From NCBI RefSeq assembly GCF_017302985.1, contig NZ_JAFIMU010000004.1, positions 697,001-761,000 on the forward strand: a stretch of 64,000 bases of DNA, written 5' to 3'. The notes beneath the pieces are model-generated. The model was not told where the DNA came from. It worked only from the letters and a program-made list of their open reading frames with translations, and made no database searches. This document shows positions 1 through 64,000 of this stretch, piece after piece. The DNA is from Corallococcus macrosporus (GTDB taxonomy: Bacteria; Myxococcota; Myxococcia; Myxococcales; Myxococcaceae). The position numbers and the translations under genes were made by a program. How positions within the stretch are numbered: position 1 is the stretch's first letter; the number at the start of each line of letters is the position of its first letter.

Positions 1-1620
1 CGTGCCCCGCAGCAGGTAGTCCAGGTTGACCGGCGCGCTGTCGTCCTCGCCGATGTGGAGCGTGGAGCTCTCGTGCACGAGGGCGTCCACCCGCCGCTCC
101 TTCACGTCCGGGCGCTGGGAGGTCCAGGTCCCCACGTCGGGAGAACCGTGCCAGTACTGCACCCGGTCCGGTCCCTTCGGGCTGAGCACCCTCTCCAGGA
201 CCTCGAAGGTGCTCTGGTCCATGGCGTTCCAGGTGTGCTGGTCGGACTCGTTCACCGTCACCCGGAGCAGTGAGTTCGTCGTGGGGTTCGCGTCCGCGCC
301 GTTCGCCCGGAACCACGTGTTCGGGTTGCGGTAGTCCAGCTCGCCGAGCACCGCGCAGACGAAGACCACGTACTCGTTGGAGGACTGGAGCTGGGCCATG
401 GAGGCGGTGGCCACCACGTCCGGCATGTACCTCAGCGCGGTGCCTGCGTTGTGCTCGGGGGCGCGGTCCGACAGCGCGGACAGCTGGATGTGGAACTGCT
501 GCGACCAGTCCTGCGCCTTGCCGGCGACGTAGCACGCCCCCAGCTCCAGGCTCCCGAACTCGCCCTTGGGGTCCAGGTCCGCGCGGGGCACTCGCGCGAC
601 CAGGGAGGTGATGAAGTGGGCGGAGAAGCGTTCCCCCACCCTCCTGAGCTGGGGAAAGGAATTGCGCACGAGCGTCGTCGGAGGAAGCGTGCCCATGGCC
701 AGGATGAGCTTCGCGTCATTGAGCGGCAGCACTCCCCGCGAGGTCATCAGCGCGGTGGCCGTGCCCTCCTGTTGCACGATGCTCTCGACGATGCACTCCG
801 TGGCGACGTCCAGCGGCGCGCCCTTGTTCTCCAGCGCCAGCTGCCGCTGGTTCATCACCAGCTCGAGGAGCGCGCCGGGCGTCGAGTACTTCTGGAAGTC
901 GATGCCGTTGGTGTCTGGGTCCCCGGAGGCGAGCGGCGCCGGTTCGGTCCGGTAGATGGTGGGCACCTGTCCGTACCCCTGCGCCAGCAGGTTCTGGACG
1001 GTGAGCTGCAGCGCGCCGTACACGGGCCGCTGCTGCTGGATGATGCGCAACTCCTCAGGGCTCCGGTGGGCATCCACCTTGTCCGCGGGGTGCACCTGGA
1101 GCAGCGCCTCCGCGCGGGCGAAGTTCTCCTCGGCCGCCGCGATGGTGCGCCCCGGCCACCCCTGCAGCTCCTGGCCCTTGGGGCGGGGGCACCACGCGCT
1201 CCACAGCGTGGAGCGGCCTCCGAAGAAGGGCACCATGCCGTGCTGCCAGGTGACGGTGCCATCCGCGCCGCTCGCGGTGGACGCAGCCAGCGTCCACGGG
1301 AACGTCTCCGACATGCCGCCCAGCGTTCCCACGAAGGGCAGGGGCAGGTTCTGGAAGTGCTCCGGCAGGAAGAAGGGGCCTCGCTCCAGCATCAGGATGC
1401 GGCAGTGCGGGTTCTGCTCCAGCGCGCGGTGCGCCACGGCGAGCCCGCAGAAGCCCGTTCCGACAATCACCAGGTCGTACTTCTTTTCCTCCCGGGCCTC
1501 CTTCCAGCCTTCGTTGGACAGGAAGAAGACGTGGTCCATCACCCGCTGCCCCGTGGGGGACTGGGGACCGGGGGTTGGAAAGCCATGCTGGAAATTGGGC
1601 GTCGACGAAGCAGCGGACAT
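1..1620 (-). CDS. GMC-like FAD-dependent oxidoreductase (3' end cut by window edge)
   Basis: The frame is open from an ATG at 1620, preceded by AGGAG, to the window edge: 540 residues with no stop. An FAD-binding Rossmann motif (VIVGTGFCG, residues 51-59) lies near the N terminus, and near the end of the visible part a histidine motif, HESSTLHIG, resembles the C-terminal catalytic region of glucose-methanol-choline (GMC) oxidoreductases. Such enzymes oxidise alcohols or sterol-like substrates using FAD; the substrate cannot be told here. No signal peptide is apparent. The gene diverges from the tetR-type gene at 1851, so the 230-bp gap may hold shared control sites. Only a short C-terminal piece is probably missing. 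The fold assignment is good; the substrate is unknown. Confidence 0.75.
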   Translation of the reverse strand, partial: MSAASSTPNFQHGFPTPGPQSPTGQRVMDHVFFLSNEGWKEAREEKKYDLVIVGTGFCGLAVAHRALEQNPHCRILMLERGPFFLPEHFQNLPLPFVGTLGGMSETFPWTLAASTASGADGTVTWQHGMVPFFGGRSTLWSAWCPRPKGQELQGWPGRTIAAAEENFARAEALLQVHPADKVDAHRSPEELRIIQQQRPVYGALQLTVQNLLAQGYGQVPTIYRTEPAPLASGDPDTNGIDFQKYSTPGALLELVMNQRQLALENKGAPLDVATECIVESIVQQEGTATALMTSRGVLPLNDAKLILAMGTLPPTTLVRNSFPQLRRVGERFSAHFITSLVARVPRADLDPKGEFGSLELGACYVAGKAQDWSQQFHIQLSALSDRAPEHNAGTALRYMPDVVATASMAQLQSSNEYVVFVCAVLGELDYRNPNTWFRANGADANPTTNSLLRVTVNESDQHTWNAMDQSTFEVLERVLSPKGPDRVQYWHGSPDVGTWTSQRPDVKERRVDALVHESSTLHIGEDDSAPVNLDYLLRGT

Positions 1621-1655
1621 GAGCGCTCCTTGTGGACACTCCCGTGGGGTCGGGA

Positions 1656-1707
1656 TTGTCAGACAAAATACTCCCATCTTGGATGGCGCGTCTGTCAATG
1701 AAGACAG
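1656..1707. promoter_or_regulatory. Candidate operator region between oxidoreductase and TetR genes
   Basis: Two short inverted repeats with related half-sites lie in the divergent gap: TTGTC-A-GACAA at 1656-1666 and CTGTC-6 bp-GACAG at 1692-1707. Their shared TGTC/GACA halves and position suggest binding sites for the adjacent TetR-type regulator. This is inferred from symmetry only; no promoter boxes were convincingly identified. Confidence 0.3.
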
Positions 1708-1850
1708 GGATTGAAATGACTCGCACCGCGGTCGCGGGTCTGCGTGGACCTGTCATTGCGGTCAGGCCACCTCCTGTCTGCCTGCCCACACCCTGAAAGC
1801 CCCGGCTGATTTGACTCCGGGACGGAGAGGGTTAAATCTCCCTTCAGGAA

Positions 1851-2471
1851 ATGAATCGAGATTCAAAATCTGAGGCGCCCGTCAAACGGCTGCGCTCGCG
1901 CATGAAGGAAGCCACCGCCGACGCCATCCTGTCGGCGGCCGCGGGGGTGTTCGCCCGTGACGGCCTGCACGCGGCGAAGATGGAGTCCATCGCCGAGCAG
2001 GCAGGCGTGTCGGTGGGGACGCTCTACAACCACTTCACCGACCGCGCGGCCCTGCTGGACGCGCTGCGTGCGAAGCGCCGGCAGGTGATGCTGGAGCGGC
2101 TGGACGCGGCCCAGGCCCCCGTGGCGGCGCGGCCCGCGCGCGAGCAGCTGCGCGCCTTCGTGACCGCGGTGTTCGCCCACGCGGCCGAGCAGGACGCGTT
2201 CGTGCGGGCGCTGGTGCAGCTGCCGGAGGACCCCGCGCGCAAGAGCCGCATGATGGCGGAACTCCAGCGGCGGCTGAACGCCATCATCGACCGGGGCATC
2301 CAGGCCGGTGACATCCGCGCGGAGGGCCGCGCGTTCTACCCGGCCCTGTTGATGGGAATGGTGCGCGGCGCGCTGGACCGCCTGCGCGAGGACGACGCCG
2401 CGAGCCTTCCGGCAGCCGCCTGGGCGGAGGAGATCCTCCGCGTCTTCTTGAAGGGCATCGAGGTCGACTGA
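1851..2471 (+). CDS. TetR-family transcriptional regulator
   Basis: A 206-residue protein with the TetR pattern: an N-terminal helix-turn-helix (about residues 17-65, including MESIAEQAGVSVGTLYNHF) followed by a helical ligand-binding domain. It ends one base before the start of the EmrB-type pump gene, so it is the first gene of a TetR-EmrB-EmrA operon and most likely represses it until a drug or metabolite binds. The divergent oxidoreductase may also be controlled. The start is supported by the position of the HTH; an AGGA lies only just upstream of the ATG, so translation initiation may be weak. Confidence 0.9.
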   Translation: MNRDSKSEAPVKRLRSRMKEATADAILSAAAGVFARDGLHAAKMESIAEQAGVSVGTLYNHFTDRAALLDALRAKRRQVMLERLDAAQAPVAARPAREQLRAFVTAVFAHAAEQDAFVRALVQLPEDPARKSRMMAELQRRLNAIIDRGIQAGDIRAEGRAFYPALLMGMVRGALDRLREDDAASLPAAAWAEEILRVFLKGIEVD

Positions 2472-2472
2472 C

Positions 2473-4104
2473 ATGGCGACATCCGTCGCGACACCGGAGG
2501 TTCTGGCGCAAGCGGCGCCCAAGGCCCCCGTCAACAAATGGCTCGTCACGCTGTCGGTGACGTTCGGCACGCTGATGGGCGCCATCGACTCGTCCATCGT
2601 GAACGTGGCGCTGCCGCAGATCCGCGGCGCCGTGGGCGCCACGGTGCAGGAGATCACCTGGGCCACCACCGGCTTCGTCATCGCCACGGTGATGGTGATG
2701 CCGCTCACGGGCTTCCTGGGCCGCATGTTCGGCCAGAAGCGCGTGTACCTGTCGTGCCTGGTGCTCTTCGTGGCGGGCTCGTTCCTGTGCGGCCTCGCGT
2801 GGAACCTGCCCACGCTGGTGCTCTTCCGCTTCCTGCAGGGGCTGGGCGCGGGCGCGCTGCAACCCACCGAGCAGGCCATCCTCCGGCAGACGTTCCCGCC
2901 CAAGGAGCAGGGCACGGCGATGGCCATCTTCGGCATGGCCGTGATGGTGGGCCCGGCCATTGGCCCCACGCTGGGCGGCTACATCGTGGACAACTGGCAC
3001 TGGTCCTGGATCTTCTTCATCAACGTGCCGGTGGGCATCCTGGGCTTCTTCATGGTGGCCCGCTTCGTCCAGGAGGACGAACAGCTGCGCGCCACCGCGC
3101 GCCGGGAAGCCGAGCAGCAGCGCAAGCACATGGACTGGTCCGGCATCACGCTGCTCTGCATGGGCCTGGCCACGCTCCAGTACTTCCTGGAGGAGGGACA
3201 GGCGGATGACTGGTTCGAGTCTCCCGTCATCGTCATCTGCGCGCTCCTCTCCGCCACGTGCCTCATCGCCTTCGTCATCCGCGAACTCACGGCGGTGGCG
3301 CCCGCGGTGAACCTGCGGCTGTTCAAGGACCCGGTGTTCGCGTCCGGCACGCTCCTGGGCGCGCTGGTGTTCGCGGTGCTCATGGCGAGCATGTTCCTCC
3401 TGCCGGTGTTCATGCAGGAGCTGCTGGGCTTCACCGCGACACAGTCCGGCTTCTCGCTGATGCCTCGCACGCTGGTGATGATGTTGATGATGCCCATCGT
3501 CGGGCGGCTGTACGGCAAGGTGCCGGCGCGGGTGCTGGTGGGGATTGGCATCGTGTTCGCGGGCTTCGGCGCGTACGAGATGAGCCACTTCTCGCTCGCC
3601 ACCGGCTCCAGCAACATCATCGCGGCCATCGCGCTGCAGGGCGTGGGCTTCAGCATGATGTTCGTGCCGCTCAGCGCCACGGCATTGGGCAGCATCCCGC
3701 GCGAGCGGATGGCGGATGCGACGGGCCTCAACTCGCTCCTGCGTCAGATTGGCGGGTCCGTGGGTCTGGCCATCTTCACCACGCTCCTGTCTCGCTACAC
3801 CGTGCTGTCCAAGGCCTCCATCGCGTCGCACCTGAACCCGGAGCGGTGGGAGGTGGCCAGCCGCATGGCCGCCACGCAGAAGGGGCTCATGCAGCACGGC
3901 CTGGACGCCGCGAGCGCCAGCATGGCCAGCCTCCAGATGATGGTGGGCAACGTGTCCCGGCAGGCCATGGTGCTCGCGTTCGACAAGCTCTTCGTGTTGG
4001 CGGCGCTGATGTTCGTGGTGGTGCTGCCGCTCATCTATTTCCTCAAGGATCCCCCGAGCGTCGGGGGCTCCCACGAGAAACCGCACATCGACGTGGAGAT
4101 TTGA
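2473..4104 (+). CDS. DHA2-family MFS multidrug exporter (EmrB/QacA type)
   Basis: A 543-residue inner-membrane protein with the 14-helix layout of the DHA2 drug:H+ antiporters. It shows the N-terminal DSSIVNVALP segment and antiporter motif C (GPAIGPTLGG). It would drive proton-coupled export of hydrophobic compounds. It lies directly between the TetR gene (1-base gap) and the EmrA-type adaptor (3-base gap), so the proteins are probably made together and form an EmrAB-like pump. No outer-membrane TolC partner is encoded in this operon; one could be borrowed from elsewhere, for example the gene at 16916-18373. Confidence 0.9.
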   Translation: MATSVATPEVLAQAAPKAPVNKWLVTLSVTFGTLMGAIDSSIVNVALPQIRGAVGATVQEITWATTGFVIATVMVMPLTGFLGRMFGQKRVYLSCLVLFVAGSFLCGLAWNLPTLVLFRFLQGLGAGALQPTEQAILRQTFPPKEQGTAMAIFGMAVMVGPAIGPTLGGYIVDNWHWSWIFFINVPVGILGFFMVARFVQEDEQLRATARREAEQQRKHMDWSGITLLCMGLATLQYFLEEGQADDWFESPVIVICALLSATCLIAFVIRELTAVAPAVNLRLFKDPVFASGTLLGALVFAVLMASMFLLPVFMQELLGFTATQSGFSLMPRTLVMMLMMPIVGRLYGKVPARVLVGIGIVFAGFGAYEMSHFSLATGSSNIIAAIALQGVGFSMMFVPLSATALGSIPRERMADATGLNSLLRQIGGSVGLAIFTTLLSRYTVLSKASIASHLNPERWEVASRMAATQKGLMQHGLDAASASMASLQMMVGNVSRQAMVLAFDKLFVLAALMFVVVLPLIYFLKDPPSVGGSHEKPHIDVEI

Positions 4105-4107
4105 GAC

Positions 4108-5340
4108 ATGGCAACGACAACGACAGCTCCCCAACTCGTCCCCGAAGGGGCGCCCGCGCCCGCCGCCGCGGCACAGGCGAAGCGCGGCAAGCGGGGCTTC
4201 CTCATCCTCGGCATCGTTGTGGCCGCCATCCTGCTGGCCATCGGCGGCTTCAAGGTCGTCACGGCCGGGCAGGAGTCCACCGACGACGCGCAGGTGGAGG
4301 CGGACGTGGTGCCCCTGGCCGCGCGCGTGTCCGGCCCCGTGGTGAAGGTGGTGGTGAAGGACAACGCCACGGTGCACCAGGGCGACGTGCTCCTTCAGAT
4401 CGACCCGCGTCCGTACGAGGCGCGCGTGAAGCAGGCGGAGGCCGAGCTGGAGTCCGCGCGCGCCCAGGCGGTCGCGGCGGACGCGCAGGCCACGGTGGCG
4501 GAGGCCGGTGCGAAGGGCGGCCTGTCCAGCGCGAAGGCGCTCGTGTCCACGAGCACGTCCGCGGTGAGCAGCGCCCAGGCGCAGGTGGCGGCGGCCCGCG
4601 CGGCGGTGACTCGCGCGGAGGCCCAGGCTCGCAAGGCCACGCTGGACCTGGAGCGGGCGCAGAGCCTGCGCAAGCAGAACGTGGTGGCGCAGAGCGCGCT
4701 GGACGACGCGCAGACGGCCAACGAGACGGCGCAGGCCGCGCTCGAGGGTGCCCGCGCGCAGCTCGCGCTGGCGGAAGAGGGCCGGCGGACGGCGGAGAGC
4801 AAGGTCGCGGAGGCGAAGGGGCAGCTCGACGTGAGCGCGCCCATCGACGAGAAGATCGCCGCCGCCCAGGCCAGCGCGTCGCTGGCGCACGCCCGGGTGA
4901 AGGGAGCGGAGGCCGCGCTGGAGCAGGCGAAGCTGCAACTGGAGGACACGCGGATCATCGCTCCGGCGGACGGCCAGGTGTCCAAGCTGTCCGTGCACGC
5001 GGGCCAGTTGCTCACCCCTGGCCAGGCCGTGGCGGAGCTGGTGCCGAACACGACCTACGTGGTGGCGAACTTCAAGGAGACGCAGGTGGGCCACATGCAG
5101 CCCGGCCAGCGCGTGGAGGTGGAGCTGGACGCCTTCTCCGGTGAGAAGCTGGAGGGCAAGGTGGAGAGCCTGTCTGGTGGCACCGGAGCCCGCTTCTCGC
5201 TGCTGCCGCCCGACAACGCGTCCGGCAACTTCGTGAAGGTGGTGCAGCGAGTGCCCGTGCGCATCACCTGGGTGCACCCGCCGGAAGGCCTGGCCCTGAG
5301 AGCCGGCCTCTCCGCCGACGTGACGGTGCACACGAAGTAG
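4108..5340 (+). CDS. EmrA/HlyD-family membrane fusion protein
   Basis: A 410-residue periplasmic adaptor. A membrane anchor (about residues 30-50) is followed by the TDDAQVEADVVPLAARVSG barrel-lipoyl segment, a long Ala/Glu-rich coiled-coil hairpin (about 110-265), then a second lipoyl/beta-barrel half with the TRIIAPADGQVSKL pattern of the family. It should bridge the EmrB-type pump just upstream to an outer-membrane channel. It is the last gene of the operon: a strong hairpin-T tract terminator follows 20 bp downstream. Confidence 0.9.
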   Translation: MATTTTAPQLVPEGAPAPAAAAQAKRGKRGFLILGIVVAAILLAIGGFKVVTAGQESTDDAQVEADVVPLAARVSGPVVKVVVKDNATVHQGDVLLQIDPRPYEARVKQAEAELESARAQAVAADAQATVAEAGAKGGLSSAKALVSTSTSAVSSAQAQVAAARAAVTRAEAQARKATLDLERAQSLRKQNVVAQSALDDAQTANETAQAALEGARAQLALAEEGRRTAESKVAEAKGQLDVSAPIDEKIAAAQASASLAHARVKGAEAALEQAKLQLEDTRIIAPADGQVSKLSVHAGQLLTPGQAVAELVPNTTYVVANFKETQVGHMQPGQRVEVELDAFSGEKLEGKVESLSGGTGARFSLLPPDNASGNFVKVVQRVPVRITWVHPPEGLALRAGLSADVTVHTK

Positions 5341-5360
5341 CCAGAAGCCCCGTCCCCCCA

Positions 5361-5393
5361 GCGCCGCGCCCCAGCAGGGACGCGGCGCTTTTT
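5361..5393 (+). terminator. Rho-independent terminator of the TetR-EmrB-EmrA operon
   Basis: A perfect 8-bp GC-only stem (GCGCCGCG at 5361-5368 with CGCGGCGC at 5381-5388), a 12-nt loop and five Ts directly after. Confidence 0.85.
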
Positions 5394-5522
5394 CATGCCC
5401 TGATGGCGGCGGGCCAAGAGCCCCTGCCTGGCGCAGCGGCCAGGTCCTCGGCGCCAATTTCAATCTCCGCTACTGAGAAGCTGAGAGCCGAACGAGCCTC
5501 CCCGTCAGGCGCGCCCCAAGCG

Positions 5523-6540
5523 AACTGGTCCGACAGTCGGACCAATTGGTCCTCACGCCCGAGGTAAGGGGCGCCCGCCGCAGCCAAGCCACACGGACTG
5601 GTCCGACAGTCGGACCAGTTGGGCCCAACACCAATGGCCAGCGGACCCCTCATGCGTGCCGCCGAAACCGGTCCGATAATTGGACCCGTTACGCCAACCG
5701 ACCAAGGCCGGGGCGCCCGCCTCAGCCAAGCCACACGGACTGGTCCAACAGTCGGATCCGTTGGGACCAACGCCCGAGGCAGGAGGGGCCTCCGCTCCAG
5801 CCGTGCCGGAGCAACTGGTCCGACAGTCGGACCAGTTGGAGGCACTGCCCAAGGCAGGGCGTCCGCTCCGACCGTGCCTCGTGAACCGGTCCAACAGTCG
5901 GACCAGTTGGAGGCACTGCGCAAGGCAGGGCGCCCGCTTCAGCCGAGCCACATGAACTGGTCCGACAGTCGGACCAGTTGAGCCCAACGCCCGCGGGAAG
6001 GGGGACCGCTTCAGCCGAGCCACATGAACTGGTCCGACAGTCGGACCAGTTGAGCCCAACGCCCGCGGGAAGGGGGGACCACTCCATCCGAGCCATGGAG
6101 ACTGGTTCGACTGTTGGACCCGTTGGGCCTACTGACTACGGCAAGGGGGACATCTTTTCTCCCGAGCGATGGCGACTGGTCCGACAATCGGACCAGTTGG
6201 GCAACCGCTTGAGGCAGGAGCCTTCGCTCCATCCGAGCTACACGAACTGGTCCGACAGTCGGACCCACTGGGCTCATCACCGAGGCAAGGGGCAGCCCTC
6301 CAGGCGAGCCTCATGAACTGGTCCGACAGTCGGACCCGTTGGAATCACCGCCCGAGGCAGGGGCCGCTCCAACCATCCCTCCGAAACTGGTTTGACAGTC
6401 GGACCAGCTGGGGGGCTTACGGCGTCCGCTCCAGCTGTGCCGCGGCAACGGGTCCGACAGTTGGACCGGTTGGGCGCATCGCTCGTGCCGAGGGGGCGCC
6501 TGCTCCAGCCGGGCCATGGAGTCTGGTCGGACCGGTTGGG
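5523..6540. repeat. Array of ~15 copies of a 25-bp palindrome at ~71-bp spacing (non-coding)
   Basis: The consensus is a 12-bp arm AACTGGTCCGAC, one central base (A), then the arm's exact reverse complement. Copies start at 5523, 5596, 5666, 5738, 5813, 5884, 5955, 6027, 6100, 6174, 6245, 6316, 6385 and 6447; a 15th copy near 6520 has lost its centre. Start-to-start distances are 62-75 bp, mostly 70-74. Copies at 5813, 5955 and 6027 match the consensus exactly; others differ mainly in the outer arms while the GGTCC/GGACC core is largely kept. The roughly 46-bp linkers are also related (recurrent CCCAACGCCCG, GGCAGGG and GCTTCAGCCGAGCC blocks), so the whole unit was tandemly amplified. No gene is supported: unit lengths are not multiples of three, and all frames give only repeat-derived peptides. 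The array lies between the emrA terminator and an IS630 element. Confidence 0.95.
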
Positions 6541-6559
6541 GCTCGTGGGGCGGTGCCTA

Positions 6560-7777
6560 AACGACCGATCGTGATTCTCGAACGGTCTCAAGCTGCGCGT
6601 CGAGCGGAGGCGACGCGCAGCAAGGGGCTGGCGGACTTCTGGGTGTTCCGTGCGTCGAGGTAGGCGTCCACCTCGGTCATGAGCGCCTCCATCTTCTTGC
6701 AGCGATGGTTGCGGGTGACGTTGGCGTGCACGTCCCACCACACGCGCTCGATGCGGTTGCCCTCCGGGCAGTACGGCGGCAGGAAGTGCAGCACCAGCCG
6801 CTCACCCAGAGCCTCCAGCGCCTTCTGCGTCTTTTTGCTGGAGTGGGTGGCGGCATTGTCGAGGATGAAATGTAGGCGCTTCGCTCTGGGATAGGCGGCG
6901 TCCACGGCGCGCACCAGGTCGATGAAGAGCGCACTCGTCTTCTTCTCCCCCTGCACCCAAGTCATCCGGGCCGTGCTCGCATCCAGCGCCCCTGCCACGA
7001 AACGCTTCTGGTTGTTGCCGGGAGTGACGACCTCTCTGCGCTGTCCGGGCAACGTCCAGTCGGGGCCGATTTTCGGGTTGAGGTGCACGTCCATTTCATC
7101 CTCGAAAAGCACGGGCTCGTCGGGCCGGGCGAAGGCCGCACGGCATTTCAGCTGCCAGAGGCGCCGTCGACGTCGGCGCTCCGGCCAAGGGCAGCGCACC
7201 ACGGGACGCGGACGCCTTCTGTGGGCTCCCACCGAGGCCAAGGCGCGTCCCATCGTCGCGGGCGAGACGCGTACCCGGCCTCGCCTCTGCACCTCACGCA
7301 CCAGCAACTCGCGCGTCCACGTCGTGCGCCGCCAACCGGACTGCTGCGGCGTGCCTTCCAGCACCCGGCGCAGCGTCTGCCGAAATCGCTCGTCCACTTT
7401 GCGTGGCCCATTCTGAGCGCGCCTGTCCGAGAGGCCTTCTCGGCCTGACTTCTGGAAGCGCTGAACCGCGGACACCACCGTGGACGTGGCGCACAGCAAC
7501 TGCCGCGCTGCTTGCGCCCGTGACTGACCACTGGCCACCTTCGCTACCGCCAGGCACCGCCGCAGGGTGAGCGGGCAGCCAGTCCTCTCTCCCCAGCGAA
7601 TCAGCCGCCTGCGGTCAGGACATCGCAGGCGCAGCTGTTGCCTTCCCTGAGGCAGGGCTCGCTTCTTCATCCGGTTCTTGCGCACACAAGGCCGAACGGC
7701 GCGAGCTCCTGCCCCTTTCCTTCAGCTCCCAGCGCCTGCCTACCCTCCGAGCCGATCGGGATTCATGCGCGGTCGTT
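6560..7777 (-). mobile_element. Complete IS630-family insertion sequence, 1218 bp
   Basis: Both ends carry an imperfect terminal inverted repeat. Starting from the flanking TA-containing CTA, the two ends share CTAAACGACCG exactly and about 23 of 29 positions overall. The element is bounded by TA at 6558-6559 and TA at 7778-7779, the target duplication expected for IS630/Tc1-mariner elements. It carries one intact transposase gene on the minus strand. It sits about 20 bp beyond the last, damaged palindrome of the repeat array and 17 bp from the end of the acetyltransferase gene. Confidence 0.88.
6588..7685 (-). CDS. IS630-family transposase, intact
   Basis: A 365-residue protein with N-terminal HTH regions (about 35-90) and a DDE catalytic core: Asp196 in FEDEMD, Asp276 in ILDNAATH and Glu313 in GNRIERVWW, giving 36 residues between the second Asp and the Glu, as in IS630/Tc1-type enzymes. 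No frameshift or premature stop is present, so it may be active; many family members need a ribosomal frameshift, but this one is a single frame. A second in-frame ATG five codons in (7670) is possible. Confidence 0.92.
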   Translation of the reverse strand: MRKNRMKKRALPQGRQQLRLRCPDRRRLIRWGERTGCPLTLRRCLAVAKVASGQSRAQAARQLLCATSTVVSAVQRFQKSGREGLSDRRAQNGPRKVDERFRQTLRRVLEGTPQQSGWRRTTWTRELLVREVQRRGRVRVSPATMGRALASVGAHRRRPRPVVRCPWPERRRRRRLWQLKCRAAFARPDEPVLFEDEMDVHLNPKIGPDWTLPGQRREVVTPGNNQKRFVAGALDASTARMTWVQGEKKTSALFIDLVRAVDAAYPRAKRLHFILDNAATHSSKKTQKALEALGERLVLHFLPPYCPEGNRIERVWWDVHANVTRNHRCKKMEALMTEVDAYLDARNTQKSASPLLRVASARRAA

Positions 7778-7794
7778 TAGCTTGGGGATTGCCG

Positions 7795-8277
7795 TCAGAG
7801 CGTGACGGACATTTCCACGTCGGCTCGCGAATAGCCTGTTTCCCGGGCGATCTCCGGGCCGCTGCGCGTCGTGACGAAGCCGTGCTTGCGGTACAGCCCC
7901 AGCGCGGGCCCCAAAGCGCTGTTCGTCACCAGGTACATCCGCTTCGCTCCGCACTGCCTCGCCCTGGCCAGTGCGGCCTTCATCAGCGCGTCGCCCAGGT
8001 CGCGGCCCCTTGCCTCCGGGGCCACGGCCATCTTGCACAGCTCGAACGTCTCCGCGTCCTCGCGCCTCAGCGCGCAGGTACCCAGCACCTGCCCTTCCAC
8101 GAGCGCGAAGAACACCTCGCCCCCTGTTGCCACGAACATGCCGTGGGGATCCGCGAACGAGGCCTCGTCCGAGCCCTCGATGCGGAAGTCCTTTTCGATC
8201 CACTGCCGGTTGAGCCGCTGGAAGTGCTCGCGCAGCTCCGGCCGGTAGGGGACGACCTCGACGGGGACGGAGGCCAT
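7795..8277 (-). CDS. GNAT-family N-acetyltransferase
   Basis: A 160-residue single-domain GNAT protein. The acetyl-CoA loop lies at about 84-97 (MAVAPEARGRDLGDAL), followed by the LVTNSALGPALGLYRKHGF strand-helix typical of the C-terminal half. It would transfer an acetyl group from acetyl-CoA to an amine; the substrate is unknown. The ATG at 8277 lies 5 bases after the stop of the MFS permease, so the two are probably co-translated. The IS630 element inserted 17 bp beyond its stop codon and left it intact. Confidence 0.85.
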   Translation of the reverse strand: MASVPVEVVPYRPELREHFQRLNRQWIEKDFRIEGSDEASFADPHGMFVATGGEVFFALVEGQVLGTCALRREDAETFELCKMAVAPEARGRDLGDALMKAALARARQCGAKRMYLVTNSALGPALGLYRKHGFVTTRSGPEIARETGYSRADVEMSVTL

Positions 8278-8282
8278 GGGGC

Positions 8283-9578
8283 TCACGCGGTGGCGGTGGC
8301 CGCGGCGGGCTTCTTGCGCAGGAACATCACGAAGATGAGCGCCACGATGCTGATGCCCACCAGCGTGATGAGGCCGTCCGCCGCGATGGTGGCTCGCGTG
8401 CCGATGTTCCGGAACTCCGACGCGTGCCCGTCCAGCGCCGTCGTGTAGCTGATGGCGAAGTTGGAGGCCGCGACGAAGAGCGAGTACTTCGTCGTCACCG
8501 CCGCGCCCTCGCTCACCATCTCCAGCACCATGCCCGCGAAGGCCGCGAAGCCCGCGCCGTTCGCCAGGCTGTACGCGAGCGAACCCCAGATGTACGTGCT
8601 CGTCGTCATGGGCCCCGCCGCCATGGCGAACGCGCACAGCGCCGTGGCGCCGCCCATCAGCGCGTACGCGAGCTTGCGGTTCATCCGGTCCGACAGCCAG
8701 CCGCCCACCAGCGAGCCCACCGCGCCCGTCACGCCCATGCCCAGGCCGCTCACCAGCTCCACCGTGTGCTCCGGCACCTGGTACGCACCCGCCATCGCGC
8801 TGAAGAGGTTGGTGAGCGCGCCGCAGCTCACCGGCGCCAGGCAGAGAATCAGCATGATGAGCCCGTCGCGGCTGAACGCCGTCTTCGCCAGGTCCACCAC
8901 GATGCTCTTCACCCGGTCCACCGCCGCGCGGAACAGCGGCCCCGTGGGCGCTGTCGCCGGGTCGTGCCGCTCGGTGATCCAGAAGATGCCCGCGCCGCTC
9001 GCCAGCACCAGCGTGGACAGCACGATGCCCGCCACCTGCCGGGAGAACCGGCTCGCGAGGAAGATGGCCAGCGCGCCCATGAGCGCGGTGGAGCCCACGT
9101 TGCCCGCCATCTGCCAGCCGCCCGTGCGCCCCTTGTCGGACGGCTTGGACGTCGTCGCCATCAGCCCGTTGAGCGCCGCGTGCGCCGTCGTCGCCGCCGC
9201 CTGCAGCGCGGTGAGTAGCAGCGTGAAGAGGCCCAGGTGCTGGCCCGGCTCCGGGAACATCGCGCACGCCAGGATGAGCAGCGCGGTGAGCAGCGTGCTC
9301 ACGCCGTACCAGACGCGGCGCCACGGCCCCAGGTCGATGAGCGGCACCCACAAGAGCTTCCACGCGTGCGGAGAGAACGCCGTGCCCGACAGCACGCCAA
9401 TCTCCGCCAGCGGCATCCCGTCCTTCGCCAGCCAGTACGGCACCGCCGTCTGCAGGTAGCCCACCGCGGCGCCGAACTGCACCTCCAGCAAGCCGAACAG
9501 CGGGGGCCAGGACCAACGCGCTTCCTCGGCGGGCGCCGTGGCGGGAAGGGCTGTCTCTTGTTCAATCAAGGGCGACAC
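8283..9578 (-). CDS. MFS permease (AmpG/PAT-like)
   Basis: A 431-residue integral membrane protein with about 12 hydrophobic segments. It has an AmpG-like beginning (GLLEVQFGAAVGYLQTAVPYWL, then SPHAWKLLWVPLID) and the SDRMNRK loop of the major facilitator superfamily after the sixth or seventh helix. AmpG-type members import muropeptides or related small molecules; the substrate here is unknown. It forms an operon with the downstream acetyltransferase. It diverges from the alpha-amylase gene. Confidence 0.75.
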   Translation of the reverse strand: MSPLIEQETALPATAPAEEARWSWPPLFGLLEVQFGAAVGYLQTAVPYWLAKDGMPLAEIGVLSGTAFSPHAWKLLWVPLIDLGPWRRVWYGVSTLLTALLILACAMFPEPGQHLGLFTLLLTALQAAATTAHAALNGLMATTSKPSDKGRTGGWQMAGNVGSTALMGALAIFLASRFSRQVAGIVLSTLVLASGAGIFWITERHDPATAPTGPLFRAAVDRVKSIVVDLAKTAFSRDGLIMLILCLAPVSCGALTNLFSAMAGAYQVPEHTVELVSGLGMGVTGAVGSLVGGWLSDRMNRKLAYALMGGATALCAFAMAAGPMTTSTYIWGSLAYSLANGAGFAAFAGMVLEMVSEGAAVTTKYSLFVAASNFAISYTTALDGHASEFRNIGTRATIAADGLITLVGISIVALIFVMFLRKKPAAATATA

Positions 9579-9630
9579 CTACAGGGCAGGACAGGGAAGG
9601 GTGGGATTCTAGACAGCTCCCGCGTCCTGC

Positions 9631-9652
9631 ACAGCGCGACGCACTGCGCTGT
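9631..9652. promoter_or_regulatory. Candidate operator between MFS permease and alpha-amylase genes
   Basis: A perfect 7-bp inverted repeat, ACAGCGC and GCGCTGT separated by 8 bp, lies in the divergent promoter gap. It could bind a dimeric regulator. This is symmetry only; no regulator is known. Confidence 0.3.
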
Positions 9653-9761
9653 CACCTTGGAAGCACGGGGTGGGAGGGTCCCCTTCAACGGGGAGTCCTG
9701 GTTCGTGTCGGAAGGCAGGACTAGCTTGCCCGCGCTTCCTCCCCCAACCCCGAGGTCCCCG

Positions 9762-11330
9762 ATGACGTTGAAGACCCGACTCCTGGTCGTCTCCACGGCC
9801 GGCCTGTTCGCCGCCGCGCCCGCCGTGGCCAAGCCGCTGGATGGCGCCAGCACCGACGTGATGATCCAGGGCTTCCACTGGAACTCCGCCAGCGCGGGCG
9901 GGTGGTGGAACACGGTGAAGAACAACGCGGCCACGCTGAAGGCCGCGGGCTTCACGATGATCTGGCTGCCGCCGCCGTCCGACGCGGCGTCCACGCAGGG
10001 CTACCTGCCCCGGCAGCTCAACGTGCTCAACTCCAGCTACGGCACGGAGGCGGAGCTCACCGCCGCGCTGGCCGCGCTCAACGCGCAGGGCGTGAAGCCC
10101 ATCGCGGACATCGTGGTGAACCACCGCGTGGGCACCACCAACTGGGCGGACTTCACCAACCCCACCTGGAGCGGCTGCAGCGCGGTGGCCAAGGGCGACG
10201 AGTGGGCCAGCGCCTGCGGCAACAACGACAGCGGCGAGGGTTACGCCGCGGCGCGCGACCTGGACCACTCGCAGGCGAACGTGCGCGCGGACCTGAAGAC
10301 GTGGATGAACACGCGCCTGAAGGGCGTGGGCTTCCAGGGCTGGCGGTTCGACTTCGTGAAGGGCTTCGCGGGCGGCTACGTGAAGGAGTACGTGACGGAC
10401 ACCGCGCCGTGGTTCTGCGTGGGTGAGTTCTGGCCCACGAACTACTTCGACGCGAACAACCCCAACGACTGGAAGCAGCAGATCACCAACTGGGTGGACG
10501 CGACGACGGGCACCTGCGCCGCGTTCGACTTCGCCACCAAGGGCCTGCTCAACGACGCGCTCACCAACAACAACTACGCGCGCCTGAAGGCGGCCGACGG
10601 CAAGCCCGCGGGTGGCATCGGCTGGTGGGCCAGCCGCCACGTCACCTTCGTGGACAACCACGACACCGGCCCCAGCGAGACGTGCGGCAACGGGCAGAAC
10701 CACTGGCCGGTGCCGTGCGCGAAGGTCATGCAGGGCTACGCCTACGTGCTGACCCACCCGGGCATCCCCACCGTCTACTGGGCGCACTACTTCAACTGGG
10801 GCCTGGGCAGCTCCATCAAGACGCTGATGGACATCCGCAAGAACGCGGGCCTCACCTCCGAGTCCACCGTCAGCATCCAGCGCGCGGAGAGCGGCCTGTA
10901 CGCGGCCATCATCGGCGGCAAGGTGGCCATGAAGATTGGCAGCGGCTCCTGGACTCCCGGCACCGGCTGGACGCAGGCCGCCTCCGGCACGGACTACACG
11001 GTGTGGACGTCCAACGGCACCACGCCGCCCCCCACCACCGCCAACGTGGAGTTCGTGTGCAACAACGGCACGACCGTGATGGGCCAGAACGTCTACGTGG
11101 CCGGCAGCGTCGCGGCGCTCGACAACTGGAGCCCCACCACCACCAGGATCCTCAGCCCCACCGCGTACCCCACCTGGCGCGGCACCTACGCGCTGCCCGC
11201 GAACACCACCGTGCAGTGGAAGTGCCTCAAGCGCGACGGCAGCGGCAACGTCGTGTGGCAGGGCGGTAGCAACAACACCGTCACCACCCCGGCCGCCGGC
11301 GGCAGCATCACCGCCACCGCCAGCTTCTAA
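9762..11330 (+). CDS. Secreted alpha-amylase (GH13) with C-terminal starch-binding domain
   Basis: A 522-residue protein beginning with a signal peptide (cleavage after AVA, about residue 23). The GH13 barrel shows all four conserved regions: VVNHRVG, GWRFDFVKG (nucleophile Asp), GEFWP (acid Glu) and FVDNHDTG (transition-state Asp). The last ~100 residues after a TTPPPTT-like linker look like a CBM20-type starch-binding module (NVYVAGSVAALDNWSP, TVQWKCLKRD). It hydrolyses internal alpha-1,4 bonds of starch or glycogen outside the cell. The ATG was chosen because the signal peptide begins there. A strong terminator follows, so the gene is monocistronic. Confidence 0.93.
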   Translation: MTLKTRLLVVSTAGLFAAAPAVAKPLDGASTDVMIQGFHWNSASAGGWWNTVKNNAATLKAAGFTMIWLPPPSDAASTQGYLPRQLNVLNSSYGTEAELTAALAALNAQGVKPIADIVVNHRVGTTNWADFTNPTWSGCSAVAKGDEWASACGNNDSGEGYAAARDLDHSQANVRADLKTWMNTRLKGVGFQGWRFDFVKGFAGGYVKEYVTDTAPWFCVGEFWPTNYFDANNPNDWKQQITNWVDATTGTCAAFDFATKGLLNDALTNNNYARLKAADGKPAGGIGWWASRHVTFVDNHDTGPSETCGNGQNHWPVPCAKVMQGYAYVLTHPGIPTVYWAHYFNWGLGSSIKTLMDIRKNAGLTSESTVSIQRAESGLYAAIIGGKVAMKIGSGSWTPGTGWTQAASGTDYTVWTSNGTTPPPTTANVEFVCNNGTTVMGQNVYVAGSVAALDNWSPTTTRILSPTAYPTWRGTYALPANTTVQWKCLKRDGSGNVVWQGGSNNTVTTPAAGGSITATASF

Positions 11331-11339
11331 GACGCCGAG

Positions 11340-11383
11340 ACAGGCGCCCCTGTTGCACGTCTCACCGGGGGCGCCTGTGTTTC
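11340..11383 (+). terminator. Terminator after the alpha-amylase gene
   Basis: A 10-11 bp perfect stem (CAGGCGCCCC at 11341-11350 with GGGGCGCCTG at 11368-11377) is followed by a T-rich stretch. It lies 10 bp after the stop codon. Confidence 0.8.
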
Positions 11384-11478
11384 ATCTGTTGCTTGAGTTC
11401 CCGTCTTCAAGCTGTCACAGGGGCCGCCTCACTCCCCCGGGCGGGCCCCTCCCGCCCTCTTGAACGAAGGCGGAAGCG

Positions 11479-12456
11479 ATGACGCGTGGAACGGCAGTGG
11501 TGGTGTGCATGTCCGCGGTGGGCCTGATGGGCGCCTGTGGCGGACAGCCGGAGCAGACCCCGGGAAGCAGCGACACGGTGACGACGGCGACGCAGCAGCT
11601 GGTGCCGGCGCCTCCCACGCCGTTCGACAGCTATCTGTACATCGCGGGCAACCTCCCGGTGGGCGGCGCGGTGTCGTCGAACACGGGCACGTCCGCGGCC
11701 TATGAGGGCTTCAAGCTCACCGTCGCGGCGCACACGCAGGTGGCGCTGGAGGTGACGCACCTGGGCACCGGCGTGGGCGTGGACACCGGCCTGTTCGTGT
11801 ACGGCCCGAAGACGCAGAACGGCTATGGCTACCGTCCGCTCTATCAGGACGACGACTCCGGCTACGGCGAGCTGAGCAAGATTCCGCTCGCGACCTTCGA
11901 CGCGGCGGGCGAGTACCTGGTGGTGGTGGGCTGGAGCAACGGCCTGGGCAAGCAGTACCGCCTCCAGGCCTCCTGCGTGGGCGGCGCGTGCGTGGCGAAC
12001 CCCACCCCGGCGCCGGCCAACACCCCGGTGAAGCTGGCGGCGTTCCCCCTGGAGGGGAACCTCCAGGCCCTGGTCAACACGGGCAACGCGTACCGCGAGG
12101 ACATGTACTCGTTCCTGGACCGGTATGACTTCGCGTGGCCGTACTCGACGTCCGCGTCGCTGGACGCGGCGGCGGCGGCGGTGCTCGCGCGCAGCGAGTA
12201 CTCGGGCTACCGCAACGACGTGCCGGACACGTACACCTACGCGGCGTTCCTGTCGCAGATGTACGGGCAGTTCCAGCCGCTGCACCAGGCCATCCTCGAC
12301 ACCTACGGCGAGAGCGCCGCGAACGCGCAGGTGAGGACGTACTTCCGCGAGTTCAGCACCGGCCCCAACGGCGACAACTGGCGCACGCTCAACATCATCC
12401 TCCTGCCCGTCTCCCGCCACGTCCTCGTATACGAGCAGACCGCCCACGAAATCTGA
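11479..12456 (+). CDS. Predicted lipoprotein, function unknown
   Basis: A 325-residue protein with a lipoprotein signal (lipobox LMGAC, Cys at about residue 20). Residues about 45-175 read like a pre-peptidase/jelly-roll type secreted domain (AYEGFKLTVAAHTQVALEVTHLG, GEYLVVVGW), similar in style to domains on myxobacterial secreted proteins. The rest is Tyr- and Asp-rich with no recognised motif. It is likely anchored in the outer membrane. It stands alone between two terminators. Confidence 0.65.
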   Translation: MTRGTAVVVCMSAVGLMGACGGQPEQTPGSSDTVTTATQQLVPAPPTPFDSYLYIAGNLPVGGAVSSNTGTSAAYEGFKLTVAAHTQVALEVTHLGTGVGVDTGLFVYGPKTQNGYGYRPLYQDDDSGYGELSKIPLATFDAAGEYLVVVGWSNGLGKQYRLQASCVGGACVANPTPAPANTPVKLAAFPLEGNLQALVNTGNAYREDMYSFLDRYDFAWPYSTSASLDAAAAAVLARSEYSGYRNDVPDTYTYAAFLSQMYGQFQPLHQAILDTYGESAANAQVRTYFREFSTGPNGDNWRTLNIILLPVSRHVLVYEQTAHEI

Positions 12457-12485
12457 CGCGCGACGCGCAGTCCTCCGAAAACACC

Positions 12486-12532
12486 ACCGCCCTCCTCTTC
12501 GCGTACCGGAAGGGGAGGGCGGTCTGTTTTTT
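12486..12532 (+). terminator. Terminator after the lipoprotein gene
   Basis: A 10-bp stem (ACCGCCCTCC at 12486-12495 with GGAGGGCGGT at 12514-12523) is followed by a six-T run. It lies in the convergent gap before the RND pump gene. Confidence 0.8.
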
Positions 12533-12556
12533 CAGCGCTGCGTCCGCGACGTCAGC

Positions 12557-15715
<3,159 letters not shown>

Positions 15716-15746
15716 GGTGTGGCGCCTCTCTTAAGAATCGCCCGCG

Positions 15747-16919
15747 CTAGCGGCTGCCGCCGGTGGTGCCGCCGCCACCGGACGCGGTGCGGGGCGGCTG
15801 CGAGGACTCGTCGGTGTTCACGGGGACCTGCTTGGGGATGACGGGCATGCCGTCGCGGAGCATGTGCAGCGACGACACCGCGACGAGGTCGCCCTGCTTC
15901 AGGCCGCCCTCCACCACGTAGGACATGTCGCCCAGCGTGCCCAGGGCCACCGGGCGGCGCTCCACCAGCGTCTTGCCGTCCTTCTTCTCCACCACCATGG
16001 CGAAGGGCTGGCCGCTCTGGCGCACCACCGCGAGCGCCGGAATCTGGAGCGCGTCCCGCGTGGAGTACACCAGCCGTGCCCGCAGAAGCTCACTGGGGCG
16101 CAGGCCCACGGTGTTGCGGAAGGCGGCCTTCACCTCCACCAGCTGCGTGCGCGGATCCGCCTGCGGCGCCACGTAGAAGACGGTGCTGGAGAGGATGACC
16201 TTGCCCTGCTGATCCAACAGCTCCAGCTGGGTGTCCGGCTTGAGCGACCGCGCGCGGAACGCCGGCACCGACACGCTGACCTCCAGCGCGTCCGCCTGGG
16301 CCACGGACGTCAGCACCGTGGTGGCGCCCACGTAGTCACCCACGCGCACCAGCACGTCGCCCATGGTGCCCGCGAACGGCGCGCGCACCACGTGGAACTG
16401 CAGCTGCACCTGGCGCTGGGCCACCGTCGCGCCGGCCGCGCGCGACGCCGCCTCCGCCGCCTTCACCGCCGCCTGGGCGCGCTCCAGCTCCTGCACGCTG
16501 GCCAGGCCCTCGCGGTTGAGGGACTCGGTGCGCGCCAGGGTGCGCTTGGCCAGCTCCAGCTCCACCGTGGTGGAGCTCTGCTGCGCCTGCGCGCTGTCCA
16601 GCGCCGCGGTCTCCTCGCGCGCGTCCACCTCGATCAGCGGCGCGCCGGCCTCCACCTTCTGGCCGGGCTTCACGAGGATCTTGCGCACGTAGCCGTTCAC
16701 CTGCGGCAGCACCGTCACGCTCTGCCGCGACAGGAGCGAGCCCAGGTACTCCCCGGTGTCGCGCACCTCGTGCGGCGCCAGGGCCACCACCTGCACCTCG
16801 CGCGGAGGAGGAGGCGCCTTCGCCTCCGGCTTGCCCGAGCACCCGGCCACGCCAGCCACCAGCGCCGCGCCCAACACCGTCTTCGTCATCAGCGCCTTCA
16901 GGGGGCGTACCCTCGTCAC
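15747..16919 (-). CDS. RND efflux periplasmic adaptor lipoprotein (AcrA type)
   Basis: A lipoprotein adaptor of about 390 residues: lipobox VAGVAGC, a lipoyl half (GQKVEAGAPLIEVDAREE), an Ala/Glu-rich hairpin, a second lipoyl half (VRAPFAGTMGDVLVRVGDYV), then barrel and membrane-proximal domains. It joins the RND pump to the outer-membrane channel. The GTG at 16919 overlaps the channel's stop as GTGA, a typical coupling arrangement, and is preferred; a GTG at 16928 and an ATG at 16889 are alternatives. The C-terminal tail is rich in Gly, Ser and Thr. Confidence 0.9.
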   Translation of the reverse strand: MTRVRPLKALMTKTVLGAALVAGVAGCSGKPEAKAPPPPREVQVVALAPHEVRDTGEYLGSLLSRQSVTVLPQVNGYVRKILVKPGQKVEAGAPLIEVDAREETAALDSAQAQQSSTTVELELAKRTLARTESLNREGLASVQELERAQAAVKAAEAASRAAGATVAQRQVQLQFHVVRAPFAGTMGDVLVRVGDYVGATTVLTSVAQADALEVSVSVPAFRARSLKPDTQLELLDQQGKVILSSTVFYVAPQADPRTQLVEVKAAFRNTVGLRPSELLRARLVYSTRDALQIPALAVVRQSGQPFAMVVEKKDGKTLVERRPVALGTLGDMSYVVEGGLKQGDLVAVSSLHMLRDGMPVIPKQVPVNTDESSQPPRTASGGGGTTGGSR

Positions 16920-18373
16920 CAGTCGCACCGGGCCTCCGTCAGGAACGCGTCCAGGCGGGCCTGGACGAGCTCGAATTCCCTCAAAACCAACGCGAGCTGG
17001 GCCTGGCGGAGGGCGGCTCCGCTCTGCACCAGCTCCAAGCTGCTACCTCGACCCACCTCGAAGGCCCGGCGCGTGAGCCGGTCCGTCCGGTCCGCCAGCT
17101 CCAGGGACTCGGCGGCGGTCTTCAACAAGGCTTCGGCCACTTCCACTCCACGCCGCGCGCGGGAAACCTCCACCCCCACGTTGCGGCGGGTGGCCTCCAG
17201 CGACTGGGCCGCCTGCTGCTCGATGCCCTCGCGCTCGCGCACCAGGCCCCCGCGCTGACCGCCCTCCCAGAGGGGGACGGACAGCACCGCGGACACGTTC
17301 CAGGTGGCGAAGCGGCCAAAGCCGGGGTCGGTGGTGAAGCCCACGAGTGTGCTGCTCAGCCCCAGGGTGGGCAGGTATCCGGCGGACGCCTGACGGCGGC
17401 TCTCCCGGGCCGCGTCCACGTTGGAGCGCTGGGCCACCAGGTCCGGGCGAGCGCTCACGTCCTGCAGGGGCGCGCAGTCCCGGCGCGTCTGGTCCACCAG
17501 TCCGGTGAGGTTGAAGTCCGGGTTGACGCCCACGCCGTGGTCCTCGCCCAGGGACAGGCCCAGCGACTCGCGCGTCTGCCGGAGCTGTTCGTCCCCGGCC
17601 ACCAGCGACTGCCGGGCCACCGCCACGTCCTGGCTCACGCGCACCACGTCCAGCTGCGTGCCGGCGCCCAGCTCGAAGGAGCGCTGGGTGAGGGCCTGAC
17701 GCTCCAGGGCCTGACGCAGGCCCACGCGGTTGATCTCCGCGGCGCGCTCGGCGGCCACCGTGGCCACCAGCACCTGCGCCAGCCCCTGGGTGAGGCGGCG
17801 CTGCACGTCCTGGAGGTTGGCCACCGACGCGGCCTCGGACGCCTTCGCGGACGACAGGCCCCGCCACGCGCTGATGTCGATGATGGACTGGGTGAGGGTC
17901 GCGGACAGCGTGCCCAGCGGGGCGCTGGGGGCCTTGGTCCCGGTGCCGGTGTTGGAGCCGCCCACGAAGCCGCCGCCCGCGGCGGAGGGGACATCCGGGT
18001 GGAGCACGTCCACGCCCACGCCCGCGGTGGCCCGCGCGTTGGGCAAGAGCAGGCCCAGCGACTGGCGCCAGCGGCCCTGGGCCCGCGTCACGCCGGCCTC
18101 CGCGCTGCGCAGGTCCGTGGAGCGCTGGCGCAGGCGGGTGAGGGCGTCATCCCACGTCTTCACCTGCTCCGGCGCGGGCGGGACGGGCGCGAGCATCGGG
18201 TCGTCCACCTTCGGCTGGAAGGGGACGGGGGCTCCGGAGGACGCGCCAGCGCCGGCTTCAGGCGCGGCGGGCTGTTGCTGGGGGGCCGGAGCCGGGGTGC
18301 CCGGGGCTGCGGGAGACGGGGCCTGCGGCGCGGCGGCGAGGAGGAGGACGAGGAGGGCGCTGGGGGTGGCCAT
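16916..18373 (-). CDS. TolC/OprM-family outer-membrane efflux protein
   Basis: A protein of about 485 residues with a signal peptide (MATPSALLVLLLAAAPQ) and a Pro/Ala-rich linker, then two repeated TolC-type helical halves (WDDALTRLRQRSTDL..., QRSNVDAARESRRQASAGYLPTLGL...). It forms the outer-membrane duct for the pump encoded downstream. The start at 18373 is chosen because it begins the signal peptide. It is the first gene of the operon and diverges from a MarR-type gene. Confidence 0.88.
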   Translation of the reverse strand: MATPSALLVLLLAAAPQAPSPAAPGTPAPAPQQQPAAPEAGAGASSGAPVPFQPKVDDPMLAPVPPAPEQVKTWDDALTRLRQRSTDLRSAEAGVTRAQGRWRQSLGLLLPNARATAGVGVDVLHPDVPSAAGGGFVGGSNTGTGTKAPSAPLGTLSATLTQSIIDISAWRGLSSAKASEAASVANLQDVQRRLTQGLAQVLVATVAAERAAEINRVGLRQALERQALTQRSFELGAGTQLDVVRVSQDVAVARQSLVAGDEQLRQTRESLGLSLGEDHGVGVNPDFNLTGLVDQTRRDCAPLQDVSARPDLVAQRSNVDAARESRRQASAGYLPTLGLSSTLVGFTTDPGFGRFATWNVSAVLSVPLWEGGQRGGLVREREGIEQQAAQSLEATRRNVGVEVSRARRGVEVAEALLKTAAESLELADRTDRLTRRAFEVGRGSSLELVQSGAALRQAQLALVLREFELVQARLDAFLTEARCDW

Positions 18374-18452
18374 ACGCTGGAGCGGCAGGTCTTTCCGGCA
18401 GGAGCGAGTGGTGGTACCCACCCCGGGATCTCTGCACGCGGTCAAGATGTAA

Positions 18453-18466
18453 TTGACAACCGTTGT
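18453..18466. promoter_or_regulatory. Candidate promoter box and MarR operator
   Basis: A -35-like TTGACA (18453-18458, reading towards the MarR gene) overlaps the inverted repeat ACAACCGTTGT (18456-18466) in the divergent gap. Overlap of a symmetric site with a promoter box fits autorepression by the MarR protein and control of the pump operon. No clear -10 box was seen. Confidence 0.4.
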
Positions 18467-18469
18467 GGA

Positions 18470-18949
18470 ATGCAATCATCTCTTACGCCCATGACCCTCG
18501 CTGAGCAAGTGGCATCGACGCGACGCGCAGTGGTCCGGCTGCTCACCCAGAAAGTGGGAGAGCAAACGGATCGGCCGCTGATGCAGCTGCTCGTGCTGAA
18601 GAACATCGGCCTCCACGGCATCCACAGTCAGTCCGCCATCGCGGAGCGGCTGCTCATCGACGCGCCCGCCGTGAGCCGGCTGGTGGACCGGCTGGAAGAG
18701 GATGGGCTGGTGGAGCGCCGCGCGGGGGAGAACCGCCGCTGCGTGCGGCTGGAGATCACCGACGCCGGGCGCCAGGAGCTCCAGGCCCTGGAGCGCGCCG
18801 CGGAGTGGCTGGATGTCCAGGCGCGCGAATACCTGTCGCCGCCGGAAGTGGAAGTGCTGTCGCGGCTGCTGGACAAGCTGCAGACGGGACTGTGCCAGTT
18901 CCTGAGCAACGAGCTCTCGACGCCGCCGCCCCGCAACGACAACGGGTGA
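18470..18949 (+). CDS. MarR-family transcriptional regulator
   Basis: A protein of about 159 residues with a winged-helix MarR core: SQSAIAERLLIDAPAVSRLVDRLEEDGLVERR (recognition helix and wing), followed by LEITDAGRQELQ. It is divergent from the three-gene RND operon and is most likely its ligand-responsive repressor. Two in-frame ATGs (18470 and 18491) are possible; neither has a good ribosome-binding site. If the TTGACA at 18453 is used, the message would start close to 18491 and be almost leaderless. Confidence 0.85.
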   Translation: MQSSLTPMTLAEQVASTRRAVVRLLTQKVGEQTDRPLMQLLVLKNIGLHGIHSQSAIAERLLIDAPAVSRLVDRLEEDGLVERRAGENRRCVRLEITDAGRQELQALERAAEWLDVQAREYLSPPEVEVLSRLLDKLQTGLCQFLSNELSTPPPRNDNG

Positions 18950-18965
18950 CGACGGGAGGAGGGAA

Positions 18966-18986
18966 GCCGGGCACGTCCTGCCCGGC
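18966..18986 (+). terminator. Hairpin after MarR gene (possible terminator)
   Basis: A perfect 8-bp stem, GCCGGGCA/TGCCCGGC, with a 5-nt loop lies 16 bp after the MarR stop. There is no T tract, so intrinsic termination is uncertain. Confidence 0.35.
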
Positions 18987-19046
18987 CTGCCGCCGCCCGC
19001 CGCCACCCGTGCGCCACGTCCGGGGGGGGTGGAGTGGGGTGCCTGA

Positions 19047-19340
19047 CTACCGGTGACGCGGGATGTTGCGGGCCACGTGCAGGGCCCACGCCTCCGCGGA
19101 GTCCAGCTCGGCGCGGGCTTCCGCGTAGCGGTCCTTCGCCGCTTCACTGGCGTCGTTGGCGAAGATGGCGTCGTGCAGCTCCTTCTGCGCCCGGGTCAGC
19201 CGCAGGCTGGTCTGCAACCACAGCCGGGCCGCCATGCGGGGGGTAATCACCACCTGGGTGGGATCCCACACCTCCAGGGCGGCGTAGTCAGCGGAAGACA
19301 GCTCTTCGTAGTGGGGGGCCTGCTCGGTTCGTGCGTTCAT
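19047..19340 (-). CDS. Small conserved-looking protein of unknown function
   Basis: A 97-residue acidic, mostly helical soluble protein (middle: PRMAARLWLQTSLRLTRAQKELHDAIF). No signal peptide, membrane segment or known motif was seen. The frame and codon use (GC-rich third positions) resemble neighbouring genes. It is convergent with the MarR gene and divergent from the PilT-type gene. Confidence 0.55.
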   Translation of the reverse strand: MNARTEQAPHYEELSSADYAALEVWDPTQVVITPRMAARLWLQTSLRLTRAQKELHDAIFANDASEAAKDRYAEARAELDSAEAWALHVARNIPRHR

Positions 19341-19576
19341 GCCCGGATGTTCGACACGGATTTGGGGCAGGGCATCCGGGCCGCCTGGGCAGGAAGACGG
19401 CCACTGGTGAGCAGTCGAGGACAGTTCCTTCATCCCCGGGGGTACTCGCATTCCTTGATTTGCGGGAAAACTTAATGCAGGAGGCCGGTGAAATGCCTTC
19501 CACACTGCAACCGTGGAGGGATTGGGTGGGCTTCTCCTAGAATCCTCCGCTCCATGCGTGACGTGAGAGGGATTCC

Positions 19577-20650
19577 CTGGACCTGAACACCTTGAACAAG
19601 CTGCTGACCGTCGGCGTCCAGAACGGGGCTTCGGACATCCACTTCCGGCCGGGTGATCCACCCATCTACCGGGTGAACGGCGTGCTGCGGCCGCTGAAGA
19701 TGGAAAAGCTCCAAGCGGATCACACGAAGCAGGTGGCGATGCACGTGATGAATGATCCGCTGATGAAGGCGCAGGTGGACAGCGTGCAGGAGTGCGACTC
19801 GTCCTACAGCCTTCCGGGCGTGGCGCGTTTCCGGGTGAACATCTACCGGCAGCGCGGCTCGCTGGCGTGCATCCTGCGCATCATCCCGGATGAGATTCCC
19901 AGCATCGACGGGCTGGGCCTGCCGCAGGTGCTGAAGACGATCGCCGGCAACGAGCGCGGGCTGGTGCTGGTGACGGGGGCCACGGGGTCCGGCAAGAGCT
20001 CCACGCTGGCGTCGATGATCAACCACATCAACCAGACGGAGAGCCTGCACATCCTCACCATCGAGGACCCCATCGAGTTCATCTACAAGAACGTGAAGTC
20101 CTCCATCTCGCAGCGGGAGATTGGTCCGGACACGGCGAACTTCGCCATCGCGCTGAGGGCCGCGCTGCGCCAGGACCCGGACGTCATCCTGGTGGGCGAG
20201 ATGCGCGACACGGAGACCATCGACATCGCGCTGAAGGCGTCGGAGACGGGCCACCTGGTGCTGTCCACGGTGCACACCACGGACGCGTCGCGCACCATCA
20301 ACCGCCTGGTGTCGGTGTTCCCCGCGGAGGAGCAGACCATGGTGCGCATGCGCCTGGCGGACTCGCTCAAGGCGACCATCTCCCAGCGCTTGCTGCCCAG
20401 GGCCACCGGCAAGGGCCGCACGGTGGCGCTGGAGATCATGGTCCAGACGAAGACGGTGGAGCAGTACATCCGGGACGACCGCGCCGCGGAGCTGAAGGAC
20501 GTCATCGAGAAGGGCCGCGACATGTTCGGCATGCAGTCCTTCGACCAGCACCTGACGCAGCTGTACCGCGCGGGCGACATCACGCTGGAGACGGCGCAGA
20601 GCGCGGCCTCCAACCCGGCGGACTTCCAGCGCGCGCTCGAGTTCGACTGA
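19577..20650 (+). CDS. pilT: PilT-type type IV pilus retraction ATPase (probable CTG start)
   Basis: A 357-residue GspE/PilT ATPase. Walker A GATGSGKSS (about 134-142), Asp box (ILTIEDPIEF), Walker B (VILVGEMRD) and His box (HLVLSTVHT) are all present, along with the N-terminal SDIHFRPGDPPIYRVNG domain. It powers pilus retraction (twitching motility) as a cytoplasmic hexamer; several paralogues are normal in myxobacteria, so this may be an accessory copy. No ATG or GTG lies near the start. A CTG at 19577 gives MDLNTLNKLL and has AGAGGG 5 bp upstream; a TTG at 19592 lacks such a site. No other pilus genes are adjacent. Confidence 0.85.
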   Translation: MDLNTLNKLLTVGVQNGASDIHFRPGDPPIYRVNGVLRPLKMEKLQADHTKQVAMHVMNDPLMKAQVDSVQECDSSYSLPGVARFRVNIYRQRGSLACILRIIPDEIPSIDGLGLPQVLKTIAGNERGLVLVTGATGSGKSSTLASMINHINQTESLHILTIEDPIEFIYKNVKSSISQREIGPDTANFAIALRAALRQDPDVILVGEMRDTETIDIALKASETGHLVLSTVHTTDASRTINRLVSVFPAEEQTMVRMRLADSLKATISQRLLPRATGKGRTVALEIMVQTKTVEQYIRDDRAAELKDVIEKGRDMFGMQSFDQHLTQLYRAGDITLETAQSAASNPADFQRALEFD

Positions 20651-20677
20651 GCACGCGCCGGAAGGCGGGACGGCGGA

Positions 20678-22309
20678 CTACTTCTTCGCGGACGGCTTGT
20701 TGATGTTCGCGAAGAAGTCGTTGCCCTTGTCGTCCACGACGATGAAGGCCGGGAAGTCGACCACGTCGATCTTCCACACGGCCTCCATGCCCAGCTCGGC
20801 GTACTCCAGGACCTCCACCTTCTTGATGCAGTCCTGCGCCAGCCGCGCCGCGGGGCCGCCGATGGAGCCCAGGTAGAAGCCGCCGTGCTTCTTGCACGCC
20901 TCCGTGACGGCCGGCGAGCGGTTGCCCTTGGCGAGCATCACGAAGCTGCCGCCCTCTGCCTGGAACTGATCCACGTACGCGTCCATGCGGCCCGCGGTGG
21001 TGGGACCGAACGAACCGGACGCATAGCCCTCCGGCGTCTTCGCCGGGCCCGCGTAGTAGACCATGTGGTCCTTGAGGTACTGGGGCATGCCCTCGCCCCG
21101 GTCCAGGCGCTCCTTGATCTTCGCGTGCGCGATGTCGCGCGCCACCACCAGCGAGCCCGACAGCGACAGGCGCGTCTTGATGGGGTAGCGCGACAGCTCC
21201 GCGCGCAGGTCGCTCATGGGGCGGTTGAGGTCCAGCTTCACCACGTCCCCGGACAGGTCCGTCTCCGCCGTCTCCGGCAGGTACTTCGCGGGGTCCGTCT
21301 CCAGCGCCTCCAGGAAGACGCCGTCGCGGGTGATCTTGCCCAGGGCCTGCCGGTCCGCGGAGCACGACACCGCGATGGCCACCGGGCAGGACGCGCCGTG
21401 GCGGGGCAGGCGGATGACGCGCACGTCATGGCAGAAGTACTTGCCGCCGAACTGCGCGCCAATGCCGGTGCGCTGCGTGAGCTTGAGCACCTCCTGCTCC
21501 AGCTCCACGTCGCGGAAGCCCCGGCCCAGCGCGTTGCCGGTGGTGGGAAGCGTGTCCAGGTAGCGCGCGGAGGCGTACTTCGCCGTCTTCAGCGCGAACT
21601 CCGCGGACGTGCCGCCCACGACGATGGCCAGGTGGTACGGCGGGCACGCGGCGGTGCCCAGCGAGCGGATCTTCTGCTCCAGGAACGCGAGCAGGCTCTG
21701 CGGGTTGAGGACGGCCTTCGTCTCCTGGAAGAGGTAGCTCTTGTTCGCGGAGCCGCCGCCCTTGGCCATGAAGAGGAACTTGTAGGCGTCGCCGTCGGTC
21801 GCGTAGAGCTCGATCTGCGCGGGCAGGTTGTTGCCCGTGTTGACCTCCTTGTACATGTCCAGCGGCGCCATCTGCGAGTAGCGCAGGTTCGACGTGAGGT
21901 ACGTGTCGAACACGCCCCTGGAGATGGCCGCCTCGTCGCCGCCGCGGGTGAGGACGTACTGGCCCTTCTTGCCCATCACGATGGCGGTGCCGGTGTCCTG
22001 GCAGGAGGGGAGCACGCCGCCCGCGGCGATGTTCGCGTTCTTGAGCAGCTCCACCGCGACGAACTTGTCGTTGGAGGACGCCTCCGGGTCCTGGAGGATG
22101 TTCGCCAACTGCTGGAGGTGCCCGGGGCGCAAGAGGTGCGAGATGTCCCGCATGGCCTCGCGGGTGAGCAGCGTGAGCGCCTCCGGCTCCACCTGCAGGA
22201 AGGACCGGCCGCCGGCCTCGAACGTGGAGACGCCCTCCTTCGTGAGCAGGCGGTAGGGCGTCTCGTCCTTGCCAAGCGGCAGCATGTCCTGGAACTGGAA
22301 GTCACTCAT
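20678..22309 (-). CDS. fumA: Class I (4Fe-4S) fumarate hydratase
   Basis: A 543-residue single-chain class I fumarase with the N-terminal alpha part and C-terminal beta part fused. Cysteines in [15 protein letters not shown] and VSCSAD fit the three ligands of the labile 4Fe-4S cluster. Other signatures are KGGGSANKS and the C-terminal TAGRMD. It interconverts fumarate and malate in the citric acid cycle. The ATG at 22309 starts [12 protein letters not shown]. It is probably co-transcribed with the methyltransferase upstream, with a 41-base gap. Confidence 0.93.
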
Positions 22310-22350
22310 CGCGGGCGGTCTCTTCGAGAAGGGGTGGACGGCAGGGGACT

Positions 22351-22920
22351 CTACTCACCGGGCGGCGCGCGGGGCGGCACTTCGTAGAGGTAGACCGGCG
22401 TGCGGTACAGGTCCTTCAGCCGCACGAAGCGCACCGGGTTCCACCCCCGGAGTCCGAAGGTGTGACTCAGGATGCGAGCGCCTTCCGGAAGCTCGCCAGC
22501 GAAGCGGGGCGCCAGGCGCGTCATGATGCCGGGGGAGAGGTAGCAGACGACGCAGCTTGCGTCCCGGAAGGACGCGGCGAAGAAGTCTCCGCGTACCAGG
22601 GTGAGGTTGGGGCGCGGGAAGAGGCGCTGGCGCAGCCGGCTGAAGCACCAGGGCAGCCAGGACAGCTCGTACGCGACGATGCGCGCCTGGGGGCAGTGGT
22701 CCGCCAGGTTGAAGGCCACGTCCCCCCACCCCGAGCCCAGGTCCAGCACCGTGCCCCGCGTGTCCGCCGGGAGCATGTCGAGCAGTGCCCGCCGCACCCC
22801 GGGGGAGCTGGGCATGGGCGGCGCGCCCGTGCGCAGCGTGGACACGACGATGGACAGCACCCCGACGAGGAGCACCGTCCAGAGCAGCAGCAGGAGGAGG
22901 AAGGAGCCGGTCGCGCCCAC
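22351..22920 (-). CDS. Membrane-anchored class I SAM-dependent methyltransferase
   Basis: A 189-residue protein: one N-terminal membrane helix (about 6-28), then a Rossmann methyltransferase core with the SAM loop [17 protein letters not shown] (about 57-73). It most likely methylates a membrane-proximal small molecule or lipid; the substrate is unknown. It initiates at GTG. It lies just upstream of the fumarase gene on the same strand. Confidence 0.75.
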
Positions 22921-22969
22921 GGAAGGAGGCGCATCATCGCGCGGAAGCCACCCCCGCGTGGGGCCCTAC

Positions 22970-23149
22970 TTACTTGCGCGGGTGGTTGCCGGCATCCGCC
23001 CGGACGACGCGGGCCGGGCGGGAGTCCGCCTGGGCGGTGGCGCGGACCGGGGCGGGCGCCGGCTCCACCTCTTCGAAGAGGGCCCGGCCCAGCACGAAGC
23101 AGAAAGAGGCCCCTACGCAGAGTGCCACCACGTTGAAGTAGTACGCCAT
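22970..23149 (-). CDS. Small single-pass membrane protein, function unknown
   Basis: A 59-residue protein with one N-terminal hydrophobic helix (YFNVVALCVGASFCFVLG) and a Pro/Ala/Arg-rich tail. It is co-directional with the methyltransferase gene. Nothing identifies its role. Confidence 0.45.
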   Translation of the reverse strand: MAYYFNVVALCVGASFCFVLGRALFEEVEPAPAPVRATAQADSRPARVVRADAGNHPRK

Positions 23150-23334
23150 GGGACCCGGGTCCAAGCACGGACCATACCAGCGGCGGTCCTCCTCGGAGGG
23201 CTGGGGCCGGCGCGCCCCGGTTGTGTCCTTCCCGGCTACAACGCCCGGCCACGCGTGGCCGCCCAGGCAACAGGCCCCGCACCGGGGGTTCAACCCTTCG
23301 GGCGCGATGGTTTTCACCCCGCGCCCGGGAGGGC

Positions 23335-24618
23335 TCAGACGGAGGGCGCGGACTCGGTGGCGTCCTGCTCGGGGCGGGGCGGGCGGTGCTCGGCGGACTC
23401 CAGCCGGTCCACGTTGCGCAGCTCCGGGAAGAGCCAGGCCCAGAGGCCCACGACGACGAGCGTGCCCACGGCGCCAATCACCACCGCGTGCACGGCGCCC
23501 AGGGCCTCCGCGAGCGAGCCCGCGCGGAACTCGCCCAGCTCATTGGAGGCGCCAATGCACATGAGGTTCACCGCGCTCACGCGGCCGCGCATGTCGTCCG
23601 GCGTGGAGACCAGCTCCAGCGTGTGGCGCACCACCACGCTCACCATGTCCGCGGCCCCACCGATGGCCAGCGCCGCGAGCGACAGGGGCAGGGACGTGCT
23701 CACGCCGAACACCAGCGTGGCCGCGCCGAACACCGCCACCGCGATGAACATCTTCCACCCGGCGTGCCCGCCCAGCGGACGGAACGCGAGCAGCACCGCC
23801 ACCACCGCGGCGCCCGCCGCCGGAGCGCTGCGCAACAGGCCCAGGCCCCACGGGCCGGTGTGCAGCACGTCGCGTGCGTAGATGGGCAGCAGCGCCACCG
23901 CGCCGCCCAGCAGCACCGCGAAGAGGTCCAGGGTGAGGCTGCCCAGCAGCATCCGCTTCTGGCGCACGAAGCGCAGGCCCGCGACGAGCGTCTTCAGGGA
24001 GACGGGCTCGCGCGACGCGCTGCCGGTGCGCACCTTGAGCGAGAGGATCCACACGATGGTGAGCGCGCACAGCGACGCGGACGTGATGTAGACGCCCTTG
24101 CCGCCCAGCCAGCCATAGAGCAGGCCGCCCAGGGCGGGGCCGGTGATGGTGGCCACCTGCCACGTGATGGAGTTCACCGCCACGGCGCGCGTCAGCTCCT
24201 CCTTCGGCACCAGGTAGGGCGTGAGCGCGGAGCCCGCGGGCGCGTAGAAGGCCCGCGCGGTGCCGAACAGCACCAGGATGCCGTAGACGAGCCGCACGTC
24301 CTGGAAGTGGCCCAGGGTGAAGGACAGCAGCAGCAGGCTGCACACCATCATCACGCCCTGGCACAGCGCCAGGATGCGGCGGCGGTCGTAGCGGTCCGCC
24401 ACCTGTCCGCCCAGCAGGCTGAAGGCGAGGAAGGGGACGAACTGGGCCAGGCCCGTGTAGCCCAGCGCGAGCGCGCTCCCGGTGAGTTCGTACACCTGCC
24501 AGCCGATGGCCACCGACTCGATCTGCGCCGCGAGCACCGCGCACAGACGGGCGATTTGATACAGCCGGAAGTCGCGGTGACGGAAGATGGATGGAGCGGG
24601 GGCGGAAGGGCTGTCCAT
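23335..24618 (-). CDS. MFS exporter (EntS-like, MFS_3)
   Basis: A 427-residue membrane protein with 12 predicted helices. The opening FRLYQIARLCAVLAAQIESVAIGWQVYELTGS and the loop DRYDRRRIL are typical of the EntS-like exporter group, which exports siderophores or drugs. The ATG at 24618 is chosen since it precedes the conserved beginning; upstream codons look like leader sequence. Its substrate is unknown. The 2OG oxygenase gene lies just upstream on the same strand. Confidence 0.8.
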   Translation of the reverse strand: MDSPSAPAPSIFRHRDFRLYQIARLCAVLAAQIESVAIGWQVYELTGSALALGYTGLAQFVPFLAFSLLGGQVADRYDRRRILALCQGVMMVCSLLLLSFTLGHFQDVRLVYGILVLFGTARAFYAPAGSALTPYLVPKEELTRAVAVNSITWQVATITGPALGGLLYGWLGGKGVYITSASLCALTIVWILSLKVRTGSASREPVSLKTLVAGLRFVRQKRMLLGSLTLDLFAVLLGGAVALLPIYARDVLHTGPWGLGLLRSAPAAGAAVVAVLLAFRPLGGHAGWKMFIAVAVFGAATLVFGVSTSLPLSLAALAIGGAADMVSVVVRHTLELVSTPDDMRGRVSAVNLMCIGASNELGEFRAGSLAEALGAVHAVVIGAVGTLVVVGLWAWLFPELRNVDRLESAEHRPPRPEQDATESAPSV

Positions 24619-24690
24619 GGAGGTGGCTGCGCTGTAACGCAGCCCGTCCCCCGCCGCCAGCCACAAGGGGCACACGGCCCCGGGCGCCGC

Positions 24691-25797
24691 TTATGAGGTC
24701 GCGCGCATCCGGTTGAGCCGGTCGTAGTGGCGGTAGCCCAGCTTGTCGAGCGCGGCGGGCGGCGCGAGGCCGATGTCCACCAGCGTCTTGATGTCGTACG
24801 TGCCCGCGAGCACCGGCGGCGCGTAGTTGGCCACCGCCTCCGGCGTGCGGAAGCCGGGCAGCGGGAAGAGCACCTGGCTGGTGTGCACGTGCATGAAGTG
24901 CGCGGCGGACTGCCGCTGCCACCCGGGCACGCCCGGCGCGGTGATGACGTGCGGCGTGGCGAGGAACGTGCCGCCCGTGAGGATCTCCAGCTGCTGGCCC
25001 ACCTGCGCCACGATGCAGCCCGCGGGCGCGGTGCCGCGCACCATCTCGCCCTGCGGCGCGTCCGGCGTCGCGCGCGTGCGCAGGTACAGGCCGCTCTGGT
25101 CGTCCGGCTTCGCGGCGGGGCGGCCCTCGGGGTTGAGGAACCGGCCTCCGGGCAAGAGCGTCAGCAGGTTGAAGTCCGTGTGCTCCTCGCCCCAGAGGAT
25201 GCCGGTGTTCACCTGGGTGGGGCCCAGCGGCAGGTACTGGAGCGCGCGCGTGACGTGGGGCGCCTTCTCGCAGGCGGCGGTGAAGGTGTCCTCCGGCAGC
25301 TTCAGCGCCAGCGCGGCGCCGCGCAGCAGCTTGAGGCCGGCCTCGTGCAGCGAGCGGCCCAGGGTGAGCAGCCCCTCCTGGAAGAAGGGCGGCGCGTCGT
25401 CCGGCCAGATGTTCTCCGGGTACAGCTCCGGGAACTCCATGGCGGACTGCGGGTCCGTGGGGGTGGGCGCCGCGAAGTAGCACTCCTTGAAGTCCGGCTG
25501 CCCGTTGCTCGCGACGGCGACCTCCGTGTTGGGAGGCGTCCAGCCGCGCTGGTACCAGAAGTCCGCGCGGCCCAGGGGGCGCTTCTCCGCGTCCGGGCGG
25601 GCCACGAAGGCGGAGAACGCGTCGTAGAAGCGCTCCAGCGCGGGCGCGTCCACGCCGTGGTTCTTCACGAACACGAGGCCGAAGACGCCAAAGGCCTCGC
25701 GCAGGGCCGCCGCGGCGCGCTCGAGGCGAGCCGGTTCACCCGACGCGAGGTCCAGCAGGTCGACCGTCGGAATGTTCATCGAGGAGGTGTCCGCCAT
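24691..25797 (-). CDS. 2-oxoglutarate/Fe(II)-dependent dioxygenase (isopenicillin N synthase-like)
   Basis: A 368-residue protein with the DIOX_N domain (NIPTVDLLDL...FGVFGLVFVKNHG) and the double-stranded beta-helix iron centre: His-x-Asp in EEHTDFNLL, the distal His in LATPHVI, and an RQS motif that would bind 2-oxoglutarate. Such enzymes hydroxylate or cyclise small molecules. It lies 72 bp upstream of an MFS exporter on the same strand, so a modify-and-export pair is possible but unproven. Confidence 0.87.
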   Translation of the reverse strand: MADTSSMNIPTVDLLDLASGEPARLERAAAALREAFGVFGLVFVKNHGVDAPALERFYDAFSAFVARPDAEKRPLGRADFWYQRGWTPPNTEVAVASNGQPDFKECYFAAPTPTDPQSAMEFPELYPENIWPDDAPPFFQEGLLTLGRSLHEAGLKLLRGAALALKLPEDTFTAACEKAPHVTRALQYLPLGPTQVNTGILWGEEHTDFNLLTLLPGGRFLNPEGRPAAKPDDQSGLYLRTRATPDAPQGEMVRGTAPAGCIVAQVGQQLEILTGGTFLATPHVITAPGVPGWQRQSAAHFMHVHTSQVLFPLPGFRTPEAVANYAPPVLAGTYDIKTLVDIGLAPPAALDKLGYRHYDRLNRMRATS

Positions 25798-25909
25798 GGT
25801 GGGCCCAGGTGTATCGCGCCCGGGCCCGGCTGAGGAGGGGGACCGTGCCTGCCCGCCCCCTGGCGTACCGGGAAAATCCGGAAGGCCCTCCTCCCCGGTG
25901 CGCGCCGCT

Positions 25910-26518
25910 TCAGCGCGCGGCGACCGTCACGTCCACCGGGGCGCACGTCACCGGGGTGGACTTGTAGTCGCCGCCCGGGCGGGGGACGTCCTCCTTGCGC
26001 GTGGCCACGTCCATCAGCGCGTCGCGGAAGGTGATGCGGTAGGTGCCCGGCTTCTTGAAGTCATACGCCTGCGTCACCTCCACGGTGTTCTCCACCGTCG
26101 CGCCCGGGGCGATGAGCTCGTAGCTGTCCTGGGACGGGGCGGCGCGCTTCACCATGGGGCCCTGGTACTGCACTTCCTCGCCGTCGCGGGTGACCTGGAA
26201 CACGGTGCCCAGGATGCCCTCCAGCGGGGTCTGCCACTTGAGCACCCAGACGGGCGTGTCGCCGCGGTTGGTGAGCTTGAAGAGGACCTCCACCGACTCG
26301 CCCACCTTGGCCTTCGGGTGGACGCTCAGGGCGCACTCCAGCTTGGGGGTCGTCACGGCGGCGGGCTCCGAGGGAGGAGGGGTGGCGGCGGGCGGCGGCG
26401 TCGCGGCGACGGGGGCCTGCTGCTGCGCGGGAGCTTCCGCGGGCTTCGGCGTACAGGCGGTGACACTGGCGGCGGACAGCACCGCGAGCCATGCGAGGTT
26501 CCTTCGTCCAAGCCCCAT
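25910..26518 (-). CDS. Lipoprotein homologous to the N-terminal domain of the adjacent M35 protease
   Basis: A 202-residue lipoprotein (lipobox SVTAC, good AGGAG site). After a Pro/Ala linker, residues about 75-185 align with residues about 60-170 of the protease encoded at 26610-27695: shared LTN, PV, KW, EG, RDG-x-x-V-x-Y-x-G, KR, APG, AYD and GTY-x-I landmarks in the same order. It has no HExxH and ends after the domain. It is therefore a free-standing copy of the protease pro/N-domain. It could inhibit, fold or tether the protease, or be a degenerate paralogue. A terminator separates the two genes, so they may be expressed separately. Confidence 0.75.
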   Translation of the reverse strand: MGLGRRNLAWLAVLSAASVTACTPKPAEAPAQQQAPVAATPPPAATPPPSEPAAVTTPKLECALSVHPKAKVGESVEVLFKLTNRGDTPVWVLKWQTPLEGILGTVFQVTRDGEEVQYQGPMVKRAAPSQDSYELIAPGATVENTVEVTQAYDFKKPGTYRITFRDALMDVATRKEDVPRPGGDYKSTPVTCAPVDVTVAAR

Positions 26519-26547
26519 CACGTGACGCTCCTTTGAATGCGTGCGGC

Positions 26548-26585
26548 AAAAAGAAAGGGGCACGAGCCTCGCGGCCCGCGCCCCT
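26548..26585 (-). terminator. Terminator after the M35 protease gene
   Basis: On the minus strand a stem (AGGGGC/GCCCCT extended by G-U pairs) is followed by TTTCTTTTT. It lies 25 bp past the protease stop and before the lipoprotein start. Confidence 0.7.
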
Positions 26586-26609
26586 CCGGGTCAACGGCCC
26601 ACCGTCACC

Positions 26610-27695
26610 TTACGGCAGCGAGGGGGTGTTCTCCGCGAAGTATTCGTGGCTGTCCGCGTTGTCACGCGCGCGCGTGGGGTTGGACTTGGCCAGGTTCTTC
26701 GCGGCCGTCTGGCCGTAGGCCCAGTCGTCCGTACCGGCCACGACGGTGAAGTGGCTCATCTCGTGGACCAGCGTGCCCGCGCGCGAGTCCGTGCCCGTGT
26801 TGGGGGCGCTCCAGAAGGCGCCGCACACGTAGATCTTGTACGGCGAGCCCGGGTACACGTACGCGTACGTCCCGCTCTCGTTGCAGCTGCAGTCCACCAC
26901 GACGGCCGCGCTGGCGAACGCGTTGGCGATCTTGGTGAAGTGCGTCTTGATCTCGCTCCAGCCGGTGCTGGAGTACGTGCCGAACCACGTGGTGTAGCGG
27001 CTGGTCGCGGAGGGCGTGGCGCTCAGGTAGCTGACCGCGTTGTTGGAGTACGTCTTCGCGCTGTTGAAGGCGGTGCTGATGCTGCTCTGCTCGGAGCTGG
27101 TGCAGGCGCCGGAGTAGGCCAGGCTCTGGCCCGTCACCTGGCGCATCGCCTCCGCCTCCTCGCGGCTGTTGCGGCGCCCCTCGATGAAGAGGCTGACCGA
27201 GTTGGACGACAGCGCCGTCACGCCCGCGCGCGCCTCCAGCTCGTAGCGGATGCTGTAGGTGCCGGAGACGGACAGGTCATACGCGTCCGACACGACGACC
27301 GGGCCGGAGATGCTCTGGCCGGGGGCCAGGGTAATCAGGTCCTCGGAGCGGCCCAGCACGCGCTTGAAGTGCGCGCCGGTGTACTCCACGGCCTGGCCGT
27401 CACGCGACACCGACAGGCGGCCCTCGTTGAGGCCCTCGCCCGGCGCGTCCCACTTGTAGATGCTGACCGGCGCGGAGGACGTGTTGGTCAGCGTCACCTC
27501 CACCGTCACGCGCTCGCTGGCGGCCATGGAGGCCTTGCCCACGGACACCTGCGCCGTCAGGGCGCCCTGGGCCTGCTCCGTGGCCTCGGCCGGGGTGGAC
27601 TCCCCCTCCGCCGGAGGAGCGCCGCAACCACTCAGCAGGGAAACGCCGACCACCGTGCCCATCAGCCACTTGAAACCGCGAAGGCTCTTGCTCAC
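26610..27695 (-). CDS. M35 (aspzincin) lipoprotein metalloprotease, peptidyl-Lys type
   Basis: A 361-residue protein with a lipobox (SLLSGC, Cys24), an immunoglobulin-like N-terminal domain (about 48-170) and a C-terminal M35 catalytic domain. The zinc site is HEMSH (311-315) plus the aspzincin GTDDWAYG motif (321-328), whose Asp is the third ligand. Paired Cys residues and a Ser/Thr/Tyr-rich surface are typical. It cleaves proteins outside the cell, probably before Lys, and may serve predation. The free-standing N-domain homologue is encoded directly downstream. Confidence 0.9.
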   Translation of the reverse strand: MSKSLRGFKWLMGTVVGVSLLSGCGAPPAEGESTPAEATEQAQGALTAQVSVGKASMAASERVTVEVTLTNTSSAPVSIYKWDAPGEGLNEGRLSVSRDGQAVEYTGAHFKRVLGRSEDLITLAPGQSISGPVVVSDAYDLSVSGTYSIRYELEARAGVTALSSNSVSLFIEGRRNSREEAEAMRQVTGQSLAYSGACTSSEQSSISTAFNSAKTYSNNAVSYLSATPSATSRYTTWFGTYSSTGWSEIKTHFTKIANAFASAAVVVDCSCNESGTYAYVYPGSPYKIYVCGAFWSAPNTGTDSRAGTLVHEMSHFTVVAGTDDWAYGQTAAKNLAKSNPTRARDNADSHEYFAENTPSLP

Positions 27696-27933
27696 GAGGA
27701 ACTTCCTTTCGGAAACGACGCGACGGGGGAAACGCCAGGGGGAACGCCCGGGTCCGCATGCTTATAGGAGAAACCGGGCCCACTGATGATGGCATGAAAT
27801 ACTGTGAAATAAATGCCTGCGGGCTATCCGGGTTCACGCCGCGTCGCGGCCAGGCGTGGCCGGCAGCGTTAGTCTTCGCGCGGCACGCATTGCGTGTGGC
27901 ACCAACGAAGACACAGCGAAGGGGTGGCGGACG

Positions 27934-28629
27934 ATGCGCGCGGTGGTGGTCGAGCACGAGGAGCACGAGGGGCCGGGTCTGCTGGGCCCCGCGCTGGAGG
28001 CGGCGGGCTTCACGCTGGTGCGGCGCTTCCGGACGGTGAAGCGCGAGGACGTGGACGCGCCGCTGATGGTGGTGATGGGCGGCCCCATGGGCGTGTACGA
28101 GGCGGACGCCCACCCGTTCCTCAACGAAGAGCTGTCGCTGCTGGGCGAGCGGCTGGCGTACGACCGCGCGTGCGTGGGCGTGTGCCTGGGTGCGCAGTTG
28201 CTGGCCGCGGCGGCCGGGGCGACGGTGTCTCCGGGCAAGAACGGCTTCGAGGTGGGGGTGGGGCCGGTGCGCTGGACGCCGGACGCGCTGAAGGATCCGG
28301 TGGTGGCGGGCGTGAAGCCGCGCACGGCGGTGGCGCACTGGCACGGGGATACGTACACGCCGGTGCCCGGCGCGACGCTGCTGGCGTCCACGGACCGGTA
28401 CACGCAGCAGGCGTTCCGGCTGGGGAAGTCTTACGGCTTCCAGTTCCACCTGGAGCTGACGGCCGCGGAGCTGGGGCGCTGGCTGGAGCTGGGGGCGGAG
28501 GACCTGGTCACGCGGGGCAAGGACGTGGAGGCGCTGAAGGCGCAGCTGCCCAAGCTGAAGTCGGCGGAGGCGGAGAACACGGAGCTGCTGCACCGGCTCG
28601 CGCATCAGCTGGCCAAGGGCCTACGCTGA
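27934..28629 (+). CDS. Class I glutamine amidotransferase (GMP synthase-like)
   Basis: A 231-residue amidotransferase domain protein. The nucleophile elbow GVCLGAQLLAA carries the catalytic Cys, and FQFHLELT supplies the His-x-Glu. There is no synthetase domain, so it hydrolyses glutamine or a related gamma-glutamyl compound for a partner or for degradation. It is followed 29 bp later by an ABC-type ATPase gene on the same strand. Confidence 0.85.
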   Translation: MRAVVVEHEEHEGPGLLGPALEAAGFTLVRRFRTVKREDVDAPLMVVMGGPMGVYEADAHPFLNEELSLLGERLAYDRACVGVCLGAQLLAAAAGATVSPGKNGFEVGVGPVRWTPDALKDPVVAGVKPRTAVAHWHGDTYTPVPGATLLASTDRYTQQAFRLGKSYGFQFHLELTAAELGRWLELGAEDLVTRGKDVEALKAQLPKLKSAEAENTELLHRLAHQLAKGLR

Positions 28630-28658
28630 ACGGCGGTCCCCGGGGAGGGCCGGACGCC

Positions 28659-29954
28659 ATGAAGCTGACCCGCCTGCATGTGCACCACTACCGCGGGCTC
28701 GCGCCGGACACGGTGCTGACGTTCGGCCCCACGCTCAACGTGGTGGTGGGCGCGACGGGCAGCGGCCGCACGACGCTGCTGGAGCTGGTGTCCGCGGTGC
28801 TGTGCTCGGACTTCTCCGGGCTGCTGCGTGAGCCGTTCGCGCTGGAGTACGCGCTGCGCTTCGACGCGCTGACGGTGGACGTGGCCGTGCGCAACGAGCC
28901 GCCCGCGGCCCTGCCCGCCACGGCGGGGGAGGGCGGCCCCGAGGGTCCGGGCGCCGCGCTGGCGCTGCCGCCCGGGGCGCTGGCGCACGGGCTGATGCCG
29001 TCCATCGTGGCCACGGTGCGGTGGGACGCGGCGGAGGACGCGCGGCTCGTCATGCGCGCGAGCGCCACGGGCTTCGCGTGCGAGGTGGCGGGCGCGGCAG
29101 GCTTCTCCAAGCGCATGCACTGGTCGGTGCTGGACCGCTCCGTGTGGACGCTGCTCTTCATGGCCGCGCAGTACCTGGAGCGCGGCGTGAAGGACCGGCT
29201 CAAGGACCTGCTGCGGGAGACGTTCCTGCTGGCGCCGCCGCGCTTCGACGAATCCCTGGGCATGTTCGAGCGCATCGGCGCCATCCGCTACGCGATGGAG
29301 CAGCGCGGAGAGGAGCTGTTCCCGCTGGGCCTCATGGCGCTGCCCACGTGGATGCCCGGCTGGCTGCGCGAGCAGGTGGAGCGCGAGCCCGTGCCCCCGG
29401 CGCTGCTCCTGCGCCACGACGCCATGCCCCAAAGCTTCCTCGCGCGCTTCGTGACGCTGGCGGGCTTCGCGTCGGGCACGCTGTCCGTCGACGTGACGGA
29501 GACGACGACGCTGTCCCAGGGCGGACGGCTGGGCTTCAGCGGCTTCCGCTTCGCGTTCGTGCGCGCGGACGGCACGCCGGTGACGCAGGAGCAGCTGGGG
29601 CATGGCCAGAAGCGGCTGTTGTCCTTCCTCTACTACCTGGACGTGCACGAGGCCTTCGTCATCGCGGACGAGCTGGCGGACGGCCTGCATCCGGACCTGG
29701 TGCGCGCGTGCGTGCACGACGTGGGCGCACGGCAGGCCTTCATCACCAGCCAGAGCCCGCTCGTGTTCGAGCACCTGACGTTCGCCAACGCGGAGCAGCT
29801 GCGCACGTCGTTGATCCGCTGCGAGACGGGCGCGGGGCAGGGCGGCTGGCGGTGGACGCAGCCGACGCCGGAGGAGGCCGCGCGGTGGTTCGACGCGTAC
29901 CGCGCGGGCGCCGTGCCGCTGGGCGCGGTGCTGCGCGCCCAGGGCTTCGCGTGA
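28659..29954 (+). CDS. RecF/OLD-like ABC-type ATPase with altered Walker A
   Basis: A 431-residue AAA_21-like ATPase. The start MKLTRLHVHHYRGL is typical of RecF/OLD heads. Walker A reads GATGSGRTT: the usual Lys is Arg. The signature region is LGHGQKRLLSF and Walker B is FVIADELADGLHP, both intact. This suggests DNA- or RNA-end-related ATPase function, but the Arg could weaken hydrolysis. No nuclease (Toprim) domain follows. It forms a pair with the amidotransferase gene. It converges with the next gene, 4 bp apart. Confidence 0.78.
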   Translation: MKLTRLHVHHYRGLAPDTVLTFGPTLNVVVGATGSGRTTLLELVSAVLCSDFSGLLREPFALEYALRFDALTVDVAVRNEPPAALPATAGEGGPEGPGAALALPPGALAHGLMPSIVATVRWDAAEDARLVMRASATGFACEVAGAAGFSKRMHWSVLDRSVWTLLFMAAQYLERGVKDRLKDLLRETFLLAPPRFDESLGMFERIGAIRYAMEQRGEELFPLGLMALPTWMPGWLREQVEREPVPPALLLRHDAMPQSFLARFVTLAGFASGTLSVDVTETTTLSQGGRLGFSGFRFAFVRADGTPVTQEQLGHGQKRLLSFLYYLDVHEAFVIADELADGLHPDLVRACVHDVGARQAFITSQSPLVFEHLTFANAEQLRTSLIRCETGAGQGGWRWTQPTPEEAARWFDAYRAGAVPLGAVLRAQGFA

Positions 29955-29958
29955 GGCT

Positions 29959-31305
29959 TCAGGGGGCCGTCAGCCCCTTGAACAGGAAGCCGTCATCGAA
30001 CCCGCGTGAGACGTAATCCGTGGTGCCCAGGCGCAGGGTGCCGGAGAAGCTCCCCGCCCCCACGAACTCGCCCTGCTTGTTCACCGCCACGTCCGTGAAG
30101 TACGGGCGCCCGGTCGAGGAGAATGTGCGGCGCCAGTGCTGCTGCCCCTGGATGCGCTCCAGCCTCGCGGTGAAGAGCGTGTAGCCCGCGGACGAATCCA
30201 CCGCGGTGGCGGCGCCCCCCACCACCACGCTGTCGTCCTCGCCCATGGCGACCGCGCCCACGGGCTGCGGGTAGCTGTGCGCCCAGCGCTCCTCACCGGC
30301 CAGGGTCCACGCGGCGACGAAGCCCACATTGCCGTCGGCGGGCTTCGGAAAGTCCTGCCCCGCGAACGTGAAGGCGTCGTTGATCTGCCCTCCCGCCACC
30401 ACGCGGTTGCCCTGCACCGCCACGCCGAGCGCGCCGCCGCTCGCGTTCACCAGCGACCGCGTCCAGACCACCGTGCCCGTGGGATGGACCTTCCAGACCT
30501 GCGGGTCGGGGTAGTGGATGCCCGCGAAGTAGAAGGCATCCGTTTCATCCACGGCGACGCTGGAGCCGCTGCCCAGGTTCCACTGCTCGCGCACGGTCCA
30601 CTGCGGCATGCCGGCGGCGTTGAACTTCGTGAGGAAGGCGGTCCGGACGTCCGACACCATGGAGGAGTTGGGGCCCAGGCCGAAGTCCACCGTGAGGTAG
30701 GCGCTGCCCGTCAGGCCGATGGCGTCCTGTGAGTCGGTGACCAGGCCCCCCATCGTGATGTTGCCCGTGAAGTGCCGGGCCCACTGGAACTGCCCCGTCT
30801 TGTGCAGCTTCAGCAGGAAATCACCCGCGGGCCGCGTTCCTCCGCCCAGGTCGATGGACCCGCTCGAGCTCCCGGCGATGACGACGTTGCGCTCGCGGTC
30901 CACCGTGAGCGCCGACGCGCCGACGAAGCTCTGTCCCCCGGGGGGGGGCGCGACCTCGAAGGAGCGGGTCCACAGCAGCGCGCCGGCCGTCGTGTACTTC
31001 GCCACCGCGAAGCCATGGCTGTCTGGGTTCCCCGACCCGACGGGGCCCGCGCCCAGGTCCACGCTGCCCTGATAGTTGAGCAGCGCAAGGATGTTGCCGT
31101 CGCGGTCGAAGGCCACCGCACTGGCCTGATCGGACCTGGAGGAGCCCAGGTGCTTCACCCAGACGAAGTCACCCCCCGAGAGCTCCGCTTCCCGTGCGCG
31201 CGGGGATGCCTCGGGTGCCTCCACGGGGCCGCACCCGGCGAGCGCCACCGCCAGCGCGACGCTCCAGAGAAGCCGCCCACCCATCCAGCCGTGTGTCATT
31301 CCCAT
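29959..31305 (-). CDS. Lipoprotein with SBBP-like beta-propeller repeats
   Basis: A lipoprotein of about 448 residues (lipobox VALAGC). The body is made of repeats of the type AVAFDRDGNILAL...GFAVAKYTTAGALLWTRSF, as in the SBBP beta-propeller proteins common in myxobacteria. It is exported and surface or outer-membrane bound, with unknown function. ATGs at 31305 and 31299 and a GTG at 31311 are possible starts. Confidence 0.75.
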   Translation of the reverse strand: MGMTHGWMGGRLLWSVALAVALAGCGPVEAPEASPRAREAELSGGDFVWVKHLGSSRSDQASAVAFDRDGNILALLNYQGSVDLGAGPVGSGNPDSHGFAVAKYTTAGALLWTRSFEVAPPPGGQSFVGASALTVDRERNVVIAGSSSGSIDLGGGTRPAGDFLLKLHKTGQFQWARHFTGNITMGGLVTDSQDAIGLTGSAYLTVDFGLGPNSSMVSDVRTAFLTKFNAAGMPQWTVREQWNLGSGSSVAVDETDAFYFAGIHYPDPQVWKVHPTGTVVWTRSLVNASGGALGVAVQGNRVVAGGQINDAFTFAGQDFPKPADGNVGFVAAWTLAGEERWAHSYPQPVGAVAMGEDDSVVVGGAATAVDSSAGYTLFTARLERIQGQQHWRRTFSSTGRPYFTDVAVNKQGEFVGAGSFSGTLRLGTTDYVSRGFDDGFLFKGLTAP

Positions 31306-31410
31306 GCGCACCCCGCTGTGTCCTCAAAGACAGACAGTGGGAGTTAGGAATGACGCGGAGTTCGGGACACTGCCCCGGGGGGCAGTAGGGTTTTGGAATT
31401 TGAACAGTCT

Positions 31411-32418
31411 TTAGCGGCCGGAGAGCAGCTCCGTGCTGAAGGAGAAGCCGCCCAGGAGGTAGGGCATGGCGTTCACGCGGTTCTCATGCTTGAGGTACCA
31501 GCCGGCGATGAGCAGCACGGTGGGCCGGGTCATGACGCCGCCCGGCTTCGTGTCAAAGGCATACGCGACGAGCGGCCCCACGCGGACGTGCTGGTTGGTG
31601 GGCAGGCTGCGCCCGGGCAGCGGCTCCACCGCGGAGGTGTCTTCGCTGTAGCGGGGCCACACCGCGGACAGCCGGGCGCCCAGGGTCCACTTCCCCGCGA
31701 GCCAGAGCAGGTCCGTGTCGTTGGCCAGCACCCAGCCCTTGCCGGGCACCAGCGTGTCCAGCGTCGGGTCGTAGAACGTGCCGTTCGCTCCGCCGCCGCG
31801 CAGCGCCACGTTCCAGTACTCGATGGCCAGCTTCGTGCGCAGCGCCACGGACTTCACCTTCGCCTGGAGCATGGGCTCCACGAAGAAGTGGTGGCCGGAG
31901 GTGCCGTAGGCCGCGTCGTTGGTCGCGCTGCGCAGGTCGTCGTCGTAGGGCTGGAAGGAGTCCGGATAGGACTGGACGCTGCCGAAGGTGCCGAAGAACT
32001 GGACGTACTCGTAGCCGGCGCGGAGGTTGAACATCGCCACCGGTTGCAGCTCCACCACGGGCCCCAGCTTGAAGAACGCGGGGCTCAGCTTGAGGCTCGC
32101 GCCGGCGCTGGCGTACGTGTCACGCAGCAGCATGGAGGGGCTGTCGAAGAGGCGCTTCTGGTAGACGAGCCGGTTCTGCGACTCGAGCCCCAGCGGGTTG
32201 TAGCGGACCACGTTGAGCGTGGTGAAGAAGACGCGGCGCTCGGGCAGGGGCGGCTGTACCGGGGGCGGCACGTCCTCCGTGATGGGAGGCTGGGGCTGCT
32301 GCGCGGCCACGGGCGCGCCCAGGCCCAGGAGCGCGAGCAGCGCGGCGCGCGTGAGCCCCTTCGACAGGGAGGGGGAGCGGACAGACGTCGGGCGCTGCGG
32401 GGACTCGTTCGCGGGCAT
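31411..32418 (-). CDS. Predicted outer-membrane beta-barrel protein, unknown function
   Basis: A 335-residue protein with a signal peptide ending in PVAAQ and a GGA ribosome site before the ATG. The body consists of alternating hydrophobic/polar strands with aromatic girdle residues (RAGYEYVQFFGTFG, LAIEYWNVALRGG, FSFSTELLSGR), suggesting an outer-membrane barrel. It follows a porin gene on the same strand. Confidence 0.65.
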   Translation of the reverse strand: MPANESPQRPTSVRSPSLSKGLTRAALLALLGLGAPVAAQQPQPPITEDVPPPVQPPLPERRVFFTTLNVVRYNPLGLESQNRLVYQKRLFDSPSMLLRDTYASAGASLKLSPAFFKLGPVVELQPVAMFNLRAGYEYVQFFGTFGSVQSYPDSFQPYDDDLRSATNDAAYGTSGHHFFVEPMLQAKVKSVALRTKLAIEYWNVALRGGGANGTFYDPTLDTLVPGKGWVLANDTDLLWLAGKWTLGARLSAVWPRYSEDTSAVEPLPGRSLPTNQHVRVGPLVAYAFDTKPGGVMTRPTVLLIAGWYLKHENRVNAMPYLLGGFSFSTELLSGR

Positions 32419-32579
32419 GCGTCCTCTCGGCGGGAGTCCGCGGAAGAAGGCCCCCGGGCAAGGGCCCCTCCTTCGCGGGCAGCGGGAGCGTCGTGCACCT
32501 GACGCGCTCGCTTCAAGACGCACCAGGACGAAGCCGGGGTGACACCGGGCGTCACCGGGCATTGCCGGGCCCGGGGGCT

Positions 32580-33860
32580 TCAGAACGTGAGCTGGAAGCG
32601 GGACAGGAGGGCGTTCTCGGGGGCGCGGTCGCCGTCCGGGGCGCCGCCCTCGTAGTTCGTGCGGTGGAAGTTCAGGGCGAATCTCACGCGCCGGTTGAAG
32701 GCGAAGGTGGTGGCCACGCCGAAGCCCTTCGCGCCCGTCACCGACCGCGCGGGGTTGGCGAAGCGGGGGAAGGCGGCGTCGTCCACGTCCAGCGCGTGGT
32801 AGCGCGCCGCCACCTCCAGCGCGCCGCCCTGGAGCGTCTTCGGGTCGAAGGGCTTCGCCGGCCGGGCGCCCTCGAAGGAGGCCTTCCCGCCAAACACCCA
32901 CGACACCGCCGTCTGCCACGCATGGTGGCGCAGCCGCGCGCGCCCATCCGCGACCTGGACCTCCTGCGACGAGCGCACGTACTCCGCGAGGATGCCGAAG
33001 GAGCCCAGGTAGAAGTGGCCCTGGGGCGAGAAGCGCAGGTGCTGGCCGTGCGCGGTGACCGTCTCTCCGGTGTCCGCGTTGCTCAGGTAGCTGAAGATGA
33101 CCTGCTGGCCCGGGCTGCGCCAGGGCGCGAGGCCGGTGTTGGTGGCCGTGCCGAACTGGAGGCCGCGCGTCACCGCGACGCCCAGCCCCAGCGCCTGGAG
33201 GAAGGACGGCTCGCGCCCCTTGAAGGGCAGGGCGAAGACGCGGGCGACCAGGTCGAAGCTGTCATCGGTGTTGGCGTCGGTGCTGGCGCCGTCGGGGTCG
33301 CCGTTCACCACCGCCAGCGAGTACTGCCACCGGCCGCCTTCGCCCTCGCCGTGCAGCTCCAGGCCCTCGTCGCGGTTGGGGACCAGGTCCACCGTGAGCG
33401 AGCGCTCGATGAAGGGGTTGTCCATGTCGGACTGGAGCAGCTCCAGCCCGAACGGCGTCTTGAACCGGCCCGCGCGCAGGCGGACCCATTCTCCCGGACG
33501 GAAGTCGAGGTACGCGTCCTGGATGATGGACTGCCCCAGGCCGAAGTCCGGCATGAAGCGGAAGTCGATGAAGCCGAAGAGCGTCCCGTCCAGGATGGGG
33601 CGCATGCGCCGCACGATGAACGTGTTGGTGCCGGTGCGGTCCGGGTCCTCCAGGAAGAAGCGCCCGTCGCCCTGGAGCTGCCCGCGCAGCTTGAGCACGA
33701 AGGCCTTGTCCGCGGACGACAGCGTGAAGCCCTCTTCCGACGCCTGGATGACCGGCGGCTCCGAGGCCTTCGGAGGTTCCGGGGCCTGGGCCCGCGCCTG
33801 GGGTGAAGCGAACAGCAGGCCCGTGGCGGCGACGAGGGCGGCGGTGGAGGAGGCGGACAC
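32580..33860 (-). CDS. Porin of the OprO/OprP (phosphate-selective) family
   Basis: A 426-residue protein with a signal peptide (to ASPQARA), then an OprO/P-type beginning (FVLKLRGQLQGDGRFFLEDP) and LRAGRFKTPFGLE, the family's characteristic segment. It ends in Phe (SRFQLTF), as outer-membrane proteins usually do. It forms a trimeric anion or general diffusion pore. It initiates at GTG with AAGAGG upstream. Real phosphate selectivity cannot be judged. Confidence 0.85.
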   Translation of the reverse strand: MSASSTAALVAATGLLFASPQARAQAPEPPKASEPPVIQASEEGFTLSSADKAFVLKLRGQLQGDGRFFLEDPDRTGTNTFIVRRMRPILDGTLFGFIDFRFMPDFGLGQSIIQDAYLDFRPGEWVRLRAGRFKTPFGLELLQSDMDNPFIERSLTVDLVPNRDEGLELHGEGEGGRWQYSLAVVNGDPDGASTDANTDDSFDLVARVFALPFKGREPSFLQALGLGVAVTRGLQFGTATNTGLAPWRSPGQQVIFSYLSNADTGETVTAHGQHLRFSPQGHFYLGSFGILAEYVRSSQEVQVADGRARLRHHAWQTAVSWVFGGKASFEGARPAKPFDPKTLQGGALEVAARYHALDVDDAAFPRFANPARSVTGAKGFGVATTFAFNRRVRFALNFHRTNYEGGAPDGDRAPENALLSRFQLTF

Positions 33861-34043
33861 TCGGGGACCTCTTGAGGGAGGGACGGGCGCCAGGGGGCGG
33901 GAGCGCCCCGCGCCGCGAGGGCGTGACCGGGAAGCGGGCAGGCACGTTGGGGACGGGAAAGTCCTGCTGTCAAGAATCGCAGGGAAGACCTGTTGTCACC
34001 TTCACTTGCCGGATCCGGGGCGGTCTGGTTCATGCTGGGTGGC

Positions 34044-34997
34044 ATGTCCGTGACCCGACCCCGCGCCGCATCGATGTACGTCGACCTGGACCGCGACGCG
34101 TGGCGCGAGCTCCGGGACTCCACGCCGATGACGTTGACGGCGGAGGAGGTGGAGAAGCTGCGGGGCCTGGGGGACCGGCTGGACATCCACGAGGTGGAGG
34201 ACGTCTACCTGCCGCTGTCGCGCCTCCTGCACCTGCAGGTGGCGTCGGCGCAGTCGCTGTGGGCGGCGCAGCAGGCGTTCATGGGGCACTCGGTGCGCAA
34301 GGTGCCGTTCATCATCGCCGTGGCGGGCAGCGTGGCGGTGGGCAAGAGCACCACGTCGCGCATCCTCCAGGCGCTCCTGGCGCGCTGGCCGGATCATCCG
34401 CGCGTGGCGCTGGTGACGACGGACGGGTTCCTGCATCCCAACCGGGTGCTCGCCGAGCGGGGCATCATGAACCGCAAGGGCTTTCCGGAGAGCTATGACC
34501 GGCGCGCGCTGGTGCGCTTCCTGGCGGAGCTGAAAGCGGGGCGCGAGGAGGTGACGGCGCCGGTGTACTCGCACCTCGTCTACGACATCGTGCCGGAGGA
34601 GGCGCAGTCCATCCGGCAGCCGGACATCCTCATCCTGGAGGGGCTCAACGTCCTGCAGACGGGGCCGGTGGAGGGCGGGCGGCTGCCGCAGACGTTCCTG
34701 TCGGACTTCTTCGACTTCTCCATCTACGTGGACGCGACCGAGACGGACATCCGCCACTGGTACGTGGAGCGCTTCCTTCACCTGTGGGAGACGGCGTTCC
34801 GCGACGAGCGCTCCTTCTTCCGGCGCTTCTCGGAGCTGACGCGCGAGCAGGCCATCGCGCGGGCCGCGTCGGTGTGGGCGGAGATCAACGGGCCCAACCT
34901 GGCGGAGAACATCGCGCCCACGCGCTCCCGGGCGCGGCTCATCCTGGTGAAGGGCAGCGACCACAAGGTCCGCCGCGTGCGGATGCGCAAGCTGTAG
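34044..34997 (+). CDS. coaA: Pantothenate kinase, type I
   Basis: A 317-residue CoaA of usual length. The P-loop is GSVAVGKST (95-103), followed by the family motifs [28 protein letters not shown] and ILEGLNVLQ. It phosphorylates pantothenate with ATP, the first committed step of coenzyme A synthesis. The ATG at 34044 starts [15 protein letters not shown]. It is followed 16 bp later by a cysteine synthase-family gene; cysteine is also consumed in CoA synthesis, so the linkage may be functional. Confidence 0.93.
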
Positions 34998-35013
34998 TCG
35001 AGGGAGGACGGAC

Positions 35014-36006
35014 ATGGCGCCACGAATGGGTTCGCTCTGGGACGCGGTGGGGAACACGCCGCTCTTGCGCATCGGCTCGCTCAGTCGCCAGACGGGTTGC
35101 GACATCGTCGCCAAGGCGGAGTTCATGAACCCGGGCGGCAGCATCAAGGACCGGGCCGCGAAGGGGATGATCCGCCGAGCCGAGGAAACAGGGCAGCTCA
35201 AGCCCGGCGGCACGATTGTCGAAGGCACCGCGGGCAACACGGGCATCGGCCTGGGGTTGCTGGGGCGCGAGCGGGGCTACCGCGTGGTGGTGACGATGCC
35301 GGACAACCAGGCGCGCGAGAAGTACGAGCTCCTGGAGGCCATGGGCGTGGAGGTGCGGCGGGTGCCTGCGGTGCCCTTCTCCAATCCCTCGCATTTCTTC
35401 CACCAGGCGCGGGTGCTGGCGGAGGCGAACGGCTGGGCGTGGATGAACCAGTTCGAGAACACGGCGAACGGCGACTTCCACTACGAGACGACGGGGCCTG
35501 AAATCTGGGAGCAGGCGGAAGGCAAGGTGGACGTGCTGGTGGCGGCGGTGGGCAGCGGCGGCACGCTGTCCGGGACGAGCCGCTACCTGAAGGAGAAGAA
35601 CCCGGCCCTGCGCGTGGTGTTGGTGGACCCGCCGGGGTCGGGTCTCTACTGCCAGGTGCGCACGGGGAAGATGGAGACGGTGGGAAGCTCCATCACGGAA
35701 GGCATTGGCATCATGCGGCTGACGGAGAACTTCCGGCAGGCGCGAGTGGACGAAGCCATGCGCCTGGAGGACCCGGACATGCTGGACATGCTCTACCACC
35801 TGGCGCGCGAGGACGCGCTGGTGGTGGGCACCTCCGCGGCCCTGAACGTGAGGGCCGCGTGGGAGGTGGCGCGCAAGCACCAGGGGCAGGGCCTGCGCAT
35901 CGTCACGTTCCTGTGCGACCACGGCAGCCGCTACGCCTCCAAGGTGTTCAACCCGGAGTTCCTCGCGTCGAAGCAGCTCACGGTGAAGCCGCTGCCAGCG
36001 GAGTGA
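35014..36006 (+). CDS. PLP-dependent cysteine synthase-family enzyme
   Basis: A 330-residue fold-type II PLP enzyme. The Schiff-base Lys is in NPGGSIKDRA (Lys45), and the substrate loop is EGTAGNTGIGLG. The phosphate-binding GSGGTLSG is present. It probably makes cysteine from O-acetylserine and sulfide, but the TAGNTG loop differs from the TSGNTG of standard CysK, so the acceptor or donor may differ. A good GGGAGGA precedes the ATG. It converges, 3 bp apart, with the nuclease-like gene. Confidence 0.85.
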   Translation: MAPRMGSLWDAVGNTPLLRIGSLSRQTGCDIVAKAEFMNPGGSIKDRAAKGMIRRAEETGQLKPGGTIVEGTAGNTGIGLGLLGRERGYRVVVTMPDNQAREKYELLEAMGVEVRRVPAVPFSNPSHFFHQARVLAEANGWAWMNQFENTANGDFHYETTGPEIWEQAEGKVDVLVAAVGSGGTLSGTSRYLKEKNPALRVVLVDPPGSGLYCQVRTGKMETVGSSITEGIGIMRLTENFRQARVDEAMRLEDPDMLDMLYHLAREDALVVGTSAALNVRAAWEVARKHQGQGLRIVTFLCDHGSRYASKVFNPEFLASKQLTVKPLPAE

Positions 36007-36009
36007 GGC

Positions 36010-37284
36010 CTACTGGCTGGCGACGACCTTGAGGGTGGGCTCCACGGGAGACTCCTCCTTGGCGGTGAGGGACAGCTCCAGGCTGCGGGCGACCAGCGCC
36101 TTGAGCGCCCACACCTCGGGAATCGACTGGATGTAGACCCGGCTCACGCCGAAGGCCGAGGGGGACGCTTCGACCTCGAAGCCCGCCGCGAGCGTCTTCG
36201 CTTCGTCGACGGGAACCCAGGTGGCAAGGCTCTTGCGTTTGCCATTGCCGAAGAAGCGCACGAACCACTTCGTGGGTTTCTTGAAGGACACGTTGAAGTA
36301 GCTCGCGGTGTCCCGGTAGAGGACGTCCTCCGCCGCGTGGCCGTTCTTGGTGCAGATGTCCCGGATGACGCCGAAGAAGGACAGCTCCTCCTCGGTGGTC
36401 TCCACGGCAGGGCGTCCCTTGTCGTCGCTCAGGGCGCGCGGCTCCGTGTCGAAGGGCCTGGCGCTCTCGGCCTTCACCACGTTGGGGCCTTCCTTGGCGG
36501 CGGAGGGCTCCACGCCTTCGTTCAGCCGCTGGATGCGCTCCTTGAGCTTGTCGAGGAAGTCATCCCCCATGACCCGGAGGAGGGTGGGCTCGATGGCCTC
36601 CTTCGCGACCTCCGCGAGGCGCTCCATCACGGCGGTCGTCCGCTTCCCCTTGTAGATGTCCTCGGTGAGCCACTTGAGGAAGCCCTCGTGCTCGCCGGGT
36701 GATTTCAGGGCCGCGGACAGCTTGTCGATCATCCCCTGGCGGTAGCGGCTGTTCTCCGCGTCGGTGATGAGCGTCGTGGCGTTGAAGGATTCGCGGCTGA
36801 ACTTGGAGAGGAACTTGGCGACCTTGGCCCAGTCCGACTTCGTGTCCTCCAGGGAGAACGTGAAGAAGGGCTCCGGGTCCATGACGTTGGGGTTTTCCAG
36901 GTCACCGAAGAACAGGTAGTGGCACCCGTCCGTGATGATGCCGAAGTGGAGCTCCGGGAGCTGGGAGAGGTAGCGGGCCAGTTGCTGGGCGCGTGACTTG
37001 AGGTCCGTGCCAAGGGGTTTGGTCTCGATGACGATGAGAGGCTTCAGCCCCGTCTGGTCGAAGATGGCGAAGTCCATCCGGTCCGGGAGTTTCTTGCCGT
37101 CGCCCTGGACGAAGTCCGCCGAGTACTCAAGACGCACCTCCCGCGGAAGCCCGGGGTCGTAGCCAAGCAACCGGATGAAGGGGACCACCAGCGCCTGCTT
37201 GGCGGTCTCTTCGTTGGTGATGAAGTTCTTGGAGTCCTGATAGCGCTTGACCAACTCCAGCAATTGATTCGCATCCACGGTCAT
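36010..37284 (-). CDS. PD-(D/E)XK nuclease-domain protein (type I R subunit N-terminus-like)
   Basis: A 424-residue protein. The N-terminal part (about 25-130) resembles the nuclease domain of type I restriction R subunits: ETAKQALVVPFIRLLGYDP, then Asp71 and Glu87-x-Lys89 in RMDFAIFD...LIVIETKPLG, the PD-(D/E)XK core. The remainder lacks helicase motifs; the middle is helical and the C terminus contains a compact domain (FNVSFKKPTKWFVRFFG). No methylase or specificity subunit is next to it. Role unknown; a stand-alone defence or repair nuclease is possible. Confidence 0.65.
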   Translation of the reverse strand: MTVDANQLLELVKRYQDSKNFITNEETAKQALVVPFIRLLGYDPGLPREVRLEYSADFVQGDGKKLPDRMDFAIFDQTGLKPLIVIETKPLGTDLKSRAQQLARYLSQLPELHFGIITDGCHYLFFGDLENPNVMDPEPFFTFSLEDTKSDWAKVAKFLSKFSRESFNATTLITDAENSRYRQGMIDKLSAALKSPGEHEGFLKWLTEDIYKGKRTTAVMERLAEVAKEAIEPTLLRVMGDDFLDKLKERIQRLNEGVEPSAAKEGPNVVKAESARPFDTEPRALSDDKGRPAVETTEEELSFFGVIRDICTKNGHAAEDVLYRDTASYFNVSFKKPTKWFVRFFGNGKRKSLATWVPVDEAKTLAAGFEVEASPSAFGVSRVYIQSIPEVWALKALVARSLELSLTAKEESPVEPTLKVVASQ

Positions 37285-37399
37285 TCCCCCCAGCAACCCG
37301 TCAAAGGCGGGCTCCGGGAACAACAATCCTGGGCAGCGTCCTTGTCCATACCTCCTTCGAGTGAGGTAGCGCCTCAGCGGAACGACTGACCGAAACGGC

Positions 37400-38584
37400 T
37401 CAGACCGAGGCAGGGTCCGTTCCGCAGGGTACGTCGCATTGTGCTACGCAGTTTTCGCAGAGGCTGCTGTTGCTCTTCGCCGTGCTGGCCCCCGCTACGA
37501 CAGGCAACTGGCAACTCAAAGGCAGTCCGCAGGAGCAGGTGGATAAGGAGGCGGACTGGAGGCCTTCCTCTGGACTCGAATCGTCTCGACCGTCGGACGG
37601 ACTTCCCGCGGCCGCGTCCACGGCACTCCCTTCCACGCGCTCACACCCGGGCTCGCTAGACATAAGGCTCAGGGCGATTGAAGGACGCAGTTCCTCGCCG
37701 TCCGGCTTCGTGGGGCAGTCGAGGCCCCGCTTCGTCACGCAGGGGATGACCTCCAAAGCCCCTTCCTGCGCGCTGGCTGACATGGAGGCTTCGGGGAGGG
37801 AAGTCTCGGGGGATGCATGCATCCGAGGACGTGGGGCGAACGAGTCGAGCACCCGCGCATCACACGCCTTCAGCAGTAGCGGCAGTTGGTGCTGAAGCGC
37901 CTGCATGTCGCGCTCGCTCAGGGCGTGCATCGCGCACCGGGCCCACTGGCCCAGGACTTCGCCGCCCATGAAGGGCAGCAGCCGTGCCTCAATGCCCCTG
38001 AAGGCCCTTTGCAGCGATTGGATGAGGAGCAGGTGCCCGGGACGCGCAGCCACCTGGGCCGCCAGCCGCAGCAGCTCGAACTCCAGCTGGGCGCAGCGCT
38101 CTCCAGGGTGCCAGCGCGCCGCGTCCCAGAGCGCGTAGCAGACGGACTCCAACCGGCCAATCTCCGACTCGGAGGCATTCGCGCAGCAGTCGGCCAAGAG
38201 CTCCACCAGCACCTGCCGCTTGAGGCTGAAGAAACCCTCCAGCAGTCGCCGGCCCTCCTCGGAGCGCGCGGCATGCAGCGCCAGGCCCAGGTTCTCTAGC
38301 GTCAGCGTTTCGTCCAGCGCCACCGCTCGCGCCTGGCGTCCGGGGTGCTGCACCACGAGGCCTCGTGCCGCCAGCCGCCGCAGGGCCTCGCGCACCGTGC
38401 CCCGGCTCACGCCATACCAGTGGGCCATCACCCGCTCCGAGGCCAGCCGCCCGTTCCTCGGCAGGCGCCCCAGCGCGATGTCCTGCTCAATCTGCTGCTC
38501 CACATATGCCACCAGCCCCACCCTCACCATCTCCGCCGCCCTTCTCGCCGATGCTTCGCGCATCCAACCAGACGGGTCTGACAT
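37400..38584 (-). CDS. FadR/GntR-family regulator with long Cys-rich C-terminal tail
   Basis: A 394-residue protein. Residues about 28-95 form a FadR-type winged helix (RLASERVMAHWYGVSRGTVR, then a wing containing VVQHPGRQ), with Arg and Thr in the recognition helix as in E. coli FadR. Residues about 110-235 are an all-helical effector domain. The last 150 residues are low-complexity and end in a Cys-rich stretch (STCSCGLPLSC..., LCENCVAQCDVPCG) unknown to me in this family. A perfect copy of the array palindrome lies 46 bp upstream of the start. It probably represses its own promoter; targets are unknown. Confidence 0.78.
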   Translation of the reverse strand: MSDPSGWMREASARRAAEMVRVGLVAYVEQQIEQDIALGRLPRNGRLASERVMAHWYGVSRGTVREALRRLAARGLVVQHPGRQARAVALDETLTLENLGLALHAARSEEGRRLLEGFFSLKRQVLVELLADCCANASESEIGRLESVCYALWDAARWHPGERCAQLEFELLRLAAQVAARPGHLLLIQSLQRAFRGIEARLLPFMGGEVLGQWARCAMHALSERDMQALQHQLPLLLKACDARVLDSFAPRPRMHASPETSLPEASMSASAQEGALEVIPCVTKRGLDCPTKPDGEELRPSIALSLMSSEPGCERVEGSAVDAAAGSPSDGRDDSSPEEGLQSASLSTCSCGLPLSCQLPVVAGASTAKSNSSLCENCVAQCDVPCGTDPASV

Positions 38585-38594
38585 GGACGGGACG

Positions 38595-38607
38595 AACTGG
38601 GGGACCC
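38595..38607. repeat. Possible remnant of the array palindrome
   Basis: AACTGG followed directly by GGGACCC resembles the palindrome with its centre deleted, like the damaged 15th copy of the array. Weak evidence. Confidence 0.3.
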
Positions 38608-38630
38608 GCCCTCCGGCGGCGGACTCCGCG

Positions 38631-38655
38631 AACTGGTCCGACAGTCGGACCAGTT
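38631..38655. repeat. Solitary perfect copy of the 25-bp array palindrome upstream of the GntR gene
   Basis: Identical over 25 bp to the array consensus (arms AACTGGTCCGAC and its reverse complement around one A). It lies 46 bp upstream of the regulator's ATG and about 170 bp upstream of the divergent gene at 38828, a position suitable for an operator. Confidence 0.9.
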
Positions 38656-38827
38656 GGGCGACGTCGGCCCCGGCAGGGGCCTTGGCTCATGGGCTCTTCC
38701 TGTGCGCCTGTCGGGCCTGCGCGTCACCGCTCCGTTCCTGCTGAGAACTCAGGGATGCAGGGTTTATCGACGGGCTTCTGGCGCCCTGACTAGGATGCGC
38801 GCCGTCCTCTTCCTTCACGGAGCTTCG

Positions 38828-39454
38828 ATGGTGCGCACCCGGTTCGTTGGCCTCCTGGCGTTGCTGTTCGTCGTGGTCCCCTTCGTGTCGGGGGCCCAGG
38901 ATGCCGTGGCTCCGGCGGCGGTGGCCTCGGGTGACGAGGCGACGCATCAGGCGCTGCGTGCCATCAAGCAGGACATGGAGGACGCGCTCAACAAGCAGGA
39001 CCTGGACCGGTTGCTGTCGCACCTGCACCCGGACGTCGTGTTCTCCACCATGAACAACGACGTTCGCGTGGGGAAGGACGCCATCCGGGAGTACTACGCG
39101 CAGATGCTGGGCGGCCCGAACAGCGTCGTGAAGAAGGTCACGGCGAAGTTCGACGTGGATGCGCTCACGCGGCTGTATGGCAACTCGGGCGTCGCGTATG
39201 GCTCGTCCCTGGACCACTACATCCTGAGCGACGGCACGGACCTGGTCGTCAATGGCCGGTGGACCTGCACGCTGGTGAAGGAGGGCGACCGGTGGCTCAT
39301 TGCCGCGTTCCACTACTCCACCAACGTCTTCGACAACCCCCTGCTCACCAAGGTGAAGAACGCCGCCATGGGCTTCGGGGCGCTGGTCGCGGTCGCCGCG
39401 CTCGCGGCGGGTTTCTTCATCGGACGCCGGGGACGCCGGTCGGCGACGGCTTGA
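38828..39454 (+). CDS. Membrane-anchored SnoaL-like (DUF4440-type) domain protein
   Basis: A 208-residue protein: signal peptide (MVRTRFVGLLALLFVVVPFVSG), an NTF2-fold domain (about 35-165; LNKQDLDRLLSHLHPDVVFST, KDAIREYYAQML, RWTCTLVKEGDRWLIAAFHYS), a C-terminal membrane helix and RRGRR end. The topology places the domain outside the cytoplasmic membrane. Ligand and activity are unknown. GGAG sits 5 bp before the ATG. Its 3' end overlaps the convergent DUF418 gene by 38 bp. Confidence 0.75.
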   Translation: MVRTRFVGLLALLFVVVPFVSGAQDAVAPAAVASGDEATHQALRAIKQDMEDALNKQDLDRLLSHLHPDVVFSTMNNDVRVGKDAIREYYAQMLGGPNSVVKKVTAKFDVDALTRLYGNSGVAYGSSLDHYILSDGTDLVVNGRWTCTLVKEGDRWLIAAFHYSTNVFDNPLLTKVKNAAMGFGALVAVAALAAGFFIGRRGRRSATA

Positions 39455-40727
39455 GCTCGAGCCGCATGGGCTGGCGCTTGCCGTAGGTGAGCGAGCGCCA
39501 CAGCCACTCGGCCGGACCGAAGCGGAAGCGCGACAGCCACCCGTGGCTGAATGGAATCTGGAGCACGAATACCGCCATTGTCAGCGCCACGCATTGTGAC
39601 GGTGGCAGCTTGCCGACGAGCCCGAGCCCCCAGCCGTCGTAGAGGCAGAGACTCACCACCGTCTGCAGCAGGTAGTTGGTCAGCGCCATGCGCCCCACGG
39701 GTGCCAGCACGCCCAGCCAGCGGCGCCAGCGCTCCTTCTGGAAGAGCAGGGCGAAGGCTGCCACGTAGGACGCGGCGAGCCCCAGGTAGCCCACCTCCTG
39801 GATGGCGGACAGGGTGAACATCCAGTGCGCCTTTGATGGATCCAACAGCCCCGCGAGACGCAGGTGCTGCACCACCGCCCCCGTGCCATTTCCCAGCACG
39901 CCCAGCACCAGGCCCCAGCCCAGCAGCTTCCGGTGCCAGGCGCGGTGGCGATCCACGTCCTGGAGCAACAGGTGCCGTCCCGCTAGCAGCCCCAGCAGGA
40001 AGCGACCCAGGATGAAGATCATCCACAGCAGCCGCTTGAGCGTGGGCAGCATGTACTGGAGGAAGTGCGCGTTCGCGGCCTGCGTCGTCCAGAGTGAATC
40101 GCTCTTGAGTCCCAGCAGCAGCCGCCCTCGCGTCTGGGCCTCCATGGCCTCGGTGGCCTTCGCGGCGTCGGCCGCGGCCTGCGCACCGTGGATCAGGATG
40201 GGTCCGAAGTGCAGGAGCGCCGGCACCACCAGCGGGACCACCACCACCGACAATCCGACCCACACCCAGAGCGTCCGGTCCGAGCGGTCCCGGAAGAGCA
40301 GCAGCGCGAAGCCCAGCAGCGCGTACGTGGAGAGCACGTCTCCCGCCCACAACACGGTGAGGTGCACCACGCCGATGCCCAGCAGCACCAGCAGCCGCCG
40401 CGAGTACACCGGGACGACGGAGGCTCCACGGCCCTCGGCTCGCTTCAGCTGGATGGAGAACCCCAGCCCGAAGAGGAAGGCGAACAGCGTGACGAACTTC
40501 TGGTTCACGAAGAAGTGGTAGAGCGTCGAGACCGCCGCCTCCAGGGGTGGCGCCGCCAGCGCCTGGGCCTGCTCGCGCGGCATGAGCACGCGGCCGCTGA
40601 ACCACGCGAAGCTGTTCGACACGAAGACGCCCCACAGCGCGAAGCCGCGCAGCACGTCCAGGAGCGGCAGCCGCTCGGAGACGTCCACCGGACGGGCGCT
40701 GGAGGCGGAAGAGACGGAGTCGGACAT
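39417..40727 (-). CDS. DUF418 (YeiB-like) integral membrane protein
   Basis: A 436-residue multi-span protein with the DUF418 pattern: LPLLDVLRGFALWGVFVSN at the start, FVTLFAFLFGLGFS, and a C-terminal VGRMALTNYLLQT followed by GPAEWLWRSLTYGK. The family is distantly like acyltransferase-3 membrane enzymes; its activity is unknown. It is the last co-directional gene after the Rieske-desaturase-PAP2/prenyl synthase group, 102 bp downstream, so it may belong to the same unit. Confidence 0.82.
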   Translation of the reverse strand: MSDSVSSASSARPVDVSERLPLLDVLRGFALWGVFVSNSFAWFSGRVLMPREQAQALAAPPLEAAVSTLYHFFVNQKFVTLFAFLFGLGFSIQLKRAEGRGASVVPVYSRRLLVLLGIGVVHLTVLWAGDVLSTYALLGFALLLFRDRSDRTLWVWVGLSVVVVPLVVPALLHFGPILIHGAQAAADAAKATEAMEAQTRGRLLLGLKSDSLWTTQAANAHFLQYMLPTLKRLLWMIFILGRFLLGLLAGRHLLLQDVDRHRAWHRKLLGWGLVLGVLGNGTGAVVQHLRLAGLLDPSKAHWMFTLSAIQEVGYLGLAASYVAAFALLFQKERWRRWLGVLAPVGRMALTNYLLQTVVSLCLYDGWGLGLVGKLPPSQCVALTMAVFVLQIPFSHGWLSRFRFGPAEWLWRSLTYGKRQPMRLELKPSPTGVPGVR

Positions 40728-40829
40728 GCGTCCAGCAGATGCCTCCCTCCCGTTCCCGTCAACGCATGCAGCACGTCGTCCACGCAGGCCGGACCCCGCG
40801 CGCGGGAAGGACGACCGCGCGTGAAAGAC

Positions 40830-42356
40830 TCAGGAGGTTTCGAGGACGGGTGCTTCGCGCAGGAAGGGCATGCGACGCGGCAGCTTCCGCGCCCAGAAGG
40901 ACTCCACCGACCGGTGGAAGAGGCGCAGCAGCGCGACGCCGGGCCTTCCTTCCAGGTGGGCAAGCTCCTTCGCGGAGCGGTCCAGCAGCGCTCGGGCGCG
41001 CTGGTATTCGCTGCGCACCCAGGCGCGTCCGGCCTCCGCCGCGAGCAGGGAGTCAAAGTCTTCCGGATCATGCCCCCGGGCGCGCACCTCCGCCGCGACG
41101 TCGGCGGGGACGTTGAAGAGGCCCTGGGCCAGGTCCTCGCGCAGGTCTCGCATCACCGAGCACCAACCCAACGCCGCGAGCAGGGAAGGGGCCTCCTCCG
41201 CTCGGACCCGGGCATCCGCGACTTGCAGCATCAGTCCCACGGAGAGCCGGAAGGTGTCACCGAGTTGGGTCTGGAGGGTTTCCGCATTCCACCAGCGACC
41301 GTCGCGCACCCGCTCGCGATCCCGGCGCATCGTGCGTACCAGCTCGAACACCTGCTTGCGTGCCGCAGGGTCGGTCAGCTCCGTGAGCAGCATCCGGCCG
41401 AGCGTGGTCGCGGTGTCGTGGAACTCCGTCGCTGGGGCCGGAGCTCCGGTCTCCAGCGTGCGCAGGAGCGCGTCGATGGCGTCCAGCGGTTCGCCTTCGA
41501 CCGGGCGGTCTCCATCCAGCACGTCATCCACCAACTGGAGGAAGCAGAAGCCGACCCGCGCCCTGCGCGCCTTGCTCCAGCGCCCCAGGGATTGTTGATA
41601 CAGCGCGAGCGCGATGAGTCCGTAACGCGGGTGCCTGCGCGCGAAGCGGTAGAGCTCCCGCGCGCAGAGGGACTCCACTCGCACGGCTTCGAGGAAGGCG
41701 CTCCGCCGGACCCTGGGCGCCACGACATGCCACGTGCCCCAGGCGAGCAGGGCTCCAGCGATGACGTCCGCCAGGTGGTGCTCGTGGATGAGCAGCGTGG
41801 ACGCCGCGATGGCCCATGCCCACAGCGTGAACAGGGAGCTCGCCACCGGACCTGAACGTTCGCGGTAGGCCAGGGCCGCCGTGCAGGCGAAGGCGACGTG
41901 GAGCGATGGCAGGTAGTTGCGCTCCAGGTTCATCGTGTCGGCTGCTTGAAAGACTTCCGTCCACCCTCCGGTGACGGCTCGTGGCGGCCAGGCCACTTCG
42001 ACCGGCAGGACGAGGAAGCAGAGCGCCCCCAGCACTGTCTCCGCGCACAGCGCCAGTGCGAACGGGAGCATCTGCCGCCAGGTCCGGAAGATGAGCAGCG
42101 ACAGGAGCAGCAGCGCGTCCATGCTGACGTAGACGGCGGCCCACCCGGGCATGAACGGGATGCGCTGTTCAAACGGCAGGTCCACGCGCAGGCCTCCGGG
42201 ATAGAAGCCCGTCACCCAGCTCGAGCCTCCGTACACCGCTAGGAAGAACAGCGCGAAGCCGCACGTCATCGCGCCCGTGCGCTTCAATTCCTTTCTTTCG
42301 GGCCAGCCGAAGAGCGGGCCCTCCACTTGCGCCTCGGCGCCGGATGGCTCGCTCAC
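40830..42356 (-). CDS. Fusion of PAP2-type lipid phosphatase and squalene/phytoene synthase-like domain
   Basis: A 508-residue two-domain protein. The N-terminal half (1-210) has about six membrane helices and PAP2/AUR1-type motifs: PSLH (150-153) and HEHHLAD (191-197). The C-terminal half (225-505) is helical with head-to-head prenyl synthase motifs: DDVLDGD (277-283) and RDLREDLAQG (403-412), the two Asp-rich sites for diphosphate-Mg binding. It could condense isoprenyl diphosphates and then remove phosphate from the product or intermediate at the membrane. The GTG start overlaps the desaturase stop as GTGA, so translation is coupled. I know of no characterised enzyme with this fusion. Confidence 0.8.
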   Translation of the reverse strand: MSEPSGAEAQVEGPLFGWPERKELKRTGAMTCGFALFFLAVYGGSSWVTGFYPGGLRVDLPFEQRIPFMPGWAAVYVSMDALLLLSLLIFRTWRQMLPFALALCAETVLGALCFLVLPVEVAWPPRAVTGGWTEVFQAADTMNLERNYLPSLHVAFACTAALAYRERSGPVASSLFTLWAWAIAASTLLIHEHHLADVIAGALLAWGTWHVVAPRVRRSAFLEAVRVESLCARELYRFARRHPRYGLIALALYQQSLGRWSKARRARVGFCFLQLVDDVLDGDRPVEGEPLDAIDALLRTLETGAPAPATEFHDTATTLGRMLLTELTDPAARKQVFELVRTMRRDRERVRDGRWWNAETLQTQLGDTFRLSVGLMLQVADARVRAEEAPSLLAALGWCSVMRDLREDLAQGLFNVPADVAAEVRARGHDPEDFDSLLAAEAGRAWVRSEYQRARALLDRSAKELAHLEGRPGVALLRLFHRSVESFWARKLPRRMPFLREAPVLETS

Positions 42357-43264
42357 TTCGTCTGCTCCGGGAACGGCCGGGGGCCCCGCCACATCGACAG
42401 CCAGATGCGCAGGAAGGACGGCCGGGGGACGCGCTCGTCCACGTAGCGGCCCAGGTAGAGCCAGGGTACCTGCGGGTGCCGGTGGTGCGCGCGGTGGTAG
42501 TGGTAGTTGAGGAACACCCAGCGCACCGGCGCCGCGACCCTGAGGTCCCACGCTCCTTCGCGCACGTCCAGTGGCGACCACGCGTGATCCGCGTACTGGA
42601 GCGAGCTCCAGTTCACCGCGAACGCCGCGTAGCAGAGCACCCACCCAACGAGCGTCAGGTCCAGCGCGTACGCCAGCCCCGCCTGGACCGTTACCATTCC
42701 CAGCACCTCCACTCGGATGGCCCCGCCCGGTGCGTCCTCCAGCCGCCCCAGGTACGCGTCCGCGCCCGTCTGCTCCCCGTAGCGCGTGCCCGGGCCTCTC
42801 AGCCTCCGCAGCAGGCCCGGCGCGAGCGCGAACACCAGCGCCCCCAGCGGCACGAACAACCAGTAGACGCCGGTCAGGATGACGTACCACTGCGCATACT
42901 TGAGGAAGCGGTGGTCGCCCGGGTGGAGGTAGTCGAACTGCTCGCGCGCCGTGCGGTTGTGGCGGTGATGCGTGAGGTGGAACGCTCGCTGCAACGTGAA
43001 GGACGTGGGGAAGAACGTCGCCGCCAACCGGCCCAGCCCGTCGTTGAGCCGCCGCGACGGATGCAGCACGCCGTGCGTCGCTTCGTGCAGCAGCGAGAAC
43101 ACCGTGTTGTTCACGTAGGAGAACACCCCCGCCGCCACCAGCCGCACCCAGAGCCCTTCCGCGTGCGATGCGACCCACAGGCACAGCGCTCCCGCGCCCA
43201 TCGCCGCGACGAGCAGCGCCGCGTTGAGCGCGGCCGGAATCGGCGGAGCGTCATCGGCGCGCAT
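42353..43264 (-). CDS. Membrane fatty acid desaturase/hydroxylase-family protein
   Basis: A 303-residue membrane diiron enzyme. The three His boxes are HEATH (60-64), HLTHH (96-100) and HYHRAHH near residue 260. Such enzymes desaturate or hydroxylate acyl chains, sterols or carotenoids. The start overlaps the upstream Rieske gene by 14 bp and the stop overlaps the prenyl synthase fusion start, so all three are translationally coupled. The substrate is probably the lipid or isoprenoid made by its neighbours; this is inference. Confidence 0.87.
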   Translation of the reverse strand: MRADDAPPIPAALNAALLVAAMGAGALCLWVASHAEGLWVRLVAAGVFSYVNNTVFSLLHEATHGVLHPSRRLNDGLGRLAATFFPTSFTLQRAFHLTHHRHNRTAREQFDYLHPGDHRFLKYAQWYVILTGVYWLFVPLGALVFALAPGLLRRLRGPGTRYGEQTGADAYLGRLEDAPGGAIRVEVLGMVTVQAGLAYALDLTLVGWVLCYAAFAVNWSSLQYADHAWSPLDVREGAWDLRVAAPVRWVFLNYHYHRAHHRHPQVPWLYLGRYVDERVPRPSFLRIWLSMWRGPRPFPEQTK

Positions 43265-44237
43265 CGTCCCCGTCCTCCGGCAGGCCCACGGCGAAGTCGA
43301 GCAACTGGCGCATCACCGGATCCGCCGTGGCGGTCGTGACGTTGAAGCGCATTCCGTCCAGCACGGACAGGTCCCTGCGCAGGAACGACGTGTAGAGCCA
43401 CCGCGACACGCCGAGCACCAGCGCCGCGGCTCCCGGAACCCGGCCCCGCCGCGCCGCGACGGCGAGCCGCACCGAGGTTCCCTCCGCCACCGGCGTCAGG
43501 CTCGCGAGCAGCAGCCCCCGCGCCCGGCCCAGGTCGCTCTTCACCGACATCAGCGTGCCGCCATGCAGCGTCAGCTCGACGCGGATGCGGTTGCCCGACA
43601 GCGCCTTCATCAGCCGGTCGCTCGCGCCCGTGCCGATGACTCGCGACGTGTAGCGCAGCCGCAGGGTGTACCGGTCCGGCGTCTCCCAGGTGGGCGTGTC
43701 CCACAGCTCCCGGTGGTGCACCGTGCGCAGGTGCTCCAGGTCGAAGGCGTTCGCCGCCAGCGGCAGCCAGGGACAGCGCACCGTCACCGGAGGCCCCACG
43801 TTCCAGACGTGCTCCCCACCCGTCAGGTCGGGCGGGGGAAAGAGCACCTCCGTCCCGTTGAAGACGAGCACCCCGCCAAAGCGCTCCTCCACCGGCCAGG
43901 CCCGGGGCCCCGGCAGGGCGGACACGTCGCCGCGTCCCGGCGCGGCGCGGCAGCGGCCCCCTCCATCGAAGGTCCAATGGTGCAGCGGACAGCGCAGCTG
44001 CTCGCCCTGGACGGTGCCGTGCTTCAGGTGGGCCCCCAGGTGGGGACAGTGCGCCGACAGGGCGTGGACGCGCCCCTCCTGGCTCCGGAACACCACGACC
44101 TCGTGGCCTCCCACCTGGACGCCCATCGCCTGCCCGGGGCGCAGGGCGGCGGAAGGGGCCACGAGGTACCAGGAGCGCGGGCGCGAGGGTCCGGGGAGGC
44201 GGTCCGGAGACACCCCGGCCGGGACGGGAACAACCAT
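43251..44237 (-). CDS. Rieske non-heme iron oxygenase
   Basis: A 328-residue oxygenase. The Rieske 2Fe-2S site is Cys64-x-His66 and Cys83-x2-His86 (CPHLGAH...CPLHH). The mononuclear iron ligands are likely in NAFDLEHLRTVHH (His169, His174). The shape is like KshA or cholesterol-7-desaturase-type hydroxylases, which act on sterol-like substrates. It is the first gene of the coupled Rieske-desaturase-fusion operon. No dedicated reductase is encoded next to it. Confidence 0.88.
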   Translation of the reverse strand: MVVPVPAGVSPDRLPGPSRPRSWYLVAPSAALRPGQAMGVQVGGHEVVVFRSQEGRVHALSAHCPHLGAHLKHGTVQGEQLRCPLHHWTFDGGGRCRAAPGRGDVSALPGPRAWPVEERFGGVLVFNGTEVLFPPPDLTGGEHVWNVGPPVTVRCPWLPLAANAFDLEHLRTVHHRELWDTPTWETPDRYTLRLRYTSRVIGTGASDRLMKALSGNRIRVELTLHGGTLMSVKSDLGRARGLLLASLTPVAEGTSVRLAVAARRGRVPGAAALVLGVSRWLYTSFLRRDLSVLDGMRFNVTTATADPVMRQLLDFAVGLPEDGDDARR

Positions 44238-44383
44238 GCCCGGACCCTAGCGGACCCGGTGTCTCCAGGGCCACGGGGGGAGGCGGTCGAGGCTGGCTTT
44301 ACGCCCGGGTTCCTGGTTAGTCAGGCGCTTGTGGAACCGGGCGCGTCGCCCCGACGGGGCGGGCCTGGGAAGGGACGTGTGAC

Positions 44384-45571
44384 ATGGCAGGCGAAACGGC
44401 GGGCAGCGGACGGGGCGGTTCGGCACGGGGCGGCACGCTCCAGGTGGTGCAGTCCCTGGCGGCTCAAGGCGAGCCGGAGCGCGCGGCGCAGCTCTACGAG
44501 GAGCTGGGCGCGGCGCAGCGCGAACGCCTGCGCAAGGAGGCCGCGCAGGGGTCGGCGAAGGAGCGCCACTGGCTGGTGGACGTGCTGCGCCGGGCTCGCG
44601 ACTTCACGGGCGCGGCGCGGCTCTTGGACGGCAGCGGCGACGACGTGTCCGTGGCGGACCTGTACGCGCAGGGCGGTCAGTACGTGGCGGCCGCGGAGGC
44701 GTACCTGCGCGCGGGCGAAGTGGAACGCGCCGCGGCGGCCTTCGAGCGGGGTGGGGCGCTGGAGCGCGCGCTGGAGGTGTACCGGGGCCTGGGGGCTCGC
44801 GAGTCCATGGCGCACTGCCTGGTCCGCCTGGGCCGCCCCTTCGAGGCCGCGGACCTCTACCACGAGCTGGGACAGGCCCACGCGGAGGCCGAGGCGCTGG
44901 GCGGCGTGCTCGCGGAGGATCCTCGCTACGTCGAAGCGGTGCTGCGCACGTGCAAGGTGCTGGACGCCGGCGGCTTCACGCACCGGGCGCTCGCGGTGCT
45001 GGCGGACGCGCTGAGCAGCTCCGAGCTGCTGCGCGCGGATCCCGTGTTGGTGACGGAGAAGGCGCGGCTGTTGCGCCGCATGGGCCTGGACGTGGAGGCG
45101 GAGGCGCTGCTCGCGCGGCTGGCCGCGGGCGCGACCGTGCCCGAGGCCAGCGGCTACCGCTTCCTCAAGGCCATTCCCATCTTCGGCGAGCTGACGCTGG
45201 AGGACATGAAGGACCTGTACCGGCTGGCGCGGCCCGTGACGGCCACGCCGGGCTCGGTGCTGCTGGAGAAGGGCGCGCCCGGCACGGGCCTGTTCGTGCT
45301 GCTGGAGGGCACGGTGGACGTCTTCTCCGGCAACGAGCCGAACGCGCGGCACCTCAACACGCTGGGGCCGGGCTCGTTCCTGGGGGAAATCTCCCTCGTG
45401 CAGGATGGCCCCGTGTCCGCGAACGTGCGCGCGAAGACGGCGGTGCGCGCGCTGCGCATCACCCGTGAGAGCTTCCAGCACTTCCTGGCCACGCACGACG
45501 CGGCCTCGCTGCACATCTACCGGCTCTTCACGCAGAACCTCGCGGCCCGCGTGCGGGCGCTGAGCGGGTGA
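44384..45571 (+). CDS. Helical-repeat protein with C-terminal cyclic nucleotide-binding domain
   Basis: A 395-residue cytosolic protein. Residues about 15-255 are TPR-like helical repeats (ERAAQLYEELG, VAAAEAYLRAGEVERAAAAFERGG). Residues about 265-390 form a cNMP-binding fold (IFGELTLEDMKDLYRLARPV, PGTGLFVLLEGTVDVF, GPGSFLGEISLVQDGPVSANVRA). The binding loop has GEISL but lacks the Arg that binds the cyclic phosphate (Pro-Val-Ser-Ala instead of the usual Arg-x-Ala), so binding may be altered. It likely acts as a signal-responsive scaffold. Confidence 0.8.
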   Translation: MAGETAGSGRGGSARGGTLQVVQSLAAQGEPERAAQLYEELGAAQRERLRKEAAQGSAKERHWLVDVLRRARDFTGAARLLDGSGDDVSVADLYAQGGQYVAAAEAYLRAGEVERAAAAFERGGALERALEVYRGLGARESMAHCLVRLGRPFEAADLYHELGQAHAEAEALGGVLAEDPRYVEAVLRTCKVLDAGGFTHRALAVLADALSSSELLRADPVLVTEKARLLRRMGLDVEAEALLARLAAGATVPEASGYRFLKAIPIFGELTLEDMKDLYRLARPVTATPGSVLLEKGAPGTGLFVLLEGTVDVFSGNEPNARHLNTLGPGSFLGEISLVQDGPVSANVRAKTAVRALRITRESFQHFLATHDAASLHIYRLFTQNLAARVRALSG

Positions 45572-45617
45572 CGATGGCCGTGTCACCCGTGGGGCGCGCT
45601 TGCTACGGTCCCGCACC

Positions 45618-46247
45618 ATGGGTGATTCGACACGGCTCGAAACCGCACGCAACGTGCGCGTGGCGGCGGAGTTCTGGAAGACGTGCGCGGCGCTGCAGGG
45701 CCGGAACGCCTTCCTCGACGCGGTCCTGCTGAAGGGGCCCACGAAGGCGGGGGAGCTCCAGCTGGCGCTGCCGGAGTCCACGCGGCTTCTGGGCTACGCG
45801 AAGCAGGAGCAGGAGTACCTCGCGTTCCTCCGCACGGTGGAGCCCTTCCTGCCCCGGACCCCCGAGGACGGATACCGCTCGTGGGGCGAGGCGCTGTTCG
45901 AGTCGGAGGCCCAGGCGCGCTGGCACGTCACGTTCCACTTCGGCGCGAAGCCCCAGGTGCGCGTGCGCCGCGCGGCCTGGGTGGACGTGAGCCTCAAGGG
46001 CGCGAAGCCCCTGGTGGCCTTGAAGAAGCCCGCGGGCGGCAAGGGCGAGGTGCTCTTCGCGCACGCGGACACCCGCTTCCAGGGCCTGCGGGTCGTTGGC
46101 GACGTGCTCCACGTGCGCAAGGGCCACCTGGGTTCGCCGGGGCGCACGTCCTCCAAGCGCTACGCGTACTCGGGGCTGGCGAGGGCCGCCGCGGAGCGGT
46201 TGATGACGAAGCTGCGCCAGGAGGGCTTCCGGCTGCGCAGGGCCTGA
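45618..46247 (+). CDS. Conserved-looking cytosolic protein, unknown function
   Basis: A 209-residue basic protein without signal peptide or membrane segment. The mid-region (ARWHVTFHFGAKPQVRVRRAAWVDVSL) looks like beta strands and the ends are helical. No family recognised. It is preceded by the cNMP-domain gene on the same strand with a 46-bp gap. Confidence 0.6.
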   Translation: MGDSTRLETARNVRVAAEFWKTCAALQGRNAFLDAVLLKGPTKAGELQLALPESTRLLGYAKQEQEYLAFLRTVEPFLPRTPEDGYRSWGEALFESEAQARWHVTFHFGAKPQVRVRRAAWVDVSLKGAKPLVALKKPAGGKGEVLFAHADTRFQGLRVVGDVLHVRKGHLGSPGRTSSKRYAYSGLARAAAERLMTKLRQEGFRLRRA

Positions 46248-46348
46248 CCCTGGTGGGGAGGCAGGCGAGCATGGCCGGGGGCCCTTCATTGGACCCGGGT
46301 CCATCCCCATCCTCCTGGACAACCCTCCATGTCCGGAAGGATGTCCCG

Positions 46349-46666
46349 ATGGCTTCAATCGACGCACTGAGGCAACAGGCTCGCGCGAACTGGCGCACGT
46401 GGTTGGTGTGGGTGGCCACGCCCATCGCCGCGCTCCCGCTGCTGGGAGTGGGCAGCCGTCGCCGCATGGGCCTCGTCGCCGAGGTGGCCGCCGGGACCGT
46501 GGGGCTGGGCGTCCTGTCCCTGACGTTCATGGCCCTGGGGCGGCTCCCCCGGCCGGCCGCCAGCCCGGCTGCCGACAAGCCGTGGAAGCGCGCGCCGAAG
46601 GACTTCCCCATCTCTGGCTCGATGGTTCCGGAGGAGTTCTCCGCGTCGATGCTGTCCGGCCACTGA
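46349..46666 (+). CDS. Small two-helix membrane protein, unknown function
   Basis: A 105-residue protein with two hydrophobic segments (about 18-36 and 43-65) and a Pro-rich C-terminal tail. GGAAGGA precedes the ATG. It converges with the gene ending at 46671. Confidence 0.5.
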   Translation: MASIDALRQQARANWRTWLVWVATPIAALPLLGVGSRRRMGLVAEVAAGTVGLGVLSLTFMALGRLPRPAASPAADKPWKRAPKDFPISGSMVPEEFSASMLSGH

Positions 46667-46670
46667 CGCT

Positions 46671-48041
46671 TCAGGGCCGGCGCTCGATGCCGATGGCGAT
46701 GGAGGGGCCGGTGAGGGCCTCTCCCGTGCCGTCGGAGAGCGACACGATGCCCAGGCTGGCGGAGAGCACGGTGGTGCCGGAGCCGCCGGTGCCCTTGAGG
46801 AAGCTGCGCACGCCCAGCTCGCCGAAGCCCCATCCGCTGGCCGAGCCTCCGCCCGCGCCGAAGAGGGAGAGGCTGGGCGTGAGGGGCACCTGGACCTCGC
46901 CCCGCCCGGAGCCGAAGCGGAACTGGTTGTCGCGCGAGAGGATGGCGGAGTTCCAGGCGATGTGGAACCCGTCGAGCGCGCCCAGCCGCAGCACCTGCTG
47001 GAAGGTGGGCCCCGCGTTGGAGTCGCACACGGTCTCGGGTTCGAGCGGCTCGTAGGTGATGGGGTCGTACGTGTACCGCGGGGCGCACTCCTTCTGCCCG
47101 AACTGCCCGCCCGCGCCGAGCCCGACCTCCAGGAACGCGGTGGAGTAGGCGGCCGCGACGTACGCGGAGCCCGGCGTGTGGCGCAGGCCCGTGCCCAGGC
47201 CGAAGCCCACGGGGTCGAACTGCGCGCTCAGCACCAGCGGCAGGTCCCCGGGCCGCCACGCGATGAACGCATCCAGCAGCAGGCCGCCCGCGCGAGCGGA
47301 GTTGCCCCGCCGCGTCTTCGCATCCAGCGCGAGGAAGGGCCGCGCATGGAAGCCGTAGCGCAGGCGCGGCACGCCGGGCTCGGGGAAGAAGAGGCGCGCG
47401 GTGGCCGGGGCGTCGGTGACGACGGCGGTGTCGCCGACGCGCACGTTCTCGCCTCGGCCCAGGCGGGCGATGGCGGTGTCCTCGCGTGACTCCACGACCC
47501 GCAGCACCACCTCGCGGGAGTCCTGCGTGCGGATGCGGACGCGAGTGTCTTCCCTCAGGCCCGCCGTATTGCCCCCGGAGAGGGTCACGTCACCGTCGTT
47601 GACCGCGGTGACGGTGACCCGGGTGGAGGAGGGGGCCGCCTGGGGCGGAGGGGCCTGGGGGGGCGGCGGCGTCTGGGTGACGACGGTGAGGTCACGCGCC
47701 GCGCCCAGCGCCGAGGCCAGCGAGTCCGGCCGAGGCTGCTCCGGTGTGGCGAGGGAGAACGCATGGGCCTCCTCGCGCTGCTCGATGGCGAGCAGGGACT
47801 GGCCCACGACGACGAGCCGCACGAAGCGCCGGCCCTCTTCCACGCGCCGCACGAGTTGGGGCGCCGTGCCATCGAGCTTGAGCACGGCGATGCCGCCACG
47901 TCCGAGCGCCGCGTAGGTCACGCCCTGGTGGACGACGGAGTCGAGGACAGGTCCCAGGCCCAGTTCTTCCGTGGCCCGTGAGACCGGGGACGCGGGAGCC
48001 TGGGCGACGATAACGGAGGCAAGGAGCGCGGAGACGGGCAT
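46671..48041 (-). CDS. Secreted/outer-membrane protein of unknown function
   Basis: A 456-residue protein with a short signal peptide (MPVSALLASVIVAQA). The N-terminal third has a propeller-like segment (GVTYAALGRGGIAVLKLDG), followed by a Pro-rich linker, a small beta domain (VTVTAVNDGDVTLSGG...VRIRTQDSREVVLRV), and a Gly/aromatic barrel-like C-terminal region. It is probably exposed at the outer membrane. It lies downstream of the HerA gene on the same strand, 53 bp apart, but its exported nature makes a shared function unlikely. Confidence 0.6.
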   Translation of the reverse strand: MPVSALLASVIVAQAPASPVSRATEELGLGPVLDSVVHQGVTYAALGRGGIAVLKLDGTAPQLVRRVEEGRRFVRLVVVGQSLLAIEQREEAHAFSLATPEQPRPDSLASALGAARDLTVVTQTPPPPQAPPPQAAPSSTRVTVTAVNDGDVTLSGGNTAGLREDTRVRIRTQDSREVVLRVVESREDTAIARLGRGENVRVGDTAVVTDAPATARLFFPEPGVPRLRYGFHARPFLALDAKTRRGNSARAGGLLLDAFIAWRPGDLPLVLSAQFDPVGFGLGTGLRHTPGSAYVAAAYSTAFLEVGLGAGGQFGQKECAPRYTYDPITYEPLEPETVCDSNAGPTFQQVLRLGALDGFHIAWNSAILSRDNQFRFGSGRGEVQVPLTPSLSLFGAGGGSASGWGFGELGVRSFLKGTGGSGTTVLSASLGIVSLSDGTGEALTGPSIAIGIERRP

Positions 48042-48094
48042 GACGTCCCGCTGTATATCGCTCCTGCCTTCCGGTGTTCCTGGCCTTTGGGTGA

Positions 48095-50269
48095 CTAATC
48101 GACGAGCAGCCGCTTCACGGGCGCGGGGTCCACGGCCACCATCAACGGCCGGGTGAAGCTGCTGAAGGACACCAACGCCTGTCCTGGTGCGAGCCGGGAG
48201 ACCCGGTTCCACAAGCTCTCATCGATGCTGCCCACGCTCTTCTTGAGTTGGCTGATGACAGCGCCATCCGTGATCTTGTGGATGATGAAGTTGTTGAGCA
48301 GGGCGAGCACTTCGGGAGGCAGGTGTTGAGGGAGTTGCGTGACGAAGACGAGCCCCAGCCACCGCTTGCGGCCCCGCTTGGCGATGCGTGAAACCTGTTC
48401 GAACAGGACAGGCATCTGCGAAATGCGACTGGCGGACAGGAACTCGTGTGCCTCCTCGATGATGATGAGCACCGGCGTTACTTCGCCACCCTCGCGGTCA
48501 GCCTTTTCGTAGGCTGCCTCCTGCCGCTCTTGAAGCCCACGCAGGATGTCCGCGATGACCAGGTTGTTGAGCTGCGGCGAGTCCGTGTCCGACAGGTCGA
48601 TGACGGATACGCGGCCCGGGCTGAGCATCGCGTCGTACTTCACACCCGAGGACGTGCCGCGATCGAAGATGTTGAGCCGCTTCAGCCGGTAGAGCTTGCT
48701 GGCCAGGGCCTTCCAGCTGATCTCCGTGCGGCTGCTCGCGGCGTACACACGCTGCATCACCATGCCGGGATTGCTCTTGAACTCGCTGTAGAGCTGTGGC
48801 CCGGACGGCACGGGGGTGGAGGCCTCTTCAGGCTCCTCGCCAAGTCCCAGGTCCGCTTGTACCGCGGCGCGCCGGCGAGAACCCGTTCGGGTCCCCGTGC
48901 CGCGGCTCTCTGACCTCCCTTCATCACTGAGGCTGTAGATGTAGGCCGTCACCACGTCCAACACGTGTTGGATGGTCATGCGCGGATAGCCGGTGGTCAG
49001 CTCATCCAGGTCCATCACCTGCCGCTGCTGCTCAGGGTCCCTGGGGTCGGATGGGAAGATCTTGAAGTCCTGCAGCAGCAGCTTGGTGACGTCGTAGGCC
49101 TTGATGAACCGCTCGTGCTGCGCCTCCGACAGCTCCAGGATTTCCGCGAGCGCATGCGGAGACAGGCTGGAGAAGTTCAGCGAGAAGCGGTGCAGCGCGC
49201 GGTGCCGGGGGTTGCGCGTCTTGCGTCCGTCCAGGTGGTGGATGTGGAGCTCTCCCACGCCTTCGGCTTTGTGCCCCCGGCGATGAAGCGCTTCCAGCAT
49301 CGCCTCATGGCTCGTGGGCTGGTCGATATGGGTGTACTCGCCCTCCACGTCGAACACGATGGTGGCGATACCCTCTCGCTGTGCTCGGTGGATGAGCGTG
49401 GCGACAGTGGTCGACTTGCCGCCGCCCGTCGTCCCGATGATGCCCGTGTGCCGGGGCAGGACGGACTTGTCGCGCGGGTTGAGGCTGGCCTCCATGCCCT
49501 CGTAGCCCACCACCATGCCAAGGTTCAGCTTTCCGCCCACACCCAGCACGCGCGCGCTCTCTTTCTCATCCAGGATGAAGACGGGGCTCTGCGGACGTGG
49601 CCGGAAACGTGGCGGGTGCAAGGTCCCCCGCACCTCCTCGCCCAGGAGTTCCACCTCGGCTCGGCCGTGATAGTCGAACGTATAGGTCAGCTTCTTGCCC
49701 TGGGTGACCACGCCAATGGCCATGGAGGAATTCGCGGGCACGGCGTTGGGCTCCGCGAAGGGTCCGCTCACGACGACGCCCAGGTAGGAACGGCCATCCT
49801 CCCGGGACTTCACGCGCACCAGCGTCTGGGAGGCCAGCCGGGGCACGTCCTCTTTCGTCGACAACACGGTGATGAGGTTGTCGTGGCTGGACGAGGTGTC
49901 GAAGTGGGTGAAGCCCACCGCGAACGCCAGCTCAGGATCGGCCTTCACCGCTTCCTGGGCCTCCTTCTGCGCGGCAGCCAGCGCGTGAAGGACCTCCGAA
50001 GGCGTCTCCTGGACGACGTTGTTCTTGGGGATGGATGGCCGGCCTCCCGTGGGGGGCACGGAGGGCGGAGCTTGCGTCGGACGCCCTGGGGTTGGCACGG
50101 CGGCCGTGGGAGTGGGACGCGCCCCGGTGGGGGCAGGAGGCCGGATGGCATTGCTGGCCGGGCGGATGTTGCCGTTCAGCGGATGCGGCGCCTGCCCGTT
50201 GCGGAGGTTGTTGCCATTGTGCGGTGGATACGGCCCCGGGCTTCCAGGGCCTCGGCCATTGTCAGACAT
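48095..50269 (-). CDS. herA: HerA-family DNA-translocating ATPase
   Basis: A 724-residue FtsK/HerA ATPase. A disordered Pro/Asn/Gly-rich N terminus (1-85) precedes a HAS-barrel-like region and the motor: Walker A GTTGGGKST (279-287), Walker B VLIIIEEAHEF (600-610), then FVTQLPQHLPPEVL and a C-terminal arginine-finger region (ISQLKKSVGSIDESLWNRVSRL). HerA hexamers pump DNA through a ring and work with a nuclease such as NurA in end resection or phage defence. The NurA-like gene is 23 bp upstream, and the operon also holds ImmA/IrrE, HTH and sigma-like genes. Confidence 0.9.
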   Translation of the reverse strand: MSDNGRGPGSPGPYPPHNGNNLRNGQAPHPLNGNIRPASNAIRPPAPTGARPTPTAAVPTPGRPTQAPPSVPPTGGRPSIPKNNVVQETPSEVLHALAAAQKEAQEAVKADPELAFAVGFTHFDTSSSHDNLITVLSTKEDVPRLASQTLVRVKSREDGRSYLGVVVSGPFAEPNAVPANSSMAIGVVTQGKKLTYTFDYHGRAEVELLGEEVRGTLHPPRFRPRPQSPVFILDEKESARVLGVGGKLNLGMVVGYEGMEASLNPRDKSVLPRHTGIIGTTGGGKSTTVATLIHRAQREGIATIVFDVEGEYTHIDQPTSHEAMLEALHRRGHKAEGVGELHIHHLDGRKTRNPRHRALHRFSLNFSSLSPHALAEILELSEAQHERFIKAYDVTKLLLQDFKIFPSDPRDPEQQRQVMDLDELTTGYPRMTIQHVLDVVTAYIYSLSDEGRSESRGTGTRTGSRRRAAVQADLGLGEEPEEASTPVPSGPQLYSEFKSNPGMVMQRVYAASSRTEISWKALASKLYRLKRLNIFDRGTSSGVKYDAMLSPGRVSVIDLSDTDSPQLNNLVIADILRGLQERQEAAYEKADREGGEVTPVLIIIEEAHEFLSASRISQMPVLFEQVSRIAKRGRKRWLGLVFVTQLPQHLPPEVLALLNNFIIHKITDGAVISQLKKSVGSIDESLWNRVSRLAPGQALVSFSSFTRPLMVAVDPAPVKRLLVD

Positions 50270-50292
50270 GGATGTCTTCCCCCTCGATGGGA

Positions 50293-51474
50293 CTAGCGGC
50301 GCAGCTTGCGAACGTTCAGGTACTGGAGGCTGGGATCGGCCTGGGCGTAGGCGTCCTGGACGAGGCCATGAAAGCCGTCTTCGCCGAAGACGCTGTGACA
50401 GGTCATCGAGGCGACATCCAGGAGCATGGGGTAGCCCTGCTCGGGCCGCAGGATGCTGTCCGCCATGGCGATGCGCACCGCGAAGTGGACATGCTCCTGG
50501 TGCGCGAAGAAGAGGCGAGGCGGGGAGTTGTTCGATGCGCGGTACAGCCCCATCACGACCTGGGGGCAGTAGCGGCGGACGAAGCGGGTCGCCTTCACAA
50601 GCCCTTCGTCGTCATAGCGCCAGCCATCGAGGATCTCCTGGCCATAGGACTCCAGGGTTTCGAGGATGGCGTACTCACCCGTGTCGAGTGAGTGCCCCAG
50701 CGTGAGGAACCCCCGGTGCTCCAGCTTGTCCGTGACGAAGACGAACTTCTGCTGCCGGTCGATGAGGTTCGCGAGCATCTCGAGGGATGCATCCAGGAGC
50801 GTCCGGTAGCCGGAGCCGGTAACGAGCTCATATGCCAGCGGATTGCCACTGCCGATCCGCCATTCCGACTGGAGCCGTTCGGCCAGGATGGCCCGCTCCG
50901 CGTAGGTGCGAATGCCTCGGGTCGCGAGCCTCGACAGGCTGTCCTTGTTGCGAGGTGCCTTTCGCGAGCGGATTTCCCGCTGCTCGATGTACTCACGGGC
51001 CTGCTTGAAGGGGTCGTCCATCTGGAACGTGACCTCCTTGCGGAACAACCGCTGGGAGAAGGTCCCGGATGAGCCGCCGTAGCCGACCGCCGCGATGCCC
51101 AACTGCGTGATGCCAAGAGCCAGTGTGTCGTGTGACACGGCACGTCCGTTGACCGCCTCGACGTTGCCCCGGAACAGGTAGCCGTCGTGGACTGCTCGCA
51201 GCTGTGCCTCCGTGGCGTGGTAGACGCCGGCACCCTTGGGCGCATGGGGACCTGTCTTCAGGAGCGGCAGCAGTTCCTTGCGCACAGCGGCGCGGAGCAC
51301 GTCCTCCTTGCGCATGGACCCGCCGACCTGCTCGCGGAAGACCCGCAGGATGTCTTCCACGTCCAGCCCGTTCGCCCATCGCCCGATGTCGAGCGTCTGC
51401 AGCAGGGTTTCGCCGAAGGACGCGAGGAAGTCGCCGTCTCCCGCGAGCTCGCTGTCATCCAGGGGATCAGGCAT
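50293..51474 (-). CDS. NurA-like nuclease, probable partner of HerA
   Basis: A 393-residue protein. The C-terminal part (QGYPMLLDVASMTCH) and overall plan resemble NurA nucleases, which form a complex with HerA. In the N-terminal motif where NurA has an Asp-Gly pair, this protein reads EAVNGRAVSHD, so the usual catalytic Asp may be Asn or the site may be displaced; this needs an alignment. The assignment rests partly on position directly upstream of HerA. It begins 2 bp after the ImmA/IrrE stop. Confidence 0.6.
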   Translation of the reverse strand: MPDPLDDSELAGDGDFLASFGETLLQTLDIGRWANGLDVEDILRVFREQVGGSMRKEDVLRAAVRKELLPLLKTGPHAPKGAGVYHATEAQLRAVHDGYLFRGNVEAVNGRAVSHDTLALGITQLGIAAVGYGGSSGTFSQRLFRKEVTFQMDDPFKQAREYIEQREIRSRKAPRNKDSLSRLATRGIRTYAERAILAERLQSEWRIGSGNPLAYELVTGSGYRTLLDASLEMLANLIDRQQKFVFVTDKLEHRGFLTLGHSLDTGEYAILETLESYGQEILDGWRYDDEGLVKATRFVRRYCPQVVMGLYRASNNSPPRLFFAHQEHVHFAVRIAMADSILRPEQGYPMLLDVASMTCHSVFGEDGFHGLVQDAYAQADPSLQYLNVRKLRR

Positions 51475-51476
51475 GG

Positions 51477-52208
51477 CTAACCCGGGTTCCTTTCACCCAG
51501 CACCGAGGACAGGGAGAAGCGCGGCGCTCCCTCTCGTTGTGCCAGCACCCGCGCGTAGGCTTCCGCCTTTCGTGGGGGCAGGCCAAACGAGTGTTGGAGT
51601 CGAGCGATCCGCTCCTCGTGAGGACCTTGCTTCATGACCTGCGTTGCGACGGCTTCGGGAGCAAGCCATTCAAAGGCAAGACGGTCCGCGCGTTGTTCCA
51701 CACGCAGGACATCTCCTGTGGAGATGTCGCCCAGGTCATCCCGCTCCATCAGGTGGATCTGGGCCTTCAGGGGAACACCGTCCAGTGCGGAGGTCAGGAG
51801 TTCTTCCTGCGTGGGCTTCTGCTGGAGATCGAGGACCGGCAGGATGCTGTCGCCGAAGAAGCGCAGGGCCTTCTGCCGCGGGACCAGGTGGTCGAGGACG
51901 AAGTGCGCCAGCTCGTGCGCGGCCGTGAAACGCTGGTCCTCGAGAGAGTCCTTCCGCGAGTAGAAGAGGAAGGCGGTACCTTGCAGGGCCACGATGCAGC
52001 CATGAATGTCCCGGTCATTGCCTTCCGGCATGGATTTGCAGCCACGCCGGGACAGGTAGGCACGAACGGTGTGGCCGGTGACTTCATCCAGCGCGACGAA
52101 GCTCACGCGCAGCACCTTTTGCGCGTCCGCGACGATGGCGCGCGGAAAGGTGCTAGGGGAGGGAAGGCCCGCCAGCTGAAGGGCATCCCGCAGCCAGCGT
52201 TCCCTCAT
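51477..52208 (-). CDS. ImmA/IrrE-family zinc metallopeptidase
   Basis: A 243-residue protein with the zinc motif HELAH (98-102, in FTAAHELAHFVLDH) and the distal VEQRADRLAFEWLAP helix that supplies the third ligand (Glu171). ImmA/IrrE peptidases cleave HTH repressors after DNA damage (ICEBs1 ImmA, Deinococcus IrrE). Here the preceding gene encodes a small HTH-like protein, overlapping as ATGA, which makes it the natural substrate candidate. It could de-repress the HerA/NurA operon under stress. Confidence 0.85.
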   Translation of the reverse strand: MRERWLRDALQLAGLPSPSTFPRAIVADAQKVLRVSFVALDEVTGHTVRAYLSRRGCKSMPEGNDRDIHGCIVALQGTAFLFYSRKDSLEDQRFTAAHELAHFVLDHLVPRQKALRFFGDSILPVLDLQQKPTQEELLTSALDGVPLKAQIHLMERDDLGDISTGDVLRVEQRADRLAFEWLAPEAVATQVMKQGPHEERIARLQHSFGLPPRKAEAYARVLAQREGAPRFSLSSVLGERNPG

Positions 52209-52570
52209 GAGTTCTTCTCCCGGTCGCGTGCCGCCCGCAGCACGGCACGTGCTTCGGGTTCCAGGGGGCTGTTCTCCGTCGCGATGAGTGCGGCGGTGGC
52301 CTCCATGTCGCGCAGGACCCTGGAGAGTTCGAACCCGTCGATGCCGAAGTGCTCGGCGATCTGATTCACGTGCTCGGAGAAGGACTCGCCTTCGGGCCTC
52401 CGGCAGAGGGACACCCAGTGGAGCGTTTCCACGGTGCAGCCCAGCTTCTCGGCGAAGGCCTGGACCGACAGCTCCTCCAGGTCCCGGTACCACGCGAAGA
52501 CGGAGCCCAGCATGTCGGGTTCCCGCGCACCACGTTCGGCCGCTGCTTCCAGCCAGTCAGGATTCATCAT
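52205..52570 (-). CDS. Small HTH-like protein (degenerate XRE type), candidate repressor
   Basis: A 121-residue acidic protein. Residues about 33-95 (LSVQAFAEKLGCTVETLHWVSLCRRP, then FSEHVNQIAEHFGID) have the helix spacing of an XRE-type HTH, but the match is weak. It overlaps the sigma-like gene by 14 bp and the ImmA/IrrE gene by 4 bp. In mobile elements, an XRE repressor next to ImmA is usually its cleavage target. Confidence 0.6.
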   Translation of the reverse strand: MMNPDWLEAAAERGAREPDMLGSVFAWYRDLEELSVQAFAEKLGCTVETLHWVSLCRRPEGESFSEHVNQIAEHFGIDGFELSRVLRDMEATAALIATENSPLEPEARAVLRAARDREKNS

Positions 52571-53159
52571 GGGTGTCCTCCTCCTTTCCGAGCCGCCTCA
52601 GCTGCTTGAGGAGGCGGTCGCGGTTCTGCTTCACCACCCGCTTGCGCTCGGGCGCGGGCAGCCCTGCCTTGCCCAGGGGGCGGGCCAGCTCCAGGGTGGA
52701 GCTCTCTCCTTGGAGGATGAGCCGGAGGACCCCCTGGTCCTCCTGCGTCATGTTGCGGCGTTCGAGTCTCTTCAGGGCCAGGGCGGTTTCCACGGCTGCC
52801 TCCATCTCTTCATTCGGAGGCCTCGCCTGGAGTTCGATTACGTCCGCGAATTTTTGTTCGCGCAGGACCCGGCGCTGCTGGGAACGCCGTGAATCCAACA
52901 CATTCCGCCTGGCCACCAGCATCAGGTAGCTGCGCAGGAGGGACTGGTCCCGGTCGTAGCCGTCAGGCCGACGCAGGTACTCGATAACCGCCTCCAGGGC
53001 GCACGCACGGGCCTCCTCGGTGTCGCACTTCATCTCCGAGGAGAGCGTCTTCAGCATGAACGGCACGAAGAGTTCGAAGACCTTCGCGTTCGCGACAGGC
53101 ATCCGCTTCAAGACCTGGTCGTGAAGCGCCCACTCCTCTTCCCTTGATGGATAAGTCAT
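52557..53159 (-). CDS. ECF-like sigma factor
   Basis: A 200-residue protein. Residues 25-102 look like sigma region 2 (FVPFMLKTLS..., then LLRSYLMLVARRNVLDSRRSQQRR), and residues 128-190 look like region 4 (LERRNMTQEDQGVLRLILQGES...RVVKQNRDRLLKQLRRLG). It lacks a well-matched region 4 HTH, so it may be a divergent sigma or sigma-derived regulator. It is the first gene of the HerA/NurA operon; GAGG lies upstream of the ATG. It probably directs transcription of the module. Confidence 0.65.
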   Translation of the reverse strand: MTYPSREEEWALHDQVLKRMPVANAKVFELFVPFMLKTLSSEMKCDTEEARACALEAVIEYLRRPDGYDRDQSLLRSYLMLVARRNVLDSRRSQQRRVLREQKFADVIELQARPPNEEMEAAVETALALKRLERRNMTQEDQGVLRLILQGESSTLELARPLGKAGLPAPERKRVVKQNRDRLLKQLRRLGKEEDTHDES

Positions 53160-53375
53160 CCCCCAAACCTCACTGACATGCGCACGCCCGCTTTCGGGTT
53201 GGCTACGGTCCGTCAGGACTTTCGCTACAGCCCTGGAGAGTTCGACGGCGGAGCGTCTCCGTCCGAGCCGGGAGGTTGGCGAGGTCGAGGATCCGTGTCT
53301 GTACCTCGGAAGGGGTACTGCCTTTGGGTGCAATGGGTCCTTCGCGATCCCCCCGGATCGAAAAAGACACCTGTT

Positions 53376-54698
53376 TCAATGCAACGCGTGTGTCTCACCC
53401 TGGCAGATGCGCTGACAGCGCTTCTTGTAGACGTCGTCCTTGTCCAGGAGTGAGAACAGCGAGAACAACGTCATCTGGAGCTGCTGGGGCAGGGACAGCC
53501 CCGCGGTATGGCTCAACGCCACCGCCCGGCTGTCCGCCACCATCCGGTCGATGAACTTCAGTCTCCCCGGATGCGACGAGACAGCGCCGTAGCGCGCCTC
53601 CAGCCGCGAGCGGGCCTTCGCGGGCTGCTTCGCCAGCGCCTCATCCAGGATGTTGTCTTCATGCAACGCCACCACGCCCAGCCGCCAACCCGTGCAGCCG
53701 AAGTGTTTGGAGTACGAGTAGACCAGCAGCGTGTTGCGCGGCAGGTCCGCGGCGAGCGAACGGAAGCCGTTCACGAACGTGCCGTAGACGTCATCCGTGA
53801 TGATCAACAGGTCCGGCCGGCGCTTTCGCACCAGTTCCACCAGCTTGTGCACGGACTCCTTCCGCATGGCCACCGCGCCCGGGTTGGACGGGTTGACCAG
53901 GAGGAACGCCTTGATGCGCGGGTCCTCCAGCTTGCGCAGCTCCGCGTCCGGGTACTGCCAGGTGTGGCGGCCGTCCTTCGTGGTCGCGCTCTGCTGGAGG
54001 TCCACCGTGTGCAGCGGGAGCTCGTCCAGCCGGGGGATCGCCTGATACGGCGCGAAGAGGGGCGAACCCAGCGCGATCGTGTCTCCCTTGTGCAGCAGGC
54101 CGTTCACACCCAGGGCGCGGAAGACGTAGCTCATCGCGGCGGTGCTGCCCTCGACCGCGAAGAGGTCGAACCGGCCGGACGGCGGACGGCCCGTGAACAA
54201 CTCCCGCGCCAGGTACTCCTGCACGATGCGCTCGGCATGGGGGAGCATCCGGTCCGGCACCGGATAGTTGTCTCCGATGACGGCGTCAGTCAGCTCCCAG
54301 ACGAACCGGTCCGGATGGAAGCCCAGCGTGTGCTCCCCGTACGTCAGGGCTCGCCGTAGCAACTGGACCGCGGGCTCGTCGTCGCTCGCGTCCAGGAAGT
54401 CATGCAGGCGTCGGGCGATGCCTGGAGAGCGGGGCATGCCCGCGAGCCCCACGCCGGGCTCGTCCCAAGCGCGCCGGCTCTCCGCGAGCGCGAACTGGCC
54501 CAACAGGAAGAAGGCCTCTCGCGGCGTGGTGGCGATCCAGTTGGGGTTGCCCCGGCCCGCGTCGAGCATCATGGCCTCGCGGGTCTTCACCGCCTCGTCC
54601 GCGACCTGCGGGAGCGCGTCCTTCAGCTCGATGGGGCTGAGCTTGCGCAGCTCACGTTCGGAAGGGGCTCCCAGGTCCTCGGGTGTCTGCTCGGTCAT
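53376..54698 (-). CDS. AspD-like PLP enzyme (aspartate transaminase/4-decarboxylase type), short at C terminus
   Basis: A 440-residue fold-type I PLP enzyme with AspD landmarks: LDAGRGNPNW near the start, VNPSNPGAVAM, IITDDVYGTF, and the PLP Lys in LLVYSYSKHFGCTGWRLG. From memory, AspD proteins have about 530-545 residues; this one stops about 90 short, right after LFSLFSLLDKDDVYKKRCQ, with a non-matching tail (RICQGETHALH). The following 215 bp did not give an obvious continuation. The C-terminal domain covers the active site in the family, so activity is doubtful. The short end abuts the sigma-HerA operon. Confidence 0.75.
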   Translation of the reverse strand: MTEQTPEDLGAPSERELRKLSPIELKDALPQVADEAVKTREAMMLDAGRGNPNWIATTPREAFFLLGQFALAESRRAWDEPGVGLAGMPRSPGIARRLHDFLDASDDEPAVQLLRRALTYGEHTLGFHPDRFVWELTDAVIGDNYPVPDRMLPHAERIVQEYLARELFTGRPPSGRFDLFAVEGSTAAMSYVFRALGVNGLLHKGDTIALGSPLFAPYQAIPRLDELPLHTVDLQQSATTKDGRHTWQYPDAELRKLEDPRIKAFLLVNPSNPGAVAMRKESVHKLVELVRKRRPDLLIITDDVYGTFVNGFRSLAADLPRNTLLVYSYSKHFGCTGWRLGVVALHEDNILDEALAKQPAKARSRLEARYGAVSSHPGRLKFIDRMVADSRAVALSHTAGLSLPQQLQMTLFSLFSLLDKDDVYKKRCQRICQGETHALH

Positions 54699-54903
54699 GG
54701 CGTCCTCCTCCAGCGTCCGTCCAAGGTGAATCACCCGTGGGACGTGGACCATGCGCCGTGGGGTGGGGCGGGCGGAGGCAGCGGGCGGTTGGCCGGGCTC
54801 ATTGAAAAAAGACAACCCGTGAGCGCACTCGGGCCAGCAGCGACGAATGAAAGGTCGGGGCCGGACACACAGTCCGGCAAGCACCGTGGAAGCGAGACCC
54901 GCC

Positions 54904-55698
54904 ATGTCTTCATGGAGTTGCCGTGTCGCGACAGCACAGCGTGAACTGGATGACGCGCTCCGCGTCCGTTACCAGGTCTTTGGCGAGGAGATGCGGATGC
55001 TGGGGCCCAAGCGCCCGCGTGCGCCGCGCGAGGCGGACTGCTTCGACACGCTTCGGACCACCTCCCATGTCGTCGTCTACTCGGGCGAGGAGGCCGTCGC
55101 GACCGCCCGGCTGCTGATGCCCAACGCGGAGGTGGCTGCCTTCGCGGACACGCTCGTGGGGCTCGACATCGAGAAGAAGCTCGACCTGTCTGGGATTGTC
55201 GCGCCGGGCCGCGTGTTCGCGGAGACCACGCGTTACTGCGCCACCCGGGGCAGCCCCCACTCGACGGCGCTGCGCCTCCAGGCGGGCCTGTACCGCGAGA
55301 GCCGTCGGCGCGGCGTCACCCACTGGATCGCCGCGGCCAACATGGAGACGGACTGCCCGGAGGAGGCGGACCTCTACTTCCAGGCCGCCGCGCACCAGGG
55401 CTGGGTGAGCAGCGAGTTCCGTGTGCGGACCCGGGAGTTCCCCCCGCCGCCAACGGAACCCCGTGCGGCACGCCTTACGGCGAAGCAGCGTGCCCACGCC
55501 CGCCAGGGCCACCTGGACGCGCTGCGCATGCCGCGCATCCTGTCGCTGTTCGCGGACAAGATGGGCGCGCGCTTCATCGGCCCGCCGCACTTCGATCCCG
55601 CCTTCAGCCGCTTCACCGTGCCGCTCGTCGCCGCGCTGGATGCGATTCCCCAGCGGACGCTGGAGCTCTTCGACGAACTGGACGCTGACGCCGCCTGA
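54904..55698 (+). CDS. LuxI/FeeM-like N-acyl amino acid or acyl-homoserine lactone synthase
   Basis: A 264-residue GNAT-fold acyl synthase. It shows the LuxI-type pattern: RVRYQVFGEEM (Arg, Phe), READCFD (Glu-Asp...Asp), ATARLLMP (Arg) and FAETTRYCA (Glu-x-x-Arg). These residues bind acyl-ACP and the amino donor in LuxI, EsaI and FeeM. It would join a fatty acyl group to an amino acid or homoserine-type amine. A Pro-rich linker and C-terminal helical extension (about 195-264) are extra. It is divergent from the AspD-like gene and 83 bp upstream of a diiron oxidase-like gene. Confidence 0.75.
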   Translation: MSSWSCRVATAQRELDDALRVRYQVFGEEMRMLGPKRPRAPREADCFDTLRTTSHVVVYSGEEAVATARLLMPNAEVAAFADTLVGLDIEKKLDLSGIVAPGRVFAETTRYCATRGSPHSTALRLQAGLYRESRRRGVTHWIAAANMETDCPEEADLYFQAAAHQGWVSSEFRVRTREFPPPPTEPRAARLTAKQRAHARQGHLDALRMPRILSLFADKMGARFIGPPHFDPAFSRFTVPLVAALDAIPQRTLELFDELDADAA

Positions 55699-55781
55699 AA
55701 CAAGGCCGGCGCGCTCCTCCTCCCTTCACCTTCAAATGCAGCACCCCGCGGGCCTTCACGGGCCCCTGTCAGGAGACGTGT

Positions 55782-56471
55782 ATGTGCAAGCAGCCCAGGA
55801 ATGAGCAGACGGCGAAGACGGACTGGTTGGATTCCCTGCGGCACGAGGCGCGGATGCTCGTGCACGATCTGGACGCGACGCCCGGCGCGCAGCGCCTCTT
55901 CGAGGGCCGCATCGGTCAGGACGACTATGCCTATTACCTCGTCCAGACGTACCAGTACGTGCGCTGGAGCACCGAGTTCCTCACCGAGTCCGGCGAGCGC
56001 ATGAAGCGCGAGGGCAAGCACACCGCGCTCGCGGACCTGCTGCTCCAGAAGTCGCGCGAGGAGAACGGCCACGAGAAGTGGTTGCTCAGGGACCTGGAGG
56101 CCCTGGGCTGGACGAAGGAGCAGGTGGAGCAGGCACCGGTCTGCTCCGCGGTGCGCGCCTACGTGGAGTGGAACCGCTTCACCACGCTGTCGGGCGTGCC
56201 CACCGCGTTCCTGGGCACGGCCTACGTGCTGGAGTACCTCTCCGTGAACCGCGCCACGGACGCCAAGGACCGGCTCATCGCCAACAACGGCATCCCCCAC
56301 ATCCAGGACGCCGTCCTCTTCCTGCGCGGCCACGGCGCCGCTGACGGCGACCACGTGGCCGAGCTGGAGTCCGTGCTGCGCACGCTCACGTCCCCGGAGG
56401 AGCAGGCCGCGCTGCTGCTCTCCGCGCGCACCACGCGCGCCCTGTTCCCGAAGTTCTTCCGGGCCCCCTGA
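55782..56471 (+). CDS. Heme-oxygenase-like diiron protein (TenA/HDO superfamily)
   Basis: A 229-residue all-helical protein. Candidate iron ligands are Glu94 and His97 (SREENGHEKW) and Asp188 and His191 (DGDHVAELE), with the family's YYLVQTYQYVRWSTEFL helix near the start. HDO-type enzymes oxidise amino acids or fatty acids (e.g. UndA, SznF). AGGAG lies 6 bp before the ATG. Placed after the acyl synthase, it may modify an acyl-amino acid product. Confidence 0.78.
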   Translation: MCKQPRNEQTAKTDWLDSLRHEARMLVHDLDATPGAQRLFEGRIGQDDYAYYLVQTYQYVRWSTEFLTESGERMKREGKHTALADLLLQKSREENGHEKWLLRDLEALGWTKEQVEQAPVCSAVRAYVEWNRFTTLSGVPTAFLGTAYVLEYLSVNRATDAKDRLIANNGIPHIQDAVLFLRGHGAADGDHVAELESVLRTLTSPEEQAALLLSARTTRALFPKFFRAP

Positions 56472-56490
56472 GCGCGCGCTCCGGACCTCC

Positions 56491-57576
56491 TCACCCCGGC
56501 TTCTGTCTCCAGGCGGCCTGGTAGAGGAGGTCCGTGCGGCTCTCGATGCCCAGCTTGGGGAAGACATTGCGCAGGTGCGTCTTCACCGTGTTGAGCGTCA
56601 GGCCCAGGTCCTCGGCGATGGTTTCGTTCGTCCAGTTGCTGAGGACCCCCTGCACCACCTCCACCTCGCGCTTGGAGAGCTTCTGGCGCCAGGGCTCCGG
56701 CATCGGGATGGCCCGCGAGCACTCCTGCAACACCAGCACCCAGGGGCGGCTGCCGCGCTGCTCCGGCAGCTCCACGAACGTCACCTTCAAATCGAACTTC
56801 CCCCCGGAGCGCGTCCATGTGTCCATGCCCAGGGTCCGCTTCGTCCCCGGTGCCCGGAGCCGTGTCAGGTGCTCGCGCAGCTCCTGGGGCAGCCGCGCGT
56901 CGTTCGCCTTCAGCTCCTCCGGGTACCAGCGCCGCAGCAGCTCCGTCGCTCCGGGCGTCCGCAGCTTCTCGTGCTCCGGGGGATCCATCACGACGCACTC
57001 GGCGCCCTGGTGGCGGAAGAGGGCGTCCAGGAGGTCGCCTCGCGTCGCCTCGTTCCCGAACAGCCGGCAGTTGCGCACCGTGTTCGCCAGGTACGGGGTC
57101 AGGTCCTCGAGGATGGCCTGCTCGCGGTCGGAGAAGGGCAGGGTGTGCTCCCGGTACAGCGTGAAGCCGCCATGCCAGTCCTGCCGCAGGTCCAGCAGCA
57201 CCGCCATCACGTGCTCCAGCGGCAGCCCCATCTCCCGGCAGCGCAGGTACAGCAAACTGCGCTTCAACTCCTTGCGCGACAGAATGTCCGAGTCGCGCAG
57301 CGGCACGTTGGGCTGCTGCATCACCGACTCGCGCACGAAGTCCACCGCGGCCAGCTCCGGGTAGTGCGCGAAGAGGATGCCCGGGGCTCCCAATCCCAGC
57401 CACTCGTAATCCCCGGGCCGCTCCGGCCTGGACACGCACACCGCCGCGTAGTCACAGGGCAAGAGCTGCGCGATGGTCCCCTGGGACCGGGCCAGCACCT
57501 CCGTCAGGTCCAGCGAGCTGGACAGGGTGCGGGTCAGCTCGAGCAGGAGCGCCTGTTCGCGCTCGGTGAGATTCAT
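56491..57576 (-). CDS. GAF-type sensor/LuxR-family response regulator
   Basis: A 361-residue transcription factor. Residues about 10-190 resemble a GAF sensory domain (TLSSSLDLTEVLARSQGTIAQLLPCD), followed by a PAS-like middle. Residues about 295-355 are a LuxR HTH (LSKREVEVVQGVLSNWTNETIAEDLGL, TLNTVKTHLRNVFPKLGI). It lacks an N-terminal autoinducer-binding domain. It converges with the diiron oxidase gene, and may respond to a small molecule from that cluster; this is speculation. Confidence 0.85.
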   Translation of the reverse strand: MNLTEREQALLLELTRTLSSSLDLTEVLARSQGTIAQLLPCDYAAVCVSRPERPGDYEWLGLGAPGILFAHYPELAAVDFVRESVMQQPNVPLRDSDILSRKELKRSLLYLRCREMGLPLEHVMAVLLDLRQDWHGGFTLYREHTLPFSDREQAILEDLTPYLANTVRNCRLFGNEATRGDLLDALFRHQGAECVVMDPPEHEKLRTPGATELLRRWYPEELKANDARLPQELREHLTRLRAPGTKRTLGMDTWTRSGGKFDLKVTFVELPEQRGSRPWVLVLQECSRAIPMPEPWRQKLSKREVEVVQGVLSNWTNETIAEDLGLTLNTVKTHLRNVFPKLGIESRTDLLYQAAWRQKPG

Positions 57577-57729
57577 TCGACGGGCCTCCTTCCATCCGGT
57601 CCGTGCAAGGACATACCGGTGGTGGGGGCCGGGGGTCTGTACCCCGCAATAGGTATGGACGGGCTTCGCACCTCCGAAGCCCGCCCACGCCTGTCGTTCA
57701 TGGCGATGTCTGTCGATGCCGGGGCGGCG

Positions 57730-58188
57730 CTAGTTGCCCGCGCTGCCTTCCACCGGCGGCGTGCCCGTGGTGGGGCTGACGGGGCTGCCCATCTTCTTGT
57801 TCTGGTCCCAGGCCGGCGGCGTCACTTCCATCTGCGCGCCCTTGTTGCCCGGAGTGCCCGAGTTCGGCGCGCCCGGCTTCGCGGCGGCCGAGTGGTCGCT
57901 CGTGCTGTTGCTCCCCTGCTCGGTGGAGCCGGAGCCGCCGACGCCTTCATCCACGCTGCTCGGGGCCACGGCGTTGTCGTCGGCCTCGTCCGCGGGCTTG
58001 AGGTCCTCGGTGTCCGAGGAGGCGGCGCCCGAGCCGCCCGTGCCCTTGTCCCAGCGCTCCGCGCTGTCCTGGGGCGCGTCCGTGGACGGCTCCTGCATGG
58101 GCGGCGTCTCGTGGTCGGTGTGGCTCTGCGCGAACGCCTGTCCGGAGAAGGCGAGTGCTGCCAGTGCTGCCATCAGGGGGAGCTTCAT
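57730..58188 (-). CDS. Small secreted low-complexity protein
   Basis: A 152-residue protein with a signal peptide (to QAFAQ), then a Gly/Ser/Thr/Asp/Pro-rich disordered region. It has a repeated GTGGSG/GVGGSG pattern. GGAG lies before the ATG. Function unknown. Confidence 0.55.
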   Translation of the reverse strand: MKLPLMAALAALAFSGQAFAQSHTDHETPPMQEPSTDAPQDSAERWDKGTGGSGAASSDTEDLKPADEADDNAVAPSSVDEGVGGSGSTEQGSNSTSDHSAAAKPGAPNSGTPGNKGAQMEVTPPAWDQNKKMGSPVSPTTGTPPVEGSAGN

Positions 58189-58310
58189 GGGTGGCTCTCC
58201 TTCGAAGAACGTGTGTGCTTCGAAGGTGGCGACCGTTGGGTGGGAAACAAGCGCTTGACGCACACCCGCCCCCAGGCCGCGTCCCCGCTCGCAGGGCGGG
58301 CAGCCGGCCT

Positions 58311-59150
58311 TCAGCCCGCCAGCGCGCGCGGTGGCACCGAGCCCACTGCCCACGCGGTGAGCTTGCGCAGCAGCTCCGCGCGGTCCTCGGGCACGGAGAA
58401 GAGGTGATCCGCGCGCGGATAGAAGGCGTAGGTGACGCGGCCCTCCAGCTTCAGCGGCGAGAGCATCTCGTAGAACTGGCGCTCGTGGTTGAAGGACAGC
58501 CCCATGCCGCCGGAGAACACGAAGCACAGGCTGACGCCGCGCTCCATGAGGTGCTTGTAGTCCTCGGTCAGCCGCGAGCGCTCGGGGTACTCGCGCGTGT
58601 AGACCTCGTCGGCCTCACCGGCTTCCCGAAGCTGGGCGGGCAGCTTGCGCTTGCGCAGGTAGCGGGTCCACCGGCGCGGGCTCAGGTAGCGCAGGTGGAA
58701 GCGCAGGTGGTAGCCCAGGGTGCGGTACGTGTACCCGTCGATGAAGGCCGCGGCCACCACGCGCTCGTCGGCCACCGTCACCGCGTGCGCGCTGTCCACG
58801 CCGGAGCACAGGCCGATGAGCGCGAAGCGCTTCTGGCCCTTCTTCTGCTCCAGGTAGTCGAGCGCCGCGCGCGTCTCCTCTCGGGCGCGCTGGAACTCGT
58901 CGGAGCCGCCTTCACGGCGCGGGCGGCTGTCGCCCAGGCCGGACAAGTCGAAGCGCAGCGTGGTGACGCCGCGCCCCGCGAGCTGCCGGGCCAGCTCCAC
59001 CCACAGCCGGTACGGCCCCACGTGGTGGTTGAGGCCCACGTTGGACAGCACCACGGCGGGCGCACCCGGCAGGGCCTTCGCCGGGTCGGGTTCCGTGATG
59101 ACGCCCACGAGGCTCTGCTCGGGGCCGAAGGTACAGATGCGCTCGCGCAT
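58311..59150 (-). CDS. Alpha/beta hydrolase 1 (Cys at nucleophile position)
   Basis: A 279-residue alpha/beta hydrolase. The nucleophile elbow reads GLCSG, so the usual Ser is Cys; the acid is likely in SGLGDS or FVFSGGMG, and the His in RADHLFSVPED. It starts at the ATG at 59150, overlapping the stop of hydrolase 2 (TGATG). Tandem hydrolases of this style occur with exosortase-A clusters and with acyl-CoA ligases, from memory. Next to an NRPS, a role in product release is possible. Confidence 0.78.
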   Translation of the reverse strand: MRERICTFGPEQSLVGVITEPDPAKALPGAPAVVLSNVGLNHHVGPYRLWVELARQLAGRGVTTLRFDLSGLGDSRPRREGGSDEFQRAREETRAALDYLEQKKGQKRFALIGLCSGVDSAHAVTVADERVVAAAFIDGYTYRTLGYHLRFHLRYLSPRRWTRYLRKRKLPAQLREAGEADEVYTREYPERSRLTEDYKHLMERGVSLCFVFSGGMGLSFNHERQFYEMLSPLKLEGRVTYAFYPRADHLFSVPEDRAELLRKLTAWAVGSVPPRALAG

Positions 59151-59926
59151 CACGCGGCCTCCTTCAGGAGCGTGGTGATGGTCTGGAGGATGCGGTTGGA
59201 CAGGAGCGCGGACTCCTGGCCGCCCGCGCCCTCCTCGGGCACCAGGTGGTGCTGGAAGGGCAGGCCCGTCGACTCCAGGCGCTCCTGGAGGCGCTGGTAT
59301 TCGGGCCGGGGCGCGCCGGCCACCAGGTGCGTGCGCGTCGCGGGCCACGCGGGCAGCGCGGCCAGGTCCAGCGCGAGGATGTCTTCGCGCAGGGCGCGGG
59401 GGAACGCGAAGCCGAGCAGCTCCTGGCGCACCTCCAGCGGGCTCTGGGGCTGAGGATACAGCGTGCGGGTGGCCCGGCGCGCCTGGAGCAGCTCCAGCTC
59501 CTGGATCCACGCCTCGCCCTGGACCAGCGGCTCCCAGAGTACGAGCGCGGCGGTGGACAGCCCCTCCGCCGCGGCCCGCACCGCGAGCGCCGCGCCCAGG
59601 CGCAGGCCCACGAGCGCCACGCGCTGCACGCCCGTCACGTCCTGCAACTCATTGGCGGCGTGGCGGATGTCCTGGACCCACGTGGCCACGCGGCCCTCGT
59701 GGACCTCTCCGGCCGAGTCCCCCGTGCCGTAGTAGTCGAAGCGGAAGACGTGGAAGCCCTCCCGCGTGAGCATCCCGGCCAGCTTCCGGAAGGCCCAGTG
59801 CGTCAACATGTACTCCTGGGCGGCGGGATAGCAGAGCACCACCCCGGTGGAGCGCTCGGCGCCCTGGGCGGGGTGGTGGATGCCAAAGAGCTGTCGTTCG
59901 GAGCTGCCGAAGAAGCAAGGCGTCAC
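59150..59926 (-). CDS. Alpha/beta hydrolase 2 (Arg at nucleophile position)
   Basis: A 258-residue alpha/beta hydrolase-fold protein: CYPAAQEYMLTHWAFRKLA, FRFDYYGTGDSAGE, and elbow GLRLGAALA, where the nucleophile Ser is Arg. If this is not compensated, it would be non-catalytic. The two hydrolases are coupled and follow the NRPS on the same strand with a 28-bp gap. A structural or lipid-handling role is possible. Confidence 0.75.
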   Translation of the reverse strand: MTPCFFGSSERQLFGIHHPAQGAERSTGVVLCYPAAQEYMLTHWAFRKLAGMLTREGFHVFRFDYYGTGDSAGEVHEGRVATWVQDIRHAANELQDVTGVQRVALVGLRLGAALAVRAAAEGLSTAALVLWEPLVQGEAWIQELELLQARRATRTLYPQPQSPLEVRQELLGFAFPRALREDILALDLAALPAWPATRTHLVAGAPRPEYQRLQERLESTGLPFQHHLVPEEGAGGQESALLSNRILQTITTLLKEAA

Positions 59927-59954
59927 GGTCTGACCATTCTCCTCGGAGGGCCGC

Positions 59955-62900
59955 TCAGTCCGAGCGCCCCGGCAGGTTCCGCTTCAGCTTATTGAACAAG
60001 CGTTGCGCCAGGGGAACAGAAGTCTCCTGGGTGGCAGGCTTTGTCTGCGTGGCGGGCTGCGTCCGGGCGGGGGTTGTAGCGGCCGGCGCTACAACCGCGA
60101 GCTGCGAGGCCACCTGCTCCAGCGTGTTGAGCAGGAGGGTGCGCGGGTGCAGCTCCTGGTTCAGCTCCTTCCGGACGCGCATCACCACCTGGAACGACAG
60201 GAGCGAGTGCCCGCCGATGTTGAAGAAGTTGTCGTGCACGCCCACCTGCGCGATGCCCAGCACCTCCCGCCAGATGCGCGCCAGGTGCTGCTCCGTCGGC
60301 GTGCGGGGCGCGACGAAGCCGTCCTCCACGGGGCGCGCGGTGCCCGCCGGGGGCGGCAGGGCCTTGCGGTCCACCTTGCCGTTCGGCGTGAGCGGCAGCG
60401 CCTCCAGCTCCACGAAGTGCTGCGGCACCATGTACTGCGGCAGTTGCGTGCGCAGGTGCTTGCGAAGCTCCGTGTCCGTGTAGGCCTGCCCCGGCTTCGT
60501 CACGAGGTACGCGACGAGGCGGCGGTCACCGGGCCGGTCCTCGCGCACGAGGGCGACGGCCTGGGCCAGCGACGGATGCGAGGCGAGCGCCGCCTCGACT
60601 TCACCCAGCTCGATGCGGAAGCCGCGCAGCTTCACCTGCGAGTCATTGCGGCCCAGGTACTCCACCGTGCCGTCCGCCAGCCAGCGGGCGAGGTCGCCCG
60701 TGCGGTACATGCGCTCACCGGGGCGGAAGGGGTTGGGCAGGAAGCGCTCCTGCGTCAGCTCCGGGCGGTGCAGGTAGCCCAGCGTGACGCCGTCGCCGCC
60801 GATGTACAGCTCGCCCGCGACGCCCACCGGCACGGGGGCCAGGTGCGCGTCGAGGAGGTAGAGCTGCGTGTTGGCGATGGGGCGGCCAATGCGGATGGAG
60901 GAGAGCGGAGGCTGCACGCGCCAGGTGGTGGACCAGACGGTGGTCTCGGTGGGGCCGTACATATTCCAGAGGCTGCCGACGCGAGCGAGCAGTGCTTCGG
61001 CCAGCTCACGAGGAAGGGCCTCGCCACCGACGAGCGCCTTGAAGCCCGGACGCGACTGCCAGCCGGCCTCCAGCAGCAGGCGCCATGTGGAAGGCGTGGC
61101 CTGCATGACGGTGACGGCGTGCGACTCCATCGCCGCCTTGAGGAGCGCACCGTCGGAGGCGGTGTCGCGCGAGGCGAGCACCACCTGCGCGCCCGTGGTG
61201 AGCGGCAGCAGCAGCTCCAGCACGGCGATGTCGAAGGAGAGCGTGGTGACGGCCAGCAGCACGTCCTGTGCAGAGAGGCCCGGAGCCTCCTGCATGGTGC
61301 CCAGGAAGTTCACCACCGACCGGTGCGGCACGCGCACGCCCTTGGGCTTGCCCGTCGAACCCGACGTGTAGATGACGTACGCCACGGCTTCGGGCGTGAC
61401 GCCGGGAACCTCGGGGGCGGTGTCCGCCTGCGACGTGGTGTCCTCGACGAGGAGGGCCTTCGCCGTGGTGGAGGGCAGGGTGCCCTGGATCGCCCGCTGC
61501 GTGACGATGAGCGACAGCTTCGCGTCCTCGACCATGAAGGCCAGACGCTCGGGCGGGAAGCCGGGGTCGAGCGGGACGTAGCCCGCGCCCGCTTCGAGGA
61601 TGCCCAGCAGGCCCACGACCATGTCCGGGCCGCGCTCGGTGAACAGGCCGACGAGGCTTCCGGGCGCGACGCCTTCCTGCTTCAGCGCGTGCGCCACCTG
61701 GTGGCTGCGCTGCAGGAGCTGACGGTAGGTGAGCGTCACGGCGCCGGAGCGCAGGGCCACCGCGTCGGGCGTGGCCTGGGCCTGCGCGGCGACGAGCGTG
61801 TGGACGAAGGCGCTCCGGTCGAAGGGCTTCCCGGTGGCATTCCAGTCCACCAGCACGCGCTGCTTCTCCGCCTCGGGCAGCAGCGGCAGGCGCGACACGG
61901 GGACTCCCGCGTCGGACACCGCGGCCCGCAGCAGCGTGCGGATCTGCTCGAGCATGCGGACGACGGTGTCCCGCTCGAACAGGTCGGTGTTGTAGTCCAT
62001 GCCGCCGACGATGCCGTTCGCCGTCTCCTTCACCCAGAAGCTCAGGTCCAGCGGCGTCGCGTGCGCGTGCACGTGCACCTGGCCGTAGGTGAGGTCTCCC
62101 AGGCTGGAGCCACGGTTGCGCACGTCCTGGAACGTGAAGAACGTCTGGAACAGCGGCGTGCGGCTCAGGTCGCGCTGCACACCCAACTGCTGCATCAGCA
62201 GCTCGATGGGCATGTCCTGGTGGCCGAAGGCCTCCATGCACGTGGTGCGCACGCGCTCCAGCAGTTGCCGGAACGTCAACTCCGGCGCCAGCTGCGTGCG
62301 CAGGACGAGCGTGTTCACGAAGAAGCCCAGCAGGTCCTCGACCTCCGGATGCGAGCGGCCCCGGATGGGCGTTCCCACGACCAGGTCTTCCTGGCCGCTG
62401 TAGCGGTGCAGCAGCGTCTTGAACGCCGTGAGCAGCACCATGTACAGCGTGGCGTTGGACTCGCGGCCCAGCTTCGTGAGCGCGTCCACCTCCGCCGCGG
62501 TGAGCACGAAGGGCTCGGTGCCGCCCTTGAGGCTCATCTGCGCGGGGCGCGGCTTGTCAGTGGGCAGCTCCAGCGCGGGCAGGTTCCCGGAGAGCTTCCC
62601 CTTCCAGTAGCGCGCCTGCCGCTCCAGCTCCTCGCCCTGGAGCCAGTTGCGGTGCCACTCGGTGAAGTCCGCGTACTGGATGGGCAGGGCGGGGAGCCTG
62701 GGCTCCTGGCCGCGGGTGAGCGCGGAGTAGATGATGTCCAGCTCGCGCAGGAACACGTCGAACGACCACCCATCCCAGATGAGGTGATGGGGCATGAAGA
62801 AGAGGACGTGCTCGGTGGCGCCCAGGCGGAACAGCGTCAGCCGGAACAGCGGCGGCGCGGTGATGGGGATGGACTCGTCCGCCAGCGCCTGGAGGCGGCG

Positions 62901-64000
62901 CAGCAGGTCCTCCTCGCGTGTGTTCGCGGGGACGGCCTCCAGGTCCACCGGCTCCAGCTCCACCGTCAGCTCCGGAGCCACGTGCTGCACCGGCGTGCCC
63001 TCGTCCCACCGGACGAAGGTGCGCAGGGACGTCTGGCGCTCCAGCAGCTTGTTGAAGCTGAAGCGCAGCGCGCCCACGTCCAGCGCGCCGTGGAGGCGGA
63101 ACGCGGAGGGCAGGTTGTAGACGGCGGTGCCCGGGTTGAGCTGCTCCAGGAACCACAGCCGCTGCTGCATGAGGGACAGCGGCGCGGGCTCGGTGCCGGC
63201 GCGGGGCGAGATGCGCTGCGCGGGGCTCGCGGCCCCGTCGTCGCCGCGCACCAGCCGGGCCAGCTTCTCCACGGTGGGCGCTTCGAACATCCGGCGCAGC
63301 GTGAGGCTGACGTCCAGGTCCCGGCTCGCGCGCGTGAGGGCCTGCGACGCCAGCAGCGAGTGGCCGCCCAGGCGGAAGAAGTCCGCCGTGACGCTCACCC
63401 GGCGCAGCCCCAGCACGTCCGCGAAGATGGCCGCGAGCTTCTGCTCCGTCTCGTCGCGAGGCGCGACGTACGCGTCCTCCTGCGACTCCACCTGCGGAGA
63501 CGGCAGGGCCTTGCGGTCCACCTTGCCGTTCGGCGTGAGCGGCAGCGCGGGCAGGGCCACGAAGTGCTGCGGGACCATGTACTCCGGCAGCCCCTGCTTG
63601 AGGTGCGCGCGGAGGACTTCATCCGTGGGCGTCGTCTGGCCGGGCCGCGCGATGAGGTACGCGACGAGGCGGCGGTCACCCGGGCGGTCCTCGCGCACGA
63701 GGGCGACGGCCTGGGCCAGCGACGGATGCGAGGCGAGCGCCGCCTCGACTTCGCCCAGCTCGATGCGGAAGCCGCGCAGCTTCACCTGCGAGTCATTGCG
63801 GCCCAGGTACTCCACCGTGCCGTCCGCCAGCCAGCGGGCCAGGTCGCCCGTGCGGTACATGCGCTCACCGGGGCGGAAGGGGTTGGGCAGGAAGCGCTCC
63901 TGCGTCAACTCCGGGCGGTGCAGGTAGCCCAGCGTGACGCCGTCGCCGCCGATGTACAGCTCGCCCGCGACACCCACCGGCACGGGGGCCAGGTGAGAGT
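59955..64000 (-). CDS. Non-ribosomal peptide synthetase, C-terminal part (A-T-C-A-T; start outside window)
   Basis: Open from the window edge to the stop at 59955 (1348 codons, in frame throughout). Domain order: end of an adenylation domain, carrier (DFFRLGGHSL), condensation (HHLIWDG), full adenylation (YTSGSTGKPKGV, NMYGPTETT, GKVDRKALP), carrier (NFFNIGGHSL), then a short tail with LAQRLFNKLKRNLPG and no thioesterase. Reading the second adenylation pocket against GrsA gives roughly DILQVGMVWK, near the glycine-type code as I recall it. The missing release domain suggests a partner, perhaps one of the hydrolases encoded directly downstream. Confidence 0.9.
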   Translation of the reverse strand, partial: SHLAPVPVGVAGELYIGGDGVTLGYLHRPELTQERFLPNPFRPGERMYRTGDLARWLADGTVEYLGRNDSQVKLRGFRIELGEVEAALASHPSLAQAVALVREDRPGDRRLVAYLIARPGQTTPTDEVLRAHLKQGLPEYMVPQHFVALPALPLTPNGKVDRKALPSPQVESQEDAYVAPRDETEQKLAAIFADVLGLRRVSVTADFFRLGGHSLLASQALTRASRDLDVSLTLRRMFEAPTVEKLARLVRGDDGAASPAQRISPRAGTEPAPLSLMQQRLWFLEQLNPGTAVYNLPSAFRLHGALDVGALRFSFNKLLERQTSLRTFVRWDEGTPVQHVAPELTVELEPVDLEAVPANTREEDLLRRLQALADESIPITAPPLFRLTLFRLGATEHVLFFMPHHLIWDGWSFDVFLRELDIIYSALTRGQEPRLPALPIQYADFTEWHRNWLQGEELERQARYWKGKLSGNLPALELPTDKPRPAQMSLKGGTEPFVLTAAEVDALTKLGRESNATLYMVLLTAFKTLLHRYSGQEDLVVGTPIRGRSHPEVEDLLGFFVNTLVLRTQLAPELTFRQLLERVRTTCMEAFGHQDMPIELLMQQLGVQRDLSRTPLFQTFFTFQDVRNRGSSLGDLTYGQVHVHAHATPLDLSFWVKETANGIVGGMDYNTDLFERDTVVRMLEQIRTLLRAAVSDAGVPVSRLPLLPEAEKQRVLVDWNATGKPFDRSAFVHTLVAAQAQATPDAVALRSGAVTLTYRQLLQRSHQVAHALKQEGVAPGSLVGLFTERGPDMVVGLLGILEAGAGYVPLDPGFPPERLAFMVEDAKLSLIVTQRAIQGTLPSTTAKALLVEDTTSQADTAPEVPGVTPEAVAYVIYTSGSTGKPKGVRVPHRSVVNFLGTMQEAPGLSAQDVLLAVTTLSFDIAVLELLLPLTTGAQVVLASRDTASDGALLKAAMESHAVTVMQATPSTWRLLLEAGWQSRPGFKALVGGEALPRELAEALLARVGSLWNMYGPTETTVWSTTWRVQPPLSSIRIGRPIANTQLYLLDAHLAPVPVGVAGELYIGGDGVTLGYLHRPELTQERFLPNPFRPGERMYRTGDLARWLADGTVEYLGRNDSQVKLRGFRIELGEVEAALASHPSLAQAVALVREDRPGDRRLVAYLVTKPGQAYTDTELRKHLRTQLPQYMVPQHFVELEALPLTPNGKVDRKALPPPAGTARPVEDGFVAPRTPTEQHLARIWREVLGIAQVGVHDNFFNIGGHSLLSFQVVMRVRKELNQELHPRTLLLNTLEQVASQLAVVAPAATTPARTQPATQTKPATQETSVPLAQRLFNKLKRNLPGRSD
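60504..60850. repeat. Intragenic DNA duplication, copy A (NRPS second adenylation domain)
   Basis: Aligns without gaps, at about 97-98% identity (8 mismatches in the last 340 bp), with 63654-64000, exactly 3150 bp (1050 codons) upstream in the gene. It encodes the C-terminal subdomain of the adenylation domain. Such identity suggests recent duplication or gene conversion between modules. Confidence 0.9.
63654..64000. repeat. Intragenic DNA duplication, copy B (NRPS first adenylation domain)
   Basis: Counterpart of 60504-60850, offset 3150 bp. The repeat may extend beyond the window edge, where two mismatches in the last six bases hint that identity is starting to fall. Confidence 0.9.

Follow-up and report, generated by a model that had tools for sequence, protein, structure and literature searches.

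A tandem array of palindromes behind an hlyD gene

The window analysed here, a stretch of 64,000 nucleotides from Corallococcus macrosporus, contains a closely spaced series of similar palindromes next to an hlyD gene, and the question it raises is which protein, if any, reads these sites and what so many copies of one site would do. The array and its immediate surroundings comprise the following features:

4108-5340: HlyD gene, flanking the array on one side
5360..5393, + strand: terminator-like hairpin with a T run, 3' of hlyD and outside the array (recognised by eye; the terminator scan was negative)
5472..5489, + strand: left motif of the dispersed element described below, ACTGAGAAGCTGAGAGCC, 63 bp before the centre of the first palindrome
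5523..6471, no strand: tandem array of 14 palindromes of 25 bp each, putative double FadR-type operators
6522..6537, no strand: contracted 15th copy, TCTGGTCGGACCGGTT, with the inner 8-9 bp missing, resembling a single FadR-type site (TGGT-N3-ACCG)
6557-7780, - strand: IS630-like insertion sequence, flanking the array on the other side as a neighbour and not as part of it

The 14 full copies start at positions 5523, 5596, 5666, 5738, 5813, 5884, 5955, 6027, 6100, 6174, 6245, 6316, 6385 and 6447, with 62-75 bp from one copy to the next, and differ from the reference 25-mer of the array, AACTGGTCCGACAGTCGGACCAGTT, by 0-5 mismatches. When the window was scanned at no more than 3 mismatches, 21 strand-hits were obtained, with 0 expected from dinucleotide shuffles of the window; one of the matched places, at 38631, lies outside the array. 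Tandem Repeats Finder described the array with a period of 71 bp, 12.4 copies and 69% matches, and a search of the window against Rfam matched 0 families. A sequence-only reading of this locus had reported about 15 palindromes of 25 bp recurring every ~71 bp. This array is real, with 14 full copies and one contracted copy where none is expected by chance, but the label of perfect-type palindromes, which suits the three of 14 copies identical to AACTGGTCCGACAGTCGGACCAGTT, is generous for the remainder. The same reading had set CRISPR aside on the ground that the linkers are related, and we agree: the repeats are variable, and the linkers are 62% alike compared with 85% for the palindromes, features on which CRISPR was rejected. 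The IS630-like element, of which three more near-identical copies exist elsewhere in the genome, landed beside the array later and now separates it from the conserved gene that follows.

Distribution of the palindrome in the genome and the genus

The palindrome occurs both as singles and as arrays in the 9.8-Mb genome of C. macrosporus, in which the 25-mer has 113 forward matches at no more than 3 mismatches and a reversed control pattern has 0 matches at the same threshold. A sister form, AACCTGTCCGACAGTCGGACAGGTT (AACCTG..CAGGTT), accounts for 83 forward matches, and hybrids between the two forms, referred to as TGG-type and CTG-type, exist. Ten of 15 congeners contain the TGG type, either with 8-113 forward matches or with one or more matches on the reverse strand, and the other congeners carry 0; Archangium violaceum, Hyalangium versicolor and a Myxococcaceae MAG are further carriers among the matches listed.

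Presence of the palindrome is patchy across the genus, and this applies to the hlyD locus as well. The site is shared by several congeners, with 3 copies each in G002 and G003, 20 in G013 and 14 in the genome studied here (G000), whereas G005 and G010 have none. The intergenic stretch behind hlyD measures 67 bp in G005, 155 bp in G010, or is longer in other relatives, and a search for a precise empty site at this locus in relatives gave no clean insertion boundary and no readable target duplication.

A family of FadR-like regulators carries the same palindrome

The single match outside the array stands upstream of a regulator gene:

37400..38584, - strand: GntR/FadR-like regulator gene (394 aa), one of 15 paralogs and the putative palindrome binder
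38631..38655, no strand: single exact palindrome, putative autoregulatory operator, 46 bp upstream of the regulator start codon

The gene product matches the GntR family (PF00392, E=1.8e-13), and its AlphaFold model (pLDDT 81) consists of a winged helix-turn-helix followed by a seven-helix domain. The best solved structures retrieved by Foldseek were those of FadR (1hw1/1hw2), the FadR-DNA complex first, with a TM-score of up to 0.67 by target. The protein is not FadR proper, however, as it scores 30.5 bits against the NCBIfam FadR equivalog TIGR02812, far under the cut-off of 249.2 bits. The operator site of E. coli FadR is AACTGGTCNGACCAGTT.

An upstream palindrome is present at all 15 regulator paralogs of the genome, about 43-67 bp before the ATG, with TGG arms at eight and CTG arms at seven of them. 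These palindromes start at -71, -76, -81 or -91/-92 from the ATG; the starts mostly step by ~10 bp, about one helical turn. Nearly all regulators checked in other Corallococcus genomes also have a palindrome upstream. So do the homologs in four genomes from a second genus (the one to which G022 belongs), where the gene is single-copy and ~49% identical. A few regulator copies had no palindrome in the stretch read, namely L295, and L354 and L355, which are cut at contig ends. Homologs from family g16 in other genera reach 32 copies in G076 and 16 in G089, with no upstream palindrome in those examined, indicating that the regulator gene amplifies without the palindrome too. The copies in G076 cluster toward the dnaA-bearing chromosome end (Rayleigh p 0.001).

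Over 16 congeners, the number of regulators correlates with the number of palindromes (Spearman rho 0.87, p about 1e-5, uncorrected for shared ancestry). Where a genome has no more than one regulator, its CTG palindromes number about ten or fewer and TGG palindromes are essentially absent. Among the regulators read, G009 has one of the Arg type described below and G005 none, and both genomes are CTG-rich and TGG-poor.

The neighbours of the regulator genes showed no evident common function. The C-terminal ~100 residues of the regulator (37400-37805 in the window, and in the paralogs) are poorly conserved, overall length varies from 340 to 462 aa, and a palindrome-like sequence occurs within two of the C-terminal tails. 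A supposed second dispersed repeat, CATCCAACCAGACGGGTCTGACATGGACG, was rejected, being really the start of the regulator coding region.

Correspondence between the palindrome and a published recognition rule

Operators of the FadR subfamily follow the pattern TKGT/ACMA, in which 3 nt separate GT from AC; an arginine at HTH position 28 (Arg35 in FadR) prefers G at K (PMC4494728). Each 25-mer resolves into two overlapping GT-N3-AC cores, GTCCGAC and GTCGGAC, with one base (A) between them and with outer TGGT/ACCA half-sites, and the half-sites and the 3-nt distance of the subfamily are found in both GT-CCG-AC and GT-CGG-AC. Within arrays, conservation is highest at the outer GT and AC (98-100%), and at position 5, which the search left unscored, K is present in 1253 of 1278 half-sites.

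We compared 65 distinct regulator/palindrome pairs from Corallococcus and the second genus. All 21 regulators with Arg at the position of FadR Arg35 are paired with TGG/TGG arms, and all 44 with another residue are paired with other arms. On the tree, three changes are needed for operator type and three for the residue, with 0 discordant pairs. Because a gene is passed on with its operator, and independent switches number no more than 2-3, the residue/base match is not statistically independent by itself; the strength of the correspondence lies in its agreement with a rule published by others. G087 speaks against the correspondence, as it has a Gln-type regulator yet ten TGG-type dispersed copies.

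A further indication comes from hybrid copies, 251 of 639, in which half-site types are mixed, K is mostly kept and stem pairing is broken; since the half-sites survive and the pairing does not, these copies fit half-site recognition and not a paired RNA stem. Moreover, the K/M restriction and the linkage to the regulator in the single-copy genes of the second genus need selection by a protein. The proposal that a symmetric protein selects the palindrome thus gains support from the FadR-like GntR genes that carry it and from a residue/base match that follows the published rule, and we consider it very probable that the palindrome is a FadR-type operator of this regulator family.

A dispersed intergenic element located mainly behind genes

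Many dispersed copies share more than the palindrome, as a consensus motif, GATGAGAAGGTGAGAACC, starts 62-66 bp from the palindrome centre. Within the fetched loci (1.7 Mb in total, chosen for containing palindromes), 42 of 46 motif matches lie near palindromes, nearly all at this distance, and in the whole genome of C. macrosporus the motif occurs at 12 places with no more than 2 mismatches, and the majority of these places are at palindromes already known. Conservation extends ~40 bp to the left of the motif before falling to background level. At a distance of 80-84 bp from the palindrome, TIR-like ends (AGGCCCTCGGACATG) are found repeatedly, the right end in few copies only. These features suggest that the palindrome travels in a MITE-like intergenic element, for which no target duplications and no cognate transposase were found.

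The location of the palindrome clusters is strongly skewed. After removal of the regulator promoters, 52 clusters lie between convergent, 70 between tandem and 17 between divergent genes; the corresponding counts for the remaining intergenic regions in these loci are 9, 124 and 87 (chi-square p about 1e-17, with a simple gene caller and partly dependent loci). The median distance is 70 bp to gene 3' ends and 190 bp to 5' ends. With clusters placed mostly behind genes, the majority of copies are not promoter operators.

This pattern could also arise from a selfish REP- or MITE-like repeat whose copies spread to positions behind genes and lengthen through slippage, with regulator binding incidental or captured from a regulator promoter. 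The motif at constant distance, the fading conservation, the TIR-like ends, the patchy presence in the genus and arrays whose length at a given site changes from species to species all agree with such a repeat, and the resemblance to REP/BIME elements with their RAYT extends to high-copy palindromes behind genes, some within genes, and to their clustering. However, all 16 Corallococcus genomes gave no match to the RAYT domain (Y1_Tnp, PF01797) at E<=0.001, no GTAG or CGTC tag was seen by inspection of the flank consensus and listings, and no target duplication was established; the RAYT-REP system was rejected on the first of these results. In place of a RAYT there is a putative cognate regulator, and both the K/M restriction and the linkage to regulator genes of the second genus, single-copy there, call for selection by the protein. 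We regard the selfish repeat as a rather unlikely account of the whole. Consequently, the tandem REP-type element suggested earlier is matched in its many dispersed copies behind genes but not in its RAYT or tag. The sequence-only reading had also stated what a neutral REP family would look like; of that description, hundreds of copies and the lack of promoter bias were found, whereas the absence of a binding protein was not, as the FadR-like family carries the palindrome upstream.

Proximity to stop codons and frequent placement between convergent genes raise another explanation, namely an RNA hairpin at gene 3' ends that serves as terminator or mRNA stabiliser. An 11-bp stem is predicted, and the hairpins fold well. 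Nevertheless, neither the terminator scan nor the flank listings showed a U-tract or terminator in the array, a result that counts against an intrinsic terminator there. The hlyD gene has its own terminator-like hairpin, which is also present in relatives free of palindromes and thereby argues against a terminator role for the array. In addition, the hybrids described above break the pairing while keeping both half-sites, and the complementarity of the outer stem was no better than that of crossed flanks (1611 of 10000 permutations). We see very little chance that the palindromes act as RNA.

Growth of arrays at individual sites

Among 40 arrays of at least 4 copies, periods range from 36 to 125 bp, roughly constant inside an array and differing between arrays. 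It follows that arrays are local tandem amplifications of one founder with its own flank and that the 71 bp seen in the window is not a selected spacing; a fixed helical spacing of the array was rejected on the same range of periods. Copy number differs between genomes at orthologous sites, one of which holds 1, 3, 4 or 5 copies and another 1, 5 or 10.

Possible function of the arrays and dispersed copies

Taken as a whole, our interpretation, which we hold to be reasonably probable, is that the array arose from a double FadR-type operator amplified in tandem. Dimers of lineage-specific, multi-copy, autoregulated GntR/FadR-like repressors, one of them encoded in the window, would bind the palindrome, Arg at the FadR Arg35 position selecting TGGT arms and other residues selecting CTGT/TTGT arms. 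Copies would have spread over the genome inside the short intergenic element behind genes, and singles would then have expanded locally into arrays. The most likely role of bound arrays would be that of decoys, which titrate the repressors away and determine the threshold of the autoregulated promoters.

For decoy sites, theory and plasmid experiments give thresholds and bistability (PMC9725139). These genomes have as many as fifteen related repressors and about two hundred sites, numbers at which decoys would be expected to set repression thresholds. As in those systems, there would be many surplus sites for a putatively autoregulated factor, although here the sites are genomic repeats. The operator sponge put forward by the sequence-only reading corresponds to this titration and is a good hypothesis; titration may be the main consequence of the arrays and dispersed copies, with the odds slightly against it in our judgement.

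The positions of the copies, mostly outside promoters, also fit chromosome-organising sites read by a repressor-fold protein, by which the copies would structure or mark the nucleoid. A precedent is SlmA (PMC3116907), which combines a TetR fold with palindromic sites that are dispersed, and the likeness to SlmA and MatP sites lies in a repressor-fold protein with dispersed palindromes off promoters. Of the 42 exact copies in G022, 16 are found in the first 0.66 Mb of the contig, whose start is ~46 kb from dnaA, with 4.2 expected, but this interval was picked after looking and the Rayleigh test on the same data gives p = 0.09. In both G022 and G087 the distance between dnaA and the single-copy regulator gene is ~50 kb. 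Clustering is absent in the palindromes of G087 and in the regulators of G009. Unlike SlmA and MatP sites, the palindromes show no reproducible macrodomain pattern, are patchily distributed and go with many regulator paralogs. Five congeners have few or no sites, which argues against a housekeeping function. A nucleoid role is quite improbable, and the centromere proposed by the sequence-only reading is not supported.

Comparison with other FadR-subfamily GntR regulators returns us to the operator-repressor interpretation. The likeness comprises the winged helix-turn-helix with an all-helical C-terminal domain and FadR as best fold match, the same half-site, the same Arg-to-G rule and a palindrome upstream of the regulator gene. 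The differences are a double overlapping 25-bp site in place of a single one of 17 bp, paralogs numbering as many as 15, and operators in hundreds of non-promoter copies and arrays. Array and regulator are parts of known kinds; the open-access literature searched contained no description of the palindrome repeat or the regulator expansion, nor of their combination. Tentatively, we propose a two-part system in which amplifying autoregulated FadR-like repressors, in Arg and non-Arg classes, and matching operators on dispersed repeats might form a genome-wide decoy or nucleoid-marking network off promoters.

Dispersed bacterial palindromes usually have no known reader. Here a likely reader can be named from sequence data only, together with its base-contact residue and two matched classes, which makes binding, decoy titration and operator-repressor co-evolution directly testable, and the congeners nearly devoid of the system provide natural controls.

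Contracted copies and palindromes within coding sequences

Contraction of the palindrome is also seen in the array of G002 (L255), where copies of the form AACTGGTCGGACCAGTT have the inner 8-9 bp missing and equal the classical single FadR operator consensus. Palindromes were further observed within ORFs at L041 and L036 (G000), L182 (C. interemptor), L085 (G011), L023 (G003) and L122. The ORFs at L041 and L182 are NRPS condensation/adenylation genes and that at L036 is a ketoacyl-synthase ORF. Tandem copies inside ORFs are in frame, at 57, 60 or 114 bp, and add peptides such as PVRQSDRF.
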